64,000 nucleotides of DNA from Mangrovimonas sp. ST2L15 (GTDB taxonomy: Bacteria > Bacteroidota > Bacteroidia > Flavobacteriales > Flavobacteriaceae), in assembly GCF_001280515.1 (NCBI RefSeq), contig NZ_LBIQ01000018.1:62001-126000 (forward strand), in the 5' to 3' direction. The position numbers and the translations under genes are program-made. Position 1 is the first letter of the stretch; each line of letters starts with the position of its first letter. Under the pieces are notes generated by a model. That model searched no databases, was not told the origin of the DNA, and saw only the letters and a program-made list of their open reading frames with translations. Shown piece after piece: positions 1 through 64,000 of the stretch.

Positions 1-244
1 ATCTTCGGCTTATTAAAATAACATATTCTCGCTGTTCACGGTCCTTAAACATGCTCCCAAAAGTTGGTCTGGCCTGCATGGTAGACTTTTTGATATGTTC
101 TTTAAATTTAATTTGAATTTTAATATCCTTTAAGGAAGGATAATAGGATAGCGCTTTTTCAACTTCACTCTTAATTGGGTCAGGTGCAGTAATATGGGCA
201 TGCATAGTTAATGGAATCAGAATAAAAATAAAAAGATATTTCAT
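1..244 (-). CDS. Exported protein of unknown function (3' part missing)
   Basis: Reading leftward from an ATG at 242-244, the frame stays open for 81 codons and runs off the left edge, so the C-terminus is missing. The first 17 residues, MKYLFIFILIPLTMHAH, look like a signal peptide, so the product is probably periplasmic or outer-membrane. The rest of the visible part is mixed charged sequence with no motif I recognise. The gene is co-directional with the beta-barrel gene to its right but is separated from it by a terminator at 281-305, so it probably has its own promoter. Confidence 0.6.
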   Translation of the reverse strand, partial: MKYLFIFILIPLTMHAHITAPDPIKSEVEKALSYYPSLKDIKIQIKFKEHIKKSTMQARPTFGSMFKDREQREYVILISRR

Positions 245-280
245 ATTAACATGGTAATAAAAAAAATGTAAATATGAAAA

Positions 281-305
281 TAAAAATGCACCTCTTACGG
301 GTGCA
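281..305 (-). terminator. Intrinsic terminator after the beta-barrel gene
   Basis: A 6-bp GC-containing stem (TGCACC at 287-292 with GGTGCA at 300-305) is followed on the minus strand by a T-rich run. It lies 22 bp beyond the stop of the leftward beta-barrel gene that ends at 327. Confidence 0.7.
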
Positions 306-326
306 TTCCTATAAAATATTATTGGT

Positions 327-842
327 TTAGAATTGATATCTAACACCTAGTCCTACATCAAAATCTAGGTCGTTATTATCATAATAACTATCCCCAAATC
401 CTAGTTCTGGTCTTAAGTCTAATGACAGTTGAAGCGGGAAATCAAATGAATATTCAATACCCACCGTACCTGCTAAGATGATAAATGCATCTTTGTCATC
501 ATGATCATAGAAATTCGGATGGTTATAATAATGGTCGTGATCAAAACTATAAGCTGCAAATCCAGCACCTGGACCAGCATACCAATTAAAACCTCCATCT
601 ATATTCCAAACCCATTGGTACAAACCTATTAATTTCACACCGTCATAATGATTTCCAGTTCTCCAACCCAAATCAAATTCTAAACGATTGTTATCACCGA
701 TGGCACGTTGGTAGGAAACTTCGGCACCAAACCCATTACTGTCTCCAAGACGGAGTCCGATGGCATTTTTAGAAATTTCCTGAGCTTGAGTGTAACTTGT
801 ATAAGCAACAAAGGCTAATGCAATTAAAATTAGTTTTTTCAT
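327..842 (-). CDS. Small outer-membrane beta-barrel protein
   Basis: A 171-residue protein with a signal peptide ending near residue 20 (cleavage around TQA-Q). Alternating hydrophobic/polar strands follow, and it ends in a C-terminal aromatic (RYQF), as expected of an outer-membrane barrel inserted by BAM. A His/Asp/Tyr-rich stretch around residues 100-117 is probably an extracellular loop and might bind metal; that is inference. It resembles the general 'outer membrane beta-barrel' proteins of flavobacteria, and no specific function can be assigned. It is transcribed alone, divergently from the dehydrogenase at 984, with a terminator 22 bp downstream. Confidence 0.75.
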   Translation of the reverse strand: MKKLILIALAFVAYTSYTQAQEISKNAIGLRLGDSNGFGAEVSYQRAIGDNNRLEFDLGWRTGNHYDGVKLIGLYQWVWNIDGGFNWYAGPGAGFAAYSFDHDHYYNHPNFYDHDDKDAFIILAGTVGIEYSFDFPLQLSLDLRPELGFGDSYYDNNDLDFDVGLGVRYQF

Positions 843-983
843 AAAATTCGATTAAATGTTTAATGTCAAAATTAAATTATTAAACAATAATTGTGTTAAA
901 AAAAGTGAGAATGTTTTGTTAATATTCGTTAAGTAGTCTTAATTTTAAACAATGTAAAAACGCTGAAAGGCCAGTTATATTCT

Positions 984-3893
984 ATGATAAAAGAGTATTT
1001 AATAAATCATTTGAAGGGAGAGTACTTTGAGGACAGCTTAATGAAAGCCCTATATGCAACAGATGCTTCTGTTTATAGAAAAATACCTTTAGGGGTAGCA
1101 TACCCTTTGGAAACGAATGACCTACAAATTTTAATAGAGACTGCTAAAACCTATAAAACGTCGTTAATTCCAAGGACTGCTGGAACCTCTTTGGCGGGAC
1201 AATGTGTGGGGGAAGGTATTGTGGTTGATGTCTCAAAACATTTCACAAAAATCCTTGATCTTGATCTTCAAAAAAAGCAGGTCACTGTACAGCCAGGTGT
1301 GGTAAGAGATACTCTCAATTTATATTTAAAGCCTTATGGTTTGTTTTTCGGCCCCAATACTTCTACTTCTAACAGATGTATGATTGGAGGCATGGTAGGT
1401 AATAACTCTTCAGGCACTACTTCCATACAATATGGTGTAACTAGAGATAAGGTCATAAGATTAAAAACCCTTTTGAGTGATGGTTCTGAAGTTACTTTTG
1501 AATCTTTATCACCTTCAGAATTTCAAGAAAAATTAAAATTAGAAACATTAGAAGGTGAAATATACAGAACGATTCATTCGGAGTTATCCAATCCTGAAAA
1601 CCAAACTAGAATAATAGCAGAATTTCCAAAACCTCAGATACATCGAAGAAATACAGGCTACGCCATTGATAAGCTTCTAAAATCGAATGTTTATACCGAA
1701 GAAGGTGACATGTTTAACATGTGTAAATTACTCGCTGGTAGTGAAGGCACCCTGGCTTTTACAACTGAAATTACCTTGCAACTTGATGACATACCTCCCA
1801 AGGAAAGCGTTATGATTGCCTGCCACTTCAATAGCATTTCTGATTGTCTTAATGCTGTGGCACCTTTAATGAGTCAGAATCTCCACACCTGTGAGATGAT
1901 GGATAAAACCATTCTCGATTTAACCAAACACAATAAGACACAGCAGGAAAATAGACGTTTCATAGTTGGAGACCCCATGGCTATTCTAATGTGTGAACTC
2001 CGAGCCACTTCTAAGGAGTCATTGGAACTTCAAACAAAGGAATTATTAGACCTCATTGATGCACAAGGAATAAGTTATGCTCATCCTATTCTGCAAGGAG
2101 AAAATATAGATAAAGCCTTGGAATTGCGAAAAGCCGGATTGGGATTGTTGGGGAACATGGTAGGTGATAAAAAATCTGCTGCATGTATTGAAGATACAGC
2201 CGTTGCTTTGGAAGATTTATCAAGTTATATTGAAAGTTTCACTAAATTAATGGACGGATTTGGCCAGAAAGCTATCTATTATGCCCATGCTGGTGCGGGA
2301 GAATTACATCTTAGACCCATTTTGAATCTAAAGAAAAAAGAAGATGTTGTCCTTTTTAGGGAAATCACTACGGCTGTTGCCAAATTGGTTAAGAGCTACC
2401 AAGGCTCAATGAGCGGCGAACATGGTGATGGTATTGTGAGAGCTGAATTTATACCCCTTATGATTGGCGAATTAAATTATGGCATTTTAAAGAGAATTAA
2501 ATCAGCGTTTGATCCAAATCACATTTTTAATCCTGGTAAAATAGTGGATGCCTATCCAATGGATGCCTCGTTAAGATATGAAGCGGATAGGGTAGAACCC
2601 GAAATCAAAACCATTTTGAATTTCGAAACTTCTCAAGGCATATTACGTGAAACTGAAAAATGTAATGGTTCTGGAGATTGCAGAAAACCACAGGAATTTG
2701 GTGGGGTGATGTGTCCTAGTTATCGCGCCACCAGAAATGAAAAGGATACGACTAGAGCTAGGGCTAATGCTTTACGAGAGTTTTTAACCCAATCAGAGCA
2801 ATCAAATAGATTTGACCATCAAGAACTAAAAGATGTATTTGACCTTTGTCTCAGCTGTAAAGCTTGTACTAGCGAATGCCCGAGCAGTGTAGATGTAGCC
2901 AGTTTAAAAGCCGAGGTTTTATACCAATACCACCAGCAAAGTGGATGGTCCCTGCGGGATAAGGTATTTGCTCGCAATAACCAATTTAACCAGTTTGGAA
3001 GTTTATTTCCTAGGATGACCAATTGGATGTTTTCTAATACAATTACCTCTAATTTTATTAAATCAAGCTTAGGAGTAGCTAGAGAACGAACACTTCCTAA
3101 AATATCAACTAAAAGTTTATATAGGTGGTTTCAAATAAATAAAAATAAGATAGTTACAGAAAATTATATTAAAGAAATTTATCTGTTCAACGATGAATTC
3201 ACGAACCACTTAGATACTTCCATTGGGATAGACGCTATAACCGTTTTAACTCGTTTGGGATACAAAGTGAACATGCTTCAAAATGAAGAATCAGGACGAG
3301 CCATGATTTCAAAAGGATTTTTAAAAGAAGCTAAAAATCTGGCTAACAGAAATATTTTGTTATATAAAAATTTGGTTAGTGAAGAGAAGCCATTGGTGGG
3401 TATTGAGCCCTCAGCCATTTTAAGTTTTAGGGATGACTATTTAAGACTTGCAGATGATTTGGATACCGCAAAGACCTTGGCAAAACATACTTTTTTATTG
3501 GAAGAATTTCTAAGTAATGAGATAGCTATTGGTAACATTAGTCCCAACCAATTTACCAAGGAATCCAAAACTATCAAATTTCATGGGCACTGTCACCAAA
3601 AGGCCTTAAGCAATCAAATTCACTCTTTTAAAATTCTTAATCTTCCAGAGAATTACAAAGTCACCATTATCAATAGCGGGTGTTGTGGTATGGCCGGAAG
3701 TTTTGGATATGAGAAGGAACACTATGAAACTAGCATGAAAGTAGGAGAGAATTCATTGTTTCCAACTATTAGAAGAAGTGATGAGCAGGTGGTTATTGCC
3801 GCAAATGGCACAAGTTGTAGGCATCAAATTAAAGACGGAACTCAAAGGGAAGCAAAACACCCCATAAGCATTTTAAAAGATGCCTTAATCTGA
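984..3893 (+). CDS. FAD-linked oxidase / Fe-S oxidoreductase fusion (YdiJ/GlcD-GlcF type)
   Basis: A 969-residue dehydrogenase of 2-hydroxyacids. The N-terminal FAD_binding_4 domain (about 40-270) has PRTAGTSLAGQ and the GGMVGNNSSG flavin loop. An FAD-oxidase C domain follows (about 280-535), with GEHGDGIVRAEFI and FNPGKIV. Two ferredoxin-like cysteine clusters lie near 559 (CNGSGDC...CPSYR) and 621 (CLSCKACTSECP). Two CCG-type cysteine motifs lie near 866 (HGHCHQKA) and 897 (SGCCGMAGS). The family oxidises substrates such as D-lactate, glycolate or D-2-hydroxyglutarate and passes electrons to the quinone pool. Which substrate this one uses cannot be read from the sequence. Its 3' end overlaps the convergent phosphoesterase gene by 9 bp. 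Confidence 0.88.
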   Translation: MIKEYLINHLKGEYFEDSLMKALYATDASVYRKIPLGVAYPLETNDLQILIETAKTYKTSLIPRTAGTSLAGQCVGEGIVVDVSKHFTKILDLDLQKKQVTVQPGVVRDTLNLYLKPYGLFFGPNTSTSNRCMIGGMVGNNSSGTTSIQYGVTRDKVIRLKTLLSDGSEVTFESLSPSEFQEKLKLETLEGEIYRTIHSELSNPENQTRIIAEFPKPQIHRRNTGYAIDKLLKSNVYTEEGDMFNMCKLLAGSEGTLAFTTEITLQLDDIPPKESVMIACHFNSISDCLNAVAPLMSQNLHTCEMMDKTILDLTKHNKTQQENRRFIVGDPMAILMCELRATSKESLELQTKELLDLIDAQGISYAHPILQGENIDKALELRKAGLGLLGNMVGDKKSAACIEDTAVALEDLSSYIESFTKLMDGFGQKAIYYAHAGAGELHLRPILNLKKKEDVVLFREITTAVAKLVKSYQGSMSGEHGDGIVRAEFIPLMIGELNYGILKRIKSAFDPNHIFNPGKIVDAYPMDASLRYEADRVEPEIKTILNFETSQGILRETEKCNGSGDCRKPQEFGGVMCPSYRATRNEKDTTRARANALREFLTQSEQSNRFDHQELKDVFDLCLSCKACTSECPSSVDVASLKAEVLYQYHQQSGWSLRDKVFARNNQFNQFGSLFPRMTNWMFSNTITSNFIKSSLGVARERTLPKISTKSLYRWFQINKNKIVTENYIKEIYLFNDEFTNHLDTSIGIDAITVLTRLGYKVNMLQNEESGRAMISKGFLKEAKNLANRNILLYKNLVSEEKPLVGIEPSAILSFRDDYLRLADDLDTAKTLAKHTFLLEEFLSNEIAIGNISPNQFTKESKTIKFHGHCHQKALSNQIHSFKILNLPENYKVTIINSGCCGMAGSFGYEKEHYETSMKVGENSLFPTIRRSDEQVVIAANGTSCRHQIKDGTQREAKHPISILKDALI

Positions 3894-4739
3894 TTTTTTA
3901 TCTTTTTTAGGGTTTTCAACAACTGTAATAGCGGCAATTAAATCTGAGAACTCCATTTCTTTGACATCTTCATCCATGAAAAATGGCGTTAATTTGTCAT
4001 GATTGTAGTTATAAATTTTCCAACGTTTAAATTGATATTCTAAAGCAGTAAAATTTTCAACCCAATCACCAGAATTCAAGTAAGTAGTCTTTCCAATTTT
4101 ATTCTCCTTGACTAACATTTTAGGTTGATGAATATGTCCACATATCACATAATCATAACCATTTTCAATAGCTAAATCAGAAGCCACAGACTCAAAATCC
4201 TGAATATACTTAACCGCTCTTTTAACAGAACTCTTGATCTTTTTTGAGAGGGAGTATTTTTCTTTTCCAATATGTTCTAACCCCCAATTAACCAATCGAT
4301 TTATCAATATCAGTAGGTCATAACCGTAACCTCCCAGTTTGGCAAGCCATTTAGCATTCTGAATAGAAACATCAAAAACATCACCATGGAAAAACCAAGC
4401 TTTCTTCCCATCTAGGTTCAAAACGATTTTATCAACTATGGATATATTTCCAATACTAGTCCCACTAAATTTCCGGAGCATTTCATCATGGTTTCCTGTA
4501 ATATAGATGACTTCGACACCATCAGATGCAAAATCCATGATCTTTTTAATTACTTTTAAATGAGATTTTGGAAAATAACGTTTACTAAACTGCCATATAT
4601 CAATAATATCACCATTAAGAATAAGTTTCTTTGGCTGAATACTGTTGAGGTAAGTGAGTAGGTGTTTGGCATGACATCCATAAGTTCCCAAGTGGACATC
4701 TGATATGACTGCTATTTCTACTTTCCGTTTAAGTTTCAA
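3885..4739 (-). CDS. Metallophosphoesterase, UDP-2,3-diacylglucosamine diphosphatase-like
   Basis: A 284-residue calcineurin-like phosphoesterase with all the metal motifs in order: SDVHLG near 14, NGDIIDIW near 42, GNHDE near 82, FFHGD near 117 and CGHIHQPK near 200. This arrangement matches the LpxH/LpxH2 branch, which hydrolyses UDP-2,3-diacylglucosamine to lipid X in lipid A synthesis. No signal peptide is present, so it acts on the cytoplasmic face. It is convergent with, and overlaps by 9 bp, the dehydrogenase gene. The C-terminal 25 residues are charged and poorly structured. LpxH activity is inferred from the motif layout; a different phosphoesterase role remains possible. Confidence 0.8.
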   Translation of the reverse strand: MKLKRKVEIAVISDVHLGTYGCHAKHLLTYLNSIQPKKLILNGDIIDIWQFSKRYFPKSHLKVIKKIMDFASDGVEVIYITGNHDEMLRKFSGTSIGNISIVDKIVLNLDGKKAWFFHGDVFDVSIQNAKWLAKLGGYGYDLLILINRLVNWGLEHIGKEKYSLSKKIKSSVKRAVKYIQDFESVASDLAIENGYDYVICGHIHQPKMLVKENKIGKTTYLNSGDWVENFTALEYQFKRWKIYNYNHDKLTPFFMDEDVKEMEFSDLIAAITVVENPKKDKKSD

Positions 4740-4926
4740 AAGGGTGTATTATTTTATGTTACAAATTACTTGGTCTAATATTAATTAATCATTATGCGTC
4801 AATTAATTAACTGTGAGTAATTTGTTAAGGAATTGTAATCTAAAAACGCTTTTTGTAGTGATGTTAGGTATCAGAGTGTTTTTGTAATCTGTAATAATAC
4901 CGTTACATTAGCAAAAATTAAATTGT

Positions 4927-5988
4927 ATGGCAGGAAATTCCTTTGGAAACGTATTCAGGATTACCACCTTTGGAGAATCACATGGAATCGCAATAGGCGG
5001 AATCATAGATGGTTGTCCTCCGGGAATTGAATTGGATTTTGAGGCAATTCAAAAGGAGTTGGACAGACGGAAACCTGGTCAATCTGATATTGTAACGCAA
5101 AGAAAAGAACCAGATGCGGTAACATTTTTGTCTGGAATTTTTGAAGGTAAAACGACAGGAACCCCCATTGGATTTTCAATTGAAAACACCAATCAAAAAT
5201 CTAAGGATTATTCTCACATCAAAGATGTATATAGACCAAGTCATGCCGATTATACCTACGACCAAAAATATGGTTTTAGAGATTATCGTGGTGGAGGCCG
5301 CAGTTCTGCTAGAGAAACTGCCAGTAGGGTTGTAGCCGGAGCCATAGCAAAACAAGTCCTCAATCAAGTAAAAATTAATGCCTATACCTCTTCTGTGGGC
5401 AACATCTTTCTTGAAAAACCCTATCAAGCTTTAGATTTTTCTAAAATTGAAGACAATCCAGTGAGGTGTCCAGACCCAGAGGTAGCCCAAACAATGATTA
5501 ATAGGATTAAAGAGGTTCGAAAAGCTGGAGATACCATTGGAGGAACCATTACCTGTGTTCTTCAAAATGTACCTATAGGATTGGGAGAGCCCGTATTTGA
5601 TAAATTACATGCCGAATTGGGAAAAGCAATGCTTTCAATCAATGCTGTGAAAGGATTTGAATACGGAAGTGGTTTTTGTGGCGCGCAGATGTTAGGTAGT
5701 GAGCACAATGACGCATTTAATGTTGATGGCACAACCAAAACCAATTTATCAGGTGGTGTTCAAGGCGGTATCAGTAATGGGATGGACATCTATTTTAGAG
5801 TGGCTTTTAAACCAGTAGCGACACTTATCCAGAAACAAGAAACCATAGATAATGAAGGTAACTTAGTAGAAATGCAGGGGAAGGGAAGACACGACCCATG
5901 TGTTGTTCCAAGAGCTATCCCCATTGTTGAAGCCATGGCAGCTCTTGTTTTGGCCGATTTCTATTTACAAAACAAAGTTTACAAATAA
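4927..5988 (+). CDS. aroC: Chorismate synthase
   Basis: A 353-residue enzyme that converts 5-enolpyruvylshikimate-3-phosphate to chorismate, the last shikimate step, using reduced FMN. The family signatures are clear: [18 protein letters not shown] at the N-terminus, [16 protein letters not shown] near 47, [20 protein letters not shown] near 120, and [20 protein letters not shown] near the C-terminus. Length and start are standard. The symporter gene begins 6 bp after its stop and the sulfurtransferase gene 7 bp after that, so the three are probably co-transcribed. Confidence 0.97.
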
Positions 5989-5994
5989 GATTTT

Positions 5995-7299
5995 ATGAAG
6001 AAACTAGCATTGCATTGGCAAATCCTTTTAGGAATGGTATTAGGTGTTGTATTTGCCCTAATCATGACCAATTTTGAATGGGGTAGCCAATTTGTAACCA
6101 ATTGGATTAAACCCCTTGGAAATATTTTCATTAACCTTTTAAAATTGATTGCTGTTCCGTTAATACTTGCGTCACTTATAAAAGGTGTTTCAGACTTAAA
6201 GGATATTTCAAAATTGTCCAAAATGGGAGGTCGAACTATTGTAACCTATATTATTACAACCGTTGTCGCAGTTTCAATTGGGTTAAGCATTGTAAACATC
6301 ATCCAACCAGGAAAGACCATTACCGAAGAAACGCGTACTGAGCTTACTGAAAGTTACAAAGGTGATGCAGATTCAAAGATTTCTGCAGCCAACGAACAAA
6401 AAAATGCGGGCCCTTTAAAAGCTCTGGAAGATTTGGTCCCTAGTAATATTTTTAATGCTGCAAGTGATAATGGCAATATGCTTCAGGTTATTTTCTTTGC
6501 AATCTTTTTTGGCATTGGACTTATTCTTATTCCAGAAGAACATTCCAAACCTGTTAAAGCCTTTTTTGATGGCTTTAATGAAGTCATTCTTAAATTAATT
6601 GATATTATCATGCTGGGGGCGCCCTATGGCGTTTTTGCCCTCTTGGCTGCCTTAGTTGTAGAGGCTCCAAGTGCCGATTTATTTAAAGCGCTTGCATGGT
6701 ATGCTTTATGTGTCGTTTTAGGTTTGTTTATCATGTTATGCTTTTACACACTAATTGTATGGATTTTCACCAAAAAAACACCTTCCTTTTTTATAAATGG
6801 TATTTCACCCGCTCAACTTTTAGCCTTTTCAACGAGTAGTAGTGCCGCAACCTTACCAGTGACTATGGAAAGGGTGGAAGAACACTTAGGAGTAGAAGAA
6901 GAGGTTACCAGTTTTGTGTTGCCCATAGGAGCCACTATTAACATGGATGGAACCAGTTTATATCAAGCTGTAGCTGCTGTATTTATAGCTCAAGCTTTTG
7001 GTATGGATTTAAGCTTTAGTGTTCAAATGGGAATTATTGCAACGGCCACTCTTGCATCAATAGGTAGTGCAGCAGTACCGGGGGCTGGTATGGTAATGCT
7101 TGTTATTGTTTTGGCTCAAGCAGGAATCCCTGAAGCTGGTTTAGCACTTATATTTGCTGTAGATAGACCGTTAGATATGTGCAGAACCACTGTTAATGTG
7201 ACTGGTGATGCTGCTGTTTCAATGTTAGTGGCCAAATCAGTTGGAAAACTTGGTGAGCCTCATGAAAAAAAATGGGATGATAATTACAAATCCGAATAG
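5995..7299 (+). CDS. Dicarboxylate/amino acid:cation symporter (DAACS, GltP/DctA type)
   Basis: A 434-residue inner-membrane transporter of the glutamate/C4-dicarboxylate family, which moves substrate inward with Na+ or H+. Hairpin 1 shows the serine-rich STSSSAATLP, helix 7 has NMDGTSLY, hairpin 2 has GSAAVPGAGMVML, and helix 8 carries RPLDMCRTTVNVTGDA. The Arg in that last stretch usually points to acidic amino acid or dicarboxylate substrates. A polar insert around residues 110-145, rich in Thr/Glu/Lys, follows helix 3. It lies 6 bp after aroC. Confidence 0.92.
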   Translation: MKKLALHWQILLGMVLGVVFALIMTNFEWGSQFVTNWIKPLGNIFINLLKLIAVPLILASLIKGVSDLKDISKLSKMGGRTIVTYIITTVVAVSIGLSIVNIIQPGKTITEETRTELTESYKGDADSKISAANEQKNAGPLKALEDLVPSNIFNAASDNGNMLQVIFFAIFFGIGLILIPEEHSKPVKAFFDGFNEVILKLIDIIMLGAPYGVFALLAALVVEAPSADLFKALAWYALCVVLGLFIMLCFYTLIVWIFTKKTPSFFINGISPAQLLAFSTSSSAATLPVTMERVEEHLGVEEEVTSFVLPIGATINMDGTSLYQAVAAVFIAQAFGMDLSFSVQMGIIATATLASIGSAAVPGAGMVMLVIVLAQAGIPEAGLALIFAVDRPLDMCRTTVNVTGDAAVSMLVAKSVGKLGEPHEKKWDDNYKSE

Positions 7300-7306
7300 A
7301 TAGTTT

Positions 7307-8131
7307 ATGCTTCAAGTTTCATCTCCATTAGTTTCAATAAAATGGCTAAAAGAACATTTGAATCATCCTGAATTGGTGATTTTAAATGCTTCCTTAGGGA
7401 AACCGCAAACTGATTCTACAAATATCATCTCTGAAATGCAAATTCCTAAAACTCGTTTACTTGACATAAAAACGAGATTTAGTGATAGTACCGCTCCCTT
7501 TCCCAATACGTTTCCAAGTTTGGAGCAATTTGTAACCGAAGCAAAATCTTTAGGGATTAGCGATAACAGTTGTATTATTGTTTTTGATGAAAAAGGTATC
7601 TATTCAAGTGCCAGAGTCTGGTGGATGTTTAAAGCTTTTGGACATCCTAATGTCGCCGTATTAAATGGTGGATTACCTTCTTGGAAAAAAGCTGGATTTG
7701 GGTTGGAACCTTATAAAGATTATACTGGAACCATTGGCGATTTCTCAGCCAAACTCAATCCTTCTTTCATGGCCTTTTTTAAGGATATGGAAGATATGGT
7801 TCATAATCAATCGCATACTATTGTAGATGCCCGTTCTGAAAGTCGGTTTCTTGGATTAGAGGAAGAACCAAGGGCTGGGTTACGTGCTGGAAATATTCCT
7901 AATTCCATAAATTTACCATTTGAATATCTTTTAGAGAATGGAGAATTTAAATCTAAAGAGGTTCTTAAAAAATTATTTGATACGGTGACCGAACAAGACA
8001 AACCCATGGTTTTTAGTTGTGGATCTGGTATTACTGCTTGCATATTAGCTCTTGGGGCAGAAATGATTGGTTACAAAGGATTATCTGTTTATGATGGCTC
8101 TTGGACAGAATGGGGAACTTTGGTGAAATAG
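7307..8131 (+). CDS. Sulfurtransferase, 3-mercaptopyruvate type (tandem rhodanese)
   Basis: A 274-residue two-domain rhodanese. The N-terminal domain (about 1-130) is structural, with the family motif ARVWWMFKAFGHPNVAVLNGG. The C-terminal domain (about 150-274) has the catalytic cysteine near residue 238 in CGSGITA. That loop is typical of 3-mercaptopyruvate sulfurtransferases; thiosulfate sulfurtransferases usually have CRKGVTA. The enzyme transfers sulfane sulfur to thiols or cyanide in the cytoplasm. It is the last gene of the aroC-symporter-sulfurtransferase run, and the structured RNA at 8139 begins only 8 bp after the stop. Confidence 0.88.
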   Translation: MLQVSSPLVSIKWLKEHLNHPELVILNASLGKPQTDSTNIISEMQIPKTRLLDIKTRFSDSTAPFPNTFPSLEQFVTEAKSLGISDNSCIIVFDEKGIYSSARVWWMFKAFGHPNVAVLNGGLPSWKKAGFGLEPYKDYTGTIGDFSAKLNPSFMAFFKDMEDMVHNQSHTIVDARSESRFLGLEEEPRAGLRAGNIPNSINLPFEYLLENGEFKSKEVLKKLFDTVTEQDKPMVFSCGSGITACILALGAEMIGYKGLSVYDGSWTEWGTLVK

Positions 8132-8138
8132 GAAATGA

Positions 8139-8277
8139 AAAGCCTCAGAGTATGTCTTGTCTAACAGCACTTCTCAACACTGTAACTCAAATCAAGGGTA
8201 GACTTTCAAGATCTGAGAATTGGTTCTATCCTAACTAACGGAAGTTAGGGGCCAATTAACTTATGCTCTAAGGCTTT
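8139..8277 (+). ncRNA. Structured RNA candidate, possibly a flavobacterial 6S-like RNA
   Basis: The ends pair over 15 positions with one mismatch: AAAGCCTCAGAGTAT at 8139-8153 with ATGCTCTAAGGCTTT at 8263-8277. Inside are CTTG/CAAG (8156-8159 with 8207-8210), ACAG/CTGT (8164-8167 with 8179-8182), AATTGG/CCAATT (8218-8223 with 8252-8257) and a perfect 7-bp hairpin CCTAACT/AGTTAGG (8230-8236 with 8243-8249). No open frame spans it. It is not a leader, because the next gene is convergent. Size and overall shape suggest the Rfam family called 6S-Flavo, but I cannot run the covariance model. Strand is inferred from the preceding gene; the minus strand would also fold. No promoter was found within the preceding coding region, so it may be processed from that transcript. 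Confidence 0.45.
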
Positions 8278-8591
8278 ATTTCAATTCTAATTTACTTTTG
8301 AATCTTAAATTTTGAAACCATAATTGAGGGAATTGGACCTTTCAGTTAGGGAAGTGGTAAATTTCATGAGTAATCGTGGTTTATAAATAGAACTTTCAAA
8401 ACCAGATCATTAATGTATTTCATAGAATTTTTTTGCACAAAATTTTAACAAAACAAATTTTTTGGTCACTTTATCGAAAATTACGCAATATTGTGAGGAT
8501 GTTTGCTATGTTTGATACCGGTTAGTAAAATAAACTTAGTGCTATAACTACGTATTTTAGTTTTAATTTTTTTGGTAAGTTATTAAGTTTA
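8278..8591. other. Gene-free intergenic stretch with a possible small transcript
   Basis: No coding frame of useful length is present on either strand. A perfect -7 element TATGTTTG lies at 8507-8514 on the plus strand, about 80 bp before the hairpin at 8592-8620. The two could delimit a small RNA of roughly 100 nt, but no good TTG -33 element sits at the expected distance. Nothing else is recognisable. Confidence 0.3.
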
Positions 8592-8627
8592 AAAAGGTCT
8601 TGCATATCCCAAGACCTTTTTTTTATT
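8592..8627. terminator. Bidirectional intrinsic terminator
   Basis: An 11-bp stem, AAAAGGTCTTG at 8592-8602 with CAAGACCTTTT at 8610-8620, has a 7-base loop and T runs in both directions. Leftward it closes the DCC-protein gene, whose stop is at 8623. Rightward it would end any transcript coming from the 8.1-8.6 kb region. Confidence 0.8.
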
Positions 8628-9039
8628 CTATAAATTTGGCTTTTAATTCTGGTGTAGGAATCATACAAGATTCTTTTTTCCCAAACCAAGTGTACCTGTT
8701 CTTGGCAATAAAATCATAAACGGTATCCCTTATGAATTTTGGAAGAATGATAAAGCTTGCAAGAATATTTATTGGAAATTTTAGTTTGGATGCTATTTTA
8801 AGGGCAGCCGTTGACTTGTAAAATACCCCTTCATTTTTTCTGAATAAAATAATGGAGTCTATTTTTTGAGTATCAATACCAAACTGTTCAATGATACTTT
8901 GAGAGAGTTCACTTTGTAAAGGTGTAAACAAAAACGTATTATGTTTGTCGTGCTTAATGATAAACTGTATGGAGCTATCGCAAAGGTTACAAACACCATC
9001 AAATAAAATCAACTCTTTATGTTCTGGGATTTCAATCAT
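8623..9039 (-). CDS. DCC-family thiol-disulfide oxidoreductase-like protein (DUF393)
   Basis: A 138-residue cytoplasmic protein. It opens with the family signature LFDGVCNLCDSSIQFIIKHD, in which the DGxCxxC pair resembles a thioredoxin-type redox site. The later FYKSTAALKIASKL segment is also typical of DUF393. The real substrate of the family is not known. Its ATG overlaps the stop codon of the mutS2 gene by 4 nt (ATGA at 9039-9036), so the two are very likely translationally coupled. A strong hairpin follows its stop. Confidence 0.85.
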   Translation of the reverse strand: MIEIPEHKELILFDGVCNLCDSSIQFIIKHDKHNTFLFTPLQSELSQSIIEQFGIDTQKIDSIILFRKNEGVFYKSTAALKIASKLKFPINILASFIILPKFIRDTVYDFIAKNRYTWFGKKESCMIPTPELKAKFIE

Positions 9040-11216
9040 TTTGCTTTTACGGCCTCAACCAATTCCAATTGTTCCAAACTTACATTGGTCGTGAAAAGTC
9101 CATAATTAACAACCGCTTTATTCTTTTCTATTTTATCAATGCTACCAACTGCCCGTCCATCTTCCAATCTAACACGGTCCCCAACCTTTAATTTTGGTCT
9201 AGCTTTTGGTTTTGAAGCTTCTACTTGGGCCTTTTTCTTTTCATCTTTTTTCTTTTGTCGGATCACTTCAACTTTCTTTTCAGCCTCTTTTTGAACTTTT
9301 TGGGCTTTCGATTTTTCTACTTGAGCCTCTTTCTTTGTTTTCTTTTTACGTTTGGAATTTTCAATTTGAACCAATTTAAACAATTCGTTCATTAAATCTC
9401 TTTTCTGCTTGTTGTTGAAATAGGTTTCAGCCAAACCATCTAGCTTTTGACCTAAGTAAATCAAGCGCTGATTTGTATCGTATAACTCTTGGTAGTCCTC
9501 CAGTTTTCTCTGAATTCTCTGGTTGGTCTCTTCAAGCTTTTCTGCTTCATTAAGTTTTTTAATTTCATTTTGCTTCAGGGATCGTTCCGTTTTTTCCAAT
9601 TTAGATCGCTCCTTTTGAAGTTTGGCAATGGTTTGATCAAATCGCACCTTTCCTCGCTCAATCTTTTTCTTGGCTTTATTAATAAGGCTATAGGGGATAC
9701 CATTCTTTTGAGCCACTTCAAAGGTAAAAGAGCTCCCAGCTTGCCCTATAACTAATTGGTACATGGGTTCTAAGGTCTTTTCGTCAAAAAGCATGTTGGC
9801 GTTTTTCATGTGAGGTAACTCATTAGCCAATATTTTTAAATTGGAATAGTGTGTTGTAATAATTCCAAATGCTTCTCTTCCGTAGAATTCTTCTAAAAAT
9901 GTTTCAGCCAATGCTCCTCCCAATTCAGGATCACTCCCAGTTCCAAATTCATCAATCAAGAAAAGGGTGTTGTCGTTACACTTTTTCAAGAAATAATTCA
10001 TTTGTTTCAAGCGATAGGAGTAAGTACTCAGATGATTTTCAATAGACTGATTATCGCCAATATCACTCAAAATCCTATCAAAAATACATACAGAGCTTCT
10101 TTCATGGACGGGAATAAGCATTCCACTTTGCAACATAACCTGCAAGAGACCAATTGTCTTCAAAGTGATACTTTTTCCTCCTGCATTTGGTCCGGAAATA
10201 ACAATTATTCGGCTTTCCTGATCTAAATAAATACTCTGTGGATATGTTTTTACATCCTTTTTTTTATTGGTAAGATATAATAGCGGATGATAAGCATCCT
10301 TGACATCGTATACTCTTTCTTGGTTTATGGTTGGCAGGACACCATTCATGGATTCTGCATATTTAGCCTTAGCAGATATGACGTCCATTTCAGTTAAAAA
10401 AATCTGGTATTGAATTAAAAGCTCTCTGTAAGGTCTAATAAAATTAGTGAGTTCCTTCAAAATTCGAGTAATCTCCTCTTTTTCTTCATACTCTAAATTG
10501 TTGAGTTCCCTCGTAAATCGTAACGTATCTTCAGGTTCAATATAAACAATGCTTCCAGTCTTACTTCCTCCCAGTATGGATCCTCTTACCTTTTTTCTAT
10601 GCATAGCCTTAACAGCCAACACTCTTTTGTTATCAACTACAGTTTCCCTAATATCATCCAAAAGATCTTGGGAGCTATAGTTATTAAGAGCTGTTGTAAA
10701 GCTTTGATTGATGCTTCCTTTTACTTTATTGATTTGTTGTCTTAAATCATAAAGTAGGGGTGATGCTGAATTTTTAATATCTCCAAATCGATCAATTACG
10801 GCATCTATTTTATTAATAATTGCTTTTGTAACCTCAATTTGAGAAGCCTTGGCATTTAAATGAATATAATATTCATGGAATTTATCTAAGAATACAATGA
10901 TACTATTGGAAGTAGCTGAAAGGGAACTTATTTTTCTGATACTGCTAACCTCCAGAAAGGAATTTTCAATATTTAATAGCCTAATTTCTTTTGTAATAGG
11001 CTCAAATCCATGATTGGGAATACGGTTTTCATTTTCATAGGATGCTAAAAATTCATTGGTCAGATTCAGACTCTCCAAAACAGCTTCTTGAGTTTTTTCT
11101 GGAGATATGGCCATACAAGCTTCCCGGCCAAGAGAAGTAATAGCAAAATCACTGACTTGTTCTAGAACTTTATAATATTCTAAATCCTGTAATGTTTTTT
11201 TATGGATATGAATCAT
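9036..11216 (-). CDS. mutS2: MutS2-family ATPase lacking the Smr nuclease domain
   Basis: A 726-residue MutS2-type protein. The MutS core/lever/clamp region covers about 1-330. The ATPase has Walker A GPNAGGKS near 345, Walker B LFLIDEFGTGSDP and the H-loop ITTHYSNLK. A long Lys/Glu-rich coiled coil (about 520-660) and a small beta-rich KOW-like end (KVGDRVRLEDGRAVGSIDKI) follow. The C-terminal Smr endonuclease domain of classical MutS2 is absent. MutS2 proteins act in recombination control or in rescue of collided ribosomes. The longest frame begins at a TTG (11243); the ATG at 11216, giving MIHIHKKTLQDLEYYK, fits the family better. It is coupled to the downstream DCC gene. Confidence 0.9.
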   Translation of the reverse strand: MIHIHKKTLQDLEYYKVLEQVSDFAITSLGREACMAISPEKTQEAVLESLNLTNEFLASYENENRIPNHGFEPITKEIRLLNIENSFLEVSSIRKISSLSATSNSIIVFLDKFHEYYIHLNAKASQIEVTKAIINKIDAVIDRFGDIKNSASPLLYDLRQQINKVKGSINQSFTTALNNYSSQDLLDDIRETVVDNKRVLAVKAMHRKKVRGSILGGSKTGSIVYIEPEDTLRFTRELNNLEYEEKEEITRILKELTNFIRPYRELLIQYQIFLTEMDVISAKAKYAESMNGVLPTINQERVYDVKDAYHPLLYLTNKKKDVKTYPQSIYLDQESRIIVISGPNAGGKSITLKTIGLLQVMLQSGMLIPVHERSSVCIFDRILSDIGDNQSIENHLSTYSYRLKQMNYFLKKCNDNTLFLIDEFGTGSDPELGGALAETFLEEFYGREAFGIITTHYSNLKILANELPHMKNANMLFDEKTLEPMYQLVIGQAGSSFTFEVAQKNGIPYSLINKAKKKIERGKVRFDQTIAKLQKERSKLEKTERSLKQNEIKKLNEAEKLEETNQRIQRKLEDYQELYDTNQRLIYLGQKLDGLAETYFNNKQKRDLMNELFKLVQIENSKRKKKTKKEAQVEKSKAQKVQKEAEKKVEVIRQKKKDEKKKAQVEASKPKARPKLKVGDRVRLEDGRAVGSIDKIEKNKAVVNYGLFTTNVSLEQLELVEAVKAK

Positions 11217-11343
11217 TGAAATCTTATGTATACAATGATGCAAAAGTAAGACTTAAAGGTATAAAAGTTAACTTTTGGAAACAGTAATCCGTGGATTCTA
11301 AACTAGAATTTAAAAAAAGTGCTTTAAAGACCTTAAAAAAGGT

Positions 11344-11517
11344 TTAGGCATTATCAACAACCAATAAAGGCGGATAACTTTCCTCTTTTTGTTCCCTAAT
11401 AATAAGGGGAGGATTACTTTTTTTTCTTTTAGTGTTCGTTTTGTTGGAACTAAAGAATAACAATAAAAAATTAATGCCTACTAGCATTAGTAGAGTTAGG
11501 GTAATGATTAATAGCAT
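11344..11517 (-). CDS. 57-residue single-pass membrane protein of unknown function
   Basis: A short frame from an ATG at 11515-11517 to a TAA at 11344-11346. Residues 1-22 are strongly hydrophobic (MLLIITLTLLMLVGINFLLL), and a basic, Asn/Lys-rich then Pro-containing tail follows. It aligns with the small protein at 13802-13993: both have a hydrophobic helix, N-F-L-L-L, then S-x-N-K-T and a basic tail. That second copy is the main reason for calling it real. It sits alone between mutS2 and the YfcC-type carrier. The orientation suggests a membrane anchor with a cytoplasmic tail; no function is known to me. Confidence 0.5.
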   Translation of the reverse strand: MLLIITLTLLMLVGINFLLLFFSSNKTNTKRKKSNPPLIIREQKEESYPPLLVVDNA

Positions 11518-11619
11518 AGCTTATTCTTTTTACAAAGAATATCAAAAGTAGACGATTTAATTTAAAATTGCTAAAGAAAAGTTAAAGAATTGATTTTCAT
11601 TCTGAAAGCAAATGAATTA

Positions 11620-13116
11620 TTAAAATAGATAAATGGAAGCTATTAACCATAACATAGTGATTATCATTAAAATAAGCAACAGAGGCAAGCAAAATCTCAA
11701 CCATCTATCAAAACCTACTTTAACAATGGCTAAAGAAGCCAAAATCAATCCTGTCGGATTTATAAATGCAAATAATCCCATGCCATATTGGTAGCAATTT
11801 ACAATTACTTCTCTTCCAAATCCCACATTATCAGCTAAAGGTGACATGATAGGCATGGTCAATACTGCCATTCCAGATGAACTTGGGATAAAAAATGACA
11901 AACCACTATAAATAAACAGCATTACATTAGCAAAAACGCCTTTGTTCATTCCACCAGTAACATTACTGGCATGGTAAAGTAAAGTATCTGAAACTAATCC
12001 TTCATCTAATAAAACAGAGACTCCTCGAGCAATTCCTATAATTAAAGCAACTCCCAATAAATCGGAAGCGCCTTTGACAAAGGTTTCAACAAATTCAACC
12101 TCCTTCATTTTTGAAATGAAACCAATAATAATGGCTCCAGCTAAGAAAACGGCGGTCATTTCTTCAAACCACCAACCAAATATAGAAACACCTAATATCA
12201 TAATGATAAAGCAAAGTGCAAAAACAGCCAAAATAAAAAGTAATCTAGGCGTTAGTTTCAAGTCTGAAGTTGATTTGATTGCGAAAAGGGTACTTATTTC
12301 TTCCCTTTGATCTGAAATTATAGAAAGTTGGGGATCATTCTTCACCTTTTTGGCATATTTAAGAATATATAGAATGCAAATTGTAGTTCCTATCACCCAA
12401 AATATAGCTCTAGGAATGAGTCCTGTTGTCCAACTGATACCCGCAGAATCTGATGCTATAATGGTACTAAAAGGATTGATTGTGGAACACATAGTTCCTA
12501 TGGAAGTACCTAAATAAATAGCTGCTAGGGGCACCATAGCATCGTATTTTGCGGCTAAAAACATGGGGATTAAAATGGGGTAGAAGGCAATGGTTTCTTC
12601 TGCCAATCCAAATGTGGTTCCACCAATCGAAACTAGGGTTGTCACTAAAATTATTAAAACATATTCATGACCTTTCAAAGAGTTCGCCATTTTGCTAATT
12701 CCGGCATCAAAAGCCCCTGTCTTATTCATTATGCCTATAAGACCACCTATTATTAGGACTAAAAAAATAATATCTGCACCTTGAATAATACCCTTTACCG
12801 GAGCCATTATAAATTCAATAGGTCCTTGAGGATTAGCGGTTACTTCTTTATAAGTTCCAGGAATAGCAATAGGTTTGTAAATATCTCCAGAGGTGAACTT
12901 TTCAATAGGAATTTTTACATTTAATTCTTCAAGCGTACTCTGAGAAGCTTCCAATTGGGTGGTTTTAGTTAATCCTATTTGGTTAAAGACACCTTTTTCA
13001 GAATCAAAAACCAACGTATCATATTTTCCAGCTGGAATCAACCAAGTTAATAAAGCAGAGAACGCACATATAATCAACAAGATGGTCTGAGCTGTTGGGA
13101 ATTTAATTTTTTTCAA
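11620..13116 (-). CDS. YfcC/DcuC-family (PF03606) inner-membrane carrier
   Basis: A 498-residue protein with about 12 hydrophobic segments. It has the family N-terminus FPTAQTILLIICAFSALLTW and the conserved stretches GLIGIMNKTGAFDAGI, GGTTFGLAEETIAFYPI and FFIPSSSGMAVLTMPIM. E. coli YfcC and relatives are secondary carriers thought to handle amino acids or carboxylates; the substrate here is unknown. A 60-residue polar loop follows the first helix, as is usual for the family. No in-frame ATG precedes the conserved N-terminus, so a TTG at 13114-13116 is the likely start. It is divergent from ung. Confidence 0.82.
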   Translation of the reverse strand: MKKIKFPTAQTILLIICAFSALLTWLIPAGKYDTLVFDSEKGVFNQIGLTKTTQLEASQSTLEELNVKIPIEKFTSGDIYKPIAIPGTYKEVTANPQGPIEFIMAPVKGIIQGADIIFLVLIIGGLIGIMNKTGAFDAGISKMANSLKGHEYVLIILVTTLVSIGGTTFGLAEETIAFYPILIPMFLAAKYDAMVPLAAIYLGTSIGTMCSTINPFSTIIASDSAGISWTTGLIPRAIFWVIGTTICILYILKYAKKVKNDPQLSIISDQREEISTLFAIKSTSDLKLTPRLLFILAVFALCFIIMILGVSIFGWWFEEMTAVFLAGAIIIGFISKMKEVEFVETFVKGASDLLGVALIIGIARGVSVLLDEGLVSDTLLYHASNVTGGMNKGVFANVMLFIYSGLSFFIPSSSGMAVLTMPIMSPLADNVGFGREVIVNCYQYGMGLFAFINPTGLILASLAIVKVGFDRWLRFCLPLLLILMIITMLWLIASIYLF

Positions 13117-13182
13117 GGTTGGAGTTTTTAATAAGTTTAAAGATAGTATTAATTTAGTTTCCTAAAATAAGAGGACTTAAAA

Positions 13183-13848
13183 ATGACAGTTCAAATTGAA
13201 TCCAGCTGGAACGCCTATTTAAATGAAGAATTCGACAAACCTTATTTTAAGGATTTGGTGCGTTTTGTAAAAGACGAATATGCCCATAATACTTGTTTCC
13301 CTCCAGGAAATCAAATATTTAATGCTTTTGAATTATGTCCGTTTGATCAAGTAAAAGTGGTAATTATTGGTCAAGATCCTTATCATGGTCCAAATCAAGC
13401 CCACGGACTTTGTTTTTCTGTAAATGAAGGAATTGTTCACCCACCATCGCTAATTAATATTTTTAAAGAAATTGAATCCGATTTAGAAGTGCCTTATCCT
13501 CAGAGTGGAAATTTAACCAAATGGGCTAATCAAGGTGTTTTATTGTTGAATGCTACTTTAACGGTGCGAGCTCATCAAGCTGGAAGCCATCAAAAGAAAG
13601 GTTGGGAGACATTTACCGATGCTGTAATCCAAACAATCAGCAATCACAAAAAAGACGTTGTTTTTTTACTATGGGGTGGATTTGCTAAGAATAAAGCGAA
13701 ACTAATTGATTCCAAAAAACACCATATTCTAACCTCTGGTCATCCATCTCCTTTAAGTGCCAATAGAGGCTATTGGTTTGGAAATAAACATTTCAGTAAA
13801 ACTAACTCCCTGTTGGAGCAAGCTGGCTTTGCGCCTTTGGATTGGTAA
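13183..13848 (+). CDS. ung: Uracil-DNA glycosylase, family 1
   Basis: A 221-residue base-excision repair enzyme that removes uracil from DNA. The catalytic-water loop VVIIGQDPYHGP has the general base Asp65. The uracil-binding LLLNATLTVRAHQAGSH and the DNA-intercalation loop HPSPLSANRGYWFGNKHFSKTN near residue 188 are all intact. Length and start are standard. Its last 47 bp overlap the convergent small-membrane-protein gene. Confidence 0.97.
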   Translation: MTVQIESSWNAYLNEEFDKPYFKDLVRFVKDEYAHNTCFPPGNQIFNAFELCPFDQVKVVIIGQDPYHGPNQAHGLCFSVNEGIVHPPSLINIFKEIESDLEVPYPQSGNLTKWANQGVLLLNATLTVRAHQAGSHQKKGWETFTDAVIQTISNHKKDVVFLLWGGFAKNKAKLIDSKKHHILTSGHPSPLSANRGYWFGNKHFSKTNSLLEQAGFAPLDW

Positions 13849-13993
13849 TTTTAGGTTTGGATAGTAATACAGTAGATTGATCTGGTGCTTCAGCAGAAAC
13901 AATTTCTTTTTTTGTGGTTTTATTACAGCTAACTATGAGAAGTAGAAAGTTAAAAGCAACTAATCCCGTTAAAATCAAAACTATCGTGATCAA
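13802..13993 (-). CDS. 63-residue single-pass membrane protein, paralogue of 11344-11517
   Basis: An ATG-initiated frame with an N-terminal hydrophobic helix (about 1-20, LTGLVAFNFLLLIVS), then CNKTTKKE and a polar Pro/Gln tail. The helix end and S-x-N-K-T-basic junction match the 57-residue protein 2.4 kb to the left. The two lie either side of the carrier and ung genes. Cys23 could suggest a lipoprotein, but the residues before it do not form a good lipobox. It overlaps the 3' end of ung by 47 bp in convergent orientation, which weakens the call. Function unknown. Confidence 0.45.
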   Translation of the reverse strand: MITIVLILTGLVAFNFLLLIVSCNKTTKKEIVSAEAPDQSTVLLSKPKITNPKAQSQLAPTGS

Positions 13994-14124
13994 AATCCCT
14001 GTTATTTAAATAAAATAATGTTTACAAATATAATAGATTCATTGAAAAAAACTAAATTTTTTAGACGTACAATTGATTAATCATTAAAACATTGTCCGTT
14101 ATTCCTTTAAATTGTATAGAATTA

Positions 14125-14979
14125 TCAAATATTAGTTACAATCTTATCATATTCCAAGGTGTCTTCTATGATGTTTAGTGCCTTAAGTTTTCTTTGCACA
14201 TTTTCAACAGTTTTTTTATCAATAACACTTTGAGACCACTCGGTTAGGGCTAGCCATTCTCTAACATCCTCAATTTTTTGTTCATATCGGTTTGCTATCA
14301 TTCTATCAATACTGGGAATATCTTTAAATTCTGAAGTGGTATTGTTTATGATATTTAAAATAGTTTGTACATCCGATTTATTTTCTTCCAAGAATTCATT
14401 TCTAACAGCAATAACAAAACAAGGCCAAGGAGTAGGGCATTGTCCTATTCTTCTAAAAACACCTTGGTCTACTATAGGCTTTGTTGTAAACTTCTCCCAC
14501 ATAAAATAATCGGCCGTCTCATTTGTCAAACCCTCAATAGCACCATTCAGATTATCAATAACTTCAAACTGTAAATCGTTTTGAATATCCCATTGATTGT
14601 TTTCTGCATTGATATAGGCCATCAAATGCGATCCTGAACCATATCTACTTATTGCAGCTTTAGTGCCTTTCAATTCATCTACTTGATGGAACCTTGAATG
14701 ACTTGCCACATGAATTCCCCATAACAATGGCGTTTCTACAAAAGTCTGAATGATACTACTGGGATTTCCCTCTACGATATCTTTGATTATACCCTCAGTC
14801 AAAATAACAGCTAGGTCCACATCTTTATTTCTCAGGGCTTGACACATATCACCCGTACCTCCGTAGTAATCTTTCCACCTTAGATTAATACCGTTACTTT
14901 TATATTCACCATTTTTAAGAGTGAGGTACCAAGCTAAATTGAAATGCTCTGGCACACCACCTATATTAATTGTCTTCAT
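14125..14979 (-). CDS. Cytosolic periplasmic-binding-protein-fold protein (Ca3427/NMT1-like)
   Basis: A 284-residue type II periplasmic-binding-protein fold related to SsuA/NMT1 binding proteins: the N-terminal MKTINIGGVPEHFNLAWYL, the ligand-loop GGTGDMCQALRNKDVDLAVI near 40, and KGTKAAISRYGSGSH near 105. It has no signal peptide or lipobox, and no ABC permease or ATPase is nearby, so it is not an ordinary transport component. Cytosolic members exist, such as the Candida Ca3427 family, with an undefined ligand-sensing or enzymatic role. It overlaps the upstream nucleoside phosphorylase gene by 14 bp and is the last gene of a five-gene run. Confidence 0.72.
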   Translation of the reverse strand: MKTINIGGVPEHFNLAWYLTLKNGEYKSNGINLRWKDYYGGTGDMCQALRNKDVDLAVILTEGIIKDIVEGNPSSIIQTFVETPLLWGIHVASHSRFHQVDELKGTKAAISRYGSGSHLMAYINAENNQWDIQNDLQFEVIDNLNGAIEGLTNETADYFMWEKFTTKPIVDQGVFRRIGQCPTPWPCFVIAVRNEFLEENKSDVQTILNIINNTTSEFKDIPSIDRMIANRYEQKIEDVREWLALTEWSQSVIDKKTVENVQRKLKALNIIEDTLEYDKIVTNI

Positions 14980-15844
14980 TCACTATTTGATTAAGGGTAT
15001 ATTCAATTAAATTGTTAATTACTTGCCTTGGGTTTTCTGTAAATTCTCCGGTGGCTCGATTAGCGATAATAGCATTTAAAGATACAGCCCTATGACCTAA
15101 AAGACGTGCCATTCCATAAATAGCTGCCGTTTCCATTTCCATATTGGTTATTACTAAACCATTATAGTCAAAGGTTGCTAATTTATCATTGAAGGAAGCA
15201 TCTTGCAATGGTAACCGCAGAACCCTTCCTTGTGGACCATAGAAGCCAACATTAGTTGCCGTAAAACCATCAAAGGTTTTATTTGAAGACAATCTAGTGA
15301 ACAATTCCCTATGACATTCCACAATGTAAGGTTTCGATTTGTTTTTATCCCAATTTAGATGAGTCATCAAATGCTGAGAAATTTCCGGAAACAAGATATT
15401 TTCAGACTGATAAAAATACATCAAACTATCAAAACCCAATCCAAATTCACTGATAACAAAACTATCTACCGGAATATGCTCTTGAAGCGATCCAGAAGTA
15501 CCAATACGAATGATATCCAAGGACTTTACTTCCTCTTTTACGGTCCTCGTTTTAAAATCAATATTGGCTAATGCGTCCAATTCATTTATAACGATATCAA
15601 TATTATCAGTTCCTATTCCAGTAGAAATAACGGTAATTCGCTTTCCTTTAAACGTACCTGTTTGAGAATAAAACTCTCTTTTATTGACCTTAAATTCGAT
15701 GTTGTCAAAATGTTGCGCTACCCGCTCCACACGGTTTGGATCGCCAACTACTATTACCGTATCAGCTAATTGCTCTGGTTTTAAATTGATATGGTAAATG
15801 CTTCCGTCTGGATTGAGAATGAGTTCAGACTCTTTAATAGGCAT
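14966..15844 (-). CDS. Nucleoside phosphorylase (uridine phosphorylase family)
   Basis: A 292-residue NP-I family enzyme. The phosphate-binding VVGDPNRVERVAQHF lies near 30, the conserved RITVISTGIGTDNIDIVINEL near 72, IRIGTSGSLQ near 110, and the ribose-binding NMEMETAAIYGMA near 235. The family cleaves nucleosides with phosphate to give a base and ribose-1-phosphate. Sequence flow is closest to uridine phosphorylases, though at about 290 residues it is longer than E. coli Udp. It overlaps both neighbours (11 and 14 bp), which indicates an operon with coupled translation. Confidence 0.85.
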   Translation of the reverse strand: MPIKESELILNPDGSIYHINLKPEQLADTVIVVGDPNRVERVAQHFDNIEFKVNKREFYSQTGTFKGKRITVISTGIGTDNIDIVINELDALANIDFKTRTVKEEVKSLDIIRIGTSGSLQEHIPVDSFVISEFGLGFDSLMYFYQSENILFPEISQHLMTHLNWDKNKSKPYIVECHRELFTRLSSNKTFDGFTATNVGFYGPQGRVLRLPLQDASFNDKLATFDYNGLVITNMEMETAAIYGMARLLGHRAVSLNAIIANRATGEFTENPRQVINNLIEYTLNQIVNEDN

Positions 15845-16772
15845 TTATAGGAGTTTTTATAAGTTTATTTTCTTTGGTGCTAAATTGAAAATCCAATCTA
15901 TTGACACCTCCGTAATCTATATTATTGTTAACTTCAGAAGAAAAATTGGTCTGTCGAAGTAAAGCAACATGTCCTTTTCTATTTAGTTTTATTCTTGTTT
16001 CTGTTTCATCAAAAAATATCTTCAAATTTTCTATAATCCGATGAAATTGTAAATCTCCATAACCATAATAACCTTGATAATTTAGAATATAACCCAACAA
16101 ATGATGTCTTGATTTCACTTCATTGTCTCTAATGATCACTAAAATATTCTCTTCGATAATACTCAAACCGCTTTTTGACTCAGGAAATCTTTGCAGATGT
16201 GCTTTAAGACAATTGGTTAAGTATTGAAAATTTGTGTCGTTTTTTATGATATAAGGTTTGAATAAATTGTGATCCTTACCGCAATAGGTTTTCCATAGGG
16301 TAGAAGCCACTTCCATATCATTTTCAGTCAATTTGACCTTATTCTTGTAGTGTTTTAAAAGCTGACTGGCATTCAATTCTCCCAAACCTTTCAAATTGTC
16401 CTCACCTTCAATACGTCCACTACATACCAAATAAAGGGGTAATTTTATCTTCTTTTGCCTTATCACATTGATGGCTGCTAGCATATTTATGTGGCAGAAT
16501 AGGTCGTATTCAAACCACAATACAATTTCTGAATAGTTTTCAGTATGCGATAATTTATTGATGTCTTCATGGAACTTATCCTTATCCAATTCCAAATTGT
16601 AAAACTTGTTAAAGAAATCACTCCTCAACTCCAAAAACTCCTTAGAATCAATTTTTTCAGTCGTAGGACCTTCACATAGCATTTCATCCCATGTTAAGTA
16701 ATCTCCTTGTACCTCTAATTCCAATAATTTTTGAGTTAAAACTGAACCATTAGTGATATGTAGTGTTTCCAT
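15834..16772 (-). CDS. DUF1835-type protein
   Basis: A 312-residue cytoplasmic protein with the DUF1835 N-terminal pattern: LHITNGSVLTQKL at the start, then DYLTWDEMLCEGPT near 24, and VLWFEYDLFCHINMLAAI near 84. The C-terminal half (about 170-312) has a winged-helix-like look (HHLLGYILNYQGYYGYGD), but I cannot confirm that. The biochemical function is unknown. It sits 2 bp after the SUI1-like gene and overlaps the phosphorylase gene by 11 bp. Confidence 0.65.
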   Translation of the reverse strand: METLHITNGSVLTQKLLELEVQGDYLTWDEMLCEGPTTEKIDSKEFLELRSDFFNKFYNLELDKDKFHEDINKLSHTENYSEIVLWFEYDLFCHINMLAAINVIRQKKIKLPLYLVCSGRIEGEDNLKGLGELNASQLLKHYKNKVKLTENDMEVASTLWKTYCGKDHNLFKPYIIKNDTNFQYLTNCLKAHLQRFPESKSGLSIIEENILVIIRDNEVKSRHHLLGYILNYQGYYGYGDLQFHRIIENLKIFFDETETRIKLNRKGHVALLRQTNFSSEVNNNIDYGGVNRLDFQFSTKENKLIKTPINAY

Positions 16773-16774
16773 TG

Positions 16775-17104
16775 TTATCCCCCAACTCTTTTTACATTAA
16801 AACCTTTATCTTTTAAAATCACCATAATTTTATCGCGGTAGTCTCCTTGAATAATAATTTTATCATCCTTAAAACTACCACCCACACTCAAGGCCGTCTT
16901 CAATTCTTTAGCTAGCTTTTTAAAATCTTCGGTAGCTCCTGTATAGCCCTCAAGAATGGTAATAGGTTTTCCTTTACGTTTTTCATATTTGCAGATTATG
17001 GGGTCATCTTGCATCCAAATATCAGATTCTTGATCTACGGAATCCTCTTGATTTTCGGGCACATGGTCTGGAAACAAATTCTTTAATTGATCTTGTAAAT
17101 CCAT
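16775..17104 (-). CDS. SUI1/eIF1-like translation factor (YciH family)
   Basis: A 109-residue protein with an acidic N-terminal 40 residues and a C-terminal SUI1 domain: KRKGKPITILEGYTG, then DFKKLAKELKTALSVGGSFK and IIIQGDYRDKIMVILKDKGF. Bacterial YciH proteins resemble eukaryotic initiation factor 1 and can influence start-codon fidelity. Whether this one binds ribosomes in vivo is not shown by the sequence. It lies 6 bp after the oxygenase gene. Confidence 0.92.
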   Translation of the reverse strand: MDLQDQLKNLFPDHVPENQEDSVDQESDIWMQDDPIICKYEKRKGKPITILEGYTGATEDFKKLAKELKTALSVGGSFKDDKIIIQGDYRDKIMVILKDKGFNVKRVGG

Positions 17105-17110
17105 ATGTTT

Positions 17111-18061
17111 TTATTTCTTAATAAGACCTAACTCAATCAAACGTTCAGTTAGAAATTCTCCAGCTGTGATATCCTCAAAACGTTTTGGGTTTTGATCATC
17201 TACACAATTATCCAAAACGTCCAATTTCATACTGCTAATAGGGTGCATGAAGAACGGTATGGAATAACGTGATGTTCCCCAAAGTTCTTTAGGAGGGTTT
17301 ACCACTCTATGAATGGTTGATTTCAACTTGTTGTTGGTGTGTCTTGAAAGCATATCTCCTACATTGATCATCAACTCATCTGGTTGTGCGATGGCGTCTA
17401 TCCATTCACCTTTATGGTTTTGTACCTGAAGCCCTTTCCCTTGAGCACCCATTAACAAAGTGATTAAATTGATATCACCATGTGCCGCAGCGCGAACAGC
17501 CTCTTTAGGTTCTTCTTTAATAGGAGGGTAATGAATAGGTCTTAAAATAGAATTTCCGTTTTTAATGAAATCATCAAAATAGGTTTCTTCTAAACCTAAA
17601 TGTAAAGCTAAAGCCCGAAGCACATATTTAGCCGTTTCCTCCAACTTTTTATAGGTTCTTTTACCCACTTCATTAAACTCCGGAAGCTCTTCAACCAAAA
17701 CGTTTTTTGGATATTCCTTCTCTAATTCCGGATTGTCTTCTACATATTGACCAAAGTGCCAAAACTCCTTTAAATCGCCTTCTTTTTTACCCTTCGCACT
17801 TTCTTTTCCAAAAGAGACGTAGCCTCTTTGACCTCCAATTCCTGGAATTTCATACTTCTGTTTAGTTTCAACCGGGAGGTCAAAAAAGGATTTGATTTGT
17901 TTATATAAATCATCAACCAAATCGTCATCGAGAAAATGCCCTTTCAAGGCCACAAAACCTATTTCTTCATAAGCTTTACCAATTTCATCAACAAATTTTT
18001 GTTTTCGCTCAGGGTCGCCAGATGTAAAATCCTTAAGATTTACACTAGGTATGTTATTCAT
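17111..18061 (-). CDS. Isopenicillin N synthase-like Fe(II)/2-oxoglutarate oxygenase
   Basis: A 316-residue member of the DIOX_N + 2OG-FeII_Oxy family. The iron ligands are visible: His194 and Asp196 in AAHGDINLITLL, and His251 in STIHRVVNPP. Arg265/Ser267 (RYS) would bind 2-oxoglutarate. The N-terminal non-haem dioxygenase half covers about 1-120. Related bacterial enzymes oxidise small molecules or pyrimidine derivatives; the substrate here is unknown. It is the first gene of a leftward run with SUI1, DUF1835, nucleoside phosphorylase and a binding protein. The phosphorylase neighbour makes a nucleoside-derived substrate conceivable, but that is inference only. A -7 element CAAATGTA (TACATTTG on its strand) lies at 18088-18095. 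Confidence 0.85.
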   Translation of the reverse strand: MNNIPSVNLKDFTSGDPERKQKFVDEIGKAYEEIGFVALKGHFLDDDLVDDLYKQIKSFFDLPVETKQKYEIPGIGGQRGYVSFGKESAKGKKEGDLKEFWHFGQYVEDNPELEKEYPKNVLVEELPEFNEVGKRTYKKLEETAKYVLRALALHLGLEETYFDDFIKNGNSILRPIHYPPIKEEPKEAVRAAAHGDINLITLLMGAQGKGLQVQNHKGEWIDAIAQPDELMINVGDMLSRHTNNKLKSTIHRVVNPPKELWGTSRYSIPFFMHPISSMKLDVLDNCVDDQNPKRFEDITAGEFLTERLIELGLIKK

Positions 18062-18087
18062 ATTGAAAAATTTAAGTCTGTCTCTTA

Positions 18088-18095
18088 CAAATGTA
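18088..18095 (-). promoter_or_regulatory. Possible -7 element for the oxygenase operon
   Basis: On the minus strand this reads TACATTTG, an exact TAnnTTTG match, 27 bp before the oxygenase start. I do not see a good TTG element at 17-21 bp upstream of it, so the call rests on the -7 element alone. Confidence 0.35.
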
Positions 18096-18163
18096 CGAAA
18101 ACATTAGTAAGAATGGAATTCTATTTTGGCTCCAAGGGTCATATTTTAAAGACTCATTTTATA

Positions 18164-18171
18164 TATATTTG
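18164..18171 (+). promoter_or_regulatory. Possible -7 element for the E1 dehydrogenase gene
   Basis: TATATTTG is an exact match to the Bacteroidota TAnnTTTG element and ends 14 bp before the ATG at 18186. No TTG lies at the usual spacing upstream, so only half of the promoter is recognisable. Confidence 0.35.
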
Positions 18172-18185
18172 AGAAATGAATTTTT

Positions 18186-20192
18186 ATGATTTCAAACCCG
18201 TCTTCCTTATCAAATATGCAGTATCAAACTGATCAAATAGACCAAACCACCTTATTACATCTTTACAAAAACATGTTGAAACCTCGATTAATAGAGGAAA
18301 AGATGTTGGTTTTACTTCGTCAAGGTAAAATTTCAAAATGGTTCTCTGGAATAGGGCAAGAAGCCATATCTGTAGGGGTAACTATGGCAATGAAAGATGA
18401 GGAATATATTCTTCCTATGCACCGAAATTTAGGGATTTTTACGACTAGAAACGTTCCTTTATTTAGGCTTTTTTGTCAATGGCAAGGAAAAATGAGTGGC
18501 TTCACCAAGGGCAGGGATCGTTCATTTCATTTTGGAACTCAAGAATACAAACTGATTGGTATGATTTCCCATTTAGGACCACAATTGGGTGTTGCCGATG
18601 GTATTGCTTTAGCTAGCAAGCTAAAAAACCGTCAAGAAGTAACAGCAGTTTTTACAGGAGAGGGAGGAACAAGTGAAGGAGATTTTCATGAAGCCTTGAA
18701 TGTGGCTTCTGTGTGGCAATTGCCCGTGTTATTTTGTATAGAAAATAACGGTTATGGTTTATCAACCCCAACTTTAGAGCAGTATTTTTGCGAAAATTTG
18801 GCAGATAGAGGACTGGGTTATGGTATGGAATCCCATATTATTGATGGGAATAACATCGTTGAAGTGTACCAAAAAATTTCTGAAATAACAGAAAGTATGC
18901 GTCAAAACCCAAGACCCATTTTGATTGAATTCAAAACCTTTAGAATGCGTGGTCATGAGGAGGCAAGTGGAACCAAATATGTGCCTCAAGATTTGATGGA
19001 TTTTTGGGAACAAAAAGATCCGCTAAATAATTTCAAGTCATTTTTAATAGAACAGGGCATACTTATGGAAACTGATGATGACGTCTTTAGGTCTAAAATA
19101 AAAGCCGAAATAGATACAGCCCTAGACATGGCTTTTACTGAAGATGCTATTGTACCCGACATGGAAACCGAACTAAGGGACGTTTATCATCCATTTGAAT
19201 ACGAACATGTAGACCATAAAGAAAAAACGGAGGAATTACGATTCATAGATGCCATTTCAACTGGCTTGAAACAGTCTATGGAAAAACATACGGATCTGGT
19301 CGTAATGGGGCAAGATATTGCTGATTATGGTGGCGTCTTTAAAATTACTGAAGGATTTGTAGAGGCTTTTGGGAAAGATCGTGTAAGAAACACCCCTATT
19401 TGTGAATCCTCCATAATTGAGGTAGGAATGGGCCTATCTATTGCCAATATCAAATCTGTGGTGGAAATGCAATTTGCAGATTTTGTGAGTTCTGGTTTTA
19501 ACCCGATTGTAAATTATCTTGCTAAGGTGCATTACCGCTGGAACCAAAAGGCGGACGTGGTCGTCCGAATGCCCTGTGGAGCAGGAGTGGCAGCAGGCCC
19601 TTTTCATTCCCAAACAAACGAAGCATGGTTTACAAAAACGCCAGGTTTAAAAGTGGTTTATCCTGCTTTTCCCTATGATGCCAAAGGGCTTTTAGCAACA
19701 GCTATTAATGACCCAAATCCTGTGCTATTCTTTGAACATAAAGCATTATATAGAACCGTAAGACAAGATGTCCCAACGGATTATTATACATTGCCATTTG
19801 GAAAAGCGGCCCTGTTACAAGAAGGTCAAGAAATTACTATTATATCTTATGGAGCTGGCGTGCATTGGGCTATTTCTGTATTAGAAAAACACCCAAACAT
19901 TCAGGCCGACTTAATTGATTTAAGAACCTTACAACCCTTAGATTCGGAAACCATATTAACATCTGTCAAAAAAACTGGAAAAGCTATCATTTTACAAGAA
20001 GATTCTTTATTTGGAGGTATTGCTTCAGATCTTTCTGCTATGATAATGGAACAATGTTTTGAATATTTGGATGCCCCGGTAAAAAGAGTAGCAAGTATGG
20101 AAACACCGATTCCTTTTATAGGACAGCTTGAAGAACAGTATTTACCAAAATCCAGATTTGAAATTGAGCTATTGGAACTTCTGAAATATTGA
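18186..20192 (+). CDS. 2-oxoacid dehydrogenase E1, alpha and beta subunits fused (branched-chain type)
   Basis: A 668-residue fusion. The alpha part (about 25-345) binds thiamine diphosphate, with GEGGTSEGDFHEALNVASVW...NNGYGLS and the RMRGHEEASGTKYVP loop. The beta part (about 355-668) has QDIADYGGVFKITEGF, NTPICESSIIEVGMGLSI and the end signature DAPVKRVASMETPIPF. The beta stretch EHKALYRTVRQDVP points to the 2-oxoisovalerate (branched-chain) enzyme rather than pyruvate dehydrogenase. It decarboxylates branched 2-oxoacids and acylates lipoyl-E2 to make branched acyl-CoA primers for iso-fatty acids. E2 and E3 are not in the window. The start could also be the ATG at 18216. Single-gene E1 is common in Bacteroidota. 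Confidence 0.92.
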   Translation: MISNPSSLSNMQYQTDQIDQTTLLHLYKNMLKPRLIEEKMLVLLRQGKISKWFSGIGQEAISVGVTMAMKDEEYILPMHRNLGIFTTRNVPLFRLFCQWQGKMSGFTKGRDRSFHFGTQEYKLIGMISHLGPQLGVADGIALASKLKNRQEVTAVFTGEGGTSEGDFHEALNVASVWQLPVLFCIENNGYGLSTPTLEQYFCENLADRGLGYGMESHIIDGNNIVEVYQKISEITESMRQNPRPILIEFKTFRMRGHEEASGTKYVPQDLMDFWEQKDPLNNFKSFLIEQGILMETDDDVFRSKIKAEIDTALDMAFTEDAIVPDMETELRDVYHPFEYEHVDHKEKTEELRFIDAISTGLKQSMEKHTDLVVMGQDIADYGGVFKITEGFVEAFGKDRVRNTPICESSIIEVGMGLSIANIKSVVEMQFADFVSSGFNPIVNYLAKVHYRWNQKADVVVRMPCGAGVAAGPFHSQTNEAWFTKTPGLKVVYPAFPYDAKGLLATAINDPNPVLFFEHKALYRTVRQDVPTDYYTLPFGKAALLQEGQEITIISYGAGVHWAISVLEKHPNIQADLIDLRTLQPLDSETILTSVKKTGKAIILQEDSLFGGIASDLSAMIMEQCFEYLDAPVKRVASMETPIPFIGQLEEQYLPKSRFEIELLELLKY

Positions 20193-20339
20193 CGTTATGA
20201 CATACTAATCAAAGCTTTAAACTGAAAAATTGTCTTAAAATATAGTCGAAAAACTGACATTTTGGTATTGGTATTTTTTTTGTGTGGTGTTATTTGAATT
20301 TAATCTTTAAACATTATGTATAACACAAATAAAATCATT

Positions 20340-20816
20340 ATGAGTAATTTGATTCCAACAAAAAGAAACGGTTTAAGAACCTCTCAGAGAGAGCAAGGAA
20401 CCTTACCAAGTTTATCTTCTTGGATTGATGACATTTTCAACAGAGACTTTGGATCAGATTTCTTAGCCAATTTCAACACAGGCATGACTTTACCTTCTGT
20501 AAACATTAAGGAAAATAAAGATGCCTATGTGGTAGAAATGGCAGTACCTGGATTCAATAAATCTGATTTTGAAGTGAATGTGGACAACGAATTATTAACC
20601 ATTTCCGCTGAAACTAAAACAGAAAAAAATGAAGAAGAAGAAAACTATACCAGACGTGAATTTGGTTATTCTTCTTTTAAAAGATCTTTCACTTTACCAG
20701 ATTCTGCAGATGCTGAAAAAATCAATGCAGAATATGTGGATGGACTTCTTAAAGTTCAAATTGCGAAACGCGAAGAGGCCAAACGCAAACCCGCTAAAAA
20801 AATTGAAATTTCTTAA
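20340..20816 (+). CDS. Hsp20 / alpha-crystallin small heat-shock protein
   Basis: A 158-residue ATP-independent holdase chaperone. The alpha-crystallin domain spans about 45-150, with PSVNIKENKDAYVVEMAVPG at its start and the classic A-x-x-x-x-G-L-L motif as AEYVDGLLKVQI. The end, KKIEIS, provides the IxI/V anchor typical of the family. The longest frame starts at 20316, but the ATG at 20340 gives the usual MSNLIPTKRNG start. It is a single-gene unit followed by a strong terminator. Confidence 0.95.
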   Translation: MSNLIPTKRNGLRTSQREQGTLPSLSSWIDDIFNRDFGSDFLANFNTGMTLPSVNIKENKDAYVVEMAVPGFNKSDFEVNVDNELLTISAETKTEKNEEEENYTRREFGYSSFKRSFTLPDSADAEKINAEYVDGLLKVQIAKREEAKRKPAKKIEIS

Positions 20817-20840
20817 TTTGATTGATTAATGAATTTTAAA

Positions 20841-20868
20841 AAGAGCGCCATAAGCGCTCTTTTTTTTA
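20841..20868 (+). terminator. Intrinsic terminator after the Hsp20 gene
   Basis: An 8-bp GC-rich stem, AAGAGCGC at 20841-20848 with GCGCTCTT at 20854-20861, has a 5-base loop and is followed by an uninterrupted T run. It lies 25 bp after the Hsp20 stop. Confidence 0.9.
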
Positions 20869-20877
20869 TATTAGTCC

Positions 20878-21297
20878 ATGCGATTTTCCCTTTATGTCCT
20901 TTTAGGATGTTTTTTTCTTTTTGCATGTAACCCTTCTAATAAAAAGGAGGAGAAAGAATTTATTAAGTTCTGTGTTACGGCAACTGCCTATAATTCTTTA
21001 GAGTATCAAACTTCACCCAATCCACATATAACTGCTTTTGGTGATAGCTTAATCCCCGGAAAAAAATACATTGCTGTTTCTAGAGATTTATTAAAATTTG
21101 GTCTTAATCACAACACTCCAGTACAAATTGAAGGCTTGGAGGGTATTTATTTGGTAAAGGATAAAATGCACTACAGAAAACGGAACCAAATAGATATTTA
21201 TATGGGCACCGATGTGAAAGCGGCTTTGAAATGGGGGAGGCGTAAGGTTAATATTTCATATCCATGGGTTAAGGATTCTGTAGCCATCTTAAATTAA
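20878..21297 (+). CDS. 3D-domain lipoprotein
   Basis: A 139-residue exported lipoprotein. The signal peptide ends in the lipobox LLGCFFLFAC (Cys17). The mature part has the 3D (Asp-Asp-Asp) double-psi beta-barrel fold seen in MltA and YabE/YuiC-type cell wall enzymes: VTATAYNSLEYQT, AVSRDLLKFGLNHNTPVQIEGL, and the end signature QIDIYMGTDVKAALKWGRR with the acidic residues. The family is tied to peptidoglycan cleavage. It starts 10 bp after the Hsp20 terminator, so it must have its own promoter within or just after that hairpin, or be reached by read-through. Confidence 0.82.
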   Translation: MRFSLYVLLGCFFLFACNPSNKKEEKEFIKFCVTATAYNSLEYQTSPNPHITAFGDSLIPGKKYIAVSRDLLKFGLNHNTPVQIEGLEGIYLVKDKMHYRKRNQIDIYMGTDVKAALKWGRRKVNISYPWVKDSVAILN

Positions 21298-21302
21298 AAG
21301 GA

Positions 21303-21863
21303 TTATTTAGATATTTCAGCTTCAGAAACTACGAAAGGATAGGCTTCTTTAGCTAACGCGATATCCTGATTACTTAATATTTCTGGTGATTTCTTCAAAA
21401 TATTACGTACAAAATTCTCCCTGAGCTCTAAATAGGCTTTGGTTAATTCATCCTGTACTGCCACGTAAAATTGATATGATGTTTCTCGGTCATTTTTTAA
21501 TGAAATCACAGCTTTATTGGGATTGTCTGAAGATGAAACAGATTGAATACCTTGGCAATAATTACAACTCCCATCACCATTGTTATCTACAAAGAGCTTG
21601 ATTTTGTTTTTTATTTCAGAAATGGAAACCAATTCGTCATTGACCATTAATTGATTTTGGCTGTTAATTGAGATTCTCAAGATATTTCGCTCATTTATAT
21701 CAGATGAACAATTCACTCCGGGGGGACAATCTCTGGGTAATTTTCTGCTAATACCTGCGTCATTACTCATGGTAGTAGTCACCAGAAAAAAGATGAGTAA
21801 TAAAAAGGCAATGTCTGCCATGGACCCTGCATTTACTTCTGTAGATTTTCTTGTACGTCTCAT
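21303..21863 (-). CDS. ExbD/TolR-family biopolymer transport protein
   Basis: A 186-residue inner-membrane protein. It has a short cytoplasmic start (MRRTRKSTEVNAGSMADIAF), one transmembrane helix (about 18-35) containing the proton-path Asp17, and a periplasmic domain. A small insert around 45-95 carries Cys pairs (CPPGVNCS and CNYC) that could form disulfides. ExbD works with ExbB to energise TonB-type outer-membrane transport. The partner exbB and other exbD copies are not in this window, so this is an orphan ExbD, which is common in Bacteroidota. It is convergent with the 3D lipoprotein, 5 bp apart. Confidence 0.88.
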   Translation of the reverse strand: MRRTRKSTEVNAGSMADIAFLLLIFFLVTTTMSNDAGISRKLPRDCPPGVNCSSDINERNILRISINSQNQLMVNDELVSISEIKNKIKLFVDNNGDGSCNYCQGIQSVSSSDNPNKAVISLKNDRETSYQFYVAVQDELTKAYLELRENFVRNILKKSPEILSNQDIALAKEAYPFVVSEAEISK

Positions 21864-21917
21864 AATGTAGTTTTTTAAGATTTAAAATCGAAATACAAGA
21901 ACAATACCATAAATGAA

Positions 21918-21941
21918 AAAAGTCGGCAATTGCCGACTTTT
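21918..21941 (-). terminator. Perfect palindromic terminator of the small-peptide unit
   Basis: AAAAGTCGGCAA (21918-21929) is followed directly by its exact reverse complement, giving a 24-bp palindrome with a GTCGGC/GCCGAC core. On the minus strand a T run follows. It lies 21 bp after the stop of the 45-residue gene, and it separates the small-peptide unit from exbD, which starts at 21863. Confidence 0.85.
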
Positions 21942-21962
21942 ATACAAACTAACTAATTCAAA

Positions 21963-22100
21963 TTAATGTGCTAACCTATTAATTCCTGTCCATAAAGTTT
22001 CATGATCACTATCCCACTTGTGGTAGTTTCTCCACTTGTCTTTAGATAGCTCCTTCATTCTAAAAAAGGAATCTCTTGATGTTTTAATAATAGCTTTCAT
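21963..22100 (-). CDS. 45-residue basic protein at the end of the small-peptide unit
   Basis: An ATG at 22098-22100 opens 45 codons to a TAA at 21963. The peptide is hydrophilic and rich in Lys, Trp and His: MKAIIKTSRDSFFRMKEL at the start, then KDKWRNYHKWDSDHE. It has no signal peptide or membrane helix. The same ATCAATCAAAAAA leader that precedes each of the three 28-residue peptides occurs just upstream, so it seems to belong to the same transcript. A terminator follows 21 bp downstream. I do not recognise the family. Confidence 0.55.
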   Translation of the reverse strand: MKAIIKTSRDSFFRMKELSKDKWRNYHKWDSDHETLWTGINRLAH

Positions 22101-22170
22101 GATACTTATTTTTTTGATTGATGATTGATGTTGTTTTTGATTGATTTTTTTTCAGCAGTTGGTATGCCAA

Positions 22171-22257
22171 CTATCTGTAGCGTCTTTTACAATTCCAATT
22201 GTAACCTTTTCTGTCACTAAAAGAATTTGAAATTTGATTATTGTCTAAAGTTCTCAT
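22171..22257 (-). CDS. 28-residue peptide, tandem copy 3
   Basis: This is the most divergent of three tandem 28-codon genes. It keeps the N-terminal MRTLDNNQISN and the C-terminal YNWN-x-KRRYR, but has Cys in place of Ser (YNWNCKRRYR) and six other changes in the middle. Compared with copy 2, changes in the two conserved ends are almost all synonymous (AAC/AAT, TCG/TCA, CGT/CGC), so the protein sequence seems to be under selection. A small hairpin (AGTTGG/CCAACT, 22157-22172) overlaps its stop codon. Function unknown. Confidence 0.6.
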   Translation of the reverse strand: MRTLDNNQISNSFSDRKGYNWNCKRRYR

Positions 22258-22302
22258 GATGATGTTTTTTGATTGATGATTGATTGTCTAAGTTCTTACA
22301 GT

Positions 22303-22389
22303 TTATCTGTAACGTCTTTTACTGTTCCAATTGTAACTTTTTGTGTTACCTAATGTGTTCGAAATTTGATTGTTGTCTAAAGTTCTCAT
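22303..22389 (-). CDS. 28-residue peptide, tandem copy 2
   Basis: A 28-codon gene nearly identical to copy 1: the same MRTLDNNQISNTLG start and YNWNSKRRYR end. Four codons differ from copy 1 synonymously (CAG/CAA, TCA/TCG, ACT/ACA, AGC/AGT) and two change the residue (Ile to Asn, Phe to Tyr). The peptide is basic and hydrophilic, with no signal peptide, no double-glycine leader and no membrane helix. The spacer to copy 3 is almost the same as the spacer from copy 1. Function unknown. Confidence 0.62.
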   Translation of the reverse strand: MRTLDNNQISNTLGNTKSYNWNSKRRYR

Positions 22390-22435
22390 GACTATGTTTT
22401 TTTGATTGATGAATGATTGTCTAAGTTCTTACAGT

Positions 22436-22522
22436 TTATCTGTAACGTCTTTTGCTGTTCCAATTAAAACTTTTAGTAATACCTAATGTGTTTGAAATCT
22501 GATTGTTGTCTAAAGTTCTCAT
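22436..22522 (-). CDS. 28-residue peptide, tandem copy 1 (promoter-proximal)
   Basis: The first of three tandem genes, from an ATG at 22520-22522 to a TAA at 22436. It starts MRTLDNNQISNTLG and ends FNWNSKRRYR, with a cluster of five positive charges at the C-terminus. The A-rich stretch CAATCAATCAAAAAAT precedes the ATG, as in the other copies, and may serve as the translation signal in place of a Shine-Dalgarno sequence. Start-to-start distances in the array are 133 and 132 bp. I know of no described family with this sequence. Confidence 0.62.
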   Translation of the reverse strand: MRTLDNNQISNTLGITKSFNWNSKRRYR

Positions 22523-22743
22523 GATAATTATTTTTTGATTGATTGTTTATTAGATAGACGAGGAAAAAAAAGATTTGTTACAGTACTGTGCATTACAAAG
22601 TAGTGATTTAACAAATTTTAACATTTTATTACGTAAGTTTACAATCCTTATATAGGCAATAAATACATAAAATTTCATTAAAAAGTTGTTTGGTTATATT
22701 ATAGGTACGATTTTTGAACTTTCCGTTGGGATAACAATAAACA

Positions 22744-23460
22744 ATGAAACACCTCTTTCTACTTTTATTCAGCCTTGTGTCCATTTCCATATATTCTCAA
22801 ATAGATGGATCGGAAACTAATGCTACGGTTATTCCTGCTGAAGAAAATGCCAATGGGCAAGAAAATAAGGTTATTGAAAATAAACCCATTGAGAATAAAG
22901 GTCTTTTAAATTCCAAAGTTGGTATTAATGGATTATCTGTTCCTGAGCAGAATACAAATGCTGACTTTAACACCAAAAAGGAGTTTTCCATGTTGGGAGG
23001 TGAGAAGTTTGGAGATCCTGGAGAGCTATATAAAGGAAAGGTTGACCAACATTTAAAAAATGTAAGGCAGCAGTATGATGAAGAACGTTTCTTTTCGCGT
23101 GTGGAGCGTGGTGGTTCCAAAACAGATCAATTTTTAGGTGAATTCCGAACCAAAGCCAAAAGTGTCAATGTAGTTTATCGCGACCATGCTGATCCTGACG
23201 GCGATAGAGTGAGGGTTGTAATAAATGGTGAAGTTGTTAAATATGATGTTACTTTAACTACTTCTTTCTCAGGTTTTATCTATAATTTGGAAGATGGCGT
23301 CAATCAAATTGACTTTATCGCTCTTAATATGGGTGAAGCAGGTCCTAATACTGCCGAGTTGGTAGTTATGGATGAAGAAGGCAATATTATTGCATCAAGT
23401 AGCTGGAATTTAGCAACAGGAGTCAAAGCTAGCATTTTTATTATTAGAGAGCCTTTTTAA
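22744..23460 (+). CDS. Exported protein of unknown function with a C-terminal beta-sandwich
   Basis: A 238-residue protein with a signal peptide (about 1-19, ending IYS-Q). A low-complexity Asn/Glu/Lys linker (about 25-55) and a charged segment follow. The C-terminal domain (about 145-235) has the pattern of an Ig-like beta-sandwich: VVYRDHADPDGDRVRVVING, NLEDGVNQIDFIALNMGEAG and AELVVMDEEG. The Asp-rich DHADPDGD loop may bind calcium, which is inference. It has no sorting domain or lipobox and is likely periplasmic. It is divergent from the small-peptide unit and convergent (4-bp overlap) with the pseudouridine synthase gene. Confidence 0.65.
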   Translation: MKHLFLLLFSLVSISIYSQIDGSETNATVIPAEENANGQENKVIENKPIENKGLLNSKVGINGLSVPEQNTNADFNTKKEFSMLGGEKFGDPGELYKGKVDQHLKNVRQQYDEERFFSRVERGGSKTDQFLGEFRTKAKSVNVVYRDHADPDGDRVRVVINGEVVKYDVTLTTSFSGFIYNLEDGVNQIDFIALNMGEAGPNTAELVVMDEEGNIIASSSWNLATGVKASIFIIREPF

Positions 23461-24044
23461 TAGGATTTCACACCTAGCTCTTCAACTTGACCAGGTAGTA
23501 ATCCTTCAAAAGTATATTCTCCAATTCGATATCTAACTAAACGTAATGTAGGAAATCCTACGGCAGCTGTCATTTTTCTAACTTGTCTAAATTTACCTTC
23601 TGTAATGGTTATTGAAATCCAAGAGGTTGGTCCATGTTTGTCATCCCTAACAAATCGTTCTGGAATATGACTAATGTCTTTTAAAAAATCTACTTGGCAA
23701 GATTTTGTTTGATAAGATTCCTTACCAACTGTAATGGGAACTCCTTGTTTCAAATTTTCTATGGCTTCTGAGGTAATTAGACCATCTACCATCACGTGGT
23801 ATTCCTTTTCTATGGCACTACTTCTTATAAATTCACTATATTTTCCATCGGTTGTTAAAAGTAATAGACCCTCAGATTTTTCATCCAGTCTACCAATAGC
23901 CATCAGGTTTTCAGGAAACGCTCCCAAGCTCCCTAATAGCTTCTTATTTCGCCTTTTAGTCTGATTATTAATAAATTGACTTAAGTATCCGTAAGGCTTA
24001 TATATCTTATAGTAATGTTGCAAACCATATAATTTAGAAAACAA
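23457..24044 (-). CDS. rRNA large-subunit pseudouridine synthase, RluE/RsuA family
   Basis: A 195-residue enzyme that isomerises uridine to pseudouridine in rRNA. The catalytic Asp54 is in the motif GRLDEKSEGLLLLTTDG, and the conserved KEYHVMVDG and ITEGKFRQVRKM segments follow. There is no S4 domain, as in RluE. No in-frame ATG exists near the start. TTG at 24044 gives the longest frame, while TTG at 24023 gives HYYKIYKPYGYLSQF directly after the start, which fits relatives better. It is divergent from the helicase gene, with the good promoter at 24128 serving the latter. Confidence 0.88.
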   Translation of the reverse strand: MFSKLYGLQHYYKIYKPYGYLSQFINNQTKRRNKKLLGSLGAFPENLMAIGRLDEKSEGLLLLTTDGKYSEFIRSSAIEKEYHVMVDGLITSEAIENLKQGVPITVGKESYQTKSCQVDFLKDISHIPERFVRDDKHGPTSWISITITEGKFRQVRKMTAAVGFPTLRLVRYRIGEYTFEGLLPGQVEELGVKSY

Positions 24045-24127
24045 TACGCAAATTTAAAAGGATTTTTTTAAGCGTTTATCAACTGTAAACTGTTAAAAAA
24101 ATAAGCTAATATTTTAGGGCCAATACC

Positions 24128-24157
24128 TTGTATAACCTTAGAAACACGTTATTTTTG
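24128..24157 (+). promoter_or_regulatory. Bacteroidota-type promoter of the helicase gene
   Basis: TTG at 24128-24130 and TATTTTTG at 24150-24157 are separated by 19 bp. This is an exact match to the TTG-N19-TAnnTTTG consensus of the Bacteroidota primary sigma factor. Transcription would begin a few bases later, just ahead of the ATG at 24174. Confidence 0.65.
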
Positions 24158-24173
24158 CACATTAGCTTTTTTT

Positions 24174-25736
24174 ATGACCAATATTAAGATAGATACACAA
24201 GAATTAGAAGATAGAAGAGTAGGTAAGGACTTATATAGTTACCAAAGAGGAGCCATTAATAAAATTTTTAAATGTTTTGAAGAAGCTCCTGAAGATTACC
24301 ATTTGCTTTACCAATTGCCAACCGGAGGTGGAAAAACGGTTATATTCTCTGAAATTGTACGTCAATACTTAAAACATCATAAAAAGAAAGTTTTAGTCAT
24401 GACGCATCGTATTGAGCTTTGTAAACAAACTTCCAATATGTTGCAAGAGTTTGGGGTGGTCAATAAAGTGGTTAGTAGTAAAGCTAATTTAGATGATCAA
24501 TCTCAATATAGTTGTTTTGTGGCTATGGTTGAAACCCTGAACAATAGACTGCATGATGGCAAACTAGATATATCAGATATAGGGTTAGTCATCATTGATG
24601 AAGCCCATTATAACTCTTTCACCAAATTATTCAAGTTTTTTGAAAAATGCTTTATCCTTGGTGTGACTGCAACCCCATTAAGTAGTAACATCAAATTACC
24701 TATGAAGGATAATTACGATGAGCTAATTGTAGGGGAGAGCATTGAGTCGTTAATCAAAAATGAGTTCTTAGCACGTGCCGAGATTTTTTCATACAATGTT
24801 GGACTAACATCTTTAGTAGTTGGTGCCAATGGGGACTATACGGTTAAGTCTTCAGAAGACTTGTATACCAACAACGATATGTTGTCAAAATTGATGCAGG
24901 CCTATGAAGAGCGTTGTAAAGGCAAAAAAACCTTAATCTTCAATAATGGTATTAATACCTCGTTGCATGTCTACGACACCTTTAGAAGAGCTGGGTATCC
25001 AGTCGCTCATTTAGACAATACTAATACCAAAAAAGAAAGAAAGCGCATTCTTAAATGGTTTAGAGATACTCCAGATGCGATTCTAACTTCTGTTAGTATC
25101 TTAACTACAGGATTTGATGAACCTACTGTAGATAATATCATTTTAAATAGAGCAACCAAATCCTTGACTCTTTATTATCAAATGATTGGTCGTGGATCAC
25201 GTATTCTGAAAAATAAAACTAAATTTTCGGTAATTGACCTTGGTAATAACTTCCATCGTTTTGGTCCGTGGGGTGCAGAGTTGGATTGGCAACGCATATT
25301 TAAATCGCCAAACTTCTATTTAGATAATATTTTAAGTGATGAGGATATTGAAAACAACTTTAGATATGAAATGCCAGAAGATTTACGTGCTGAATTCGGC
25401 AATTCAAATAATGTTTATTTCAACATTAGAGAAGCCTATACCAGTGCTGTAAGAAGTGGCGAATCCTCCAAAAAAGTATTAGAGCGTTCGATAGAACATC
25501 ATGCCAAAATCTGTATTGAAAATAGTGAAGATTTATATGATGCATTAGATCTAGCTAAAAAACTAGGGGATGATATTGATTACAGAATCCACCAATACAC
25601 CAAATGTATTAGTAAAAGCACTTTTAACTTTGTAGAATGGCTAAAGGATGACTACCGTAAAAAACTGCGTACTTTCCTGAGAGTAAATTTTGATGAAGTA
25701 TTTGAAGAAATTCATGGCCGACCTGCTGCTAGCTAG
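24174..25736 (+). CDS. DEAD/DEAH-box superfamily 2 helicase
   Basis: A 520-residue SF2 helicase. Motif I is PTGGGKT (49-55), motif II is IIDEAHYNSF near 141, motif III-like is LGVTATP near 163, motif V is TTGFDEPTVDNIIL and motif VI is YYQMIGRGSRI near 340. The core therefore spans about 20-360. The C-terminal 160 residues are family-specific and contain no recognisable nuclease. The layout is closest to RadD/YejH-type helicases involved in DNA repair, though the exact substrate is not shown. It has its own promoter and stands alone. Confidence 0.88.
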   Translation: MTNIKIDTQELEDRRVGKDLYSYQRGAINKIFKCFEEAPEDYHLLYQLPTGGGKTVIFSEIVRQYLKHHKKKVLVMTHRIELCKQTSNMLQEFGVVNKVVSSKANLDDQSQYSCFVAMVETLNNRLHDGKLDISDIGLVIIDEAHYNSFTKLFKFFEKCFILGVTATPLSSNIKLPMKDNYDELIVGESIESLIKNEFLARAEIFSYNVGLTSLVVGANGDYTVKSSEDLYTNNDMLSKLMQAYEERCKGKKTLIFNNGINTSLHVYDTFRRAGYPVAHLDNTNTKKERKRILKWFRDTPDAILTSVSILTTGFDEPTVDNIILNRATKSLTLYYQMIGRGSRILKNKTKFSVIDLGNNFHRFGPWGAELDWQRIFKSPNFYLDNILSDEDIENNFRYEMPEDLRAEFGNSNNVYFNIREAYTSAVRSGESSKKVLERSIEHHAKICIENSEDLYDALDLAKKLGDDIDYRIHQYTKCISKSTFNFVEWLKDDYRKKLRTFLRVNFDEVFEEIHGRPAAS

Positions 25737-25862
25737 CTGAAATTAAAGGTTTAGAATTGATTACGGGTATGTAGTTTGGGAGTCTTATAAAAGACAAATG
25801 ACAAAAGTCACTCCTGATTTTGTAAATAAACCCTATCTTTAGATTAAAATTTAGGGATACAC

Positions 25863-26717
25863 ATGAAACACATTCTTTTACCTACAGATTTTTCAGAGAA
25901 TTCTTGGGAAGCCATTCAATATGCCATGAATTTGTTCAAAAAACAAAGGGTCACTTTCTTTTTAATGCATTCCTATGAACCCCATGTATCGGCGCCATCA
26001 ACAGCCGTGACTTCCAAACGTGCCAATTCCATCATAATGGATTCTATAAAGGAAGAAGCAAAAAATGGATTACAGGAAACGCTCAAAAAAGCTTTGGAAT
26101 TAAATACAAACAAAGACCATCAATTTAAAACCATTATTATAAATGATTACTTTTTAGGAGCAGTACAAAGTACTGTGAGCAATATGAAAATTGATGCGGT
26201 TGTGGTGGGAACAAAAGGAGCTTCTGGCTTAAAAGAAGTTACCATAGGAAGTAATACTGCCAATCTTATTGGTAAATTAAAATGTCCCATAATCGCAGTT
26301 CCAAAAAATGTGGTTTTAAAATCCTTAAGTGACATAGGTTTCGCTTCTGATTATAGTATAAGTGAATATCACCATGGATTGGATTTATTGATTGAGCTGG
26401 CTTCCAATTTTAAATCTAAAATTTCAGTTGTTCATGTTATGAACAATTCTAAAGAATTATCTTCAGAAATGCGAGCAAATAAAATGATTTTAGAAGCTGA
26501 ATTAAAACCTATTCCTATCGACTTCTATTGCATCACAGATGTTTCCGTTGAAGTTGGAACCCGCATTTTTAGCGAAAGTCGTCAATTGGACATGATGTGT
26601 GTCATAGCCAAACAACATGGTTTCTTTGATAAGTTGTTACATAAAAGCCAGAGCAAGTCCATTAGCCATCATGCCAAAGTTCCTTTGATCATTTTTAATC
26701 ATGCCGCTTTTGCTTAA
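25863..26717 (+). CDS. Tandem-domain universal stress protein
   Basis: A 284-residue protein with two Usp domains. Domain 1 (about 1-142) begins MKHILLPTDFSENSWEAI and keeps the ATP-binding pattern G-x2-G-x9-G-S as GTKGASGLKEVTIGSNT near 115. Domain 2 (about 150-284) has lost that glycine pattern and probably only supports dimerisation. Such proteins accumulate in starvation and stress in the cytoplasm; the molecular role is not defined. It is a single-gene unit and convergent with the OmpA lipoprotein gene. Confidence 0.9.
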   Translation: MKHILLPTDFSENSWEAIQYAMNLFKKQRVTFFLMHSYEPHVSAPSTAVTSKRANSIIMDSIKEEAKNGLQETLKKALELNTNKDHQFKTIIINDYFLGAVQSTVSNMKIDAVVVGTKGASGLKEVTIGSNTANLIGKLKCPIIAVPKNVVLKSLSDIGFASDYSISEYHHGLDLLIELASNFKSKISVVHVMNNSKELSSEMRANKMILEAELKPIPIDFYCITDVSVEVGTRIFSESRQLDMMCVIAKQHGFFDKLLHKSQSKSISHHAKVPLIIFNHAAFA

Positions 26718-26788
26718 TTGTAAGCCCTAGAAACAAAACCCTTTTTGCTTTTACACAGTATTTACCAAATAACATATATTTATTCTAT

Positions 26789-26818
26789 AAAAAAAGGTTG
26801 CCGAGGGAGGCAACCTTT
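26789..26818 (-). terminator. Intrinsic terminator after the OmpA lipoprotein gene
   Basis: A 10-bp stem, AAAGGTTGCC at 26793-26802 with GGCAACCTTT at 26809-26818, has a 6-base loop. A T run on the minus strand only makes it a terminator for the leftward gene whose stop is at 26861. Confidence 0.88.
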
Positions 26819-26860
26819 AATAGGATACAAGTGTATCCATAAGGATTAAGTTCAATGATA

Positions 26861-27718
26861 TTATTTTTCAGATGCCGCTAATTCCTTTGTTTCAGCGCCC
26901 ATTAAAGCGAAGAACTTATTGATATTAGGTAGGATAATAATATTTGTTCTTCTATTTTTTGATCTGTTCTCAGCAGAATCGTTTTCTGCAATTGGTTGAT
27001 AAAAACTTCTACCAGAAGCAATCATTTTTTCTGGTGCTACACCATAATCATCTTGTAATTTTCTCACTACTGAAGTAGCTCTTAATACACTTAAGTCCCA
27101 GTTATCTGATACCTTAGCTGTACTAATACTTCTAGAGTCTGTATGACCTTCTACCATAACTTCAATACTTGGCTCAGAATTGATTACATCAGCCAACTTT
27201 TTTAAGATACCATCTGCTTTGTTGCTTACTCTGTAACTAGCAGTATTGAACAACATTTTATCAGAGATAGAAATCATAACTACTGTTTCATCAATATTGA
27301 TGGCGATATCTTCATCTTCATCAATTTCTGTGGTATTCATCGACTTTTTCAAATTGTAAGAAACAGCTAAATTCATTGAATCCTTTAAAGTTTTGGCTCC
27401 AGCAAGTGCCTCAGGATCTACATTTTTTAATGTTTCATTCATTTTTTCTCTTACATCATTAGAAATGACAAGGTCATCACCAACTGTGACAATTTTGGAG
27501 TCATTTTCTTCTGTAAGAGAGCTGATTTTACTGTTGTAAGTATCTATTCTCGCTTGAATTTCATCAAATTTAGCTTCCAAATCTTCTTTTTCAACACGAG
27601 TTTTGGCTAGTTCGCTTTTAATTTGTCCGTTTTCCTCTTGAAGAGCTACGTATTTCTTTTTAGAAACACAGGAAAACATAAAAACACCGGTTAATAGTAA
27701 AATTGAAATTTTCTTCAT
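26861..27718 (-). CDS. OmpA-family outer-membrane lipoprotein
   Basis: A 285-residue lipoprotein with the lipobox GVFMFSC. A heptad-type coiled coil (about 22-70, KKYVALQEENGQIKSELAK and on) leads to a C-terminal OmpA domain (about 160-275). That domain has the peptidoglycan-binding VEGHTDSRS, LSVLRATSVVRKL and NRSKNRRTNI signatures. It anchors the outer membrane to peptidoglycan. The longest frame begins 24 codons earlier, but only the ATG at 27718 puts the signal peptide at the N-terminus. A terminator lies 43 bp downstream. Confidence 0.9.
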   Translation of the reverse strand: MKKISILLLTGVFMFSCVSKKKYVALQEENGQIKSELAKTRVEKEDLEAKFDEIQARIDTYNSKISSLTEENDSKIVTVGDDLVISNDVREKMNETLKNVDPEALAGAKTLKDSMNLAVSYNLKKSMNTTEIDEDEDIAINIDETVVMISISDKMLFNTASYRVSNKADGILKKLADVINSEPSIEVMVEGHTDSRSISTAKVSDNWDLSVLRATSVVRKLQDDYGVAPEKMIASGRSFYQPIAENDSAENRSKNRRTNIIILPNINKFFALMGAETKELAASEK

Positions 27719-27867
27719 AATATTTTGATATTGGTTAAATGTTCTATTGCATTTACGCACAGAATTAGATGTTAGACGCCTTCTTAACATTTTTTATGAT
27801 TTTTATTTTAAAACAAGGGAGCTATCTTAAAGTCTGTTAATTATATAGTGTATCTTTTTTTGGTTTG

Positions 27868-27896
27868 TTTGTACCACTGATTATTTCTTACTTTTA
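27868..27896 (+). promoter_or_regulatory. Probable promoter of the agmatine operon
   Basis: TTTG at 27868-27871 and TACTTTTA at 27889-27896 are 17 bp apart. The -7 element differs from TAnnTTTG at only the last base. The aguB start codon follows 22 bp downstream. Confidence 0.4.
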
Positions 27897-27917
27897 CATT
27901 ATTAATTAAAAAATCAT

Positions 27918-28799
27918 ATGAGTAAGTATACCATAGCTGTTATTCAGTTAAATTTGAACAACACCCCTGAAAATAATTTAGAAAAATGTCAGGAATGGGT
28001 AAGGAAGGCCGCCGGTCAAGGTGCCGAAGTTATTTGTTTACCAGAACTTTACAGCAGTCATTATTTTTGTCAAAGTGAAGACGTTGATAATTTCGCTTAT
28101 GCCGAACCTCTTTATAGCACCTCTTTTCAAGCATTCAGTGCTTTAGCTAAAGAGCTAGGGGTGGTAATCATTGTTCCATTTTTTGAAAAACGTATGGCTG
28201 GTATTTATCATAATAGTGCCTATATCATTGATACGGATGGAAGCGAAGCAGGATTATACAGAAAGATGCATATTCCAGATGATCCTCATTTCTATGAGAA
28301 ATTCTATTTTACTCCCGGTGATTTAGGCTTCAAAAACAACCGTACCAAAAAAGGAAATATTGGAACCTTAATTTGTTGGGATCAATGGTATCCCGAAGCA
28401 GCTCGACTTACAGCTTTAAAAGGTTCTGAAGTCTTGTTTTACCCAACAGCTATTGGTTGGCATCCTAAAGAAAAAGATCAATATGGCCCAAACCAGTATG
28501 GTGCTTGGATGAATGTTATGAAAGGACATGCTGTGGCTAATGGTGTTTACGTAGCAGCTGCCAATAGAATAGGGTTGGAACAATATTTACCTGATACAGA
28601 CGGAATTGAATTTTGGGGAGCTTCCTTTATAGTAGGCCCGCAAGGTGAAGTTTTAGCTCAAGCATCTCATGATCAAGAAGAGATTTTAATGGCTGAAGTA
28701 GATTTAGACCTACAAGAGAATGTGCGTCAAAACTGGCCATTCTTTAGAGATCGTAGAATTGATGCTTTTGAAGATATCACTAAACGCGCTTTGGATTAA
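27918..28799 (+). CDS. aguB: N-carbamoylputrescine amidase
   Basis: A 293-residue nitrilase-superfamily enzyme that hydrolyses N-carbamoylputrescine to putrescine, CO2 and ammonia. The Glu-Lys-Cys triad is visible as Glu43 (CLPELYSS), Lys116 (YRKMHIPDD) and Cys153 (GTLICWDQWYPEAARL). The stretches HIPDDPHFYEKFYFTPGD and FYPTAIGWHP are specific to this subfamily. Its stop overlaps the aguA start by one base (TAATG). The pair converts agmatine to putrescine. Confidence 0.95.
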   Translation: MSKYTIAVIQLNLNNTPENNLEKCQEWVRKAAGQGAEVICLPELYSSHYFCQSEDVDNFAYAEPLYSTSFQAFSALAKELGVVIIVPFFEKRMAGIYHNSAYIIDTDGSEAGLYRKMHIPDDPHFYEKFYFTPGDLGFKNNRTKKGNIGTLICWDQWYPEAARLTALKGSEVLFYPTAIGWHPKEKDQYGPNQYGAWMNVMKGHAVANGVYVAAANRIGLEQYLPDTDGIEFWGASFIVGPQGEVLAQASHDQEEILMAEVDLDLQENVRQNWPFFRDRRIDAFEDITKRALD

Positions 28800-29839
28800 T
28801 GGCAAAGACAAACCGACGCATGCCCGCAGAATGGGAGCCTCAAGAAGGCGTCCTTTTATGTTTTCCTCATAATGGAAATGATTGGCCAGGGAAGTTTAAA
28901 GCCATTCAATGGGCTTTTGTGGAGTTCATTAAGAAGGTAAGTGCCTATGAAACGGTGTTTTTGGTCATTGCTGATGAAAAGCAACAGGACCGAGTAGCCA
29001 CCATGCTAGATATTGCTCATGTAGATTTAAACCGTATTCAATTTATAAATCACAAGACCAACAGAAGTTGGATGCGTGATTCTGGACCCATCATTGTAAA
29101 AAATGGCAATCAAAGAGAGGCCTTAAACTTTAACTTTAATGGGTGGGCTAAATACCATAATTATCAATTAGATAGACACGTGCCAGAAAAAGTGTCCAAG
29201 ACCTTAAAAACACCTTTAACACAAGTTATGTATAAAGGTAAACCCGTGGTTTTAGAAGGTGGAGCGCTAGAAGTTAATGGTCAAGGAACCTTATTAACTA
29301 CGGAAGAATGTTTATTGGACCCAAAAATTCAAGTGAGAAATCCTGGATTAACCAAAGCCGATTATGAAGCCATTTTTAAAGACTATTTGGGGGTAACCAA
29401 TACTATCTGGTTAGGTCAAGGGATTACTGGTGATGACACACATGGACATATAGATGATTTGGCCCGTTTTATTAATGAAGATACTATTGTTACAGTTATT
29501 GAAACCAATCCTGAGGATGTTAATTTCAAACCGTTACAAGATAATCTTAAAAGATTACAGGAAGCTAAACTTGAAAATGGTAACTCACCTAATGTGGTAA
29601 CACTTCCTATGCCGAAACCTGTTTATTTTGACCACATTAGATTACCTGCCAGTTATGCCAATTTTCTTATCATAAACCAGTGTGTTTTAGTACCCGTGTT
29701 CAACGATGCTAATGATCGTGTGGCGCTCAACATTTTGGCGGAATGTTTTCCAGACCGCGAAGTCATAGGTATTCATGCCATTGATTTGATATGGGGATTT
29801 GGCACACTACACTGTTTAAGTCAACAAATACCTAAATAA
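28799..29839 (+). CDS. aguA: Agmatine deiminase
   Basis: A 346-residue guanidino-modifying enzyme that turns agmatine into N-carbamoylputrescine and ammonia. Landmarks are MPAEWEPQEGVLLCFPHN at the start, SWMRDSGPIIV near 92, VLEGGALEVNG near 152, DDTHGHIDDLARF near 215, and the catalytic cysteine at position 339 in GTLHCLSQQ. It is translationally coupled to aguB. An arginine decarboxylase to supply agmatine is not in the window. Confidence 0.95.
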   Translation: MAKTNRRMPAEWEPQEGVLLCFPHNGNDWPGKFKAIQWAFVEFIKKVSAYETVFLVIADEKQQDRVATMLDIAHVDLNRIQFINHKTNRSWMRDSGPIIVKNGNQREALNFNFNGWAKYHNYQLDRHVPEKVSKTLKTPLTQVMYKGKPVVLEGGALEVNGQGTLLTTEECLLDPKIQVRNPGLTKADYEAIFKDYLGVTNTIWLGQGITGDDTHGHIDDLARFINEDTIVTVIETNPEDVNFKPLQDNLKRLQEAKLENGNSPNVVTLPMPKPVYFDHIRLPASYANFLIINQCVLVPVFNDANDRVALNILAECFPDREVIGIHAIDLIWGFGTLHCLSQQIPK

Positions 29840-29845
29840 AAGTAA

Positions 29846-29872
29846 AAAGAGCCTAACGAGGCTCTTTTTTAT
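29846..29872. terminator. Bidirectional terminator between aguA and the TolC gene
   Basis: An 8-bp stem, AAAGAGCC at 29846-29853 with GGCTCTTT at 29860-29867, has a 6-base loop and is flanked by A and T runs. It ends 2 bp before the stop codon of the convergent TolC gene, so both transcripts can stop here. Confidence 0.85.
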
Positions 29873-31272
29873 TCTGGTACTGTTGATATGACATTAAACA
29901 AATTTGCTTTAGAATTCAGGTAGTCATTCTCAACCGAAATGGCTTTTAAAACCGTTTCTATAAGCTTAGATTCCCTGCTATTCACAACAAACAGAGAGCT
30001 TTCTCCCAAGAAAAATTTACGTTCCTCAGCTTGCACCAATGTTTCATAATTTGTCACTAGTTCTTGAGCCACTTCATTTTGAATGCCGTAAGATTCAATT
30101 TCATTTTTTAAGGCTTCAATCTTATTTTTGAGCGTCAAGTTGGTTGATACTATTTCATACTCAAGATCCTGAAGTTTCAATTTAGCCAATTCAAAAGCAC
30201 CACGCTCTTTCCTTAGGAAAAGAGGCAATTTTAGAGACAATCCCGATTTGTAATTGCGACCATTAAAACTATTAATCTCATCGGGAACTTCAGAAAGGAA
30301 ATTATAATCGAAGGTAATGTCTGGTAAAAGCGCATTGGCTTTTAAGCGCTTATCAACTTCTTGGTTTTGGAACTTGTAATCAAGTGAAATCAATTTGGGA
30401 TGATTTTCAATTTGAAAACTCTCAAGATCCAAATCGGTCAAACTCAACACTTGATCAATAAGATTTAATGTTTCTTCATCAGGGATGATATGATCTTCTA
30501 ACTCTACAGGTATATTATTTTCTAACCAAAGATAATTGGATAATTCCAAGGTTGATTTTACAAATCCAATACGTGCTTTTTCCAAATTTAGCTTTCTTGA
30601 GTCTAAATTGATACGCGCCTCCAAAGTATCCACTGCAGGATATTCTCCTTCTTCATATCCTTTTTTAATACCTTCAAACCGAATTTGTGCATTTTCTAAA
30701 AAGGACTGATATGTTTGATAATTTCTATAATTTTTCAACCAAATAAAATACGTTTTGGAAGCTTGGTATAGAATATCATTTACCATCATTTGTAAGTCGG
30801 CCTTAGCTTGTTCCCTATACAATTTTGCCTGCTTTAAGGTGGCCATACGTTCATTCATAAACAACCCTTTGGCTAATGAAACAGACACACCCACCTGATA
30901 AACACCATCATCTGGAGTGTTGTTTTCCGGATTTAAATAATAGCCTTCATTATTATCTACTGCCGCTTTAAAATTAACACCGTACCAAGTAGGTATTTTA
31001 AAAGAACCATTGAAAAGCTTATAATACTCGGTGTCCTTGAAATTCTTTTTGGAATAATCCAACTCAATTTTAGGATCAAATCCACCTCGTGCTTTTATTA
31101 AATTGGCCTCACTTGCATTCAAAACCAAATTAGCTTGTTTCACTAAAGGATGAAATTGCTTCACATAAGCCAAAAACTCCTTAAAAGTCATCACATCAGG
31201 GTCGGGTTCTTGACCATAGGAGGGAAGGGTTATCCCTACCATGAGTACTATTAGAAAGCACTTTATTCTCAT
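29869..31272 (-). CDS. TolC-family outer-membrane channel
   Basis: A 467-residue protein with a signal peptide (about 1-20, ending SYG-Q) and two long alpha-helical OEP repeats (about 25-240 and 255-460). These are the features of a trimeric outer-membrane tunnel. The stretch AEERKFFLGESSLFVVNSRE is typical of the second repeat. It overlaps the membrane fusion gene by 4 nt and is the last gene of a four-gene export operon, so it likely serves that ABC exporter. Confidence 0.88.
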   Translation of the reverse strand: MRIKCFLIVLMVGITLPSYGQEPDPDVMTFKEFLAYVKQFHPLVKQANLVLNASEANLIKARGGFDPKIELDYSKKNFKDTEYYKLFNGSFKIPTWYGVNFKAAVDNNEGYYLNPENNTPDDGVYQVGVSVSLAKGLFMNERMATLKQAKLYREQAKADLQMMVNDILYQASKTYFIWLKNYRNYQTYQSFLENAQIRFEGIKKGYEEGEYPAVDTLEARINLDSRKLNLEKARIGFVKSTLELSNYLWLENNIPVELEDHIIPDEETLNLIDQVLSLTDLDLESFQIENHPKLISLDYKFQNQEVDKRLKANALLPDITFDYNFLSEVPDEINSFNGRNYKSGLSLKLPLFLRKERGAFELAKLKLQDLEYEIVSTNLTLKNKIEALKNEIESYGIQNEVAQELVTNYETLVQAEERKFFLGESSLFVVNSRESKLIETVLKAISVENDYLNSKANLFNVISTVPE

Positions 31273-32624
31273 GATTTCTTTTCTTTAGTTTCGGTCTCAC
31301 TTTGAGGTTGGTAGTAGTTAGGAGGGAAGCTGTTTAACTGCCTCCAAATTTCAAACCAAATAGGCACATCTTCTAATAAAGCCATGGTTCTAGCACCAGA
31401 CCCCACACGAATCGCCTCAGGCCAAGGGTGATCATTTTGATCAGGACCTAAAAGAATACGATATTTTCCATTCGGACTGATAAAATTTTCAATAGCAACC
31501 ACCTTCGCTCCATAAGTACCGTAAGATACATTTGGCCAACCACTAAATACGATTGCTGGCCATCCGTCGAATTGTACCCTTACTTCTTCACCTATGTGAA
31601 TTAAGGGTAAATCAATTGGTCTTACATATGTTTCGACCGCCAAATCATGTTGTGCCGGCATAATACTTACCAACGCTTCACCTTCTTTAAAAGTTTCTCC
31701 CAATCCGCTAACAATGGCCTTATTAACAAAACCACTTTGAGGAGCAGTGACATAAAGCAAATCGCTTCTTCTTTTATAATTGACATAGGAGTTCTCTAAC
31801 TTAGAAACTTGAACTTCGGTATCCAATTGAGCAGATTGTGCTGTGTACATATCACTTTCTGCCTTAGAAATTTTATCCGTATACTCTGCATTGATTCTAG
31901 AAAGTTCCACCTGCGCATTAATCACTTCATTTTGGCTTACCAAGTATTTATTTTCTTGAGCAATCAATTTGGCTTGGGTTTCCTGAAGTTTCAACTTCTT
32001 TTCTTCAACATCTTTTACTGCCTTTAAACCTTCATCCTGAAGAGTTTGAACCCTTTGAAATTGTCTTTCGGCAATTTGAAAATTGGTATTGGCAGCCTCC
32101 AGATCAATACTATCACTTTTCACTTTCAAATGAGCCTGTTTCAGTTTGTTCTCAGCCTGCTTATATTTTAATTGACGTTCATTTCTCAGTGCAGCAATTT
32201 GTCTGGATAAAGCAGAAACTTTCTCTTTGTAAGCTCCTACAGAGGATTCCTTGGCTATTTTCTGGGTATTGGTTCTTTCAACCAATTGGTTGTCAAAATA
32301 CTCACTTTTGATTTCAGAAATATGGAGAATGGTATCACCTTTATTAACATAATCACCTTCTTTTACAAACCATCTTTCAACTCTTCCAGGGATTTGGGAT
32401 TGAATGGTTTGTGGACGTTGTTCCGGTCGCAAAGTGGTCACGTTTCCTTGCCCCGTAATGGTCTGTGTCCAAGGTAAAAATAAAACAATCAGGCCCACCA
32501 AAGCAAAGGCCAATAAAAATCGGTTAAACTGCTTGTAATAACTCACATTAAAAATGTGTTTTCCCGATTTATATTCTCTCAAGGAGACTTTTTTATGTAA
32601 TTGATTATTTGAAATGTTCAGCAT
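31269..32624 (-). CDS. HlyD-family membrane fusion (periplasmic adaptor) protein
   Basis: A 451-residue adaptor. A cytoplasmic N-terminus of about 30 residues is followed by one transmembrane helix (about 33-52, LLAFALVGLIVLFLPW). A lipoyl half-motif comes next (IQSQIPGRVERWFVKEGDYV), then a long coiled-coil hairpin (about 110-275), the second lipoyl half (VTAPQSGFVNKAIVSGLGE near 295) and a beta-barrel part. It would bridge the ABC protein and TolC. It sits 3 bp after the ABC gene and overlaps the TolC gene by 4 nt. Confidence 0.88.
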   Translation of the reverse strand: MLNISNNQLHKKVSLREYKSGKHIFNVSYYKQFNRFLLAFALVGLIVLFLPWTQTITGQGNVTTLRPEQRPQTIQSQIPGRVERWFVKEGDYVNKGDTILHISEIKSEYFDNQLVERTNTQKIAKESSVGAYKEKVSALSRQIAALRNERQLKYKQAENKLKQAHLKVKSDSIDLEAANTNFQIAERQFQRVQTLQDEGLKAVKDVEEKKLKLQETQAKLIAQENKYLVSQNEVINAQVELSRINAEYTDKISKAESDMYTAQSAQLDTEVQVSKLENSYVNYKRRSDLLYVTAPQSGFVNKAIVSGLGETFKEGEALVSIMPAQHDLAVETYVRPIDLPLIHIGEEVRVQFDGWPAIVFSGWPNVSYGTYGAKVVAIENFISPNGKYRILLGPDQNDHPWPEAIRVGSGARTMALLEDVPIWFEIWRQLNSFPPNYYQPQSETETKEKKS

Positions 32625-32627
32625 GGT

Positions 32628-34277
32628 TTAAGCATTTTTTACAATGGCACCTTCTTTTAACCTAATTATTTGTTTACAAACTCGTTTCCAATACTCGTGA
32701 TTGCTCACAACCACAAGGGTCCATGGATGTTCTGGTTCACCCAAAAAGTCAATTAAATTAATGACATCTTGTTCGTCAAACTTTTCCATGGAATCTTCAA
32801 GAATCAACAATTTTGGTCGCTTAACGATAGCTCTCGCCAAAACAATTTTTTTAGAAACTGTTTCTGATAAATGTTTTCCTTCTGGATATATCACAGTATT
32901 TAAACCTTTAGGTAACTGCTTAAAAAATGGTGTTAATCCTAATTTGTTTAATGCCCATAAAATATGTTCATCTGTGATGTCTTTATTCCCAAAGGTAATG
33001 TTGTCTCTCAAGGTACCTTCAAAAGGAGTTTCTTCAGATAAAGATAAACCTAAATGACCACGGTAATGATTGATACATAAACTCTCCATGGCATATGAGT
33101 TCAAATTTAATTGACCACTAGTAGGAAGAATAATTCCAGAAATCAAGCGCATTAAACTGGATTTACCAGCACCACTTTCACCAGCAATAATGGTGTGTTG
33201 CTTATGTTTAATAGAAAACTCTAAATTATTTAAAATAGGGGTATGCCTATTATCAACCTTATAGGTTGCCTGATTAAATTCTAAATCAATACCATTAGAA
33301 AAATCAGGAGTTTCTCCTTGTTGTGGTTCTAGTTTTTTGTCTACCAATTCTCCTAATTTCTCTATAGAAGTAAGAACATCATATAAGGTTTCTAAGTTGA
33401 CTATAATTTTTTCAACGGAATTGATAACCAAAAGAATAATGATTTCTGCAGCAACAAATTGTCCAATATTCATTTGTTGATTTAATACCAAAGCACCACC
33501 AATAAATAAAAGACCAGCCGTAACCAACACTTTAAACCCGATCATTTGGGAGAACTGAATTACCAGAACTCTAAAGTGATTTTCTCTAGCATTCAGGTAA
33601 TTGGCTACCAAGGTATCATTTTTATCCAGAGCATGACGGGTATTTCCAGCCAATTTAAAACTGGTGATGGTTCGGGCAATTTCTTCAATCCAGTGCACCA
33701 CCTTATATTTATGCTTGGACTCTAAAATACTCGTATTCAAACCCTTTTCGGCTGTAAATTTGAATATCAAAAAGATCAGAATCAATAAAAGAAATCCAAA
33801 AACTATAAAAAATGGATGGTAAAAGCTTAAAAGAATTAAAGCAAAGATAATTTGGAGTAGGGCAGCGGGTACATCTACTAAAATCTTGGCCAATCCCTTT
33901 TGAATGGTAAGCGTATCAAAAAAACGGTTCGCCAATTCTGGCGGATAGTAGTTTCTGAATTCATCCATTTTTATTTTAGGAAACCGGTAGCTAAGTTCAA
34001 AAGAAGCCCGCACAAAAATACGCTGTTGTACGGTTTCAATAATACGTAACTGCATGAGTTGTAATAAACCAACAAATACAACTCCAATGGTAACCAAAAT
34101 CACGAGGACTACCCAAGAACTGGATACTTGCGCACCTTGCACCATGTTAATAATGGCTTGAATTCCTAAGGGTAACGACAAACCCACAATACCCGCAAAA
34201 ATAGCGTAGTAAATGATTTGAAAAATTGCCTTACGCTCAAGCCTAATCAGACCAATAAAACGTTTCCAAGTGGTCAT
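32628..34277 (-). CDS. ABC exporter (membrane + ATPase) with degenerate ATPase motifs
   Basis: A 549-residue half-transporter. A six-helix membrane domain (about 10-310) precedes an ATPase domain (about 330-549). Walker A is intact (GESGAGKS near 364), and an H-loop His is present (SNHEYW). The other motifs are altered. The Q-loop reads LSLSEETPFEGT with no Gln, the signature is LSETVSKKI instead of LSGGQ, and the Walker B end reads LLILEDSMEKF, with Asp/Glu swapped. No peptidase C39 domain is present. It sits in an operon with TetR (4-nt overlap), HlyD and TolC genes, so export is the likely role; the cargo is unknown. Confidence 0.85.
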   Translation of the reverse strand: MTTWKRFIGLIRLERKAIFQIIYYAIFAGIVGLSLPLGIQAIINMVQGAQVSSSWVVLVILVTIGVVFVGLLQLMQLRIIETVQQRIFVRASFELSYRFPKIKMDEFRNYYPPELANRFFDTLTIQKGLAKILVDVPAALLQIIFALILLSFYHPFFIVFGFLLLILIFLIFKFTAEKGLNTSILESKHKYKVVHWIEEIARTITSFKLAGNTRHALDKNDTLVANYLNARENHFRVLVIQFSQMIGFKVLVTAGLLFIGGALVLNQQMNIGQFVAAEIIILLVINSVEKIIVNLETLYDVLTSIEKLGELVDKKLEPQQGETPDFSNGIDLEFNQATYKVDNRHTPILNNLEFSIKHKQHTIIAGESGAGKSSLMRLISGIILPTSGQLNLNSYAMESLCINHYRGHLGLSLSEETPFEGTLRDNITFGNKDITDEHILWALNKLGLTPFFKQLPKGLNTVIYPEGKHLSETVSKKIVLARAIVKRPKLLILEDSMEKFDEQDVINLIDFLGEPEHPWTLVVVSNHEYWKRVCKQIIRLKEGAIVKNA

Positions 34278-34963
34278 AGAATTTGGGTTTTAGAGTTAAT
34301 AGTATTAAGAACTAAATGTTGAAAATATTTGGTTGATGATTCTTCTTCACCAGCATTTGTTAGGGTCTTGAAATGATCCTTGAGAAAATGTTGGTGTAAA
34401 GCACCTTCAACAACTGTACTTGAAAGACTTTCGGGAAAAGGATAATCGGCGTTCACTTCATGAATCATATCTCTAATCCGTAGTACTAAATTTTTATAGA
34501 TGTTGAAGACACCAGCTTTATTTTCCTGATCTACTTGTTTGGTTAAGAAAGACTTAGAGTTTTCATTGATTACAATACGATTTAGGGCCACCTCATTGAT
34601 GTGGGAAAAGGTAGAGTCCTCAGTAGTACTTCTAGTAATGACTTGAATACCTTTTAATAATTTTTCTTCAGGATCTGTTAAACTATGTGTTTCAAAAACC
34701 AGTTGATATTCCAACCAGGCCCAATACCAGGAGGTCAAATAGAGCAGGAGCTTATGTTTACTTTCAAAATAACGATACATGGAACTCTCATTGGAACCCA
34801 GTTTTTCGCCTAATTTTTTAAAAGTAAAACATTCAAATCCCATTTCGTCAATCATCAGGATGCTTTCAGATACAATACGCTTTCCCAAATCAGAAGTTTC
34901 AGGATCTTTTATATAAACCTTTTCTGATACGGTAATCTTTAAATGATGTAATAATGATTTCAT
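34274..34963 (-). CDS. TetR/AcrR-family regulator
   Basis: A 229-residue transcription factor. The helix-turn-helix lies at about 25-70 (RIVSESILMIDEMGFECFTF, then KLGEKLGSNESSMYRYFESK), preceded by an unusual basic N-terminal extension of about 20 residues. The ligand-binding C-terminal domain covers about 80-229. It is the first gene of the ABC-HlyD-TolC operon and overlaps the ABC gene by 4 nt, so it probably controls its own operon in response to an exported compound. The operator is not identified. Confidence 0.85.
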   Translation of the reverse strand: MKSLLHHLKITVSEKVYIKDPETSDLGKRIVSESILMIDEMGFECFTFKKLGEKLGSNESSMYRYFESKHKLLLYLTSWYWAWLEYQLVFETHSLTDPEEKLLKGIQVITRSTTEDSTFSHINEVALNRIVINENSKSFLTKQVDQENKAGVFNIYKNLVLRIRDMIHEVNADYPFPESLSSTVVEGALHQHFLKDHFKTLTNAGEEESSTKYFQHLVLNTINSKTQIL

Positions 34964-35540
34964 AACTCAGACATATGCATTACAAAAATAATAGTAATAC
35001 TATTAATAAAGAGATTTTAACTTTTATTTAGTAGCATTTGATGGCGATTTATGGAATTATCAAAAGAAGGTAGTTTAAAATATGAGGTTCGTAATGAATT
35101 TTAATGCATGCGCACCAAAAGCTTTATTCTTAAAGCATGGAGCTCAGGGAATAACTAAAGTATTGAAATAGGTAATAATTGGCAGAAGGGGAAACACTTG
35201 AAATTTTCTATTTTACATAATATAAATTATAGGACAAATGTATTTATTTAAGCAATTTAACGGATGCTTGCATTTTACATAATTGCAGATATAACAACAC
35301 TTAAATGTTTTATATCGATTGTAATTATGTAAAAGTTAATTTGCAAGTTCTTAATTATACAAATTGGAAAGCTTGAATGTTCCTTATATCATACTTTCCT
35401 CAATAGCTTTACTATAAATGAATCTAAGCCCTATAGGTTCTAAAACCATAAAAATTCAAGTTTCTGTAATTTGAATATCCTGCACCATGGTTCAAAAAAT
35501 TTCAAATACGCGATTCTCAAAGAATGAAAATTAATAACTT
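34964..35540. other. 577-bp gene-free region with an inverted repeat
   Basis: No plausible coding frame is seen on either strand. The region lies upstream of the TetR gene and downstream of the Lgt-like gene. It holds three copies of TTTTACATAA: direct copies at 35211-35220 and 35273-35282, and an inverted copy inside 35323-35334. The latter two form an imperfect inverted repeat described separately. A promoter for the TetR operon must also be here but has no clear TAnnTTTG match close to the gene. Confidence 0.6.
35267..35347. repeat. Imperfect inverted repeat, about 80 bp overall
   Basis: The left arm (CTTGCA at 35267-35272, TTTTACATAATT at 35273-35284, ATATAA near 35289) is mirrored on the right by TTATAT (from 35310), AATTATGTAAAA (35323-35334) and TGCAAG (35342-35347). 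The central 12-bp arms match perfectly. No T run or open frame is associated. It could be a remnant of a small mobile element, a recombinase site or a regulator site. Confidence 0.6.
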
Positions 35541-37325
35541 TTACTTCTCCGTATGACCAAACCGATAGTTAACCGAGAATACAAATTTACCAGAAGCCTG
35601 ATTATCTAGAATTTCAAAATTGTTTTCTTTAAAAATATACATGACTTCTACACCAAAGTGATCACTTAATAAGGCTTTGGCCGAAATATAGGGTGTTTCT
35701 AAATTCCAAATATAACCTCCCCTTAAACTATAATCCTCACTGAGCCCAAAAGCACTCCCCACGCTTGAACGCATATATAAGGTTGGGTATGGTGATGGCA
35801 TTAGGAATCCATAATTAAAATCGGCGTCAAAATATTTTCTGGGTCCAACCCTAACATGAAATTCTGGAGTAAAATAATACGCTTTATTCACATCATCTAT
35901 GTTACCAGAATCAATGGTTAAATCTTTGTTTATTCTTAAATTACCTACCTGAAAGCCTCCTCCAACACCTATCCATTTGCCATCAATTTTAAAGTATGGA
36001 TTAAAGGCATAAATAAATTCAGATCGGCTTTCATTAGTATTTATTTCTGTGCTTTTAATATTCCCTCCAGACACATTTCCGCCAATTGTGTATGTTGTTT
36101 TCTTTTTTGTTATAACCTGAGAATATCCCAAACCAAATACTTGGTAGACTTGTTTATAATACGCGTGGTCATAAGCAGTTCCACACGACCCTTCGTAAGG
36201 ATCAAACCTGACCTCATTGATATAATTTCCAAAGGAACCACCCACATCAAAACGATGGTATTTAGTAGTTTTGATTGTATCCTTTGGCAATGTTTGAGCA
36301 AACACTACAAACGGTGCTATTAAAAAAACGCTCGTTATCCAACGGTATTCCCTTAACTGAACTTCGGTAAAGAGGCTGTAAACCAAAAGAATAACCACCG
36401 GAATAAACTTCATCCAAACCACCATTAATTCATAACCCGTAAATAAATCTTTGACGGTATAGATTATCATGGAAATTAAAATGGAAACCATGAATTCGTT
36501 ATGGAAGGACAAGGCATTTTTGCGTTCTGGAAACCATTCCAGTGACCTTCTTTTTTCATAACACAACAGAATCAAAACCACCAAAACACCATAAATCAAC
36601 ATACTCCAATGGAACATGCGTATTCCAAAAACATGCCAGGTATTGAATTGTGAACTATTAGGATCTCTTAAAAATTCAATGCCAAATCGCATCAAAAAAA
36701 ACAATCCCACAGAAAACAATAAGCTGCTGGCATTCTTTTTCCAATACTTTTGACTTTTGTAAACCAAGAAAGCGATAAAAAACAGAAACAAACTATCATA
36801 TATTTGAACCGGATGGACGCTTGCAGAAATAAGTGACTCTGCATCGATTAAACCCGAATACCAATGATGCAAATGTGCTTGAGTTCCTTTTGGATATTGC
36901 ACGCTACCAAACCCCGAATAAAGCTGACCGTAGCAACACCCATTGAAAAAGCATCCCATTTTAACGATCCCCAGAGCCATTGGAGCACCCCAAGCATACA
37001 AATTCAAAATCAATTTATTAAACCCCAATAGGCGCTGTGCGATTAAAAGTCCTAACAAACCAAACAATAAGCCTCCCACCGCCGAACGATTTGAAAACTG
37101 CTGAGAGGAAGTCGTCAAGACATCCAACCAATCAGAAACTGGTATGGTAAATAATCTGGAACCTGTAATTGCAAATAAAGAAACGATACTTAAGATCAAT
37201 AAAATAGATCTCATTCTGTAGCCTTGTTTTAAACTTTTATAAACGACTACTCCGAACAAAAAACCAAATGCGATAAGATAACTGGCTTTAAAAAACAATT
37301 GGGGATTACCTATTGAAACTTCCAT
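35541..37325 (-). CDS. Lgt-like prolipoprotein diacylglyceryl transferase fused to an outer-membrane barrel domain
   Basis: A 594-residue protein in two parts. Residues 1-260 form a polytopic membrane domain of the Lgt family: SAVGGLLFGLLGLL near 80, MGCFFNGCCYGQL near 123, SVHPVQIYDSLFLF near 167 and RFGIEFLRDPNSSQ near 213. Extra helices follow to about 345. The last helix (ITSVFLIAPFVVFAQ) looks like a cleavable signal peptide. The remaining 245 residues (from TLPKDT) have the alternating pattern and aromatic ends of an outer-membrane barrel, ending VNYRFGHTEK. A canonical Lgt attaches lipid to lipoproteins. With a barrel attached, this may be a paralogue with another role. It is divergent from another barrel gene at 37470. 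Confidence 0.72.
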   Translation of the reverse strand: MEVSIGNPQLFFKASYLIAFGFLFGVVVYKSLKQGYRMRSILLILSIVSLFAITGSRLFTIPVSDWLDVLTTSSQQFSNRSAVGGLLFGLLGLLIAQRLLGFNKLILNLYAWGAPMALGIVKMGCFFNGCCYGQLYSGFGSVQYPKGTQAHLHHWYSGLIDAESLISASVHPVQIYDSLFLFFIAFLVYKSQKYWKKNASSLLFSVGLFFLMRFGIEFLRDPNSSQFNTWHVFGIRMFHWSMLIYGVLVVLILLCYEKRRSLEWFPERKNALSFHNEFMVSILISMIIYTVKDLFTGYELMVVWMKFIPVVILLVYSLFTEVQLREYRWITSVFLIAPFVVFAQTLPKDTIKTTKYHRFDVGGSFGNYINEVRFDPYEGSCGTAYDHAYYKQVYQVFGLGYSQVITKKKTTYTIGGNVSGGNIKSTEINTNESRSEFIYAFNPYFKIDGKWIGVGGGFQVGNLRINKDLTIDSGNIDDVNKAYYFTPEFHVRVGPRKYFDADFNYGFLMPSPYPTLYMRSSVGSAFGLSEDYSLRGGYIWNLETPYISAKALLSDHFGVEVMYIFKENNFEILDNQASGKFVFSVNYRFGHTEK

Positions 37326-37469
37326 AATGTACAGAGTTTAAAATAGGAAATTCGATGGTTAGTGCGGGCAGAAAATGCCTATACAATTTAACGAAAAAAT
37401 GTTGATTTTTGAAGAAAAAACTGATTAAAAAAATTAACGTATCTTGATAATACCGTTAGCTTCAGAGGT

Positions 37470-38369
37470 ATGAAATCTATTTTTTATATTTTATTTGGAT
37501 TTGTTGCTGTTCAGGTATGGTCTCAAAATTATTTTAACCTGGGGCAACTAAGTTATACCAACACCCCTCAAAATAAATTTGATACCGGTCGTGGTCAAAC
37601 ACAAGTGGAAGAATTAGCTCTTCAATTTGAAGTCCCCATAGTAATCAGCGAACGTACTACCCTCCTAGCCGGATTCTTCACGAATCAGACCGCTGTTAAG
37701 CTAGATCCACATAGTCCTGAAACCAAACTGAAGGTGCTAGGACTGGGATTGGGTGTTCATAAAACATTTAATCCTACGTGGTCAGCCACTTTTATGGGAT
37801 TTCCAAAAATCGCATCCGATGTGATTACTCTTTCGGGAAACAACACCCAATTCGCTTTTTTAACCTTAATTTCCCAAACCAAGCAAGCCAACCTAAAATA
37901 CCGGTATGGCATCTATGCCAATACCGAAAAATATGGCTTGATAATCGTGCCTATTTTTGGGCTTTATTACCTTAGTCCCAATTCCAGATTGGATGCCAAT
38001 TTGAACCTGCCTATTTTGGCAGACATCAACTATCTATTAAGAAAAAATCTATGGCTTGGTATTAAATTTGACGGCTTGGGAACCACCTATTACTTAAACA
38101 ATCAGGCCTACTCCTCTTCTGGTGCTTATGCATCCAAAATATCCAATGAGATTTCCACGTATTTAAGATTTGCACTCACCAAATCCCTCTATTTTAACAC
38201 CAAAATAGGCTATGCTCTTGGTAGAAGTTATGATGTCTATCAAGCGAACGATAAGGTAGATTTAAACCTAATTGCCTTTTACTTTGGTGACAACAGAACT
38301 CGGCTAAATGACCGGTTTAAGGACGGTGCTATTTTTAAAGTAGAACTATTATACAGGCTCCATTTTTAA
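37470..38369 (+). CDS. Outer-membrane beta-barrel protein (DUF6268-like)
   Basis: A 299-residue protein with a signal peptide (about 1-18, ending VWS-Q). Repeated amphipathic strands follow, and the end is aromatic (LLYRLHF), which marks an outer-membrane barrel. The pattern of strands and the length match flavobacterial proteins grouped as DUF6268; I assign that from memory of the family, not from a search. It is divergent from the Lgt-barrel fusion and convergent, 6 bp apart, with the alcohol dehydrogenase gene. Confidence 0.7.
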   Translation: MKSIFYILFGFVAVQVWSQNYFNLGQLSYTNTPQNKFDTGRGQTQVEELALQFEVPIVISERTTLLAGFFTNQTAVKLDPHSPETKLKVLGLGLGVHKTFNPTWSATFMGFPKIASDVITLSGNNTQFAFLTLISQTKQANLKYRYGIYANTEKYGLIIVPIFGLYYLSPNSRLDANLNLPILADINYLLRKNLWLGIKFDGLGTTYYLNNQAYSSSGAYASKISNEISTYLRFALTKSLYFNTKIGYALGRSYDVYQANDKVDLNLIAFYFGDNRTRLNDRFKDGAIFKVELLYRLHF

Positions 38370-38375
38370 AAATAA

Positions 38376-39431
38376 TTAGCTCTTCAGGCTTGACATATCG
38401 ATAACAAAACGGTATTTGACGTCGCTTTTTAGCATGCGCTCATATGCGTTATTAATATCCTGAATTTTAATGACCTCAATATCAGATGTTATATTGTGTT
38501 CTCCACAAAAGTCCAGTAATTCTTGTGTTTCTGCGATACCTCCAATCAAAGAACCAGCCACACTCTTTCTTCCCATAATCATGGGAACCGTTACCAACAT
38601 GGGATCTAAGGGTCCCAAATACCCAACTACCACCAAAGTACCATTTGTGTTCAGCGTGTTTACGTATGGGTTTAAGTCATGTACATAAGGAACGGTATCA
38701 ATTATAACATCAAATTTACCCATGACTTGTTCCATAGAAGCTTCATCCGTAGAAATGACTACATCATGTGCTCCCAACTTTTTGGCATCGTCTATTTTTC
38801 CTTTTGACCTTGAAAACAACGTAACATGAGCTCCTAGGGCATTGGCTAGTTTAATAGCCATATGTCCCAAGCCACCTAGGCCCACAACAGCTACCTTACT
38901 ATCTTTCCCAACATTCCAATGACGCAACGGTGACCAAGTGGTAATACCAGCACACAAAACAGGTGCTATTCCAGCTAAATCAAGATTTTCTGGCACACTC
39001 AATACGAAGGCTTCATCAACCACTATAGTTTCAGAATACCCACCGTGGGTGTTGGTTTCCAAATGTTTGTCATAGCCCCCATAGGTGCCCACCCATTCTG
39101 GGCAATATTGTTCCAAATCGTTTTTACAGTTTTGACAGGTTTTACAGGAATCTACCAAACAACCTACTGCTACAATATCATCTACTTTGTGTTTGGATAC
39201 CTTAGAGCCAACCTCTACTACCCTACCTACAATTTCGTGTCCGGGGACAACGGGATACTGTGTCATGCCCCAATCATTTTTTGCAAAATGCAAATCAGAA
39301 TGGCAAACACCACAATATAAAATATCGATTTTCACGTCCGTATTAGTGACGGTTCTTCTGTCTATTTGTAGGGGCAACAAATCAGTTTCTGCGGATTCAG
39401 CTCCGTAAGCTTTAACACTGTAATGATTCAT
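38376..39431 (-). CDS. Zinc-dependent NAD(P) alcohol dehydrogenase (YahK/CAD type)
   Basis: A 351-residue medium-chain dehydrogenase. The catalytic zinc ligands lie in CGVCHSDLHFAK and PGHEIVGRV. The structural zinc uses the four cysteines of CKTCQNCKNDLEQYC, and the cofactor is bound by VVGLGGLGHMAIKLA. The pattern HGGYSETIVVDEAFVLSVPE is typical of NADPH-dependent aldehyde reductases such as YahK. The longest frame starts at a TTG 22 codons earlier; the ATG at 39431 gives MNHYSVKAYG, the normal family start. It is a single-gene unit. Confidence 0.9.
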   Translation of the reverse strand: MNHYSVKAYGAESAETDLLPLQIDRRTVTNTDVKIDILYCGVCHSDLHFAKNDWGMTQYPVVPGHEIVGRVVEVGSKVSKHKVDDIVAVGCLVDSCKTCQNCKNDLEQYCPEWVGTYGGYDKHLETNTHGGYSETIVVDEAFVLSVPENLDLAGIAPVLCAGITTWSPLRHWNVGKDSKVAVVGLGGLGHMAIKLANALGAHVTLFSRSKGKIDDAKKLGAHDVVISTDEASMEQVMGKFDVIIDTVPYVHDLNPYVNTLNTNGTLVVVGYLGPLDPMLVTVPMIMGRKSVAGSLIGGIAETQELLDFCGEHNITSDIEVIKIQDINNAYERMLKSDVKYRFVIDMSSLKS

Positions 39432-39674
39432 TGGAATAAATTTTAAATGATGTGTTCTAAATTTACGAAAAATTAACCTCAATTTATTGATAGCCAATAA
39501 AAAACCGAGACTAAAGATCCTTACACCTAAGGAAATAAAAAATCCAACGATTTGAAATATGAAAAATGAAGTAAATAACCCTATCTGTTAATTTATTTTT
39601 TAATTAAAATTAATTTTAACAGATTATTTCCATCTAATCATCTAAATTAGTTCATTTAATTCAAAGCACTCATC

Positions 39675-40865
39675 ATGAAAACTTCTAATTTAAGTAGGCG
39701 TGATTGGTTAAAAAAAGGCGCTTTAACATTGGGAGGATTGGCCTTAATGCCTTCCGATATTTGGGCCCATGCTGTAGAGACAGCCCAAACCAACCAAACC
39801 AAATACCTTTTTCCAACTACCAACAGCTTCAATGAATTTACGCCTCCCAAGTTTTTGGATCCCGAATTAAAAGCCATTTTAAGAGCCAATGAAAATCCAT
39901 ATGGGCCTCCACCCCTTGCTGCTAAAGCTTTTCAGGAAGACGTTTTTTCGGGAAATAGATATGCGTGGAAGACTCTTAATGATTTAATAAGCATGATTGC
40001 TGAAAAGGAAAACGTCTCACCCAAACAGATTTTAATGGCTCCTGGCTCTTCTGATATTCTAGAAAAAGTAGCCATGGTCTTTTTTCAAAATGGCGGGGAC
40101 GTGATAAGTGCCGACCCTAGTTATATGTCTTTGATTAACGTTTCAAAATCAGTTGGAGGTCAATGGAAGTCCTATAAGTTATTGTCCGATTCCCAACATG
40201 ATTTAAAGGCAATGGAAAAAGCTGTGGACAATCAAACCAAATTGGTATATATCTGTAACCCAAACAACCCAACAGGTTCAATTACCAACGCTGAAGATTT
40301 AAAAACCTTTTGTAAAACGGTTTCCAAAAAAGTTCCTGTATTTGTGGATGAAGCTTATATAGAACTTTCAAATAACGGCATAACCGATAGTATGGTTTCC
40401 TTAGTGAGTGAAGGCCATGACGTTATGGTGGCTAGAACTTTTTCAAAAATCCATGGAATGGCTGGATTACGAATTGGTTACTTAGTTGGAAAAGAAGAGA
40501 CCATTAACCGCATTAATGATATTACCCGTGGCGGTATGGGTATCACTGGCCCATCTATTATGGCTGCGACTACGAGTTTAAAAGGTCAAGAATTTTTAGA
40601 TATGACCAAAACCAAAATTGCCGAAGCCAGAGTATATACTCAGAAGTATTTGGAGAAAAAGGGATTTAAATACCTGCCATCGCAAACCAATTTTATGATT
40701 TTTGAAATCGATATGGATGGGAATTCATTTCTAAAAGAAATTTATGGCCGACAGGTTGGCGTAAGAGCCTTTAAGTTCTGGGATAAAAACTGGTGCCGTG
40801 TGAGTATGGGAACCATGAAAGAAATGGAAATATTCACCAAGGCAATGGATGAAATTTTTGTCTAA
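39675..40865 (+). CDS. Tat-exported HisC-like PLP aminotransferase
   Basis: A 396-residue class I/II aminotransferase similar to histidinol-phosphate aminotransferase. It begins with a twin-arginine signal (SRRDWLKKGALTLGGLALMP; Arg8-Arg9), so it should be exported folded with PLP bound. The enzyme core has LRANENPYGPPPLA near 72, YICNPNNPTGS near 195, DEAYIEL near 224 and the PLP lysine at position 258 in ARTFSKIHGMAGLRIGY. Acting outside the cytoplasm rules out an ordinary histidine-biosynthesis role. Its stop overlaps the start of the AEC permease gene (TAATG), pointing to a joint function. Confidence 0.85.
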   Translation: MKTSNLSRRDWLKKGALTLGGLALMPSDIWAHAVETAQTNQTKYLFPTTNSFNEFTPPKFLDPELKAILRANENPYGPPPLAAKAFQEDVFSGNRYAWKTLNDLISMIAEKENVSPKQILMAPGSSDILEKVAMVFFQNGGDVISADPSYMSLINVSKSVGGQWKSYKLLSDSQHDLKAMEKAVDNQTKLVYICNPNNPTGSITNAEDLKTFCKTVSKKVPVFVDEAYIELSNNGITDSMVSLVSEGHDVMVARTFSKIHGMAGLRIGYLVGKEETINRINDITRGGMGITGPSIMAATTSLKGQEFLDMTKTKIAEARVYTQKYLEKKGFKYLPSQTNFMIFEIDMDGNSFLKEIYGRQVGVRAFKFWDKNWCRVSMGTMKEMEIFTKAMDEIFV

Positions 40866-41971
40866 TGTCTGAAGCCATCATTAAAGCACTTTCGTTCGTT
40901 ACTTTTATCATTATTGGGTTGCTATTAAAATCTAAATTCAATAATGCCGAGGAAGTTAACGGATTAAAGAAGATTATTTTGTTGGTGGCTCTCCCCTGCA
41001 CCATTTTTGTAGCGTTATTAAAGATTTCATTGCATGTAGAGTTGTTGCTTCTGCCGCTTTTTGCCTTAGGTTTTAATCTGTTTTTATTTGTCATTACCCC
41101 AGCCCTATTAAACTTGGTTGGAATCAAAAATAAATCTATTGCAAATACAGCCAAATTGCTAATTCCTTCTTTAGCTCCCGGATTATCATGCTTTCCGTTT
41201 ATTTTAGAATTTTTAGGAGAACCTTATTTGGCCAAGGCCGCCATGACCGATTTGGGAAATAAGTTCTTTGTTCTTTTTATTTTATATCTGGTTGCCATCA
41301 AATGGCATTACCGTAATAAGAATAACAAACAAGAATCTGATTTAACACGATTAAAAACCTTGGTGAAGGTCATGTTATTTGAACCCATTAATCTTTTGAT
41401 AATTCTAGCCTTGATTTTGCTTGTTTCCGGTATTTCACTTGCTGATTTACCACTGTTTTTACATGAAAACTTAAACCGATTGAGTTTGATAATGACACCC
41501 TTGGTCTTACTGTTTATTGGTTTGGCTGTAAAAATTAAAAAGAAACAACTGGGACAGGTATTTTCTTTACTTATGCTGCGCTATGGCATAAGCTTACTTC
41601 TAATCGCCGGTGTGGTTGCAGCATTAAAAATCCAAACAAATCAAGATGTATTATTTATGGTAGCCTTTGGCTTGAGTGCCTGCAGCTTTTGGCCCTTTGC
41701 ACATATTTCATCTATAGCTGCTAAAGAAATGGATTTGCCCGATCATCAAAAAACTTTTGACAACCAATTTGCCTTAGGTCTATTAGCAATGTCTTTACCG
41801 CTTTCGGTGCTACTAATACTAATTATTTTTACAACTGGAGACACGTTTACAAATCCATTGCCTATCATCTTATTGGCAACAGGTTTAATTACTATTGGCT
41901 CCCTTTTTACCATCTTCAAATGGGTAAAGAATCAGGTTATATTGAAAAGTGATTTGAGAAAAATAAACTAA
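40865..41971 (+). CDS. AEC-family (auxin efflux carrier-like) permease
   Basis: A 368-residue integral membrane protein with about 10 helices in two halves. The pattern (LPCTIFVALLKISLH; then the SLAPGLSCFPFILEFLG middle; then FGLSACSFWPFAHI) fits the AEC/BART superfamily of carboxylate and related exporters. Hydrophobic segments cover most of the length, with one polar loop near 150-165. It is translationally coupled to the exported aminotransferase, so it may move that enzyme's substrate or product. The substrate is not known. Confidence 0.7.
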   Translation: MSEAIIKALSFVTFIIIGLLLKSKFNNAEEVNGLKKIILLVALPCTIFVALLKISLHVELLLLPLFALGFNLFLFVITPALLNLVGIKNKSIANTAKLLIPSLAPGLSCFPFILEFLGEPYLAKAAMTDLGNKFFVLFILYLVAIKWHYRNKNNKQESDLTRLKTLVKVMLFEPINLLIILALILLVSGISLADLPLFLHENLNRLSLIMTPLVLLFIGLAVKIKKKQLGQVFSLLMLRYGISLLLIAGVVAALKIQTNQDVLFMVAFGLSACSFWPFAHISSIAAKEMDLPDHQKTFDNQFALGLLAMSLPLSVLLILIIFTTGDTFTNPLPIILLATGLITIGSLFTIFKWVKNQVILKSDLRKIN

Positions 41972-41989
41972 TTCATTAAAAATAGAACT

Positions 41990-42022
41990 TAAAAAAAACT
42001 TCTTAATTTTCATTAAGAAGTT
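41990..42022 (-). terminator. Terminator after the dioxygenase-like gene
   Basis: An 11-bp stem (AAACTTCTTAA at 41996-42006 with TTAAGAAGTTT at 42012-42022) is followed on the minus strand by a T run. It lies 28 bp beyond the stop at 42050. Confidence 0.75.
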
Positions 42023-42049
42023 TCACATCATCATAATTATTAAACAAAT

Positions 42050-42676
42050 CTATTTAAATAATTCTGCGTTTTCCTTTAATACAATATCCTTATTAGCCAC
42101 ATACATATCACCCATTTTTTCAGTTTTCAGGATAATATCTAAGTTCTTTTTTGCCAATTTTTTACGGCACATTTTAGTTAAATAAGGATCATCATCAAAT
42201 ACAAAAGAAGGTAACCCATAAGCTTCTTTTCCTTCTTCTTTAATAGTAGGATGTATCAATCGTAATTCTTTACTATGAGGGTAAGAACCTGGAATAAAGG
42301 TGTAAAACGTATAAGAACCATTGGCGTCTGTTTTTACCCAACCTCTATGCTTTACATACTTTTTTTGTCTATCGTAATTGACATCATACATACCAGTTTC
42401 ATCGGCCTGATAAATAAAAACAATGACATCTTGAGCAGGCGTCACACCATCACTTTTATAAACAGTCCCTGTAATTTTTAATGGATTTTCCTTGGATTGA
42501 AAATCTGGGATACTGTCGGTATTGCTCAACTGACTTTCGGTATAATCATAGATAGGATTTCTGGTCATGTAATCAAATGGGACTTCTTCCAAAACTTGAG
42601 CCCTATCTTGCGCATGAACCGTCTGAAAAGTAGTAGACAAAGTAATGAAAACAAGGAATAATAATAACTTTTTCAT
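42050..42676 (-). CDS. Exported intradiol-dioxygenase-like protein
   Basis: A 208-residue protein with a signal peptide (about 1-22, ending VHA-Q). Its core resembles the beta-sandwich of intradiol ring-cleavage dioxygenases: LKITGTVYKSDGVTPAQDVI near 66, then WVKTDANGSYTFYTFIPGSYP near 112. The family uses two Tyr and two His for Fe(III). Tyr candidates are present, but the usual HIHF pair appears only as LRLIHP, so one His ligand may be missing. It could be a non-catalytic relative in the envelope. It is a single-gene unit with a terminator on the downstream side. Confidence 0.68.
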   Translation of the reverse strand: MKKLLLFLVFITLSTTFQTVHAQDRAQVLEEVPFDYMTRNPIYDYTESQLSNTDSIPDFQSKENPLKITGTVYKSDGVTPAQDVIVFIYQADETGMYDVNYDRQKKYVKHRGWVKTDANGSYTFYTFIPGSYPHSKELRLIHPTIKEEGKEAYGLPSFVFDDDPYLTKMCRKKLAKKNLDIILKTEKMGDMYVANKDIVLKENAELFK

Positions 42677-42825
42677 GAGGTATTATTTAATTAATCGGTT
42701 TAAAATTAATTGATTAACTAAACGCCACATAAAAAATCTTATGAACTAAAAAAATACACGATTAACCGAAAATAGGTTCAAAAAAATTCGATAAAATACC
42801 GTTTATCAAAATTTGGATGCAAAAA

Positions 42826-42857
42826 AAATACCATCAGAAGAAAATCAGATGGTATTT
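42826..42857 (-). terminator. Terminator after the Old Yellow Enzyme gene
   Basis: A 10-bp stem, AAATACCATC at 42826-42835 with GATGGTATTT at 42848-42857, is followed on the minus strand by a T run. It lies 20 bp beyond the stop at 42878. Confidence 0.85.
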
Positions 42858-42877
42858 CCATAATTATTATAAGTCCT

Positions 42878-43987
42878 TTAAGATGCTACCTGTTCGCTTG
42901 CTTTTGGATAGTCGGTATATCCTTCACTTCCTGGTGTATAAAAAGTATCTTGATTCCATTCGGCCAATTCCAAATTATTAGCGAAACGTTCCACTAAATC
43001 CGGATTTGAAATAAATGGTTTTCCGTATGCTACCAAATCGGCATCTCCATTTTCAATGACCTGATTTCCCTTTTCTTGATCAAAATTAGAGTTAATAATC
43101 AAGGTTCCATTATAAAGCGGTCTAAAATGTTTGGCTATTTCGGTCACCGCATATGATATATCCGAAACATCTGTAAACGGTTCTGAAAGGTGTATATAAG
43201 CCAAGTCATAATCGTTTAATTTTTTAATAATATATTCAAAGGTTGGTATGGTTTCTTCATCCATTGTCATTCCGAAAACACCATTTAAAGACGGATTAAA
43301 GCGGGCCCCTATCTTTTGCTCTGGCATCACTTCTTTAATGGCATCTAAAACCTCGAAAAAGAAACGTGCTCTGTTCTCTATACTTCCACCATACTCGTCT
43401 ATACGCGTATTGGATGTGGCGTTGAAGAACTGGTGAAATAAATATCCGTTTGATGAATGTATTTCTACGCCATCAAATCCAGCTTCCATAGCATTTTTTG
43501 CTGCCTTCTTAAAATCTTGAATGGTACGAAGTATATCCTCCTTGGTCATTTCCTTAGGGGCAACTGTTTCTTTAAATCCTTCTGGTGTGTAAGATTGGGC
43601 ATTCGGATTGATAGGCGATGGCGCCAATGGTAATTCTCCATTATGAAAATCTGGATGAGACATTCTACCTACATGCCATAACTGAATAAAAATCTTTCCT
43701 CCTTCATTATGAACTTTATCTGTTACCAATTTCCATCCCTCAACCTGCTCTTTACTATGTATACCTGGTGTGTTTATATAACCAACAGCCTCTTCAGATA
43801 CCTGAGATCCCTCAGAAATAATTAGACCAGCACTTGCTCGCTGTTGATAATAAAGCCCTTGAAGATCTTCTGTTGGTTTTTTCTCTGCATTATTGGCTCT
43901 ACTGCGTGTCATAGGAGCCATGACCACTCTATTTTTTAAATCTAAATTATTTGATTGATATGGTTGTACTAAAGCTTGTTTACTCAT
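42878..43987 (-). CDS. NADH:flavin oxidoreductase / alkene reductase (Old Yellow Enzyme family)
   Basis: A 369-residue FMN enzyme of the NemA/OYE type that reduces activated C=C bonds and nitro compounds. Landmarks are RVVMAPMTRSRA at 21-32, ISEGSQVSEEA, QLWHVGRMSHPDF near 101 and EIHSSNGYLFHQFFN near 177, where His and Asn bind the phenolic ligand. The phosphate-binding VAYGKPFISNPDLVERFANN near 320 follows. Length and start are standard. It is a single-gene unit with its own terminator. Confidence 0.92.
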   Translation of the reverse strand: MSKQALVQPYQSNNLDLKNRVVMAPMTRSRANNAEKKPTEDLQGLYYQQRASAGLIISEGSQVSEEAVGYINTPGIHSKEQVEGWKLVTDKVHNEGGKIFIQLWHVGRMSHPDFHNGELPLAPSPINPNAQSYTPEGFKETVAPKEMTKEDILRTIQDFKKAAKNAMEAGFDGVEIHSSNGYLFHQFFNATSNTRIDEYGGSIENRARFFFEVLDAIKEVMPEQKIGARFNPSLNGVFGMTMDEETIPTFEYIIKKLNDYDLAYIHLSEPFTDVSDISYAVTEIAKHFRPLYNGTLIINSNFDQEKGNQVIENGDADLVAYGKPFISNPDLVERFANNLELAEWNQDTFYTPGSEGYTDYPKASEQVAS

Positions 43988-44387
43988 ATTATATGTTGGA
44001 TTTAAGTATTAAATTATTTTGATTTTTTAAAATTAGTAAACATGGTATTATTTTCCTAGGTAAATTGATTGTTTAACTTCAATTTATGAAACTTAAATAA
44101 ATTAAAAAATGGAAAGCGGCCTAAACCTCGTTTTAGACCGCTTTTCAAAAAACTCATTAATCAACTATTCTATAGGAAGAATAAACCCATCAATCAAAAA
44201 ACTAAATGTTCATCCAAATTACTTGGTATCAATCATTATAAATATCAACTAACTTATTTACAGTATAAATATACGAATTTTGTTTCACTTTTTAAACTTT
44301 TTGTTAAACAAAATTGTTTATTTCTTTTGCACCATCCGTTCCGATTCTATATTTCTAAAATTGTTCTCATTTTTTATATTTGTTTCT
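43988..44387. other. Gene-free region with an orphan hairpin
   Basis: Once the bestrophin start is placed at 44388, about 400 bp between it and the Old Yellow Enzyme gene contain no plausible gene. A strong hairpin sits at 44113-44144 with no gene ending at it. A perfect TATATTTG (44375-44382) lies only 5 bp before the bestrophin ATG, too close for a normal leader, and is probably fortuitous or would give an almost leaderless message. Confidence 0.4.
44113..44144 (-). terminator. Orphan terminator-like hairpin
   Basis: AAAGCGG (44113-44119) pairs with CCGCTTT (44138-44144), extended inside by CTAAA/TTTAG across one mismatch. On the minus strand a T-rich stretch follows. No annotated gene on that strand ends here, so it may close a small untranslated transcript from the region to the right. 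Confidence 0.55.
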
Positions 44388-45275
44388 ATGGAAATTTATA
44401 ACCCAAAAGAATGGTTTAAGGCTGTATTTTACGTTCATAAATCAGATACGTTAAGAAAACTGACTCCTTATTTGTTTATTACAGCCGCCTTTTCATATGG
44501 TGTTGCCTACTTAGAATTGGAATATTTTAATCTATCAGCCAAACACTGGGTAAAGAACATTACCGTAGTACATAATTTATTGGGTTTTGCATTATCCTTA
44601 CTATTGGTTTTTAGAACCAATACGGCATATGATCGTTGGTGGGAAGCCAGAAAGCAATGGGGCGCCCTTACCAATACCAGTAGAAATTTAGCCCTTAAAA
44701 TGAATGCCTTACTCCCTAAAGATGACAAAGCAAATCGTCATTTTTATAGAAAAGCGATTCCCATGTATTCCCAAAGTTTGTATGCATTCTTAAGGTCTGA
44801 TTATTCAACCTTCATGTTGGATGAAAATGAGCACCCAGAACTTGGAGATGCCTTCAGTAAAAAGAAGCACGCTCCCAATCAAGTAGCCTCGCTCCTATTT
44901 AAAAAAACGAATATCTTATATCAACAAGGGATTATCTCAGGTGAACAGTTATTAGCTGTAAATAATGAATTGGAAGGATTTACCAATATATGTGGTGCTT
45001 GTGAACGAATTAAAAATACACCTATCCCCCATTCTTACAGTACCTTCTTAAAAAAGTTTATTGTTTTTTATGTCGCTACTTTACCCATGGGATATGTGTT
45101 TTCTCTAGGGTATTTTGTCTCTTTAGCAGTACCTTTTGTTTTTTATGTATTGGCTTCATTAGAACTTATTGCTGAAGCCATAGAAGATCCGTTTGGTTGG
45201 GATTCGGATGATTTACCAATAGAAAAAATGGCTGAGAATATGAAAAAACACACCCATGAAGTGTTGCTGCCCTAG
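44388..45275 (+). CDS. Bestrophin-like chloride channel
   Basis: A 295-residue bestrophin/UPF0187 membrane protein. The conserved core is FRTNTAYDRWWEARKQWGAL near 77, where the RWWEAR run is the family hallmark. Two membrane segments lie near 20-60 and two more near 225-260. A C-terminal EDPFGWDSDDLPIE acidic stretch follows, and the motif PFG in it is conserved. Such proteins form pentameric anion channels in the inner membrane. The longest frame starts at a TTG 36 codons upstream; the ATG at 44388 (MEIYNPKEWF) matches relatives. Confidence 0.9.
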   Translation: MEIYNPKEWFKAVFYVHKSDTLRKLTPYLFITAAFSYGVAYLELEYFNLSAKHWVKNITVVHNLLGFALSLLLVFRTNTAYDRWWEARKQWGALTNTSRNLALKMNALLPKDDKANRHFYRKAIPMYSQSLYAFLRSDYSTFMLDENEHPELGDAFSKKKHAPNQVASLLFKKTNILYQQGIISGEQLLAVNNELEGFTNICGACERIKNTPIPHSYSTFLKKFIVFYVATLPMGYVFSLGYFVSLAVPFVFYVLASLELIAEAIEDPFGWDSDDLPIEKMAENMKKHTHEVLLP

Positions 45276-45300
45276 AAGATTTTCTTGATGTTAATAAAGA

Positions 45301-45987
45301 CTACTTAGATTGTACAAATCTATTGATATCTTTCTTGGCACCGTAGACTACCAAAATATCTTCCTTATGAAGCACATAGTTGGGATCGGCCACTCCATGA
45401 ACCTTGAAAACTTGCTTTGAGGTACCTAATAAATTCTTTTCTTCGGAAGCGGACATGGTGGTCAATATAAGCAGATTGAAATTTTCTCTAATATTTATAT
45501 CCTTTATGGTTTTGCCATAAAATTGTTTTGGCACATTAATTTCAACAATACTGAATTCCTCACTTAACTCAAAGGAATCCAAAATTCCCTTTAGACATAA
45601 TTTTTTGGCCCATCTTTCCGCCGATTCTTGTTCCGGATGAACAATTTGATGTATACCGATGGCATACAATACTTTTTCATGAAGGGAATCAATAGCTCTA
45701 CTAACCAATTTTTTCACATTCATGTTTTTAAAAAGAGCTGTTGCCATTACATTGGCACCCCTGTTTTCACCAATGGCTATGACCACCATATCAGTATCTT
45801 TAAGGGGCAATCCAGACACGGTAAACTCATCTGTGGCATCCATGCAAATGGTATGGGAAATCTTCTCCTTATAGCTCTCCACTTTATCCATACTAGTATC
45901 AATACCTATAACCTCATTGCCTTGTTCTGTAAGTTTGACGGCTAGAGCCGATCCAAAACTTCCTAATCCAACAACAATATATTTCAT
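45301..45987 (-). CDS. TrkA/KtrA-family potassium uptake regulatory subunit
   Basis: A 228-residue cytoplasmic RCK protein. The N-terminal Rossmann domain (about 1-125) binds nucleotide through YIVVGLGSFGSALAVKL, and an RCK_C domain (about 140-225) follows. It gates a TrkH/KtrB-type potassium channel in response to ATP/ADP or NAD(H). The gene follows the TrkH-type gene by 12 bp in the same direction, which gives a complete two-component uptake system. At about 25 kDa it is the short KtrA form rather than the double-length TrkA. Confidence 0.92.
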   Translation of the reverse strand: MKYIVVGLGSFGSALAVKLTEQGNEVIGIDTSMDKVESYKEKISHTICMDATDEFTVSGLPLKDTDMVVIAIGENRGANVMATALFKNMNVKKLVSRAIDSLHEKVLYAIGIHQIVHPEQESAERWAKKLCLKGILDSFELSEEFSIVEINVPKQFYGKTIKDINIRENFNLLILTTMSASEEKNLLGTSKQVFKVHGVADPNYVLHKEDILVVYGAKKDINRFVQSK

Positions 45988-45999
45988 AACAACATCTTT

Positions 46000-47772
46000 T
46001 TAATTGATTGTAATTTCCTCTGTAGGATATCTGTAATTCTTCTGTTTCACCTTTTTAAATAGTGCGATAAGAATAGTCAACATACTTACTCTCCCAATAA
46101 ACATAATCGCAATGATGACAAATTTACTAAGGGGACTCAATGCAGCAGTAATACCAAGACTTAAACCAACCGTACTATATGCTGAAAAACATTCAAAAGC
46201 GATATCTAATAATTTCATGTCTTTGTCGAAAATGGAAATTAAGATAATCCCAGTTCCAATCACCATAAGCGATAAAGAAATGGCTGCAAAGGCTCTTCTC
46301 ACTGAAATTTCTGCAATCTCTCTCCTAAAAATTTCGATTTTGGTTTTTCCTTTTGCCAAACTCAAAAAATTTAGGGTTGCTATGGCAAACGTATTGGTTT
46401 TAATACCACCTCCAGTAGATGCTGGTGAAGCTCCCACCCACATCAGAAAAAAGATTAACATGACCGTAGAAAAATGTAATTCGGCCATATCTATGGTATT
46501 GAATCCTGCCGTTCTGGGTGTAGTTGCCCCAAATAAAGCGGTTACAAACTTTCCAAATGCGCTATGTTCTGCCAAAGTATTATTATACTCATCAATAAAA
46601 AATGCTATCGTCCCGACTATGGTTAAAATGGCTGTTGTCACCAAGGATATCCTACTATTGATGTGTAATACCCAGGGTTTATACGTTTCTTCCATCCCTG
46701 ATAAATAGAATACCTTTCTATTAATGAAATACTTGATATACTTCAAAAGGTTTACCACTATAGGAAAACCCAATCCACCTAAAACAAAGGCTACAATTAA
46801 TACAAGTTGGAGCACATAGTTGTACCTAAATCCATCTTCATAAATACTATTCGACAATGTGGAAAAACCGGCATTACAAAAAGCTGAAATACTGTGAAAA
46901 ACTGAAAAAAAGATCCTATCAAAAAAACTTTCAAATAGATCTTTGCGAACACTTACAAAAATGAGGACCGAAGCCACAATTTCGATAGAAAAAGTAATGG
47001 CCAAAATCCGCTTAAAAGTTGTAAATACCTCTCCCAGCTTATTGGCTCCTGTCATGTCACTTAACGTCTGCTGGTTTTCATAACTAGAGCCTCCTTTAAA
47101 AAAGTAGCTAAAATAACTGGCCACTGTCAATATCCCAATACCACCTGCCTGAATAAGTGCTAGAATAACAGATTGTCCAAACACAGTAAAATAACTACCT
47201 GTATCTACCACAATTAACCCCGTTACACAAACAGCACTTGTAGAAGTAAACAAAGCATCTAAAAATGATAACCCTTCATAAGTTGCATTCGGGAGCATAA
47301 GTAATAAAGTCCCAACCAAAATGATTCCAAAAAAACTCATGATAAACAACTGAGCGGGATTCATCAAGGTTTTTTTGTAACTAATATTTTGTTCTGAAAA
47401 CTCCCTTATAAAGGTTAATAGGATAGCAAATTTTACCCAATTGTCATTGTATAAAAAAGAAATATGCTTGTGAGCCTCTTCTCCCAAAAAATGAGCGTAT
47501 AGGATATTTACCGTAATTAGGATAGTAACTACGTCAAAAATAATGACTGACCGTTTAATTTCTTTTAGCTTCTCAATATATCTCAGAATGGTCACGCCAA
47601 TTCCCAAACCTATAACCACAAAATAAAACGTATTGAAAATTCTTTGGATCTCCAATGATTTGTCATAACCAAAATCCAGCAAAAACATCAACACACCTAA
47701 CACGCTTGAAAGGAAGGCTAAATGATAAAGAAGTTTTGAAGTAAAAAAATTTTCTTTTTTAAAGGGACTCAA
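46000..47772 (-). CDS. TrkH/KtrB-family potassium uptake membrane subunit
   Basis: A 590-residue membrane protein. An N-terminal four-helix extension of about 140 residues precedes the four-repeat pore core. The core has the selectivity-filter-like stretches TSTSAVCVTGLIVVDTG near 183, HSISAFCNAGFSTLSNS near 290, ATTPRTAGFNT near 415 and SAYSTVGLSLGIT near 532. It imports K+ driven by membrane potential or Na+. Transcribed just ahead of the KtrA-like gene. No in-frame ATG precedes MSPFKKENFF; a TTG at 47770-47772 appears to be the start. Confidence 0.9.
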   Translation of the reverse strand: MSPFKKENFFTSKLLYHLAFLSSVLGVLMFLLDFGYDKSLEIQRIFNTFYFVVIGLGIGVTILRYIEKLKEIKRSVIIFDVVTILITVNILYAHFLGEEAHKHISFLYNDNWVKFAILLTFIREFSEQNISYKKTLMNPAQLFIMSFFGIILVGTLLLMLPNATYEGLSFLDALFTSTSAVCVTGLIVVDTGSYFTVFGQSVILALIQAGGIGILTVASYFSYFFKGGSSYENQQTLSDMTGANKLGEVFTTFKRILAITFSIEIVASVLIFVSVRKDLFESFFDRIFFSVFHSISAFCNAGFSTLSNSIYEDGFRYNYVLQLVLIVAFVLGGLGFPIVVNLLKYIKYFINRKVFYLSGMEETYKPWVLHINSRISLVTTAILTIVGTIAFFIDEYNNTLAEHSAFGKFVTALFGATTPRTAGFNTIDMAELHFSTVMLIFFLMWVGASPASTGGGIKTNTFAIATLNFLSLAKGKTKIEIFRREIAEISVRRAFAAISLSLMVIGTGIILISIFDKDMKLLDIAFECFSAYSTVGLSLGITAALSPLSKFVIIAIMFIGRVSMLTILIALFKKVKQKNYRYPTEEITIN

Positions 47773-47977
47773 AGCATCTATTTTTATTTGTCATATAATT
47801 TGGTGTCTTATAAAAACAGAAAATAATTATGACTTTGAACAAGCAAAAGTTCAAAATAAAAATGACAGATTCAAAGAAATATCGAAATTCTTTTTAAAAA
47901 AACAAAAGCATCAAAAATTGACACAAGGATTTTAACGATTGCCTTAAAAACTCTATAATAATTGGTATTTTAGTCTC

Positions 47978-48580
47978 ATGGAAAAAATAAAAAAATCAAT
48001 AAACAAAGAAACACCCGTATCCCATGATATCCATCCATTAATAAAAAACAGATGGAGTCCTAGGGTTTTTGATGAGCAAATGGTAAGTGAAGAAGACATG
48101 AAAACGCTTTTTGAAGCAGGTAGATGGGCTCCAAGCTCCAATAATCTGCAACCATGGGCCATTATTTGGGGAGAAAAAGGAAGTGAAACGTACGAAAGAA
48201 TTTATAATGTTTTAAGTGATTTTAATCAAGGATGGGTTAAAAATGCCCCTATCCTTCTTCTTACAGCTTACAATACCAAAAACCCAAATGGCAATGAAAA
48301 TTTTCATGCACTTCATGATGTAGGATTGTTTATGGCTACTCTAAGTATTCAGGCAGAATCCATGGGAATAGCGGTCCATCAAATGGGAGGTGTAAAACAT
48401 CAAGATGCAAAAAAGGAATTTAATTTACCTGAGGATTATCATATAGCGACATCTGCAGCCATTGGATTTTATGGCGGAGATCCTGATAAACTTCCAGAAG
48501 ACTTAAAAGAATCCGAATTGGAAGAAGTTAGAAAACGTAAAGATCAAAAGGAATTTATTTTTAAAGGGGATTTTAAATAA
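47978..48580 (+). CDS. Nitroreductase-family FMN oxidoreductase
   Basis: A 200-residue enzyme of the nitroreductase superfamily. FMN-phosphate contacts come from NRWSPRVFDE at about 24-33 and GRWAPSSNNLQPWAIIW near 48. The later HDVGLFMATLSIQAESMGIAV and AIGFYGGDPDKLPEDL segments are typical. It probably reduces nitro compounds or quinones with NAD(P)H; the natural substrate is unknown. Single-gene unit with a terminator 35 bp downstream. Confidence 0.88.
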   Translation: MEKIKKSINKETPVSHDIHPLIKNRWSPRVFDEQMVSEEDMKTLFEAGRWAPSSNNLQPWAIIWGEKGSETYERIYNVLSDFNQGWVKNAPILLLTAYNTKNPNGNENFHALHDVGLFMATLSIQAESMGIAVHQMGGVKHQDAKKEFNLPEDYHIATSAAIGFYGGDPDKLPEDLKESELEEVRKRKDQKEFIFKGDFK

Positions 48581-48614
48581 TAGTAACCCATTCCTAATTT
48601 GATCAAGTTTATTT

Positions 48615-48651
48615 GGAGGGAGTATTTTCTAATAGCTCTCTCCTTTTTTTT
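48615..48651 (+). terminator. Terminator after the nitroreductase gene
   Basis: GGAGGGAG (48615-48622) pairs with CTCTCTCC (48636-48643), including one G-T pair, with a 13-base loop and eight T residues on the plus strand. It abuts the stop codon of the convergent leucine-rich-repeat gene. Confidence 0.8.
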
Positions 48652-49993
48652 ACTTGACCACCAGCTTTTTAATGGTCTTTGATTCCGTATTGTGAATTGA
48701 AGCCATATAGATTCCTGCTGATAGTTGCGAGACATTCACCGTAGAAGACTGCATAGGCAATGATTGTTGAAAAATTAAATCGCCTCTTAAGCTAAAAATC
48801 TCCAAAACACTGTCATTAGGAGCATTAGAAATTGTTAAGGTATCCATAACTGGATTTGGGTAAATGCGAATGGTTTTATCCTCTAATTCAACATCCTTAA
48901 CCGAAAGAGTAGCACATTCCTCTTCATTAGCTACAAAAAATGTATTACCTCCTATGTTCCAATTAGCAAGAGTTACGGCTGTAGTTTCATCGACCATAAT
49001 ACATGACAAAGACTCATTACCTGACATGTTAAATTCAACAATATTTCCATTATTGCCATTTCTTAAATCAACAGTTGTCAATTCATTATTCTGGCACTGT
49101 ATTCTCCTCAAAACCCCATTATCTGATAAATCCAAGGATGTCAATTGATTATTAGCTGCATAAAACAAACTTAATTGTGGATTGCTACTTAAATCGATAT
49201 TTGTAACCTCATTATTGAACATAAGAATTTTCTCCAATAGTGGATTGCTGCTCACATTTAAACTGGTTAAACCATTATTTGAGCAGTTTAAATATGATAA
49301 TGCAGGGTTATTTTCTAGATTCAAATTGGATATATTGGATTGGGAACAATCTAATATTTCTAACAAAGTATTATTGCTAATATCTAGATTTGAAAGATTA
49401 TTGGTGCCAACAAACAAGCTCTTTAGATTGGTATTCAATGAGACATCGATTGTGTTTAAATTATTTCCATAGCATAACAAAAACTCCAATCCAGGATTTC
49501 CCGAAACATCTAATGAAGACAAATTATTTAAATTACAGGATAAATATTCGAGGTTGAGATTATTTGAAACATCTAAACTGGAAATGTTATTATTACTGAT
49601 GTCAAGTTCTTCCAGCTCTAAATTGGCCAGAATATTTAAAGCGCTTAACTGATTGTCTTTGATATCTATAGATTTTAAATCTATATTTTGACTTAAATCA
49701 ACTTCTTCCAAATTATTGGAATAAACATTCAAATGTCTTAAACTTATAAATGCTTCGATACCATCAAGATTGTGAATAAAATTGTCAAAAATATTAAGGG
49801 TGGTCACATTTTCAGCATCACAATTCAAAATATCTCCTGTCATTCCATTGGTATCAATACCCAGGGTCACAAGAGCCTGTTCAAAATTGGTATCTGGAAT
49901 GGGGGTTGATTGAGACCATGCAAAGGAAGAAACCGCAGTTAAAATAAAAACTGACAAGAAGTACTTTACGGTATTCTTTGGGTAAAAAACCAT
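48650..49993 (-). CDS. Leucine-rich-repeat protein with type IX secretion sorting domain
   Basis: A 447-residue exported protein. A signal peptide (about 1-28, ending AWS-Q) leads to a short start and about a dozen 21-residue leucine-rich repeats (about 80-330) of the form LDISNNNISSLDVSNN. The C-terminal 75 residues form a type A sorting domain: IRIYPNPVMDTLTISNAP, then GIYMASIHNTESKTIKKLVV. It should cross the outer membrane through the type IX system and be displayed on the cell surface. The longest frame starts at a TTG; the ATG at 49993 is a better start. Binding partner unknown. Confidence 0.9.
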   Translation of the reverse strand: MVFYPKNTVKYFLSVFILTAVSSFAWSQSTPIPDTNFEQALVTLGIDTNGMTGDILNCDAENVTTLNIFDNFIHNLDGIEAFISLRHLNVYSNNLEEVDLSQNIDLKSIDIKDNQLSALNILANLELEELDISNNNISSLDVSNNLNLEYLSCNLNNLSSLDVSGNPGLEFLLCYGNNLNTIDVSLNTNLKSLFVGTNNLSNLDISNNTLLEILDCSQSNISNLNLENNPALSYLNCSNNGLTSLNVSSNPLLEKILMFNNEVTNIDLSSNPQLSLFYAANNQLTSLDLSDNGVLRRIQCQNNELTTVDLRNGNNGNIVEFNMSGNESLSCIMVDETTAVTLANWNIGGNTFFVANEEECATLSVKDVELEDKTIRIYPNPVMDTLTISNAPNDSVLEIFSLRGDLIFQQSLPMQSSTVNVSQLSAGIYMASIHNTESKTIKKLVVK

Positions 49994-50361
49994 AATCGTC
50001 AATAGCTTACAAAGGGATTATTAATAGCAAGTCAAATATATCATAATGAAGGAATTAATGCATATTTAATCGATAGGAGAATAATTAATCCGTTAAGTGA
50101 CTTCTCTTGTATGTAAACTTCTCAAAAAATAGTTATTCCAATTGAAGTCTTCTTAAAGAAAATGCAGAATATTAACAAATATCTAATTTTTTAATATTCT
50201 TCAAAGTGAAAAATATGTAACTTTATAAATATCAAAATTATACCCCTCCAAACTACCTCTATTAGATTTTGAAATAAATTTATTTACCACGTAGCAACCA
50301 AGCTTATGTAACGAAATAAAATCAAGCAAATTCTTATAAATTTTAATCAATTGAAATTATC
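49994..50361. other. Gene-free intergenic region
   Basis: This 368-bp stretch between two divergent secreted-protein genes has no plausible coding frame. A 10-bp inverted repeat (AGAATATTAA at 50166-50175 with TTAATATTCT at 50191-50200) is the only structure seen. The promoters of both flanking genes should lie here, but neither shows a full TTG/TAnnTTTG pair. Confidence 0.5.
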
Positions 50362-51231
50362 ATGAAAAAGCAACTTTTAATTTTACCGCTTTTGCTATTT
50401 GTTTTCATAGCAAACTACCAATTATCTGCTCAAGAAACAGCCTCAGATTTACAAAGTTTAATCGATATGAGAGCGAGCAACCTTGACTATCAAATGAGAA
50501 ATCATGGTTATGAATTTATAAAAACTGAAAAGTCTGGATATAATGCCTACCAAAATTGGTGGAGTTCGAGAAAAGAAAAATGTGTAACAGTTAGAGTTTC
50601 TGATGGTAGAATTAAATCTATTGTTAATTCACCCGACTTTGATTGTAATAAATCCAATAGAAATTATTCCAATAATCACCGAAATAATGGCAATTCCTTC
50701 TACTATGATAACAATGAAAAAACAAATTACAATTATAGTAGATATGTCAATAATTCAGCTACTTCTGCTTATGGTAAGTTAGAAGATGATGGTTTTCATG
50801 AAATAAAAACGCACCAAGAAGATGGTTACACCTATAAGCTGTGGTATAAAAACAGGACTAATGAATGCCTTAAAACGGTTAGCTATGACTATAAATTAAC
50901 CAAAGTTTTATATTCTCATCATTGTGATGAAAATAACAGAGGTTATTCAAATAATAGAGGATACTCAAATAGAAACCGAGGAAATTTTTATGATTCCTAT
51001 GATCATGAAGATACGCACACTAATTACACATCTTATATTAATAAAGGAGCCACAACAGCATATCGTAGACTAGAAGATGACGGATTTAAAGAAATTAAAA
51101 TTTTCCAAAAGGACGGCTATACTTATAAGTTGTGGTATAAAAACAGAACCAGAGAATGCATTAAAACGGTTAGTTACGATTATAAATTGACAAAGATTTT
51201 GTTCTCTCATCATTGCGATGAAAACAGATAA
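50362..51231 (+). CDS. Exported three-module repeat protein, unknown function
   Basis: A 289-residue protein with a signal peptide (about 1-23, ending LSA-Q). Three related modules follow at about 27-96, 128-189 and 225-286. Each has a Leu-x-x-x-GF/GY start, a central Tyr/Trp pair (QNWWSSR or KLWYKNRT), and two cysteines about 20 apart (74/95, 169/188, 266/285), suggesting one disulfide per module. Linkers are Asn/Arg/Tyr/Ser-rich and low in complexity. Modules 2 and 3 are nearly identical (DGYTYKLWYKNRT). A two-module paralogue follows 75 bp downstream. I do not recognise the family. Confidence 0.7.
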   Translation: MKKQLLILPLLLFVFIANYQLSAQETASDLQSLIDMRASNLDYQMRNHGYEFIKTEKSGYNAYQNWWSSRKEKCVTVRVSDGRIKSIVNSPDFDCNKSNRNYSNNHRNNGNSFYYDNNEKTNYNYSRYVNNSATSAYGKLEDDGFHEIKTHQEDGYTYKLWYKNRTNECLKTVSYDYKLTKVLYSHHCDENNRGYSNNRGYSNRNRGNFYDSYDHEDTHTNYTSYINKGATTAYRRLEDDGFKEIKIFQKDGYTYKLWYKNRTRECIKTVSYDYKLTKILFSHHCDENR

Positions 51232-51306
51232 AATAATAACCTATATATCAGTTATTTAATTAAAAATATATTAATTTAGAAAGATTCAATTTCAAATAAT
51301 AATATC

Positions 51307-51864
51307 ATGAAAAAAACAAGCTTATTAATTCTTTTTGTCTTTACAGTTTTTCTTTCATTTTCTCAAGAAACCGCCTATGACCTTAAAGATTTGGTTGACA
51401 TGAGAGCTAGCTCTCTTGATAACGAAATGGGAAATCGTGGTTACGATTGGATAAAAACTGAAAAATCTGGGTATAATTCCTATCAAAATTGGTGGAATAA
51501 TCGGAAAAACAAATGTGTCTCGGTGAGAATAAGTGATGGTAGAGTAAAATCTATTGTTAATGCTCCTAATTTTGATTGTAATAAATCTAGAGGGAATAGC
51601 TCAAACAATAGAGGTGAATTCCACCACTCTAATGATAATGAAAGAAATAACGACAATTATCAGACTTACGTGAATGGTCCCGCCACCTCTGTTTACAGAA
51701 AGCTTCAAGACGATAATTTTAAAGAGGTTAAAGTTTTCCAAAAGGATGGTTACACCTATAAACTTTGGTATAAGTATCGAACCAAAGAATGTCTAAAAAC
51801 GGTTAGTTATGATTATAAATTAACTAAAATACTATTTTCCCATCATTGTGATGAGAACCTATAA
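51307..51864 (+). CDS. Exported two-module paralogue of the upstream gene
   Basis: A 185-residue protein with a signal peptide (about 1-20, ending SFS-Q) and two of the modules found upstream (about 23-92 and 121-182). Cysteines are at 70/91 and 162/181. Its first module matches the upstream module 1 (TEKSGYN-Y-QNWW) and its second matches module 3 (FQKDGYTYKLWYK). It looks like a duplicate that lost or never gained the middle module. It is followed by a palindromic terminator, so the pair forms one two-gene unit. Function unknown. Confidence 0.7.
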   Translation: MKKTSLLILFVFTVFLSFSQETAYDLKDLVDMRASSLDNEMGNRGYDWIKTEKSGYNSYQNWWNNRKNKCVSVRISDGRVKSIVNAPNFDCNKSRGNSSNNRGEFHHSNDNERNNDNYQTYVNGPATSVYRKLQDDNFKEVKVFQKDGYTYKLWYKYRTKECLKTVSYDYKLTKILFSHHCDENL

Positions 51865-51884
51865 ATCTTCTTAACGAAAACATA

Positions 51885-51911
51885 AAAAAGCAACCACGTG
51901 GTTGCTTTTTT
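51885..51911 (+). terminator. Palindromic terminator after the repeat-protein pair
   Basis: AAAAAGCAACCAC (51885-51897) is followed at once by its reverse complement and a short T run. The core GCAACCAC/GTGGTTGC is perfect. It lies 20 bp after the preceding stop. Confidence 0.88.
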
Positions 51912-51945
51912 CATTAGTTAGAAATCCTATCAGCCTAAAAGGTTA

Positions 51946-51953
51946 TATTTTTG
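51946..51953 (+). promoter_or_regulatory. Possible -7 element for the DUF3817 gene
   Basis: TATTTTTG is an exact TAnnTTTG match 17 bp before the ATG at 51971. The -33 side shows only TTAG at a long spacing, so the promoter is half supported. Confidence 0.35.
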
Positions 51954-51970
51954 CAGCACAAATTATTATT

Positions 51971-52261
51971 ATGAAAATACAGAGTCTTACAATTTTTAGA
52001 ATTTTAGCCTTCCTAGAGGGTATCTCCTATATTTTATTACTTTTTGTAGCTGTTCCAATTAAATATTGGCATGGTGATGAACAGTATGTCAAGTTATTGG
52101 GAATGCCTCATGGACTTCTTTTTATAGGATACATTGCTTTAGCCATTTTAATTAGTAAAGAGCGGAACTGGAATACTAAGGAAACTGGAATTGTGCTTTT
52201 AGGATCTATTATTCCATTGGGTACCTTTTTTGTAGATGCCAAGTATCTCAAAAATTCCTAA
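51971..52261 (+). CDS. DUF3817-family small membrane protein
   Basis: A 96-residue inner-membrane protein with three hydrophobic segments (about 6-27, 47-65 and 73-90). The conserved core FRILAFLEGISYILLLFVAVPIKY is split across helix 1 and its exit, and the MPHGLLFIGYIALA motif follows. The family has no assigned function. A longer frame begins inside the upstream terminator and is therefore unlikely. The MscS-type gene starts 3 bp after its stop, so the two are co-transcribed. Confidence 0.82.
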   Translation: MKIQSLTIFRILAFLEGISYILLLFVAVPIKYWHGDEQYVKLLGMPHGLLFIGYIALAILISKERNWNTKETGIVLLGSIIPLGTFFVDAKYLKNS

Positions 52262-52264
52262 CAA

Positions 52265-53512
52265 ATGAATAATTTGACTCATTTCTTTTATGACTTATTT
52301 ATTGAACGGGGCCTGAGCGAAACCAGTGCTACTTTATTGAATATGCTCTCCCTTTTGATTTTATTGGTTATTTTAATTTTTACGACTGATTTTATCACTA
52401 GGAAGATTTTGGTTCAGGCATTCAGTAAATTTGCAGATCGTACTACAACTCAATTTGATAACCTCTTAATAAAACACAAAGCTCCTAGAAACTTAGCACA
52501 TTTAGTGCCTTTGCTTTTAACCATCGAGCTATTTCCTATTGTATTCAATGACTATCCATCCGTAGAGCAGCCTATTGAAACTTTATTGAAAATTTACGGT
52601 GTTTTATTATTTATTTGGATTTTAAGGAGCATCCTTAAAACCCTCGAATCCTATTTCAAAACCATTCCTTCCTTAAAGGATAAACCTATTGACAGCTATG
52701 TGCAAGTAGGCATGCTAGGTGTTTGGATTGTAGGTATTGCCTTTTGTTTTGTTATCATTACAGATATTACTCTTATTCAATTTTTCACTACTCTAGGTGC
52801 TGCTTCAGCAGTATTACTTTTAATTTTCAAGGATACTATCTTAGGATTTGTAGCCAGCATCAATGTGGCTGTAAACGATACTGTAAGAATTGGCGACTGG
52901 ATTACCATGGAAAAATATGGTGCAGATGGAGACGTTATTGAAATCAATTTAAATACCATCCAAGTTCAAAATTTTGATAAAACAATAACTAATATTCCAA
53001 CAGGGTCACTAATGACCGATGCATTTACCAACTGGCGTGGAATGTCTGACTCTGGAGGAAGACGAATTAAACGAGCCATCATTATTAAAGCGACTTCCAT
53101 TAAATACTTAGCCCAGGAAGAAATTGATGATTTAAGGAAAATTCAATTGATATCAGATTATGTTTCCCAAAGACAAGAAGACATCAATCATTACAATAGA
53201 GAAAAGAACATAGATAAATCGGTTTTAATAAATGGTCGCAATTTGACCAATTTTGGAGTTTTTAGAAAATATATTCAAAATTACATAGAAGGTCATTCGG
53301 CTATAAATAAGGACATGACCATCATGACCAGACAATTGGCTCCAACTCCACAGGGAATACCTTTGGAGATCTATGCTTTTAGCTCTGATAAGCGTTGGGA
53401 AAATTACGAATACATTATGGCTGATATTTTCGATCATCTCTTGGCTGCTGTTCCTTATTTCAAACTAGAAATATTTGAACTTCAAAATTTCGATCCAAAC
53501 GTAATTAAATAA
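52265..53512 (+). CDS. MscS-family mechanosensitive channel (YbdG/MscM-like)
   Basis: A 415-residue membrane protein. Hydrophobic helices lie near 25-45, 75-90, 105-125, 145-165 and 170-195. The pore-lining helix is followed by the MscS beta domain, with VAVNDTVRIGDWITMEKYGADGDVIEINLNTIQVQ near 200-235 (read as two adjoining segments). The C-terminal cytoplasmic part (about 250-415) has the WRGMSDSGGRRIKRAI stretch found in the longer YbdG branch. It would open on membrane tension during hypo-osmotic shock. It follows DUF3817 by 3 bp. Confidence 0.9.
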   Translation: MNNLTHFFYDLFIERGLSETSATLLNMLSLLILLVILIFTTDFITRKILVQAFSKFADRTTTQFDNLLIKHKAPRNLAHLVPLLLTIELFPIVFNDYPSVEQPIETLLKIYGVLLFIWILRSILKTLESYFKTIPSLKDKPIDSYVQVGMLGVWIVGIAFCFVIITDITLIQFFTTLGAASAVLLLIFKDTILGFVASINVAVNDTVRIGDWITMEKYGADGDVIEINLNTIQVQNFDKTITNIPTGSLMTDAFTNWRGMSDSGGRRIKRAIIIKATSIKYLAQEEIDDLRKIQLISDYVSQRQEDINHYNREKNIDKSVLINGRNLTNFGVFRKYIQNYIEGHSAINKDMTIMTRQLAPTPQGIPLEIYAFSSDKRWENYEYIMADIFDHLLAAVPYFKLEIFELQNFDPNVIK

Positions 53513-53540
53513 AAAAAAGAGCAGATAACTGCTCTTTTTT
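53513..53540. terminator. Bidirectional terminator between MscS and OmpA genes
   Basis: GAGCAG (53519-53524) pairs with CTGCTC (53529-53534) around a 4-base loop, flanked by long A and T runs on either side. It can end both the MscS transcript and the convergent OmpA transcript whose stop is at 53565. Confidence 0.88.
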
Positions 53541-53564
53541 TTATTTCTATAATTTAGGATACTC

Positions 53565-54269
53565 CTAATTCCCACTTTCTTTTTTAGCATCTTCCACCAT
53601 TTTTTCATTTGGTAAAATTGCTAGATTCACACGTCTGTTTTTAGATCTTCCCTCAGAAGTTCCATTGTCATACATGGGCTGGGTTTCACCAAACCAGTTA
53701 GTGGTAAATCTTGAACTACTTAAACCTTGACTTACAAAATAATCGCGAACAGAGTTAGCACGATTTTTAGACAAAGTCATGTTATAAGAGGCATCACCAG
53801 TGCTATCTGTGTGTCCTACTACAAGTACATTAGTATCTGGATACTCTTTCAATACATTAGATAACTTATCAAGAGTCACTTGAGAAGCAGAGTTAATATT
53901 ATATTTATTGGTATCAAAATAAACACCACTATTTTCATCAAATGTTACTACAATTCCATTATCCACTCTTTCTACTTGAGCCCCTGGTATTTCCTCTTCA
54001 ATTCTTTGGGCTTGTTTGTCCATTTTATTACCAATAAGAACTCCTGCTCCACCTCCAATGACACCACCAATAACAGCCCCTAGTTCACCGTTACCTCCTT
54101 TACCGGCATTGTTACCAATTATAGCACCAATAATGGCACCACTAGCAGCACCTATGGCAGCACCTTTTTGCTTATTATTTGCGTTTTGAACAGATTCACA
54201 ATTGGTCATGGTAAACATTACCGAAACGGCTATTACCATTGTTGTTATTTGTTTTAAATAAGTTTTCAT
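53565..54269 (-). CDS. OmpA-family lipoprotein with a glycine-zipper segment
   Basis: A 234-residue protein. The signal ends in a lipobox-like TMTNC near 24. A glycine-zipper segment (about 36-80, with AAIGAASGAIIGAIIGNNAG) probably inserts in a membrane. The OmpA domain (about 108-225) has the peptidoglycan contacts VVGHTDSTGDASYNMTLSKNR and GRSKNRRVNLAI. This is the YiaD-type arrangement that tethers the outer membrane to the wall. Its ATG overlaps the stop of the upstream lipocalin-like gene (TAATG), so the two are coupled. Confidence 0.9.
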   Translation of the reverse strand: MKTYLKQITTMVIAVSVMFTMTNCESVQNANNKQKGAAIGAASGAIIGAIIGNNAGKGGNGELGAVIGGVIGGGAGVLIGNKMDKQAQRIEEEIPGAQVERVDNGIVVTFDENSGVYFDTNKYNINSASQVTLDKLSNVLKEYPDTNVLVVGHTDSTGDASYNMTLSKNRANSVRDYFVSQGLSSSRFTTNWFGETQPMYDNGTSEGRSKNRRVNLAILPNEKMVEDAKKESGN

Positions 54270-54751
54270 TAGTCGCTTGTTTTAGTAAAGTTCATAAATA
54301 TTGTAAAAGGTTTTCCATCATCCAATGTCACGGTTTGTTGCCATTGCATATTTGATTCAGACAATTGAGCTAACTTAAGTCTAAATCCTTGATTGGTTTC
54401 AGATTTATGTTTTGCATTGGTAGGCTTTAACATAAAATCATACAAACCTGTATCCTTATCAATAGTTTGAATACTAAAGACAAAGTTGCGTACAGATGAG
54501 TCACAATCCATACCGCTTAACGTATAATTCCCCGTATTGTTATTAGGGATAAAACGCCATGTACTACCTTCAAAACATGCTTGTTCGGCATCATTTAAAA
54601 GGTTGACATTAAATTCTCCTGATTCGCTATAGGTAATGGAATTTAAACTCCAGTATCCTTTCATGACTTTTTTGGAAACTCCTGCTGTTTTGGTAGAACC
54701 GCAAGAGAAAATGGTAGCCACAACCATGAATAATAGAAGTGATTTTTTCAT
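54269..54751 (-). CDS. Lipocalin-like lipoprotein
   Basis: A 160-residue lipoprotein with lipobox VATIFSC (Cys17). The mature part opens with KGYWSLNSITYSESGEF and contains beta-strands and a conserved Cys pair (EQACFEGSTW near 58 and GMDCDSS near 82). These match small lipocalin-fold lipoproteins of flavobacteria. It probably sits on the periplasmic face of the outer membrane. It is translationally coupled to the OmpA gene, which suggests a joint envelope role. The ligand is unknown. Confidence 0.78.
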   Translation of the reverse strand: MKKSLLLFMVVATIFSCGSTKTAGVSKKVMKGYWSLNSITYSESGEFNVNLLNDAEQACFEGSTWRFIPNNNTGNYTLSGMDCDSSVRNFVFSIQTIDKDTGLYDFMLKPTNAKHKSETNQGFRLKLAQLSESNMQWQQTVTLDDGKPFTIFMNFTKTSD

Positions 54752-54850
54752 AGTGTTAATGGTTATTAATTATTGATTAATCTACCCTAAATTTACGAAT
54801 TATACTACATTCAAAGATGTTAAGCTCTTCCAAAAAATTCTTAAACCTTG

Positions 54851-55237
54851 TTAAGACAATCGGTTTTTCACAAACTCTACTTCAGTCTTTCCATGTGGTT
54901 TCGGTTTGCCATCATTACCTAAATTTACCATAACAATATTGTCAACCGTTAAAATAGTTTCTCTAGTCATTTTATTTCTGGCTTCACATCTTAAACTTAA
55001 AGAGGATTTTCCAAATTTAATGACCTCGATTCCAAGTTCTATAATATCTCCTTGTCTGGCAGAACTCATAAAATTGATTTCAGACATATATTTGGTAACT
55101 ACCCTAGAATTTTCTAACTGAATTATTGTATACAAAGCTACTTCTTCATCAATCCAAGCTAGTAGTTGCCCCCCAAACAGGGTTTCATTGGGATTAAGGT
55201 CTTCTGGTTTCACCCATTTTCTGGTGTGGAATCTCAT
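54851..55237 (-). CDS. Acyl-CoA thioesterase (hotdog fold, YciA/BACH type)
   Basis: A 128-residue single hotdog domain. LNPNETLFGGQLLAWIDEEVA holds the active-site Asp/Asn region in two parts near 14-33. The central beta-sheet covers KYMSEINFMSSARQGDIIE and LSLRCEARNKMTRE. It hydrolyses acyl-CoA to free acid and CoA in the cytoplasm, with broad chain-length specificity in relatives. It begins 3 bp after the DUF72 gene stop, so they form a pair. Confidence 0.88.
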   Translation of the reverse strand: MRFHTRKWVKPEDLNPNETLFGGQLLAWIDEEVALYTIIQLENSRVVTKYMSEINFMSSARQGDIIELGIEVIKFGKSSLSLRCEARNKMTRETILTVDNIVMVNLGNDGKPKPHGKTEVEFVKNRLS

Positions 55238-55239
55238 AA

Positions 55240-56127
55240 TTATAATAATTTTTGTTGATCTGAATCATTTGGAATTTTTAAATTGGCATTCAACTCATGA
55301 TTCAACTTTTTAATAAAATAAGTGGACAATAAAGGAGATTCTTTTTCAATATTTTGATGAACAAAGAAATCAATTTCCTTAATGCCTTGTTCTTTCCATT
55401 CTTTTAAGCGTGCAATCCAATCATCAAGACGACTATAGTCACTCGGGTGGTTAGCACCAACATATCTAATGAATGCCTTGGGATTTGTTAATCGCATATG
55501 CATTAAATCCCTCCTACCTGCAGTATCTACGATGATATTTGTTACATCATTTTTCTCCAACAAATCATAAACTTGATTGGCAACAGCTTCATCATTATAC
55601 CAATCGGTATGTCTAAATTCCACGGCAAGGGGAATTTCTTTAGGCCATGATTCTACAAAACCAATTACCCTATCAAAATCCTTAGGTGAAAAGTTATTGT
55701 GCATTTGTAAAAAGACCGTTCCTAGTTTTTCCTTGAGTTGTATAGCACTGTATAAATAATCATTAACCACAGTCTTTACCTCATTTAACCGTTTCCAATG
55801 ACTTATTTCCTGATTAATTTTAGGAAAGAACCTAAATTGGTCTGGGACTTTTTCATACCAAGTCGTAAACTGCTCAGGAGAAAAAATTCTATAAAAAGTA
55901 GCATTCAGCTCAATGGAATTGAACTGACGCGAATAATAAGACAGCTCATCCTTGGTGCCTCTGGGATAAAATCCCTTTAAATCTGCCCTATTCCATTTGG
56001 CGCAGCCCACATAATATTCCGGTTCATTGTCATCCTTGACCAAATTAAGCACTCTGCTCGTATCTATATGATCTGGAGGTAATGTAAAGTCAATGTTTTC
56101 TGGGTTATCTACACTTCCAAATTTCAT
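55240..56127 (-). CDS. DUF72 (YecE-like) protein
   Basis: A 295-residue TIM-barrel-like protein. Signature stretches are YYVGCAKWNRADLKGFYPRG near 37, YSRQFNSIELNATFYR near 65, FFPKINQEISHWKRL near 95 and VEFRHTDWYNDEAV near 168. The family is widespread and of unknown function, sometimes compared with endonuclease IV barrels. The longest frame extends 28 codons upstream; the ATG at 56127 (MKFGSVDNPENIDFTLP) matches the flavobacterial family start. It precedes the thioesterase gene by 2 bp. Confidence 0.9.
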   Translation of the reverse strand: MKFGSVDNPENIDFTLPPDHIDTSRVLNLVKDDNEPEYYVGCAKWNRADLKGFYPRGTKDELSYYSRQFNSIELNATFYRIFSPEQFTTWYEKVPDQFRFFPKINQEISHWKRLNEVKTVVNDYLYSAIQLKEKLGTVFLQMHNNFSPKDFDRVIGFVESWPKEIPLAVEFRHTDWYNDEAVANQVYDLLEKNDVTNIIVDTAGRRDLMHMRLTNPKAFIRYVGANHPSDYSRLDDWIARLKEWKEQGIKEIDFFVHQNIEKESPLLSTYFIKKLNHELNANLKIPNDSDQQKLL

Positions 56128-56270
56128 ATAAAATCTTTTATTCAAAGGTACTTCATAATAATGGCTTTCAAAATGTAAACTCCCAAATGTTGATAAAAAT
56201 GTTAACATCAAAATATTAGCCCAACATAATCACCTAACAATATGATTAAATTTAATCAAAACTTACAGCC

Positions 56271-56675
56271 ATGAGAAACCGAAGTACTGACTTACTACAG
56301 TGTCGTCCTCAAATTCCTTCAGCCGTATTTACTGAAACCATGAGCAGCGACGAACGATTTCAAAATGCCACTTTAAGACCCATTATTAAACTTCAAAATG
56401 ACCTTTTTGTTGAAGTTTTTAAAAATTATGTCCACAAGCACAAAAATGTATTTTATAGTTTAACAGTGCCAAAACAAATGGAGTATATAGAAAATGCCAT
56501 TCAGAAGGACATTAAGTTTAGAAACTCTTTAAAAGGTATGGTCATTGGTCATTTCACCGTTGAAGAATATCAATTTTACATTACTAATTCCTCTGCTTTA
56601 AATAAAAGGATGATGAATATTGTCAAGGATCGCTTAATAGATAACCTACAGATTTTACAGCCACTCTGTGCCTAA
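56271..56675 (+). CDS. Small conserved flavobacterial protein, unknown function
   Basis: A 134-residue cytoplasmic, mostly helical protein without signal or membrane segments. The middle (TLRPIIKLQNDLFVEVFKNY, then YIENAIQKDIKFRNSLKGM and FTVEEYQFYITNSSALNKRM) reads like a highly conserved family. Relatives are sometimes labelled glyoxalase in databases as I recall, but I see no metal-binding vicinal-oxygen-chelate motif, so I would not transfer that name. It precedes the Gre-factor-like gene by 3 bp and is probably co-transcribed with it. Confidence 0.72.
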   Translation: MRNRSTDLLQCRPQIPSAVFTETMSSDERFQNATLRPIIKLQNDLFVEVFKNYVHKHKNVFYSLTVPKQMEYIENAIQKDIKFRNSLKGMVIGHFTVEEYQFYITNSSALNKRMMNIVKDRLIDNLQILQPLCA

Positions 56676-56678
56676 TTA

Positions 56679-57125
56679 ATGAATACAAAATTTGAGTTGC
56701 TACAGGTTTGTATAGACCATGTACAAAAGCGTATTGAAAGTTATAAAAGCGAAATAGCTCTAATCAAAGAATCCATTGAATCCAATGATAAAAGTTCTGA
56801 TGAGGAAGATGACTCTGGAAACAGTAAGCTTTTTGAAGATTTAGAGAAAAATTCTCAATATTTAAATGATGCCCAAAAAACAATGGGCATTATTAAAAGT
56901 ATCAACCCAAATATTAGGCATGAAACATGTGTACTGGGAAGCTTAATAAAAACGCAAGAAAACTCTTTTTTTATATCTGCTAGTATCGGAAAGATTGACC
57001 TTGATTTAGGCTCCTATTATGCCATTTCTTTACAATCGCCTATTGGGCAATTGATGAAAAATAAAAAAGCTGGAGATCATATAGAATTTAATGGTAAAAC
57101 TTTTTCAATTTTAGATATTAAATAA
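56679..57125 (+). CDS. GreA/GreB-like C-terminal domain protein
   Basis: A 148-residue protein. An N-terminal helical/coiled-coil part (about 1-70, with an acidic SSDEEDDSGN loop at the turn) leads to a C-terminal FKBP-like domain of Gre factors (about 80-148). That domain is seen in SIGKIDLDLGSYYAISLQSP and the closing PIGQLMKNKKAGD segment. The acidic loop at the coiled-coil tip resembles that of true Gre factors, which rescue backtracked RNA polymerase, but cleavage activity is unproven. The 3' end overlaps the convergent DUF2461 gene by 8 bp. Confidence 0.7.
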   Translation: MNTKFELLQVCIDHVQKRIESYKSEIALIKESIESNDKSSDEEDDSGNSKLFEDLEKNSQYLNDAQKTMGIIKSINPNIRHETCVLGSLIKTQENSFFISASIGKIDLDLGSYYAISLQSPIGQLMKNKKAGDHIEFNGKTFSILDIK

Positions 57126-57795
57126 TGGATTCACCATTTAAATTGGTGGTCAAGACATCACTCATATAATCAAAGTAAGGTCTAATCAATTGAAATGATT
57201 TGTCTACATCATCCAGGAAATTTTCTGAAAGAACCTCTTTATCTGTATATTTTTTGATGAAAATATATTGTTTTTTCCTAATGAGATCTATGTTGGGATG
57301 GTCTTTTTCAAAATCTCTTGGAGCTGTTTTTAATTCGTCTCCTTGTAAGTCACCCCAAACCGATTTGAATTTAGGGTCTGCCATTAAATCCCTCATTTCT
57401 GAAGCATCCATTTCAAACTCTCTTCTAATCCTATTCAAATCATCTTTATTAGGTTCCCAGAATCCCGTTGCAATAAAGGATTCATTATTTGGAGATAGAT
57501 GTAAATAATACCCACCTCTTAACTCAGGTTTTTTTCTATGAAAAGAACCTCCAAAATGGGTTTTATAGGGTTCTTTATTTTTTGAAAATCTAACATCCCT
57601 ATAAATTCTAAAAATTTTAAGATTATCTACATCGTCATGCATTTTCAATTTCGACAATAAAACCTCATAAAATGCCTTAACCTCTTTTTGCACCAGTTGA
57701 AATTCCTTTTTATGGTCATTAAACCAATCACGATTATTGTTATTCTTTAACTGGTTCAAGAAAGTAAATACATCTGAAGATAATTGTGTCGCCAT
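57118..57795 (-). CDS. DUF2461 (TIGR02453-type) protein
   Basis: A 225-residue cytoplasmic protein. It opens with FTFLNQLKNNNNRDWFNDHK, and then has FRIYRDVRFSKNKEPYKTHFGG near 63, YYLHLSPNNESFIATGFWEP near 96 and RIRREFE. These are the hallmarks of DUF2461, a widely distributed family without assigned function. It is convergent with, and overlaps by 8 bp, the Gre-like gene. Single-gene unit. Confidence 0.9.
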   Translation of the reverse strand: MATQLSSDVFTFLNQLKNNNNRDWFNDHKKEFQLVQKEVKAFYEVLLSKLKMHDDVDNLKIFRIYRDVRFSKNKEPYKTHFGGSFHRKKPELRGGYYLHLSPNNESFIATGFWEPNKDDLNRIRREFEMDASEMRDLMADPKFKSVWGDLQGDELKTAPRDFEKDHPNIDLIRKKQYIFIKKYTDKEVLSENFLDDVDKSFQLIRPYFDYMSDVLTTNLNGESII

Positions 57796-57820
57796 TCATT
57801 TTTAATTTAATTAAAAGTAC

Positions 57821-57850
57821 AAAAAAAAAGTCCCAAATGAATGGGACTTT
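57821..57850 (-). terminator. Terminator of the envelope/stress trio
   Basis: AAAGTCCCA (57827-57835) pairs with TGGGACTTT (57842-57850) around a 6-base loop, with a long T run on the minus strand. It lies 25 bp after the stop at 57876. Confidence 0.9.
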
Positions 57851-57875
57851 TCTTGATGGTTATTTATTAAAGGAA

Positions 57876-58433
57876 TTATTGGATGTCTTTAACAGCAACA
57901 AATTCCTGTTTGACTAATTTATTTTTGTTTTCATCGAAGTATTCTACGGTAAAGTTACCTTGACTGTTAAAATAGCCAATTCCTGAATACTTATCAGATC
58001 TAAAAAAGTAATGGTTTTTGGTGCTTGACTGAATCGCGTTACCAAAATTTACATCACTATCATTTTTAACAGCGACCACCTTGAAACCAGTATCACATCT
58101 GTCAAAGTCATACATAGTACCATCGCAAACATATTGTGCAGTTTGCAACTTAGAATCATAAAAGACATCATGATCGCTATCAACTTCCACAGTTTTGGTT
58201 ACTTTTTTCGGTGAAGCTACAATGGATTGATTGACCTTATTCTTGTCATCTTCATCCAATTTGATTTCCTGCTCCTCTTTGGTCGTTACTTTGATCTTTT
58301 TTTCAGTAACTTCTCTACCATTATCAATTTTAATGGTTTTTACGGTTGTTTCCTCAGAAACATTTTTTGGCTTTTCTTGAGCCAACAGAACTCCTGAAAA
58401 TAGGAAACAAGCAGTATATATTATCGATTTCAT
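57876..58433 (-). CDS. Exported protein of unknown function
   Basis: A 185-residue protein with a signal peptide (about 1-19, ending LLA-Q). The first half of the mature protein is very rich in Lys, Glu and Thr (EKKIKVTTKEEQEIKLDEDD). The second half is beta-rich, with a Cys pair (YVCDGTMYDFDRCDTGFKV near 122). The longest frame starts 8 codons earlier; the ATG at 58433 places the signal peptide first and has the AACCTTAAAA leader 14-23 bases upstream. Third gene of a trio with the acidic lipoprotein and DUF1328 genes. Function unknown. Confidence 0.65.
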   Translation of the reverse strand: MKSIIYTACFLFSGVLLAQEKPKNVSEETTVKTIKIDNGREVTEKKIKVTTKEEQEIKLDEDDKNKVNQSIVASPKKVTKTVEVDSDHDVFYDSKLQTAQYVCDGTMYDFDRCDTGFKVVAVKNDSDVNFGNAIQSSTKNHYFFRSDKYSGIGYFNSQGNFTVEYFDENKNKLVKQEFVAVKDIQ

Positions 58434-58485
58434 TTTAAGAATTTTAAGGTTAAACAATTAGAAGAATTAAGTTGCGTGCTGTTTA

Positions 58486-58650
58486 TTAATCTACAGCATC
58501 TTCAACTTCATCGGCTGCATCCTCCAATCCATCACCTACATCATCAGCAGCTTCTTCAATTTTATCTCCAGCATCCTTTTCTTCTCTACAACCTACAAAG
58601 GCAGTAGATACGGTAAACATCAGCATTAACATATAAATTAAACGTTTCAT
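58486..58650 (-). CDS. Small acidic lipoprotein
   Basis: A 54-residue lipoprotein. The signal ends in TAFVGC (Cys21), and the mature 34 residues are strongly acidic with an alternating Glu/Asp-Ala-Ala pattern (EEAADDVGDGLEDAADEVED) that would make an amphipathic helix. It recalls entericidin-type and similar stress-induced small lipoproteins, but that is only resemblance. The longer frame starting at 58740 is rejected because it buries the signal peptide. It has the shared AACC(C)TAAAAC-CTTAAAA leader and lies between DUF1328 and the exported protein gene. Confidence 0.7.
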   Translation of the reverse strand: MKRLIYMLMLMFTVSTAFVGCREEKDAGDKIEEAADDVGDGLEDAADEVEDAVD

Positions 58651-58714
58651 AATTTTTAAGGTTTTAGGGTTAATTAAAATATTGTTTGAATAAGTTTTTA
58701 AGAATGAGATATGA

Positions 58715-58876
58715 TTATCTTTTAACCAAACCTCTAACAAGTGATATAACTAGTAGAACTAGAAATACAAAGAAAATAATTTTGGCAATCCCGGCAGCTG
58801 CTCCCGCAACGCCTCCAAATCCTAAGATTGCAGCAATAACAGCAATAACTAATAAAGCAATAGTCCAACGTAACAT
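58715..58876 (-). CDS. DUF1328 (UPF0391) small membrane protein
   Basis: A 53-residue protein with two hydrophobic helices: [18 protein letters not shown], then [18 protein letters not shown] and a short basic tail (VRGLVKR). This is the typical size and sequence of DUF1328/UPF0391 (YtjA-like) membrane peptides, whose expression often goes with osmotic or envelope stress. The ATG at 58876 is chosen over a longer frame because it matches the family start exactly. It is first of the trio. Confidence 0.88.
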
Positions 58877-59051
58877 AATAAATTGTTTTAAGGTTAATAA
58901 TAATGAATCGTAAAAAAGATTCTTATTCAAGATACGTTGCTAATGAGTGACTTATACTCTACATTAACAGTATTTAACTTACATTTTTTTTCTTTAACAA
59001 AAATTATGTTAAGATTTAATCTGTTGTTCTTAAAAGTTTTAAGAAGGAGGT

Positions 59052-59834
59052 TTATTGGAATTCGATCTTATTTAAAATCAAACCTGAAGCTGGTGCAATG
59101 TAATTACTTATAGAAAATTCAGATGTGTCTAAACTACACTCAATATCTTCCAAGCTAAGTTCATTTTTTCCCAATCTAATAAGGGCACCCATCATTAATC
59201 TAATTTGATTTCTGCCAAATCCTTGCCCAACCACACGAAGCATATAGGACTTCTCTGGAAAAAAATTGGCTGTATACAAATCATTTTCAACAAGTTCGCA
59301 GGTATCGATCGTTCTATCATACAACCCCTGATCTGTGGCTCGATAGCAATAATTCTTGAAGTTATGCTGTCCTTCAAACAACTTGGCTCCGATCTTCATT
59401 ATATCGATATTCAACTCGTCCAAAATAGTTGTTAGGATTGGAGCGCAAAATGGATGGCATTTTTGCCCATGAGTAAACAAATAGACATATTCCTTTAATT
59501 TAGAATTTTGGATGATGTTAAAACTTTCATCTACTTCCTGGATATTTAAAGCCCTTATATCTTGAGGTAAATTGTAATTAAACCAATTTAAAAATTGATC
59601 CAAATCATCGATGGGTTCATAAACGAAAAGTTCAAAAGCAGTTTCATTAGCTGACACCATAGCATCCGTTCTACCAGCCACCAAAGTTTTAAATGTTTTC
59701 CCCTCCAACACATATTTAAAGGTTCTATCTATCATTAAATGAAGGGTTTTTAGGTTGGGTTGTTTTTGCCATCCATGGAATCTGTATCCTAAATATTGAC
59801 ATTTAATGAGGTAATAGAAACGCTTTTGAAACAC
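59052..59834 (-). CDS. TruA-family tRNA pseudouridine synthase paralogue
   Basis: A 260-residue protein of the TruA family. LIKCQYLGYRFHGWQKQPN opens it, and the catalytic Asp57 is in AGRTDAMVSANETAFELF. The canonical TruA motif is GRTDAGVHA, so Gly and His of the motif are Met and Ser here. Later family stretches are present: FEGQHNFKNYCYR near 155 and LRVVGQGFGRNQIRLMMGAL near 205. It probably modifies an RNA uridine, but the changed motif suggests a paralogue with a different target. The start is a GTG at 59834. Single-gene unit. Confidence 0.82.
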   Translation of the reverse strand: MFQKRFYYLIKCQYLGYRFHGWQKQPNLKTLHLMIDRTFKYVLEGKTFKTLVAGRTDAMVSANETAFELFVYEPIDDLDQFLNWFNYNLPQDIRALNIQEVDESFNIIQNSKLKEYVYLFTHGQKCHPFCAPILTTILDELNIDIMKIGAKLFEGQHNFKNYCYRATDQGLYDRTIDTCELVENDLYTANFFPEKSYMLRVVGQGFGRNQIRLMMGALIRLGKNELSLEDIECSLDTSEFSISNYIAPASGLILNKIEFQ

Positions 59835-59934
59835 TTATTTTTTGATTTAATCGATTAAAAAGTTATCTGTTTTTCTAAGTAAAATTATTTTTATAACTTC
59901 ATTCTAATCTGCTAATCTAACTATTAAAAATACA

Positions 59935-60372
59935 ATGACAGACAATTTAACAATCAAACCACCAAAATGGTATTGGGCCGTAAGTATCATTGCCTTCATT
60001 TGGAATCTAATGGGAGTTATTGCCTATTTGGGGCAAGTATACATGACCGAAGAAGATTTAAGAGCTCTACCTGAAGCTGAAAGAAGTCTTTATATAGATG
60101 TTCCAGCTTGGGTAACGGGCGCCTTTGCTTTAGCCGTATTTGGTGGTGCATTTGGTTGTCTTGGACTTATTCTAAAGAAGCAATGGTCTAAACCACTATT
60201 AATTTTATCATTAATAGCCGTTATCGCTCAAATGTCTTACAATCTCTTTATGAGCAGAGCCAGTGAGGTTTATGGACCTGGAGGAATGATTATGCCGATT
60301 ATGGTAATTATTTTGAGTGCTCTTTTGGTTTGGTTTGCTTACTATGCTACTAAAAACCACTGGATTTCCTAA
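59935..60372 (+). CDS. Small four-helix membrane protein, unknown function
   Basis: A 145-residue protein with four hydrophobic segments (about 14-34, 59-80, 85-103 and 118-138). A conserved-looking loop, YMTEEDLRALPEAERSLY, lies between helices 1 and 2. The pattern is known from small uncharacterised membrane proteins in Bacteroidota and Proteobacteria that I cannot name with certainty. It stands alone, convergent with hisIE, with which it shares a terminator. Confidence 0.72.
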   Translation: MTDNLTIKPPKWYWAVSIIAFIWNLMGVIAYLGQVYMTEEDLRALPEAERSLYIDVPAWVTGAFALAVFGGAFGCLGLILKKQWSKPLLILSLIAVIAQMSYNLFMSRASEVYGPGGMIMPIMVIILSALLVWFAYYATKNHWIS

Positions 60373-60391
60373 AACAATCATATAACTTCTT

Positions 60392-60425
60392 AAAAAAGGC
60401 ATTAGTTGTTTCTAATGCCTTTTTT
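60392..60425. terminator. Bidirectional terminator ending the his operon
   Basis: A 14-bp stem, AAAAAAGGCATTAG at 60392-60405 with CTAATGCCTTTTTT at 60412-60425, has a 6-base loop. The right arm contains the last codons and stop of hisIE. It serves both the his operon (leftward) and the small membrane protein gene (rightward). Confidence 0.92.
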
Positions 60426-61008
60426 TAAGTATATCAACAACATCTACTAAACTAAATCCTTTAGCTTTAAGAAGCATGAGATAGTGAAAAAGTAAATCGG
60501 CACTTTCGTTTAAAAATAAATCGTCGTTGTCATCTTTAGCTTCAATAACCATTTCTACAGCCTCCTCTCCTACTTTTTGTGCTATTTTATTCATGCCCTT
60601 TGAAAAAAGGGATGCCACATAAGATTCTTTGGGACCAAAATTTTTCACTCGATCATCAATAACCTCCTCCAAATCACTTAAAAATCCAAAATATGGTGTG
60701 TTTTCCTCAGCCCAACAAGTATCTGTCCCCTTGTGGCAGGTAGGCCCCGAAGGTTTTGCTTGAATCAAAATTGCATCTTGATCACAATCTATTTTGACAT
60801 CTTGCATTAAAAGAACATTTCCACTTTCTTCTCCTTTGGTCCAAAGTCTTTGTTTCGATCTACTATAAAAGGTTACTAATTTGGTGCTCATGGTTTTTTG
60901 ATACGAATCTTCATTCATGTATCCGAGCATCAGTACTTTCTTGGTTTCCGCATCCTGAATGATTGCCGGCACCAAACCATTTTCATTTTTACTAAAATCG
61001 ATAGTCAT
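60412..61008 (-). CDS. hisIE: Bifunctional phosphoribosyl-AMP cyclohydrolase / phosphoribosyl-ATP pyrophosphatase
   Basis: A 198-residue fusion. The HisI domain (about 1-105) has VLMLGYMNEDSYQKT, the substrate loop WTKGEESGNVL and the metal ligands DCDQDAILIQ and PTCHKGTDTCW. The HisE domain (about 110-198) has FSKGMNKIAQKVGEEAVEMV and ESADLLFHYLMLL. It carries out histidine steps 2 and 3. It is the last gene of the his operon, and its ATG touches the hisF stop. Confidence 0.96.
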   Translation of the reverse strand: MTIDFSKNENGLVPAIIQDAETKKVLMLGYMNEDSYQKTMSTKLVTFYSRSKQRLWTKGEESGNVLLMQDVKIDCDQDAILIQAKPSGPTCHKGTDTCWAEENTPYFGFLSDLEEVIDDRVKNFGPKESYVASLFSKGMNKIAQKVGEEAVEMVIEAKDDNDDLFLNESADLLFHYLMLLKAKGFSLVDVVDILKKRH

Positions 61009-61763
61009 TACAAACGTACTTCTATATTATTTCTCTTAATTTCTTTTTTCAAATCTATTATTTCAATTTCCCCAAAATGAAATACACTAGCAGCCAAAGC
61101 TGCATCAGCTTTTCCTTTATCAAATGCATCAACAAAATGTTGCGTGGTTCCCGCACCACCTGAAGCGATAATGGGAATATTGACATATTGGGATAACTTT
61201 GCCAAAGCTTCATTTGCAAAGCCATTCTTGGTTCCATCATGATTCATAGAAGTAAATAAAATTTCACCTGCACCTCGTTCCTCAACCTCTTTAGCCCAAG
61301 AAAACAAACCAATTTCTGTTGGAATACTGCCTCCAGCTAAATGCACTTTCCATTCACCATTAATTTCTTTAGCATCGATAGCCACAACGACACATTGATT
61401 TCCAAATTTGGCTGAAAGTTCGTTGATTAAATCGGGTCTTTTAACAGCTGCTGAATTTACAGAAACCTTATCTGCTCCGTTTTTTAATAAAATATCCACA
61501 TCTTCTACTGAGGATATACCACCTCCAACAGTGAAAGGAATATTAACTTGTTCGGCTACTTTAAGAACCATCTCTCTGGTTGTTTTCCTGCCTTCCAAAG
61601 TTGCTGAAATATCCAAAAACACCAATTCATCCGCGCCTTTATCGGCGTATTTCTTTGCCAACTTTACAGGATCACCAGCATCTCTTAAATTCACAAAATT
61701 AACCCCCTTAACCGTTCTTCCATTTTTTATATCCAAGCACGGTATTATTCGTTTTGTAAGCAT
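61008..61763 (-). CDS. hisF: Imidazole glycerol phosphate synthase, cyclase subunit
   Basis: A 251-residue TIM barrel. It keeps the two catalytic aspartates of the family: Asp11 in [19 protein letters not shown] and the one in VVAIDAKEI near 130. Phosphate sites are [11 protein letters not shown] near 82 and [11 protein letters not shown] near 222. It pairs with HisH to make IGP and AICAR. It shares a base with the hisA start and sits between hisA and hisIE. Confidence 0.97.
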
Positions 61764-62497
61764 TAAATCAACTTTTCTAGATCTCTTAATGAAATTTTGT
61801 TCTCATATAATGCCTTCCCTATGATGACACCTTCACATCCTAGCTCCTTTAGTTTAACAACATCATCTAAATTTGACACCCCACCAGAGGCAATCAACTT
61901 GACTGATTGATCTGAGCTGGAATTGGAGCATTCATGGATAATTTTGGAATACAGCTCATTGGATGGTCCTTCAAGCATTCCATCTTTTGAAATATCGGTA
62001 CAAATGACATACTGCACGCCTTTTTTTTGATAGGCTTTGATAAAGGTGATTAAATCCAAATCACTTTGTTCTTGCCACCCATTTACAGCAATCTTCTCAT
62101 CTTTTGCATCGGCACCAAGAATTATTTTTTTACCTCCATATTTATTCAGCCACTTTTCAAAAACCTTAGGATTTTTAACCGCAATACTACCTCCTGTGAC
62201 TTGTTTAGCTCCCGAATTAAAGGCGATATATAAATCTTCATCTGACTTCAATCCACCTCCAAAATCGATCTTTAAAGACGTTTTGGTAGCAATTTGCTCC
62301 AATACTTTATAGTTGACAATTTCATGAGCTTTCGCCCCGTCCAAATCAACTAAATGCAAATATTCAATGCCTGCATTTTCAAACTGTTTGGCCACTTCCA
62401 GCGGATTTTCATTATATACTTTTTTGGTGTCAAAATCGCCTCTTGTGAGTCTGACACACTTGCCGTCGATAATATCTATTGCTGGTATAATTCGCAT
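61763..62497 (-). CDS. hisA: ProFAR isomerase
   Basis: A 244-residue TIM barrel related to His[21 protein letters not shown] places the catalytic Asp8, and the second Asp is in [15 protein letters not shown] near 130. Phosphate contacts are [11 protein letters not shown] and [10 protein letters not shown]. It isomerises the phosphoribosyl-formimino intermediate to its ribulosyl form (histidine step 4). It lies 2 bp after hisH and overlaps hisF. Confidence 0.97.
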
Positions 62498-62499
62498 TT

Positions 62500-63081
62500 T
62501 TAAAGTTTTAAAAAATTATTCAAAATTTGAGCCCCCACTTCGCCACTTTTCTCTGGATGAAATTGGACTCCATAAAAATTATGATAGTTTAGAGCGGAAG
62601 CATAAACCAATCCATAATCGGTTTTGGCAATCGCTTGTGATCCCAACTCGGCATAATAACTATGCACTAAATATAAATAGGACCTATCTGGAACCTCTTT
62701 AAACAAATCTGATTGAAGATCTGTAATAACATTCCAGCCCATATGGGGTACTTTAACGGAATGGTCAAACCGTTTGACATTTGTATCAAAAATACCTAAT
62801 CCTTCGGTATCTCCTTCTTCTGTGTAATTACATAATAATTGCATTCCCAAGCAAATACCTAAAACCGGTTGTTTTAACTCAGGAATCAATTGATCTAATC
62901 CACTTTTTATAAGCATCTTCATGGCACTACCTGCCTCTCCCACTCCCGGAAAAATGACCTTATCAGCATTTATAATATCCTTTTCATCATGAGTTAAAAT
63001 GGCATTGACACCCAATCTATTAAAAGCAAATTGAATGCTTTTAATATTCCCGGCCCCATAATCTATTATCGCTAATTTCAT
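62500..63081 (-). CDS. hisH: Imidazole glycerol phosphate synthase, glutaminase subunit
   Basis: A 193-residue class I glutamine amidotransferase. Residues of the triad are visible: the nucleophile Cys in [15 protein letters not shown] near 78, and His/Glu in [11 protein letters not shown] near 173-178. The N-terminal [20 protein letters not shown] is diagnostic for HisH. It supplies ammonia to HisF. The gene overlaps hisB by one base and precedes hisA by 2 bp. Confidence 0.97.
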
Positions 63082-64000
63082 TAAAGAACCCCTTTTGTAG
63101 ATGGCAAAATCATTTTATCCACATCTCTTTTAATAGCCATTTTTATGGCCTTGGCGAAAGCCTTAAAAATGGCTTCAATTTTGTGGTGTTCATTGCTCCC
63201 TTCTGCCTTAATATTCAAGTTACACCTGGCACCATCTGTAAAAGATTTGAAGAAATGATAGAACATTTCTGTAGGCATTTTTCCAATCATCTCCCGTTTA
63301 AAATCAGCTTCCCAAACCAACCAATTTCTACCTCCAAAATCTATGGATACCTGAGCTAAACAATCATCCATGGGCAAACAGAAACCATAACGCTCCAAAC
63401 CTAATTTATCTCCTAATGCTTTATGAAAAACTTTACCTAATGCTATGGCTGTATCCTCAATAGTATGGTGTTCATCTACTTCAAGATCTCCCTCTACATT
63501 TATCCTTAAATCCAATTGCCCATGCCTAGAAATTTGGTCAAGCATATGGTCAAAAAATGCCAAACCAGTCGAAATCTCACTTTGTCCCGTTCCATCCAAA
63601 TTTAAATCAATCGCTATTTGGGTTTCCTTGGTGTTTCTAACTATGGAAGCAGAACGGTCAGCTAATTTCAAAAACTTATAAATCGCCTCCCAATCATCCG
63701 TTTCTAGAGCAATAAAATCATTTAATTTTTGTCTGTCTACCGTTACTTCATCTTCACCCAGATAACTTTCGTTATTAATAAAAATGCCCTTAGATCCAAT
63801 GTTTTTGGCCAATTCCACGTCTGTTAATCGATCTCCAATAACAAAAGAGTTTTCAAGATCATATGCCTCAGAAAAATATTTGGTCAACAAGCCGGTATTA
63901 GGCTTTCTGGTTGGGGCATTATCCTTTGCAAAAGTGCGATCAATGAATTGCTCTTTGAATACAACACCCTCCGAAGCAAATGTTTCAAGAATCAAGTTAT
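63081..64000 (-). CDS. hisB: Bifunctional histidinol-phosphatase / IGP dehydratase (5' end outside the window)
   Basis: The frame is open to the right edge of the window. The codon at 63993-63995 is an internal TTG, and the preceding codons continue in frame, so the N-terminus is missing. The visible part holds the end of the HAD phosphatase domain ([20 protein letters not shown]) and the complete dehydratase domain. The latter has the metal-binding histidines in [15 protein letters not shown] and [14 protein letters not shown]. The two-domain form carries out histidine steps 6 and 8. It is transcribed ahead of hisH, and upstream his genes should lie beyond 64000. Confidence 0.96.

Follow-up and report, generated by a model that had tools for sequence, protein, structure and literature searches.

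Three 28-residue frames and one 45-residue frame on the minus strand of a Mangrovimonas contig belong to a microprotein family that, as homolog searches support well, is much larger than the window (the whole 64,000-nucleotide stretch of Mangrovimonas sp. ST2L15 that was analyzed). The arrays formed by such genes are likely driven by a self-regulated ECF sigma factor of the GFO_1088/PG0214 family, and their membership in its regulon appears well supported. The four frames themselves are best read as a stand-alone single operon, with one promoter, one terminator and relatives that have the same gene order.

An ORF check placed the four frames where the earlier note had drawn them. Genes 1 (MRTLDNNQISNTLGITKSFNWNSKRRYR, 22436-22522), 2 (MRTLDNNQISNTLGNTKSYNWNSKRRYR, 22303-22389) and 3 (MRTLDNNQISNSFSDRKGYNWNCKRRYR, 22171-22257) each encode a peptide of 28 aa (hereafter type A), as supported by the ORF, its homologs and dN/dS, and their starts are spaced by 133 and 132 bp as claimed. 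Gene 4 (21963-22100, likewise on the minus strand) encodes 45 aa with the C-terminus LWTGINRLAH and is recognized by its ORF, by alignment and by position. The codon differences between copies 1 and 2, four synonymous and two replacement, had also been counted correctly. Copies 2 and 3 differ at five synonymous and seven replacement codons, six of the latter at codons 12-18 and the seventh at the Ser/Cys codon 23. The perfect 24-bp palindrome with its T-rich tail is present at 21918-21941 (minus strand) and is a predicted intrinsic terminator. It is the sole terminator-like site between 21850 and 22760, where 0.1 are expected. Under a stricter rule, 40 of 150 relatives had such a site within 200 nt past their final classed ORF, versus 1 of 150 shuffled sequences. 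A search of the own genome revealed no second copy of the operon; it yielded just the three copies of type A and a single exact promoter.

The homolog search across the Flavobacteriaceae that had been proposed as a check was performed with copy 1 as query. The same 28-codon frame is kept in 126 of 397 genomes (E ≤ 0.1), spread over 87 of 237 genera with at most nine matches per genome, and internal stops are absent among the type-A matches listed. At least two classed type-A genes occur in 64 of the 108 arrays that carry this type, a count in which some arrays are clipped by the end of the fetched stretch, and neighboring type-A starts lie 114-201 nt apart in the arrays read. Type-A copies share 80% aa identity within an array (81 pairs) versus 58% between arrays, a pattern consistent with repeated duplication or conversion. 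Conservation is lower for the 45-residue gene than for the 28-residue genes. As sole query it matched 20 of the 397 genomes (E ≤ 0.1), many of them probably by chance, and only its own genome and two others scored below 1e-5. The claim that these genes have no known family held in the libraries searched: Pfam and NCBIfam returned nothing for the four window ORFs, PHROGs and PADLOC nothing for 20 of 20 type-A peptides, and the PDB nothing for a type-A profile. Nor did Pfam and NCBIfam yield a family for one or two representatives each of types B to E (see below) and one further type-A peptide, with a single sub-threshold match (E 0.25). For type B, the PDB gave nothing significant, with two matches at E 0.19 and 0.27. 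A literature search by peptide string, promoter string and topic, covering few subscription journals, found no description of the arrays; the strings led to one unrelated paper.

Upstream of gene 1, on the minus strand, lies a predicted ECF-type promoter at 22557-22587, composed of AGTACTGTAACA (-35 region), an N15 spacer and CGTC (-10). Its core, TGTAACA-N15-CGTC (22557-22582), has the form of an ECF-sigma promoter. Further upstream on the same strand are the box TACTTTGT (22595-22602), with column conservation of 99% for T and A and 85% for C, and a block GTTAAAATTTGTTAAA with two TTAAA units (22607-22622) that is conserved in 161 non-redundant promoters. The promoter at 22557-22582 and the upstream block to 22622 had been overlooked in the earlier note. 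Most arrays have the same arrangement ahead of their first gene, and its consensus is GTTAAAATTTGTTAAAWTAGTACTTTGTTATRCATAGTACTGTAACAAAA-N10-GTCGTCTATTAAGTATAA (161 non-redundant of 173 sites); these sites were chosen by the string AGTACTGTAAC-N16-CGTC, so that the columns of this string are fixed by choice. Among 120 family genomes, AGTACTGTAAC-N(16-20)-CGTC gave 61 matches in 52 genomes versus 2 for a reversed-pattern control, and all but one of the 61 have a spacer of exactly 16. At loci fetched by peptide, the core promoter is located within 500 nt upstream of a type-A ORF in 26 of 29 cases and AGTAC stands ahead of the core in 25 of 29. Of the three without a core, L023 and L032 are off by about one base and L025 has none. 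The exact promoter string is present in 34 and absent from 9 of the 43 genomes among the 120 that match type A, and 18 of the 120 are promoter-positive without a type-A match.

The full string AGTACTGTAACA-N15-CGTC did not occur in 206 genomes from the order's other families, in 220 extra-family genomes of a phylum sample (a few genomes being common to both samples) or in any of the 22 genomes of one large Flavobacteriaceae genus, which we guess to be Flavobacterium. In named public genomes, at least 117 stretches carry the promoter pattern; the matches listed include Winogradskyella, Algibacter, Maribacter, Arenibacter, Aequorivita, Aquimarina, Eudoraea, Gramella and other Flavobacteriia, as well as two MAGs labeled just Bacteroidetes or Bacteroidia. 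An upstream ORF beginning MHSTVT, suggested by a frame ahead of several arrays, was discounted: the frame merely translates the promoter DNA itself (AATGCAYAGTACTGTAAC). The TACTTTGT box fits TAnnTTGY, which the published account, as far as available, gives as the SM5 box of F. psychrophilum (PMC9723704). This fit makes a second, overlapping promoter possible, and the microprotein arrays may thus carry two overlapping promoters.

Taking all sources together, including the loci fetched by peptide, small ORFs classed as types A to E follow 151 of 170 distinct promoter sites, with 186 genes of type A, 102 of B, 37 of C, 11 of D and 5 of E. A bait test was restricted to the 143 sites fetched by the promoter pattern alone, with the own genome excluded. 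Classed micro-ORFs (A-E) follow 124 of these sites and unclassed ones, judged by eye, another ten (e.g. in Gramella, L138). In all, 134 of the 143 sites lead into micro-ORF arrays, mostly of 27-48 codons and of at least five sequence types. L148 is one ambiguous site, and L084 and L089, which have no upstream block, are probably chance matches. An acidic secreted protein follows the remaining six promoter copies, and it is not an obvious match for a ribosome role. These 19 sites with no classed micro-ORF are identical in the two counts.

Type-B peptides have 36-39 aa with the pattern TES[RK]...FFSxF[KR]xSKR[VA][RQ]WxxxRN[YF] and are found in, for instance, Maribacter, Arenibacter and Eudoraea. 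Type C is the last gene in all 37 arrays that have a classed type-C gene. The 45-residue gene of the window is placed with this type by alignment and position, the type-C pattern itself missing this member. The earlier note had not remarked that many arrays end in a gene of 43-45 residues whose C-terminus is similar. Types A to E differ in length and N-terminus and mostly have a C-terminal motif in common: W-x(2,3)-[KR]-x-[YFWH] occurs near the C-terminus in 172 of 173 distinct peptides of type A, 84 of 89 of B, 30 of 37 of C, 9 of 11 of D and 5 of 5 of E, versus 5.2, 5.8, 1.7, 1.1 and 0.2 in shuffled peptides. The motif and the class rules were derived from these same peptides and the rules contain the W and mostly part of the motif, so that these counts are descriptive and are no independent test.

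The earlier claim that the peptide, and not the DNA alone, is selected was assessed with pooled Nei-Gojobori dN/dS. Values in the window are 0.05 (copies 1-2), 0.18 (2-3) and 0.10 (1-3). Within arrays, dN/dS is 0.21 for type A (81 pairs pooled, identical ones excluded) and 0.185 for type B (86 pairs); among type-C genes it ranges from 0.06 to 0.30 (pairs with ≥ 55% nucleotide identity). Between genomes it is about 0.13-0.26 at 60-90% nucleotide identity, lower-identity pairs being unusable because of saturation and misalignment and reaching about 1 in some bins. With dN/dS of about 0.05-0.3 and mostly synonymous change, the claim stands and, as judged from these sequence comparisons, both the 28-codon and the 45-codon frames are conserved as peptides.

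The leaders of the genes match the ribosome preference described in F. johnsoniae, for which the initiation determinants given in the available part of the source are A at -3, -6, -12 and -13 (PMC6847099). In 182 type-A leaders, A is found at -3 in 98%, at -6 in 68% and at -11 to -13 in 90-94%; the corresponding values for 98 type-B leaders are 87%, 59% and 96-98%. Copy 2 of the window has G at -3. Efficient translation of the arrays would be expected from this match. These data bear directly on the idea that the RNA is the product, as a small RNA or a repeat sponge, in place of the peptides. Such a role would be in keeping with the tandem arrangement and with the short, separately terminated unit of the window. 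We regard it as extremely improbable: synonymous changes outnumber replacements about three- to twentyfold per site, the frames are unbroken among the matches listed, the start signals are conserved, and Rfam gave nothing above threshold, only three sub-threshold matches that each cover the terminator palindrome.

The candidate sigma factor was identified from the other sites at which the core promoter occurs. In the own genome, TGTAACA-N(14-16)-CGTC has 8 matches versus 6 for the reversed control, so that single matches there prove little. All six N15 sites, the array included, lie 27-97 nt upstream of a correctly oriented ORF (which in one case starts with TTG) and one of them precedes an ECF sigma gene; the two N16 sites are unlike promoters. 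The N15 string matched 113 times in 12 additional genomes, versus 13 times for the control. ECF sigma genes falling into one BLAST cluster with that of the own genome are among the core-promoter targets in 12 of 12, or 13 of 13 with the own genome (the cluster member of G174 being divergent). From the 107 distinct N15 places in these 13 genomes, an ORF of at least 60 aa starts within 260 nt in 80 cases, a count that leaves out the shorter microprotein genes and may contain some chance ORFs. Recurrent targets comprise the ECF sigma factor, an ABC ATPase, DUF456, DUF4870, an ankyrin protein, an M61 peptidase and others. The sigma factor of the own genome scores 244.7 bits against NCBIfam NF058625 (GFO_1088 family; cut-off 130), which by score makes its gene an equivalog of this GFO_1088/PG0214 family. 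Such a gene is matched at E ≤ 1e-30 in 104 of the 120 family genomes. Of the 30 best-matching loci, 29 were readable in frame, and TGTAAC-N16-CGTC lies upstream of the sigma gene in 27 of them, the exact motif being absent from the other two.

The sigma gene is present in 51 of 52 promoter-positive versus 53 of 68 promoter-negative genomes (Fisher p 0.0009, to which reduced genomes among the promoter-negatives contribute), and the sole promoter-positive genome without it (G079) is an 81%-complete assembly. The core promoter ahead of the sigma gene in 13 of 13 genomes points to this sigma factor as the likely self-regulated driver, an assignment that is based on the common core motif. The long conserved upstream block of the microprotein promoters was not seen before the sigma gene or the other targets, so that a further regulator or an additional promoter must be involved at the arrays. 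Since the sigma factor also occurs in the 53 genomes that lack the exact promoter, the arrays seem to be an optional part of its regulon.

The core promoter common to the arrays and to the apparently self-regulated sigma gene would also be expected if the peptides were transcription regulators that bind RNA polymerase, the sigma factor or an anti-sigma factor as feedback within the regulon, and short basic-aromatic peptides suit protein grooves as well as nucleic acid. We nevertheless find this quite improbable, as the sigma gene is kept in so many genomes without the exact promoter and as a feedback peptide has no need of up to five copies.

We presume that PGN_0319 of P. gingivalis, known as SigCH, is an orthologue of the GFO_1088/PG0214-family sigma factor. 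In the available part of its account, SigCH is reported to regulate cdhR and hmuYR and to be involved in hemin use (PMC5607195). The accounts of this sigma family mention, in the parts available, no microprotein operon, and the array promoter was not found in the samples searched outside the Flavobacteriaceae. The SM6 promoters of Flavobacterium psychrophilum, which are ECF-type and induced under low nutrients according to the portion of the source at hand, resemble the array promoter in having a CGT box in the -10 region, and, like the sites here, they have an ABC ATPase and an ECF sigma/anti-sigma pair among their targets (PMC9723704). We infer that the SM6 motif is the core motif of the arrays, the two being likened by the CGT box and the targets. 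The sRNA Rfp11 of F. psychrophilum was weighed as a possible counterpart of the arrays. In contrast to the sites here, the selection of SM6 targets in that portion contains no tandem microprotein operon (PMC9723704).

The peptides are hydrophilic and basic, with a mean net charge of +5.9 (A), +6.4 (B), +6.2 (C), about +6 (E) and +3.8 (D). Cys is absent from 177 of 186 type-A peptides and from most of type B and is present in 17 of 37 of type C. The longest run of AVILMFWCG residues is 5, and inspection bore out that the peptides have no signal or double-glycine leader. Amphipathicity in types A and B is no greater than in shuffled peptides, whereas type C has a weak signal (mean z 1.12). AlphaFold2 with alignments predicted low-confidence helices, with a mean pLDDT of 66.7 for a type-B peptide and 65.8 for the 45-residue protein of the window. 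The lack of an amphipathic signal in A and B argues for a nucleic-acid or protein partner over a membrane. A membrane-surface role is the main rival because several core-promoter targets are envelope proteins (ABC ATPases, a MacB-like permease, DUF456, DUF4870 and an M61 peptidase lipoprotein): the microproteins would then be attached to the inner membrane face or to a membrane protein and contribute to the response to envelope stress. Binding to anionic lipid surfaces is frequent among basic-aromatic peptides, and the weak type-C signal is in line with such a role. The absence of a signal or transmembrane segment on inspection, the short hydrophobic runs and the shuffle-like amphipathicity of A and B speak against it, and we hold it to be unlikely.

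The same properties bear on two further alternatives. One is exported signaling or antimicrobial peptides, roles that the earlier note had offered as speculation; tandem, near-identical copies with a variable middle and positive charge are what one might expect of them. Yet there is neither a leader nor, for most type-A peptides, a Cys, both termini are constrained with no trace of a cleaved leader, and no export or maturation gene was seen travelling with the arrays, whose commonest neighbors differ between types A and B. None was recognized among the largest neighbor clusters, which are annotated in part. Export looks very unlikely. Tandem small ORFs also resemble known arrays of type I toxin-antitoxin toxins such as Ldr and Ibs of E. 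coli, which are hydrophobic membrane peptides paired with antisense RNA. The tandem, near-identical and very short ORFs are common to both, but the array peptides are hydrophilic and basic, with a hydrophobic run of at most 5, unlike the known hydrophobic toxins, and they have no PADLOC match; a toxin function is highly improbable.

Concerning the genomic neighborhood, the gene most often found downstream on the same strand is ExbD, which lies near 27 of 69 loci of type A and 0 of 29 of type B, and ExbD or a divergent secreted gene is kept at 47 of 69 type-A versus 0 of 29 type-B loci. A functional link to ExbD was rejected on account of its absence at type-B loci, and its presence at type A is read as inherited gene order and not as joint function. 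A leader peptide or attenuator was likewise rejected, given these ExbD counts and the window array's own terminator. A few other neighbors, named by eye, recur at type-A as well as type-B loci. A helicase-like gene lies near 27 of the former and 3 of the latter, a pseudouridine-synthase-like gene near 8 and 3, and a cold-shock-domain-like protein near 8 and 7, respectively. They hint that some A and B arrays occupy the same ancestral place. A mobile-element origin was also discarded, since one type-A peptide had no plasmid or phage match and a type-A alignment found none in viral contigs.

Overall, the best explanation, to which we assign about an even chance, is a sigma-driven operon of four basic cytosolic microproteins that would bind RNA, the ribosome or another acidic partner under stress. 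In this scheme, the GFO_1088/PG0214-family ECF sigma factor would read both the array promoter and the same core promoter of its own gene, placing the peptides in one regulon with ABC exporters, the M61 peptidase and small membrane proteins. Translation would be efficient (A at -3 and -11 to -13), and the repeated genes would raise the dose of hydrophilic, presumably cytosolic products of about +6 with a nearly invariant aromatic/arginine C-terminus (W...KRRY). While the sigma factor is active, these would bind RNA, the ribosome or another abundant acidic partner stoichiometrically, and binding may dampen or shield that machinery during envelope stress or nutrient stress. Our best guess for the peptide is hence a basic stress microprotein of the cytosol, made at high dose, with RNA or the ribosome as its binding partner; the exact partner is the least certain part and stands below an even chance. 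An RNA/protein-binding role had been the third one suggested, as speculation, in the earlier note.

E. coli Sra and RMF, small basic ribosome proteins of stationary phase that are encoded by single genes and not in tandem arrays, offer a comparison and a possible model of action. The array peptides are similarly small and basic and stand behind an ECF-type promoter, while a cytosolic location and control by a stress response are presumed; the two are likened by these traits. Taken furthest, the arrays could represent a lineage-specific superfamily with interchangeable N-terminal parts (A-E and others) and a common C-terminal W-x-x-(x)-[KR]-x-[YF], acting as the major effector of one ECF sigma factor in Flavobacteriaceae and as a stoichiometric ribosome or RNA binder, i.e., a new stress or hibernation factor produced in bulk from gene arrays. 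This extended proposal is tentative and, as a whole, somewhat unlikely.

Flavobacteriaceae are major polysaccharide degraders in the sea. The genes described here are below the size limit of routine annotation and had no match in any searched family library; still, about one third of the sampled members of the family carry them. Their distinctive promoter and a named candidate sigma factor make expression, regulation and partner directly testable. If the peptides do act on the ribosome or RNA polymerase, they would constitute a means of shutdown or protection under stress that is unfamiliar from model organisms.

Directly past the terminator of the window array, which carries three 28-aa type-A microprotein genes, lies an ExbD-like gene (21303-21863, minus strand). 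Relatives of this gene are found near the array at 27 of the 69 type-A loci, whereas none of the 29 type-B loci has one. On the other side, a gene for an apparently exported protein of 238 aa (22744-23460, plus strand) is divergent from the array; its product has no match in Pfam or NCBIfam, and its relatives accompany 42 of the 69 type-A loci. The window also contains a gene for a small protein (20878-21297, plus strand) with a weak, sub-threshold 3D-domain match, adjoined by an HSP20 gene (20316-20816). A cold-shock-domain-like protein, named by eye (neighbour cluster of L182_u1), is located near 17 of 115 array loci, eight of them type A and seven type B.

The promoter of the arrays also precedes a predicted acidic exported protein of 134-188 aa at five loci in related genomes (L060, L078, L099, L191 and L229). 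The two that were translated display repeats of the form EIEEE-DL-FDT-YLP-FN, and Pfam returned nothing above cut-off for them. A similar protein is encoded at L300, here behind a core-type promoter. The same core ECF promoter precedes a small exported ankyrin-repeat protein in 5 of 13 genomes (L244, L275, L302, L319 and L321).

Arrays in Gramella-like genomes (L138, L193, L214 and L233) contain other micro-ORFs that fall outside types A-E. These are 31-36 aa long, several with RRY- or KRRY-like tails, and three of the four arrays additionally comprise 44-aa micro-ORFs, several with WYSRRRY-like ends. These arrays suggest that the microprotein types are more numerous than the five classed here.
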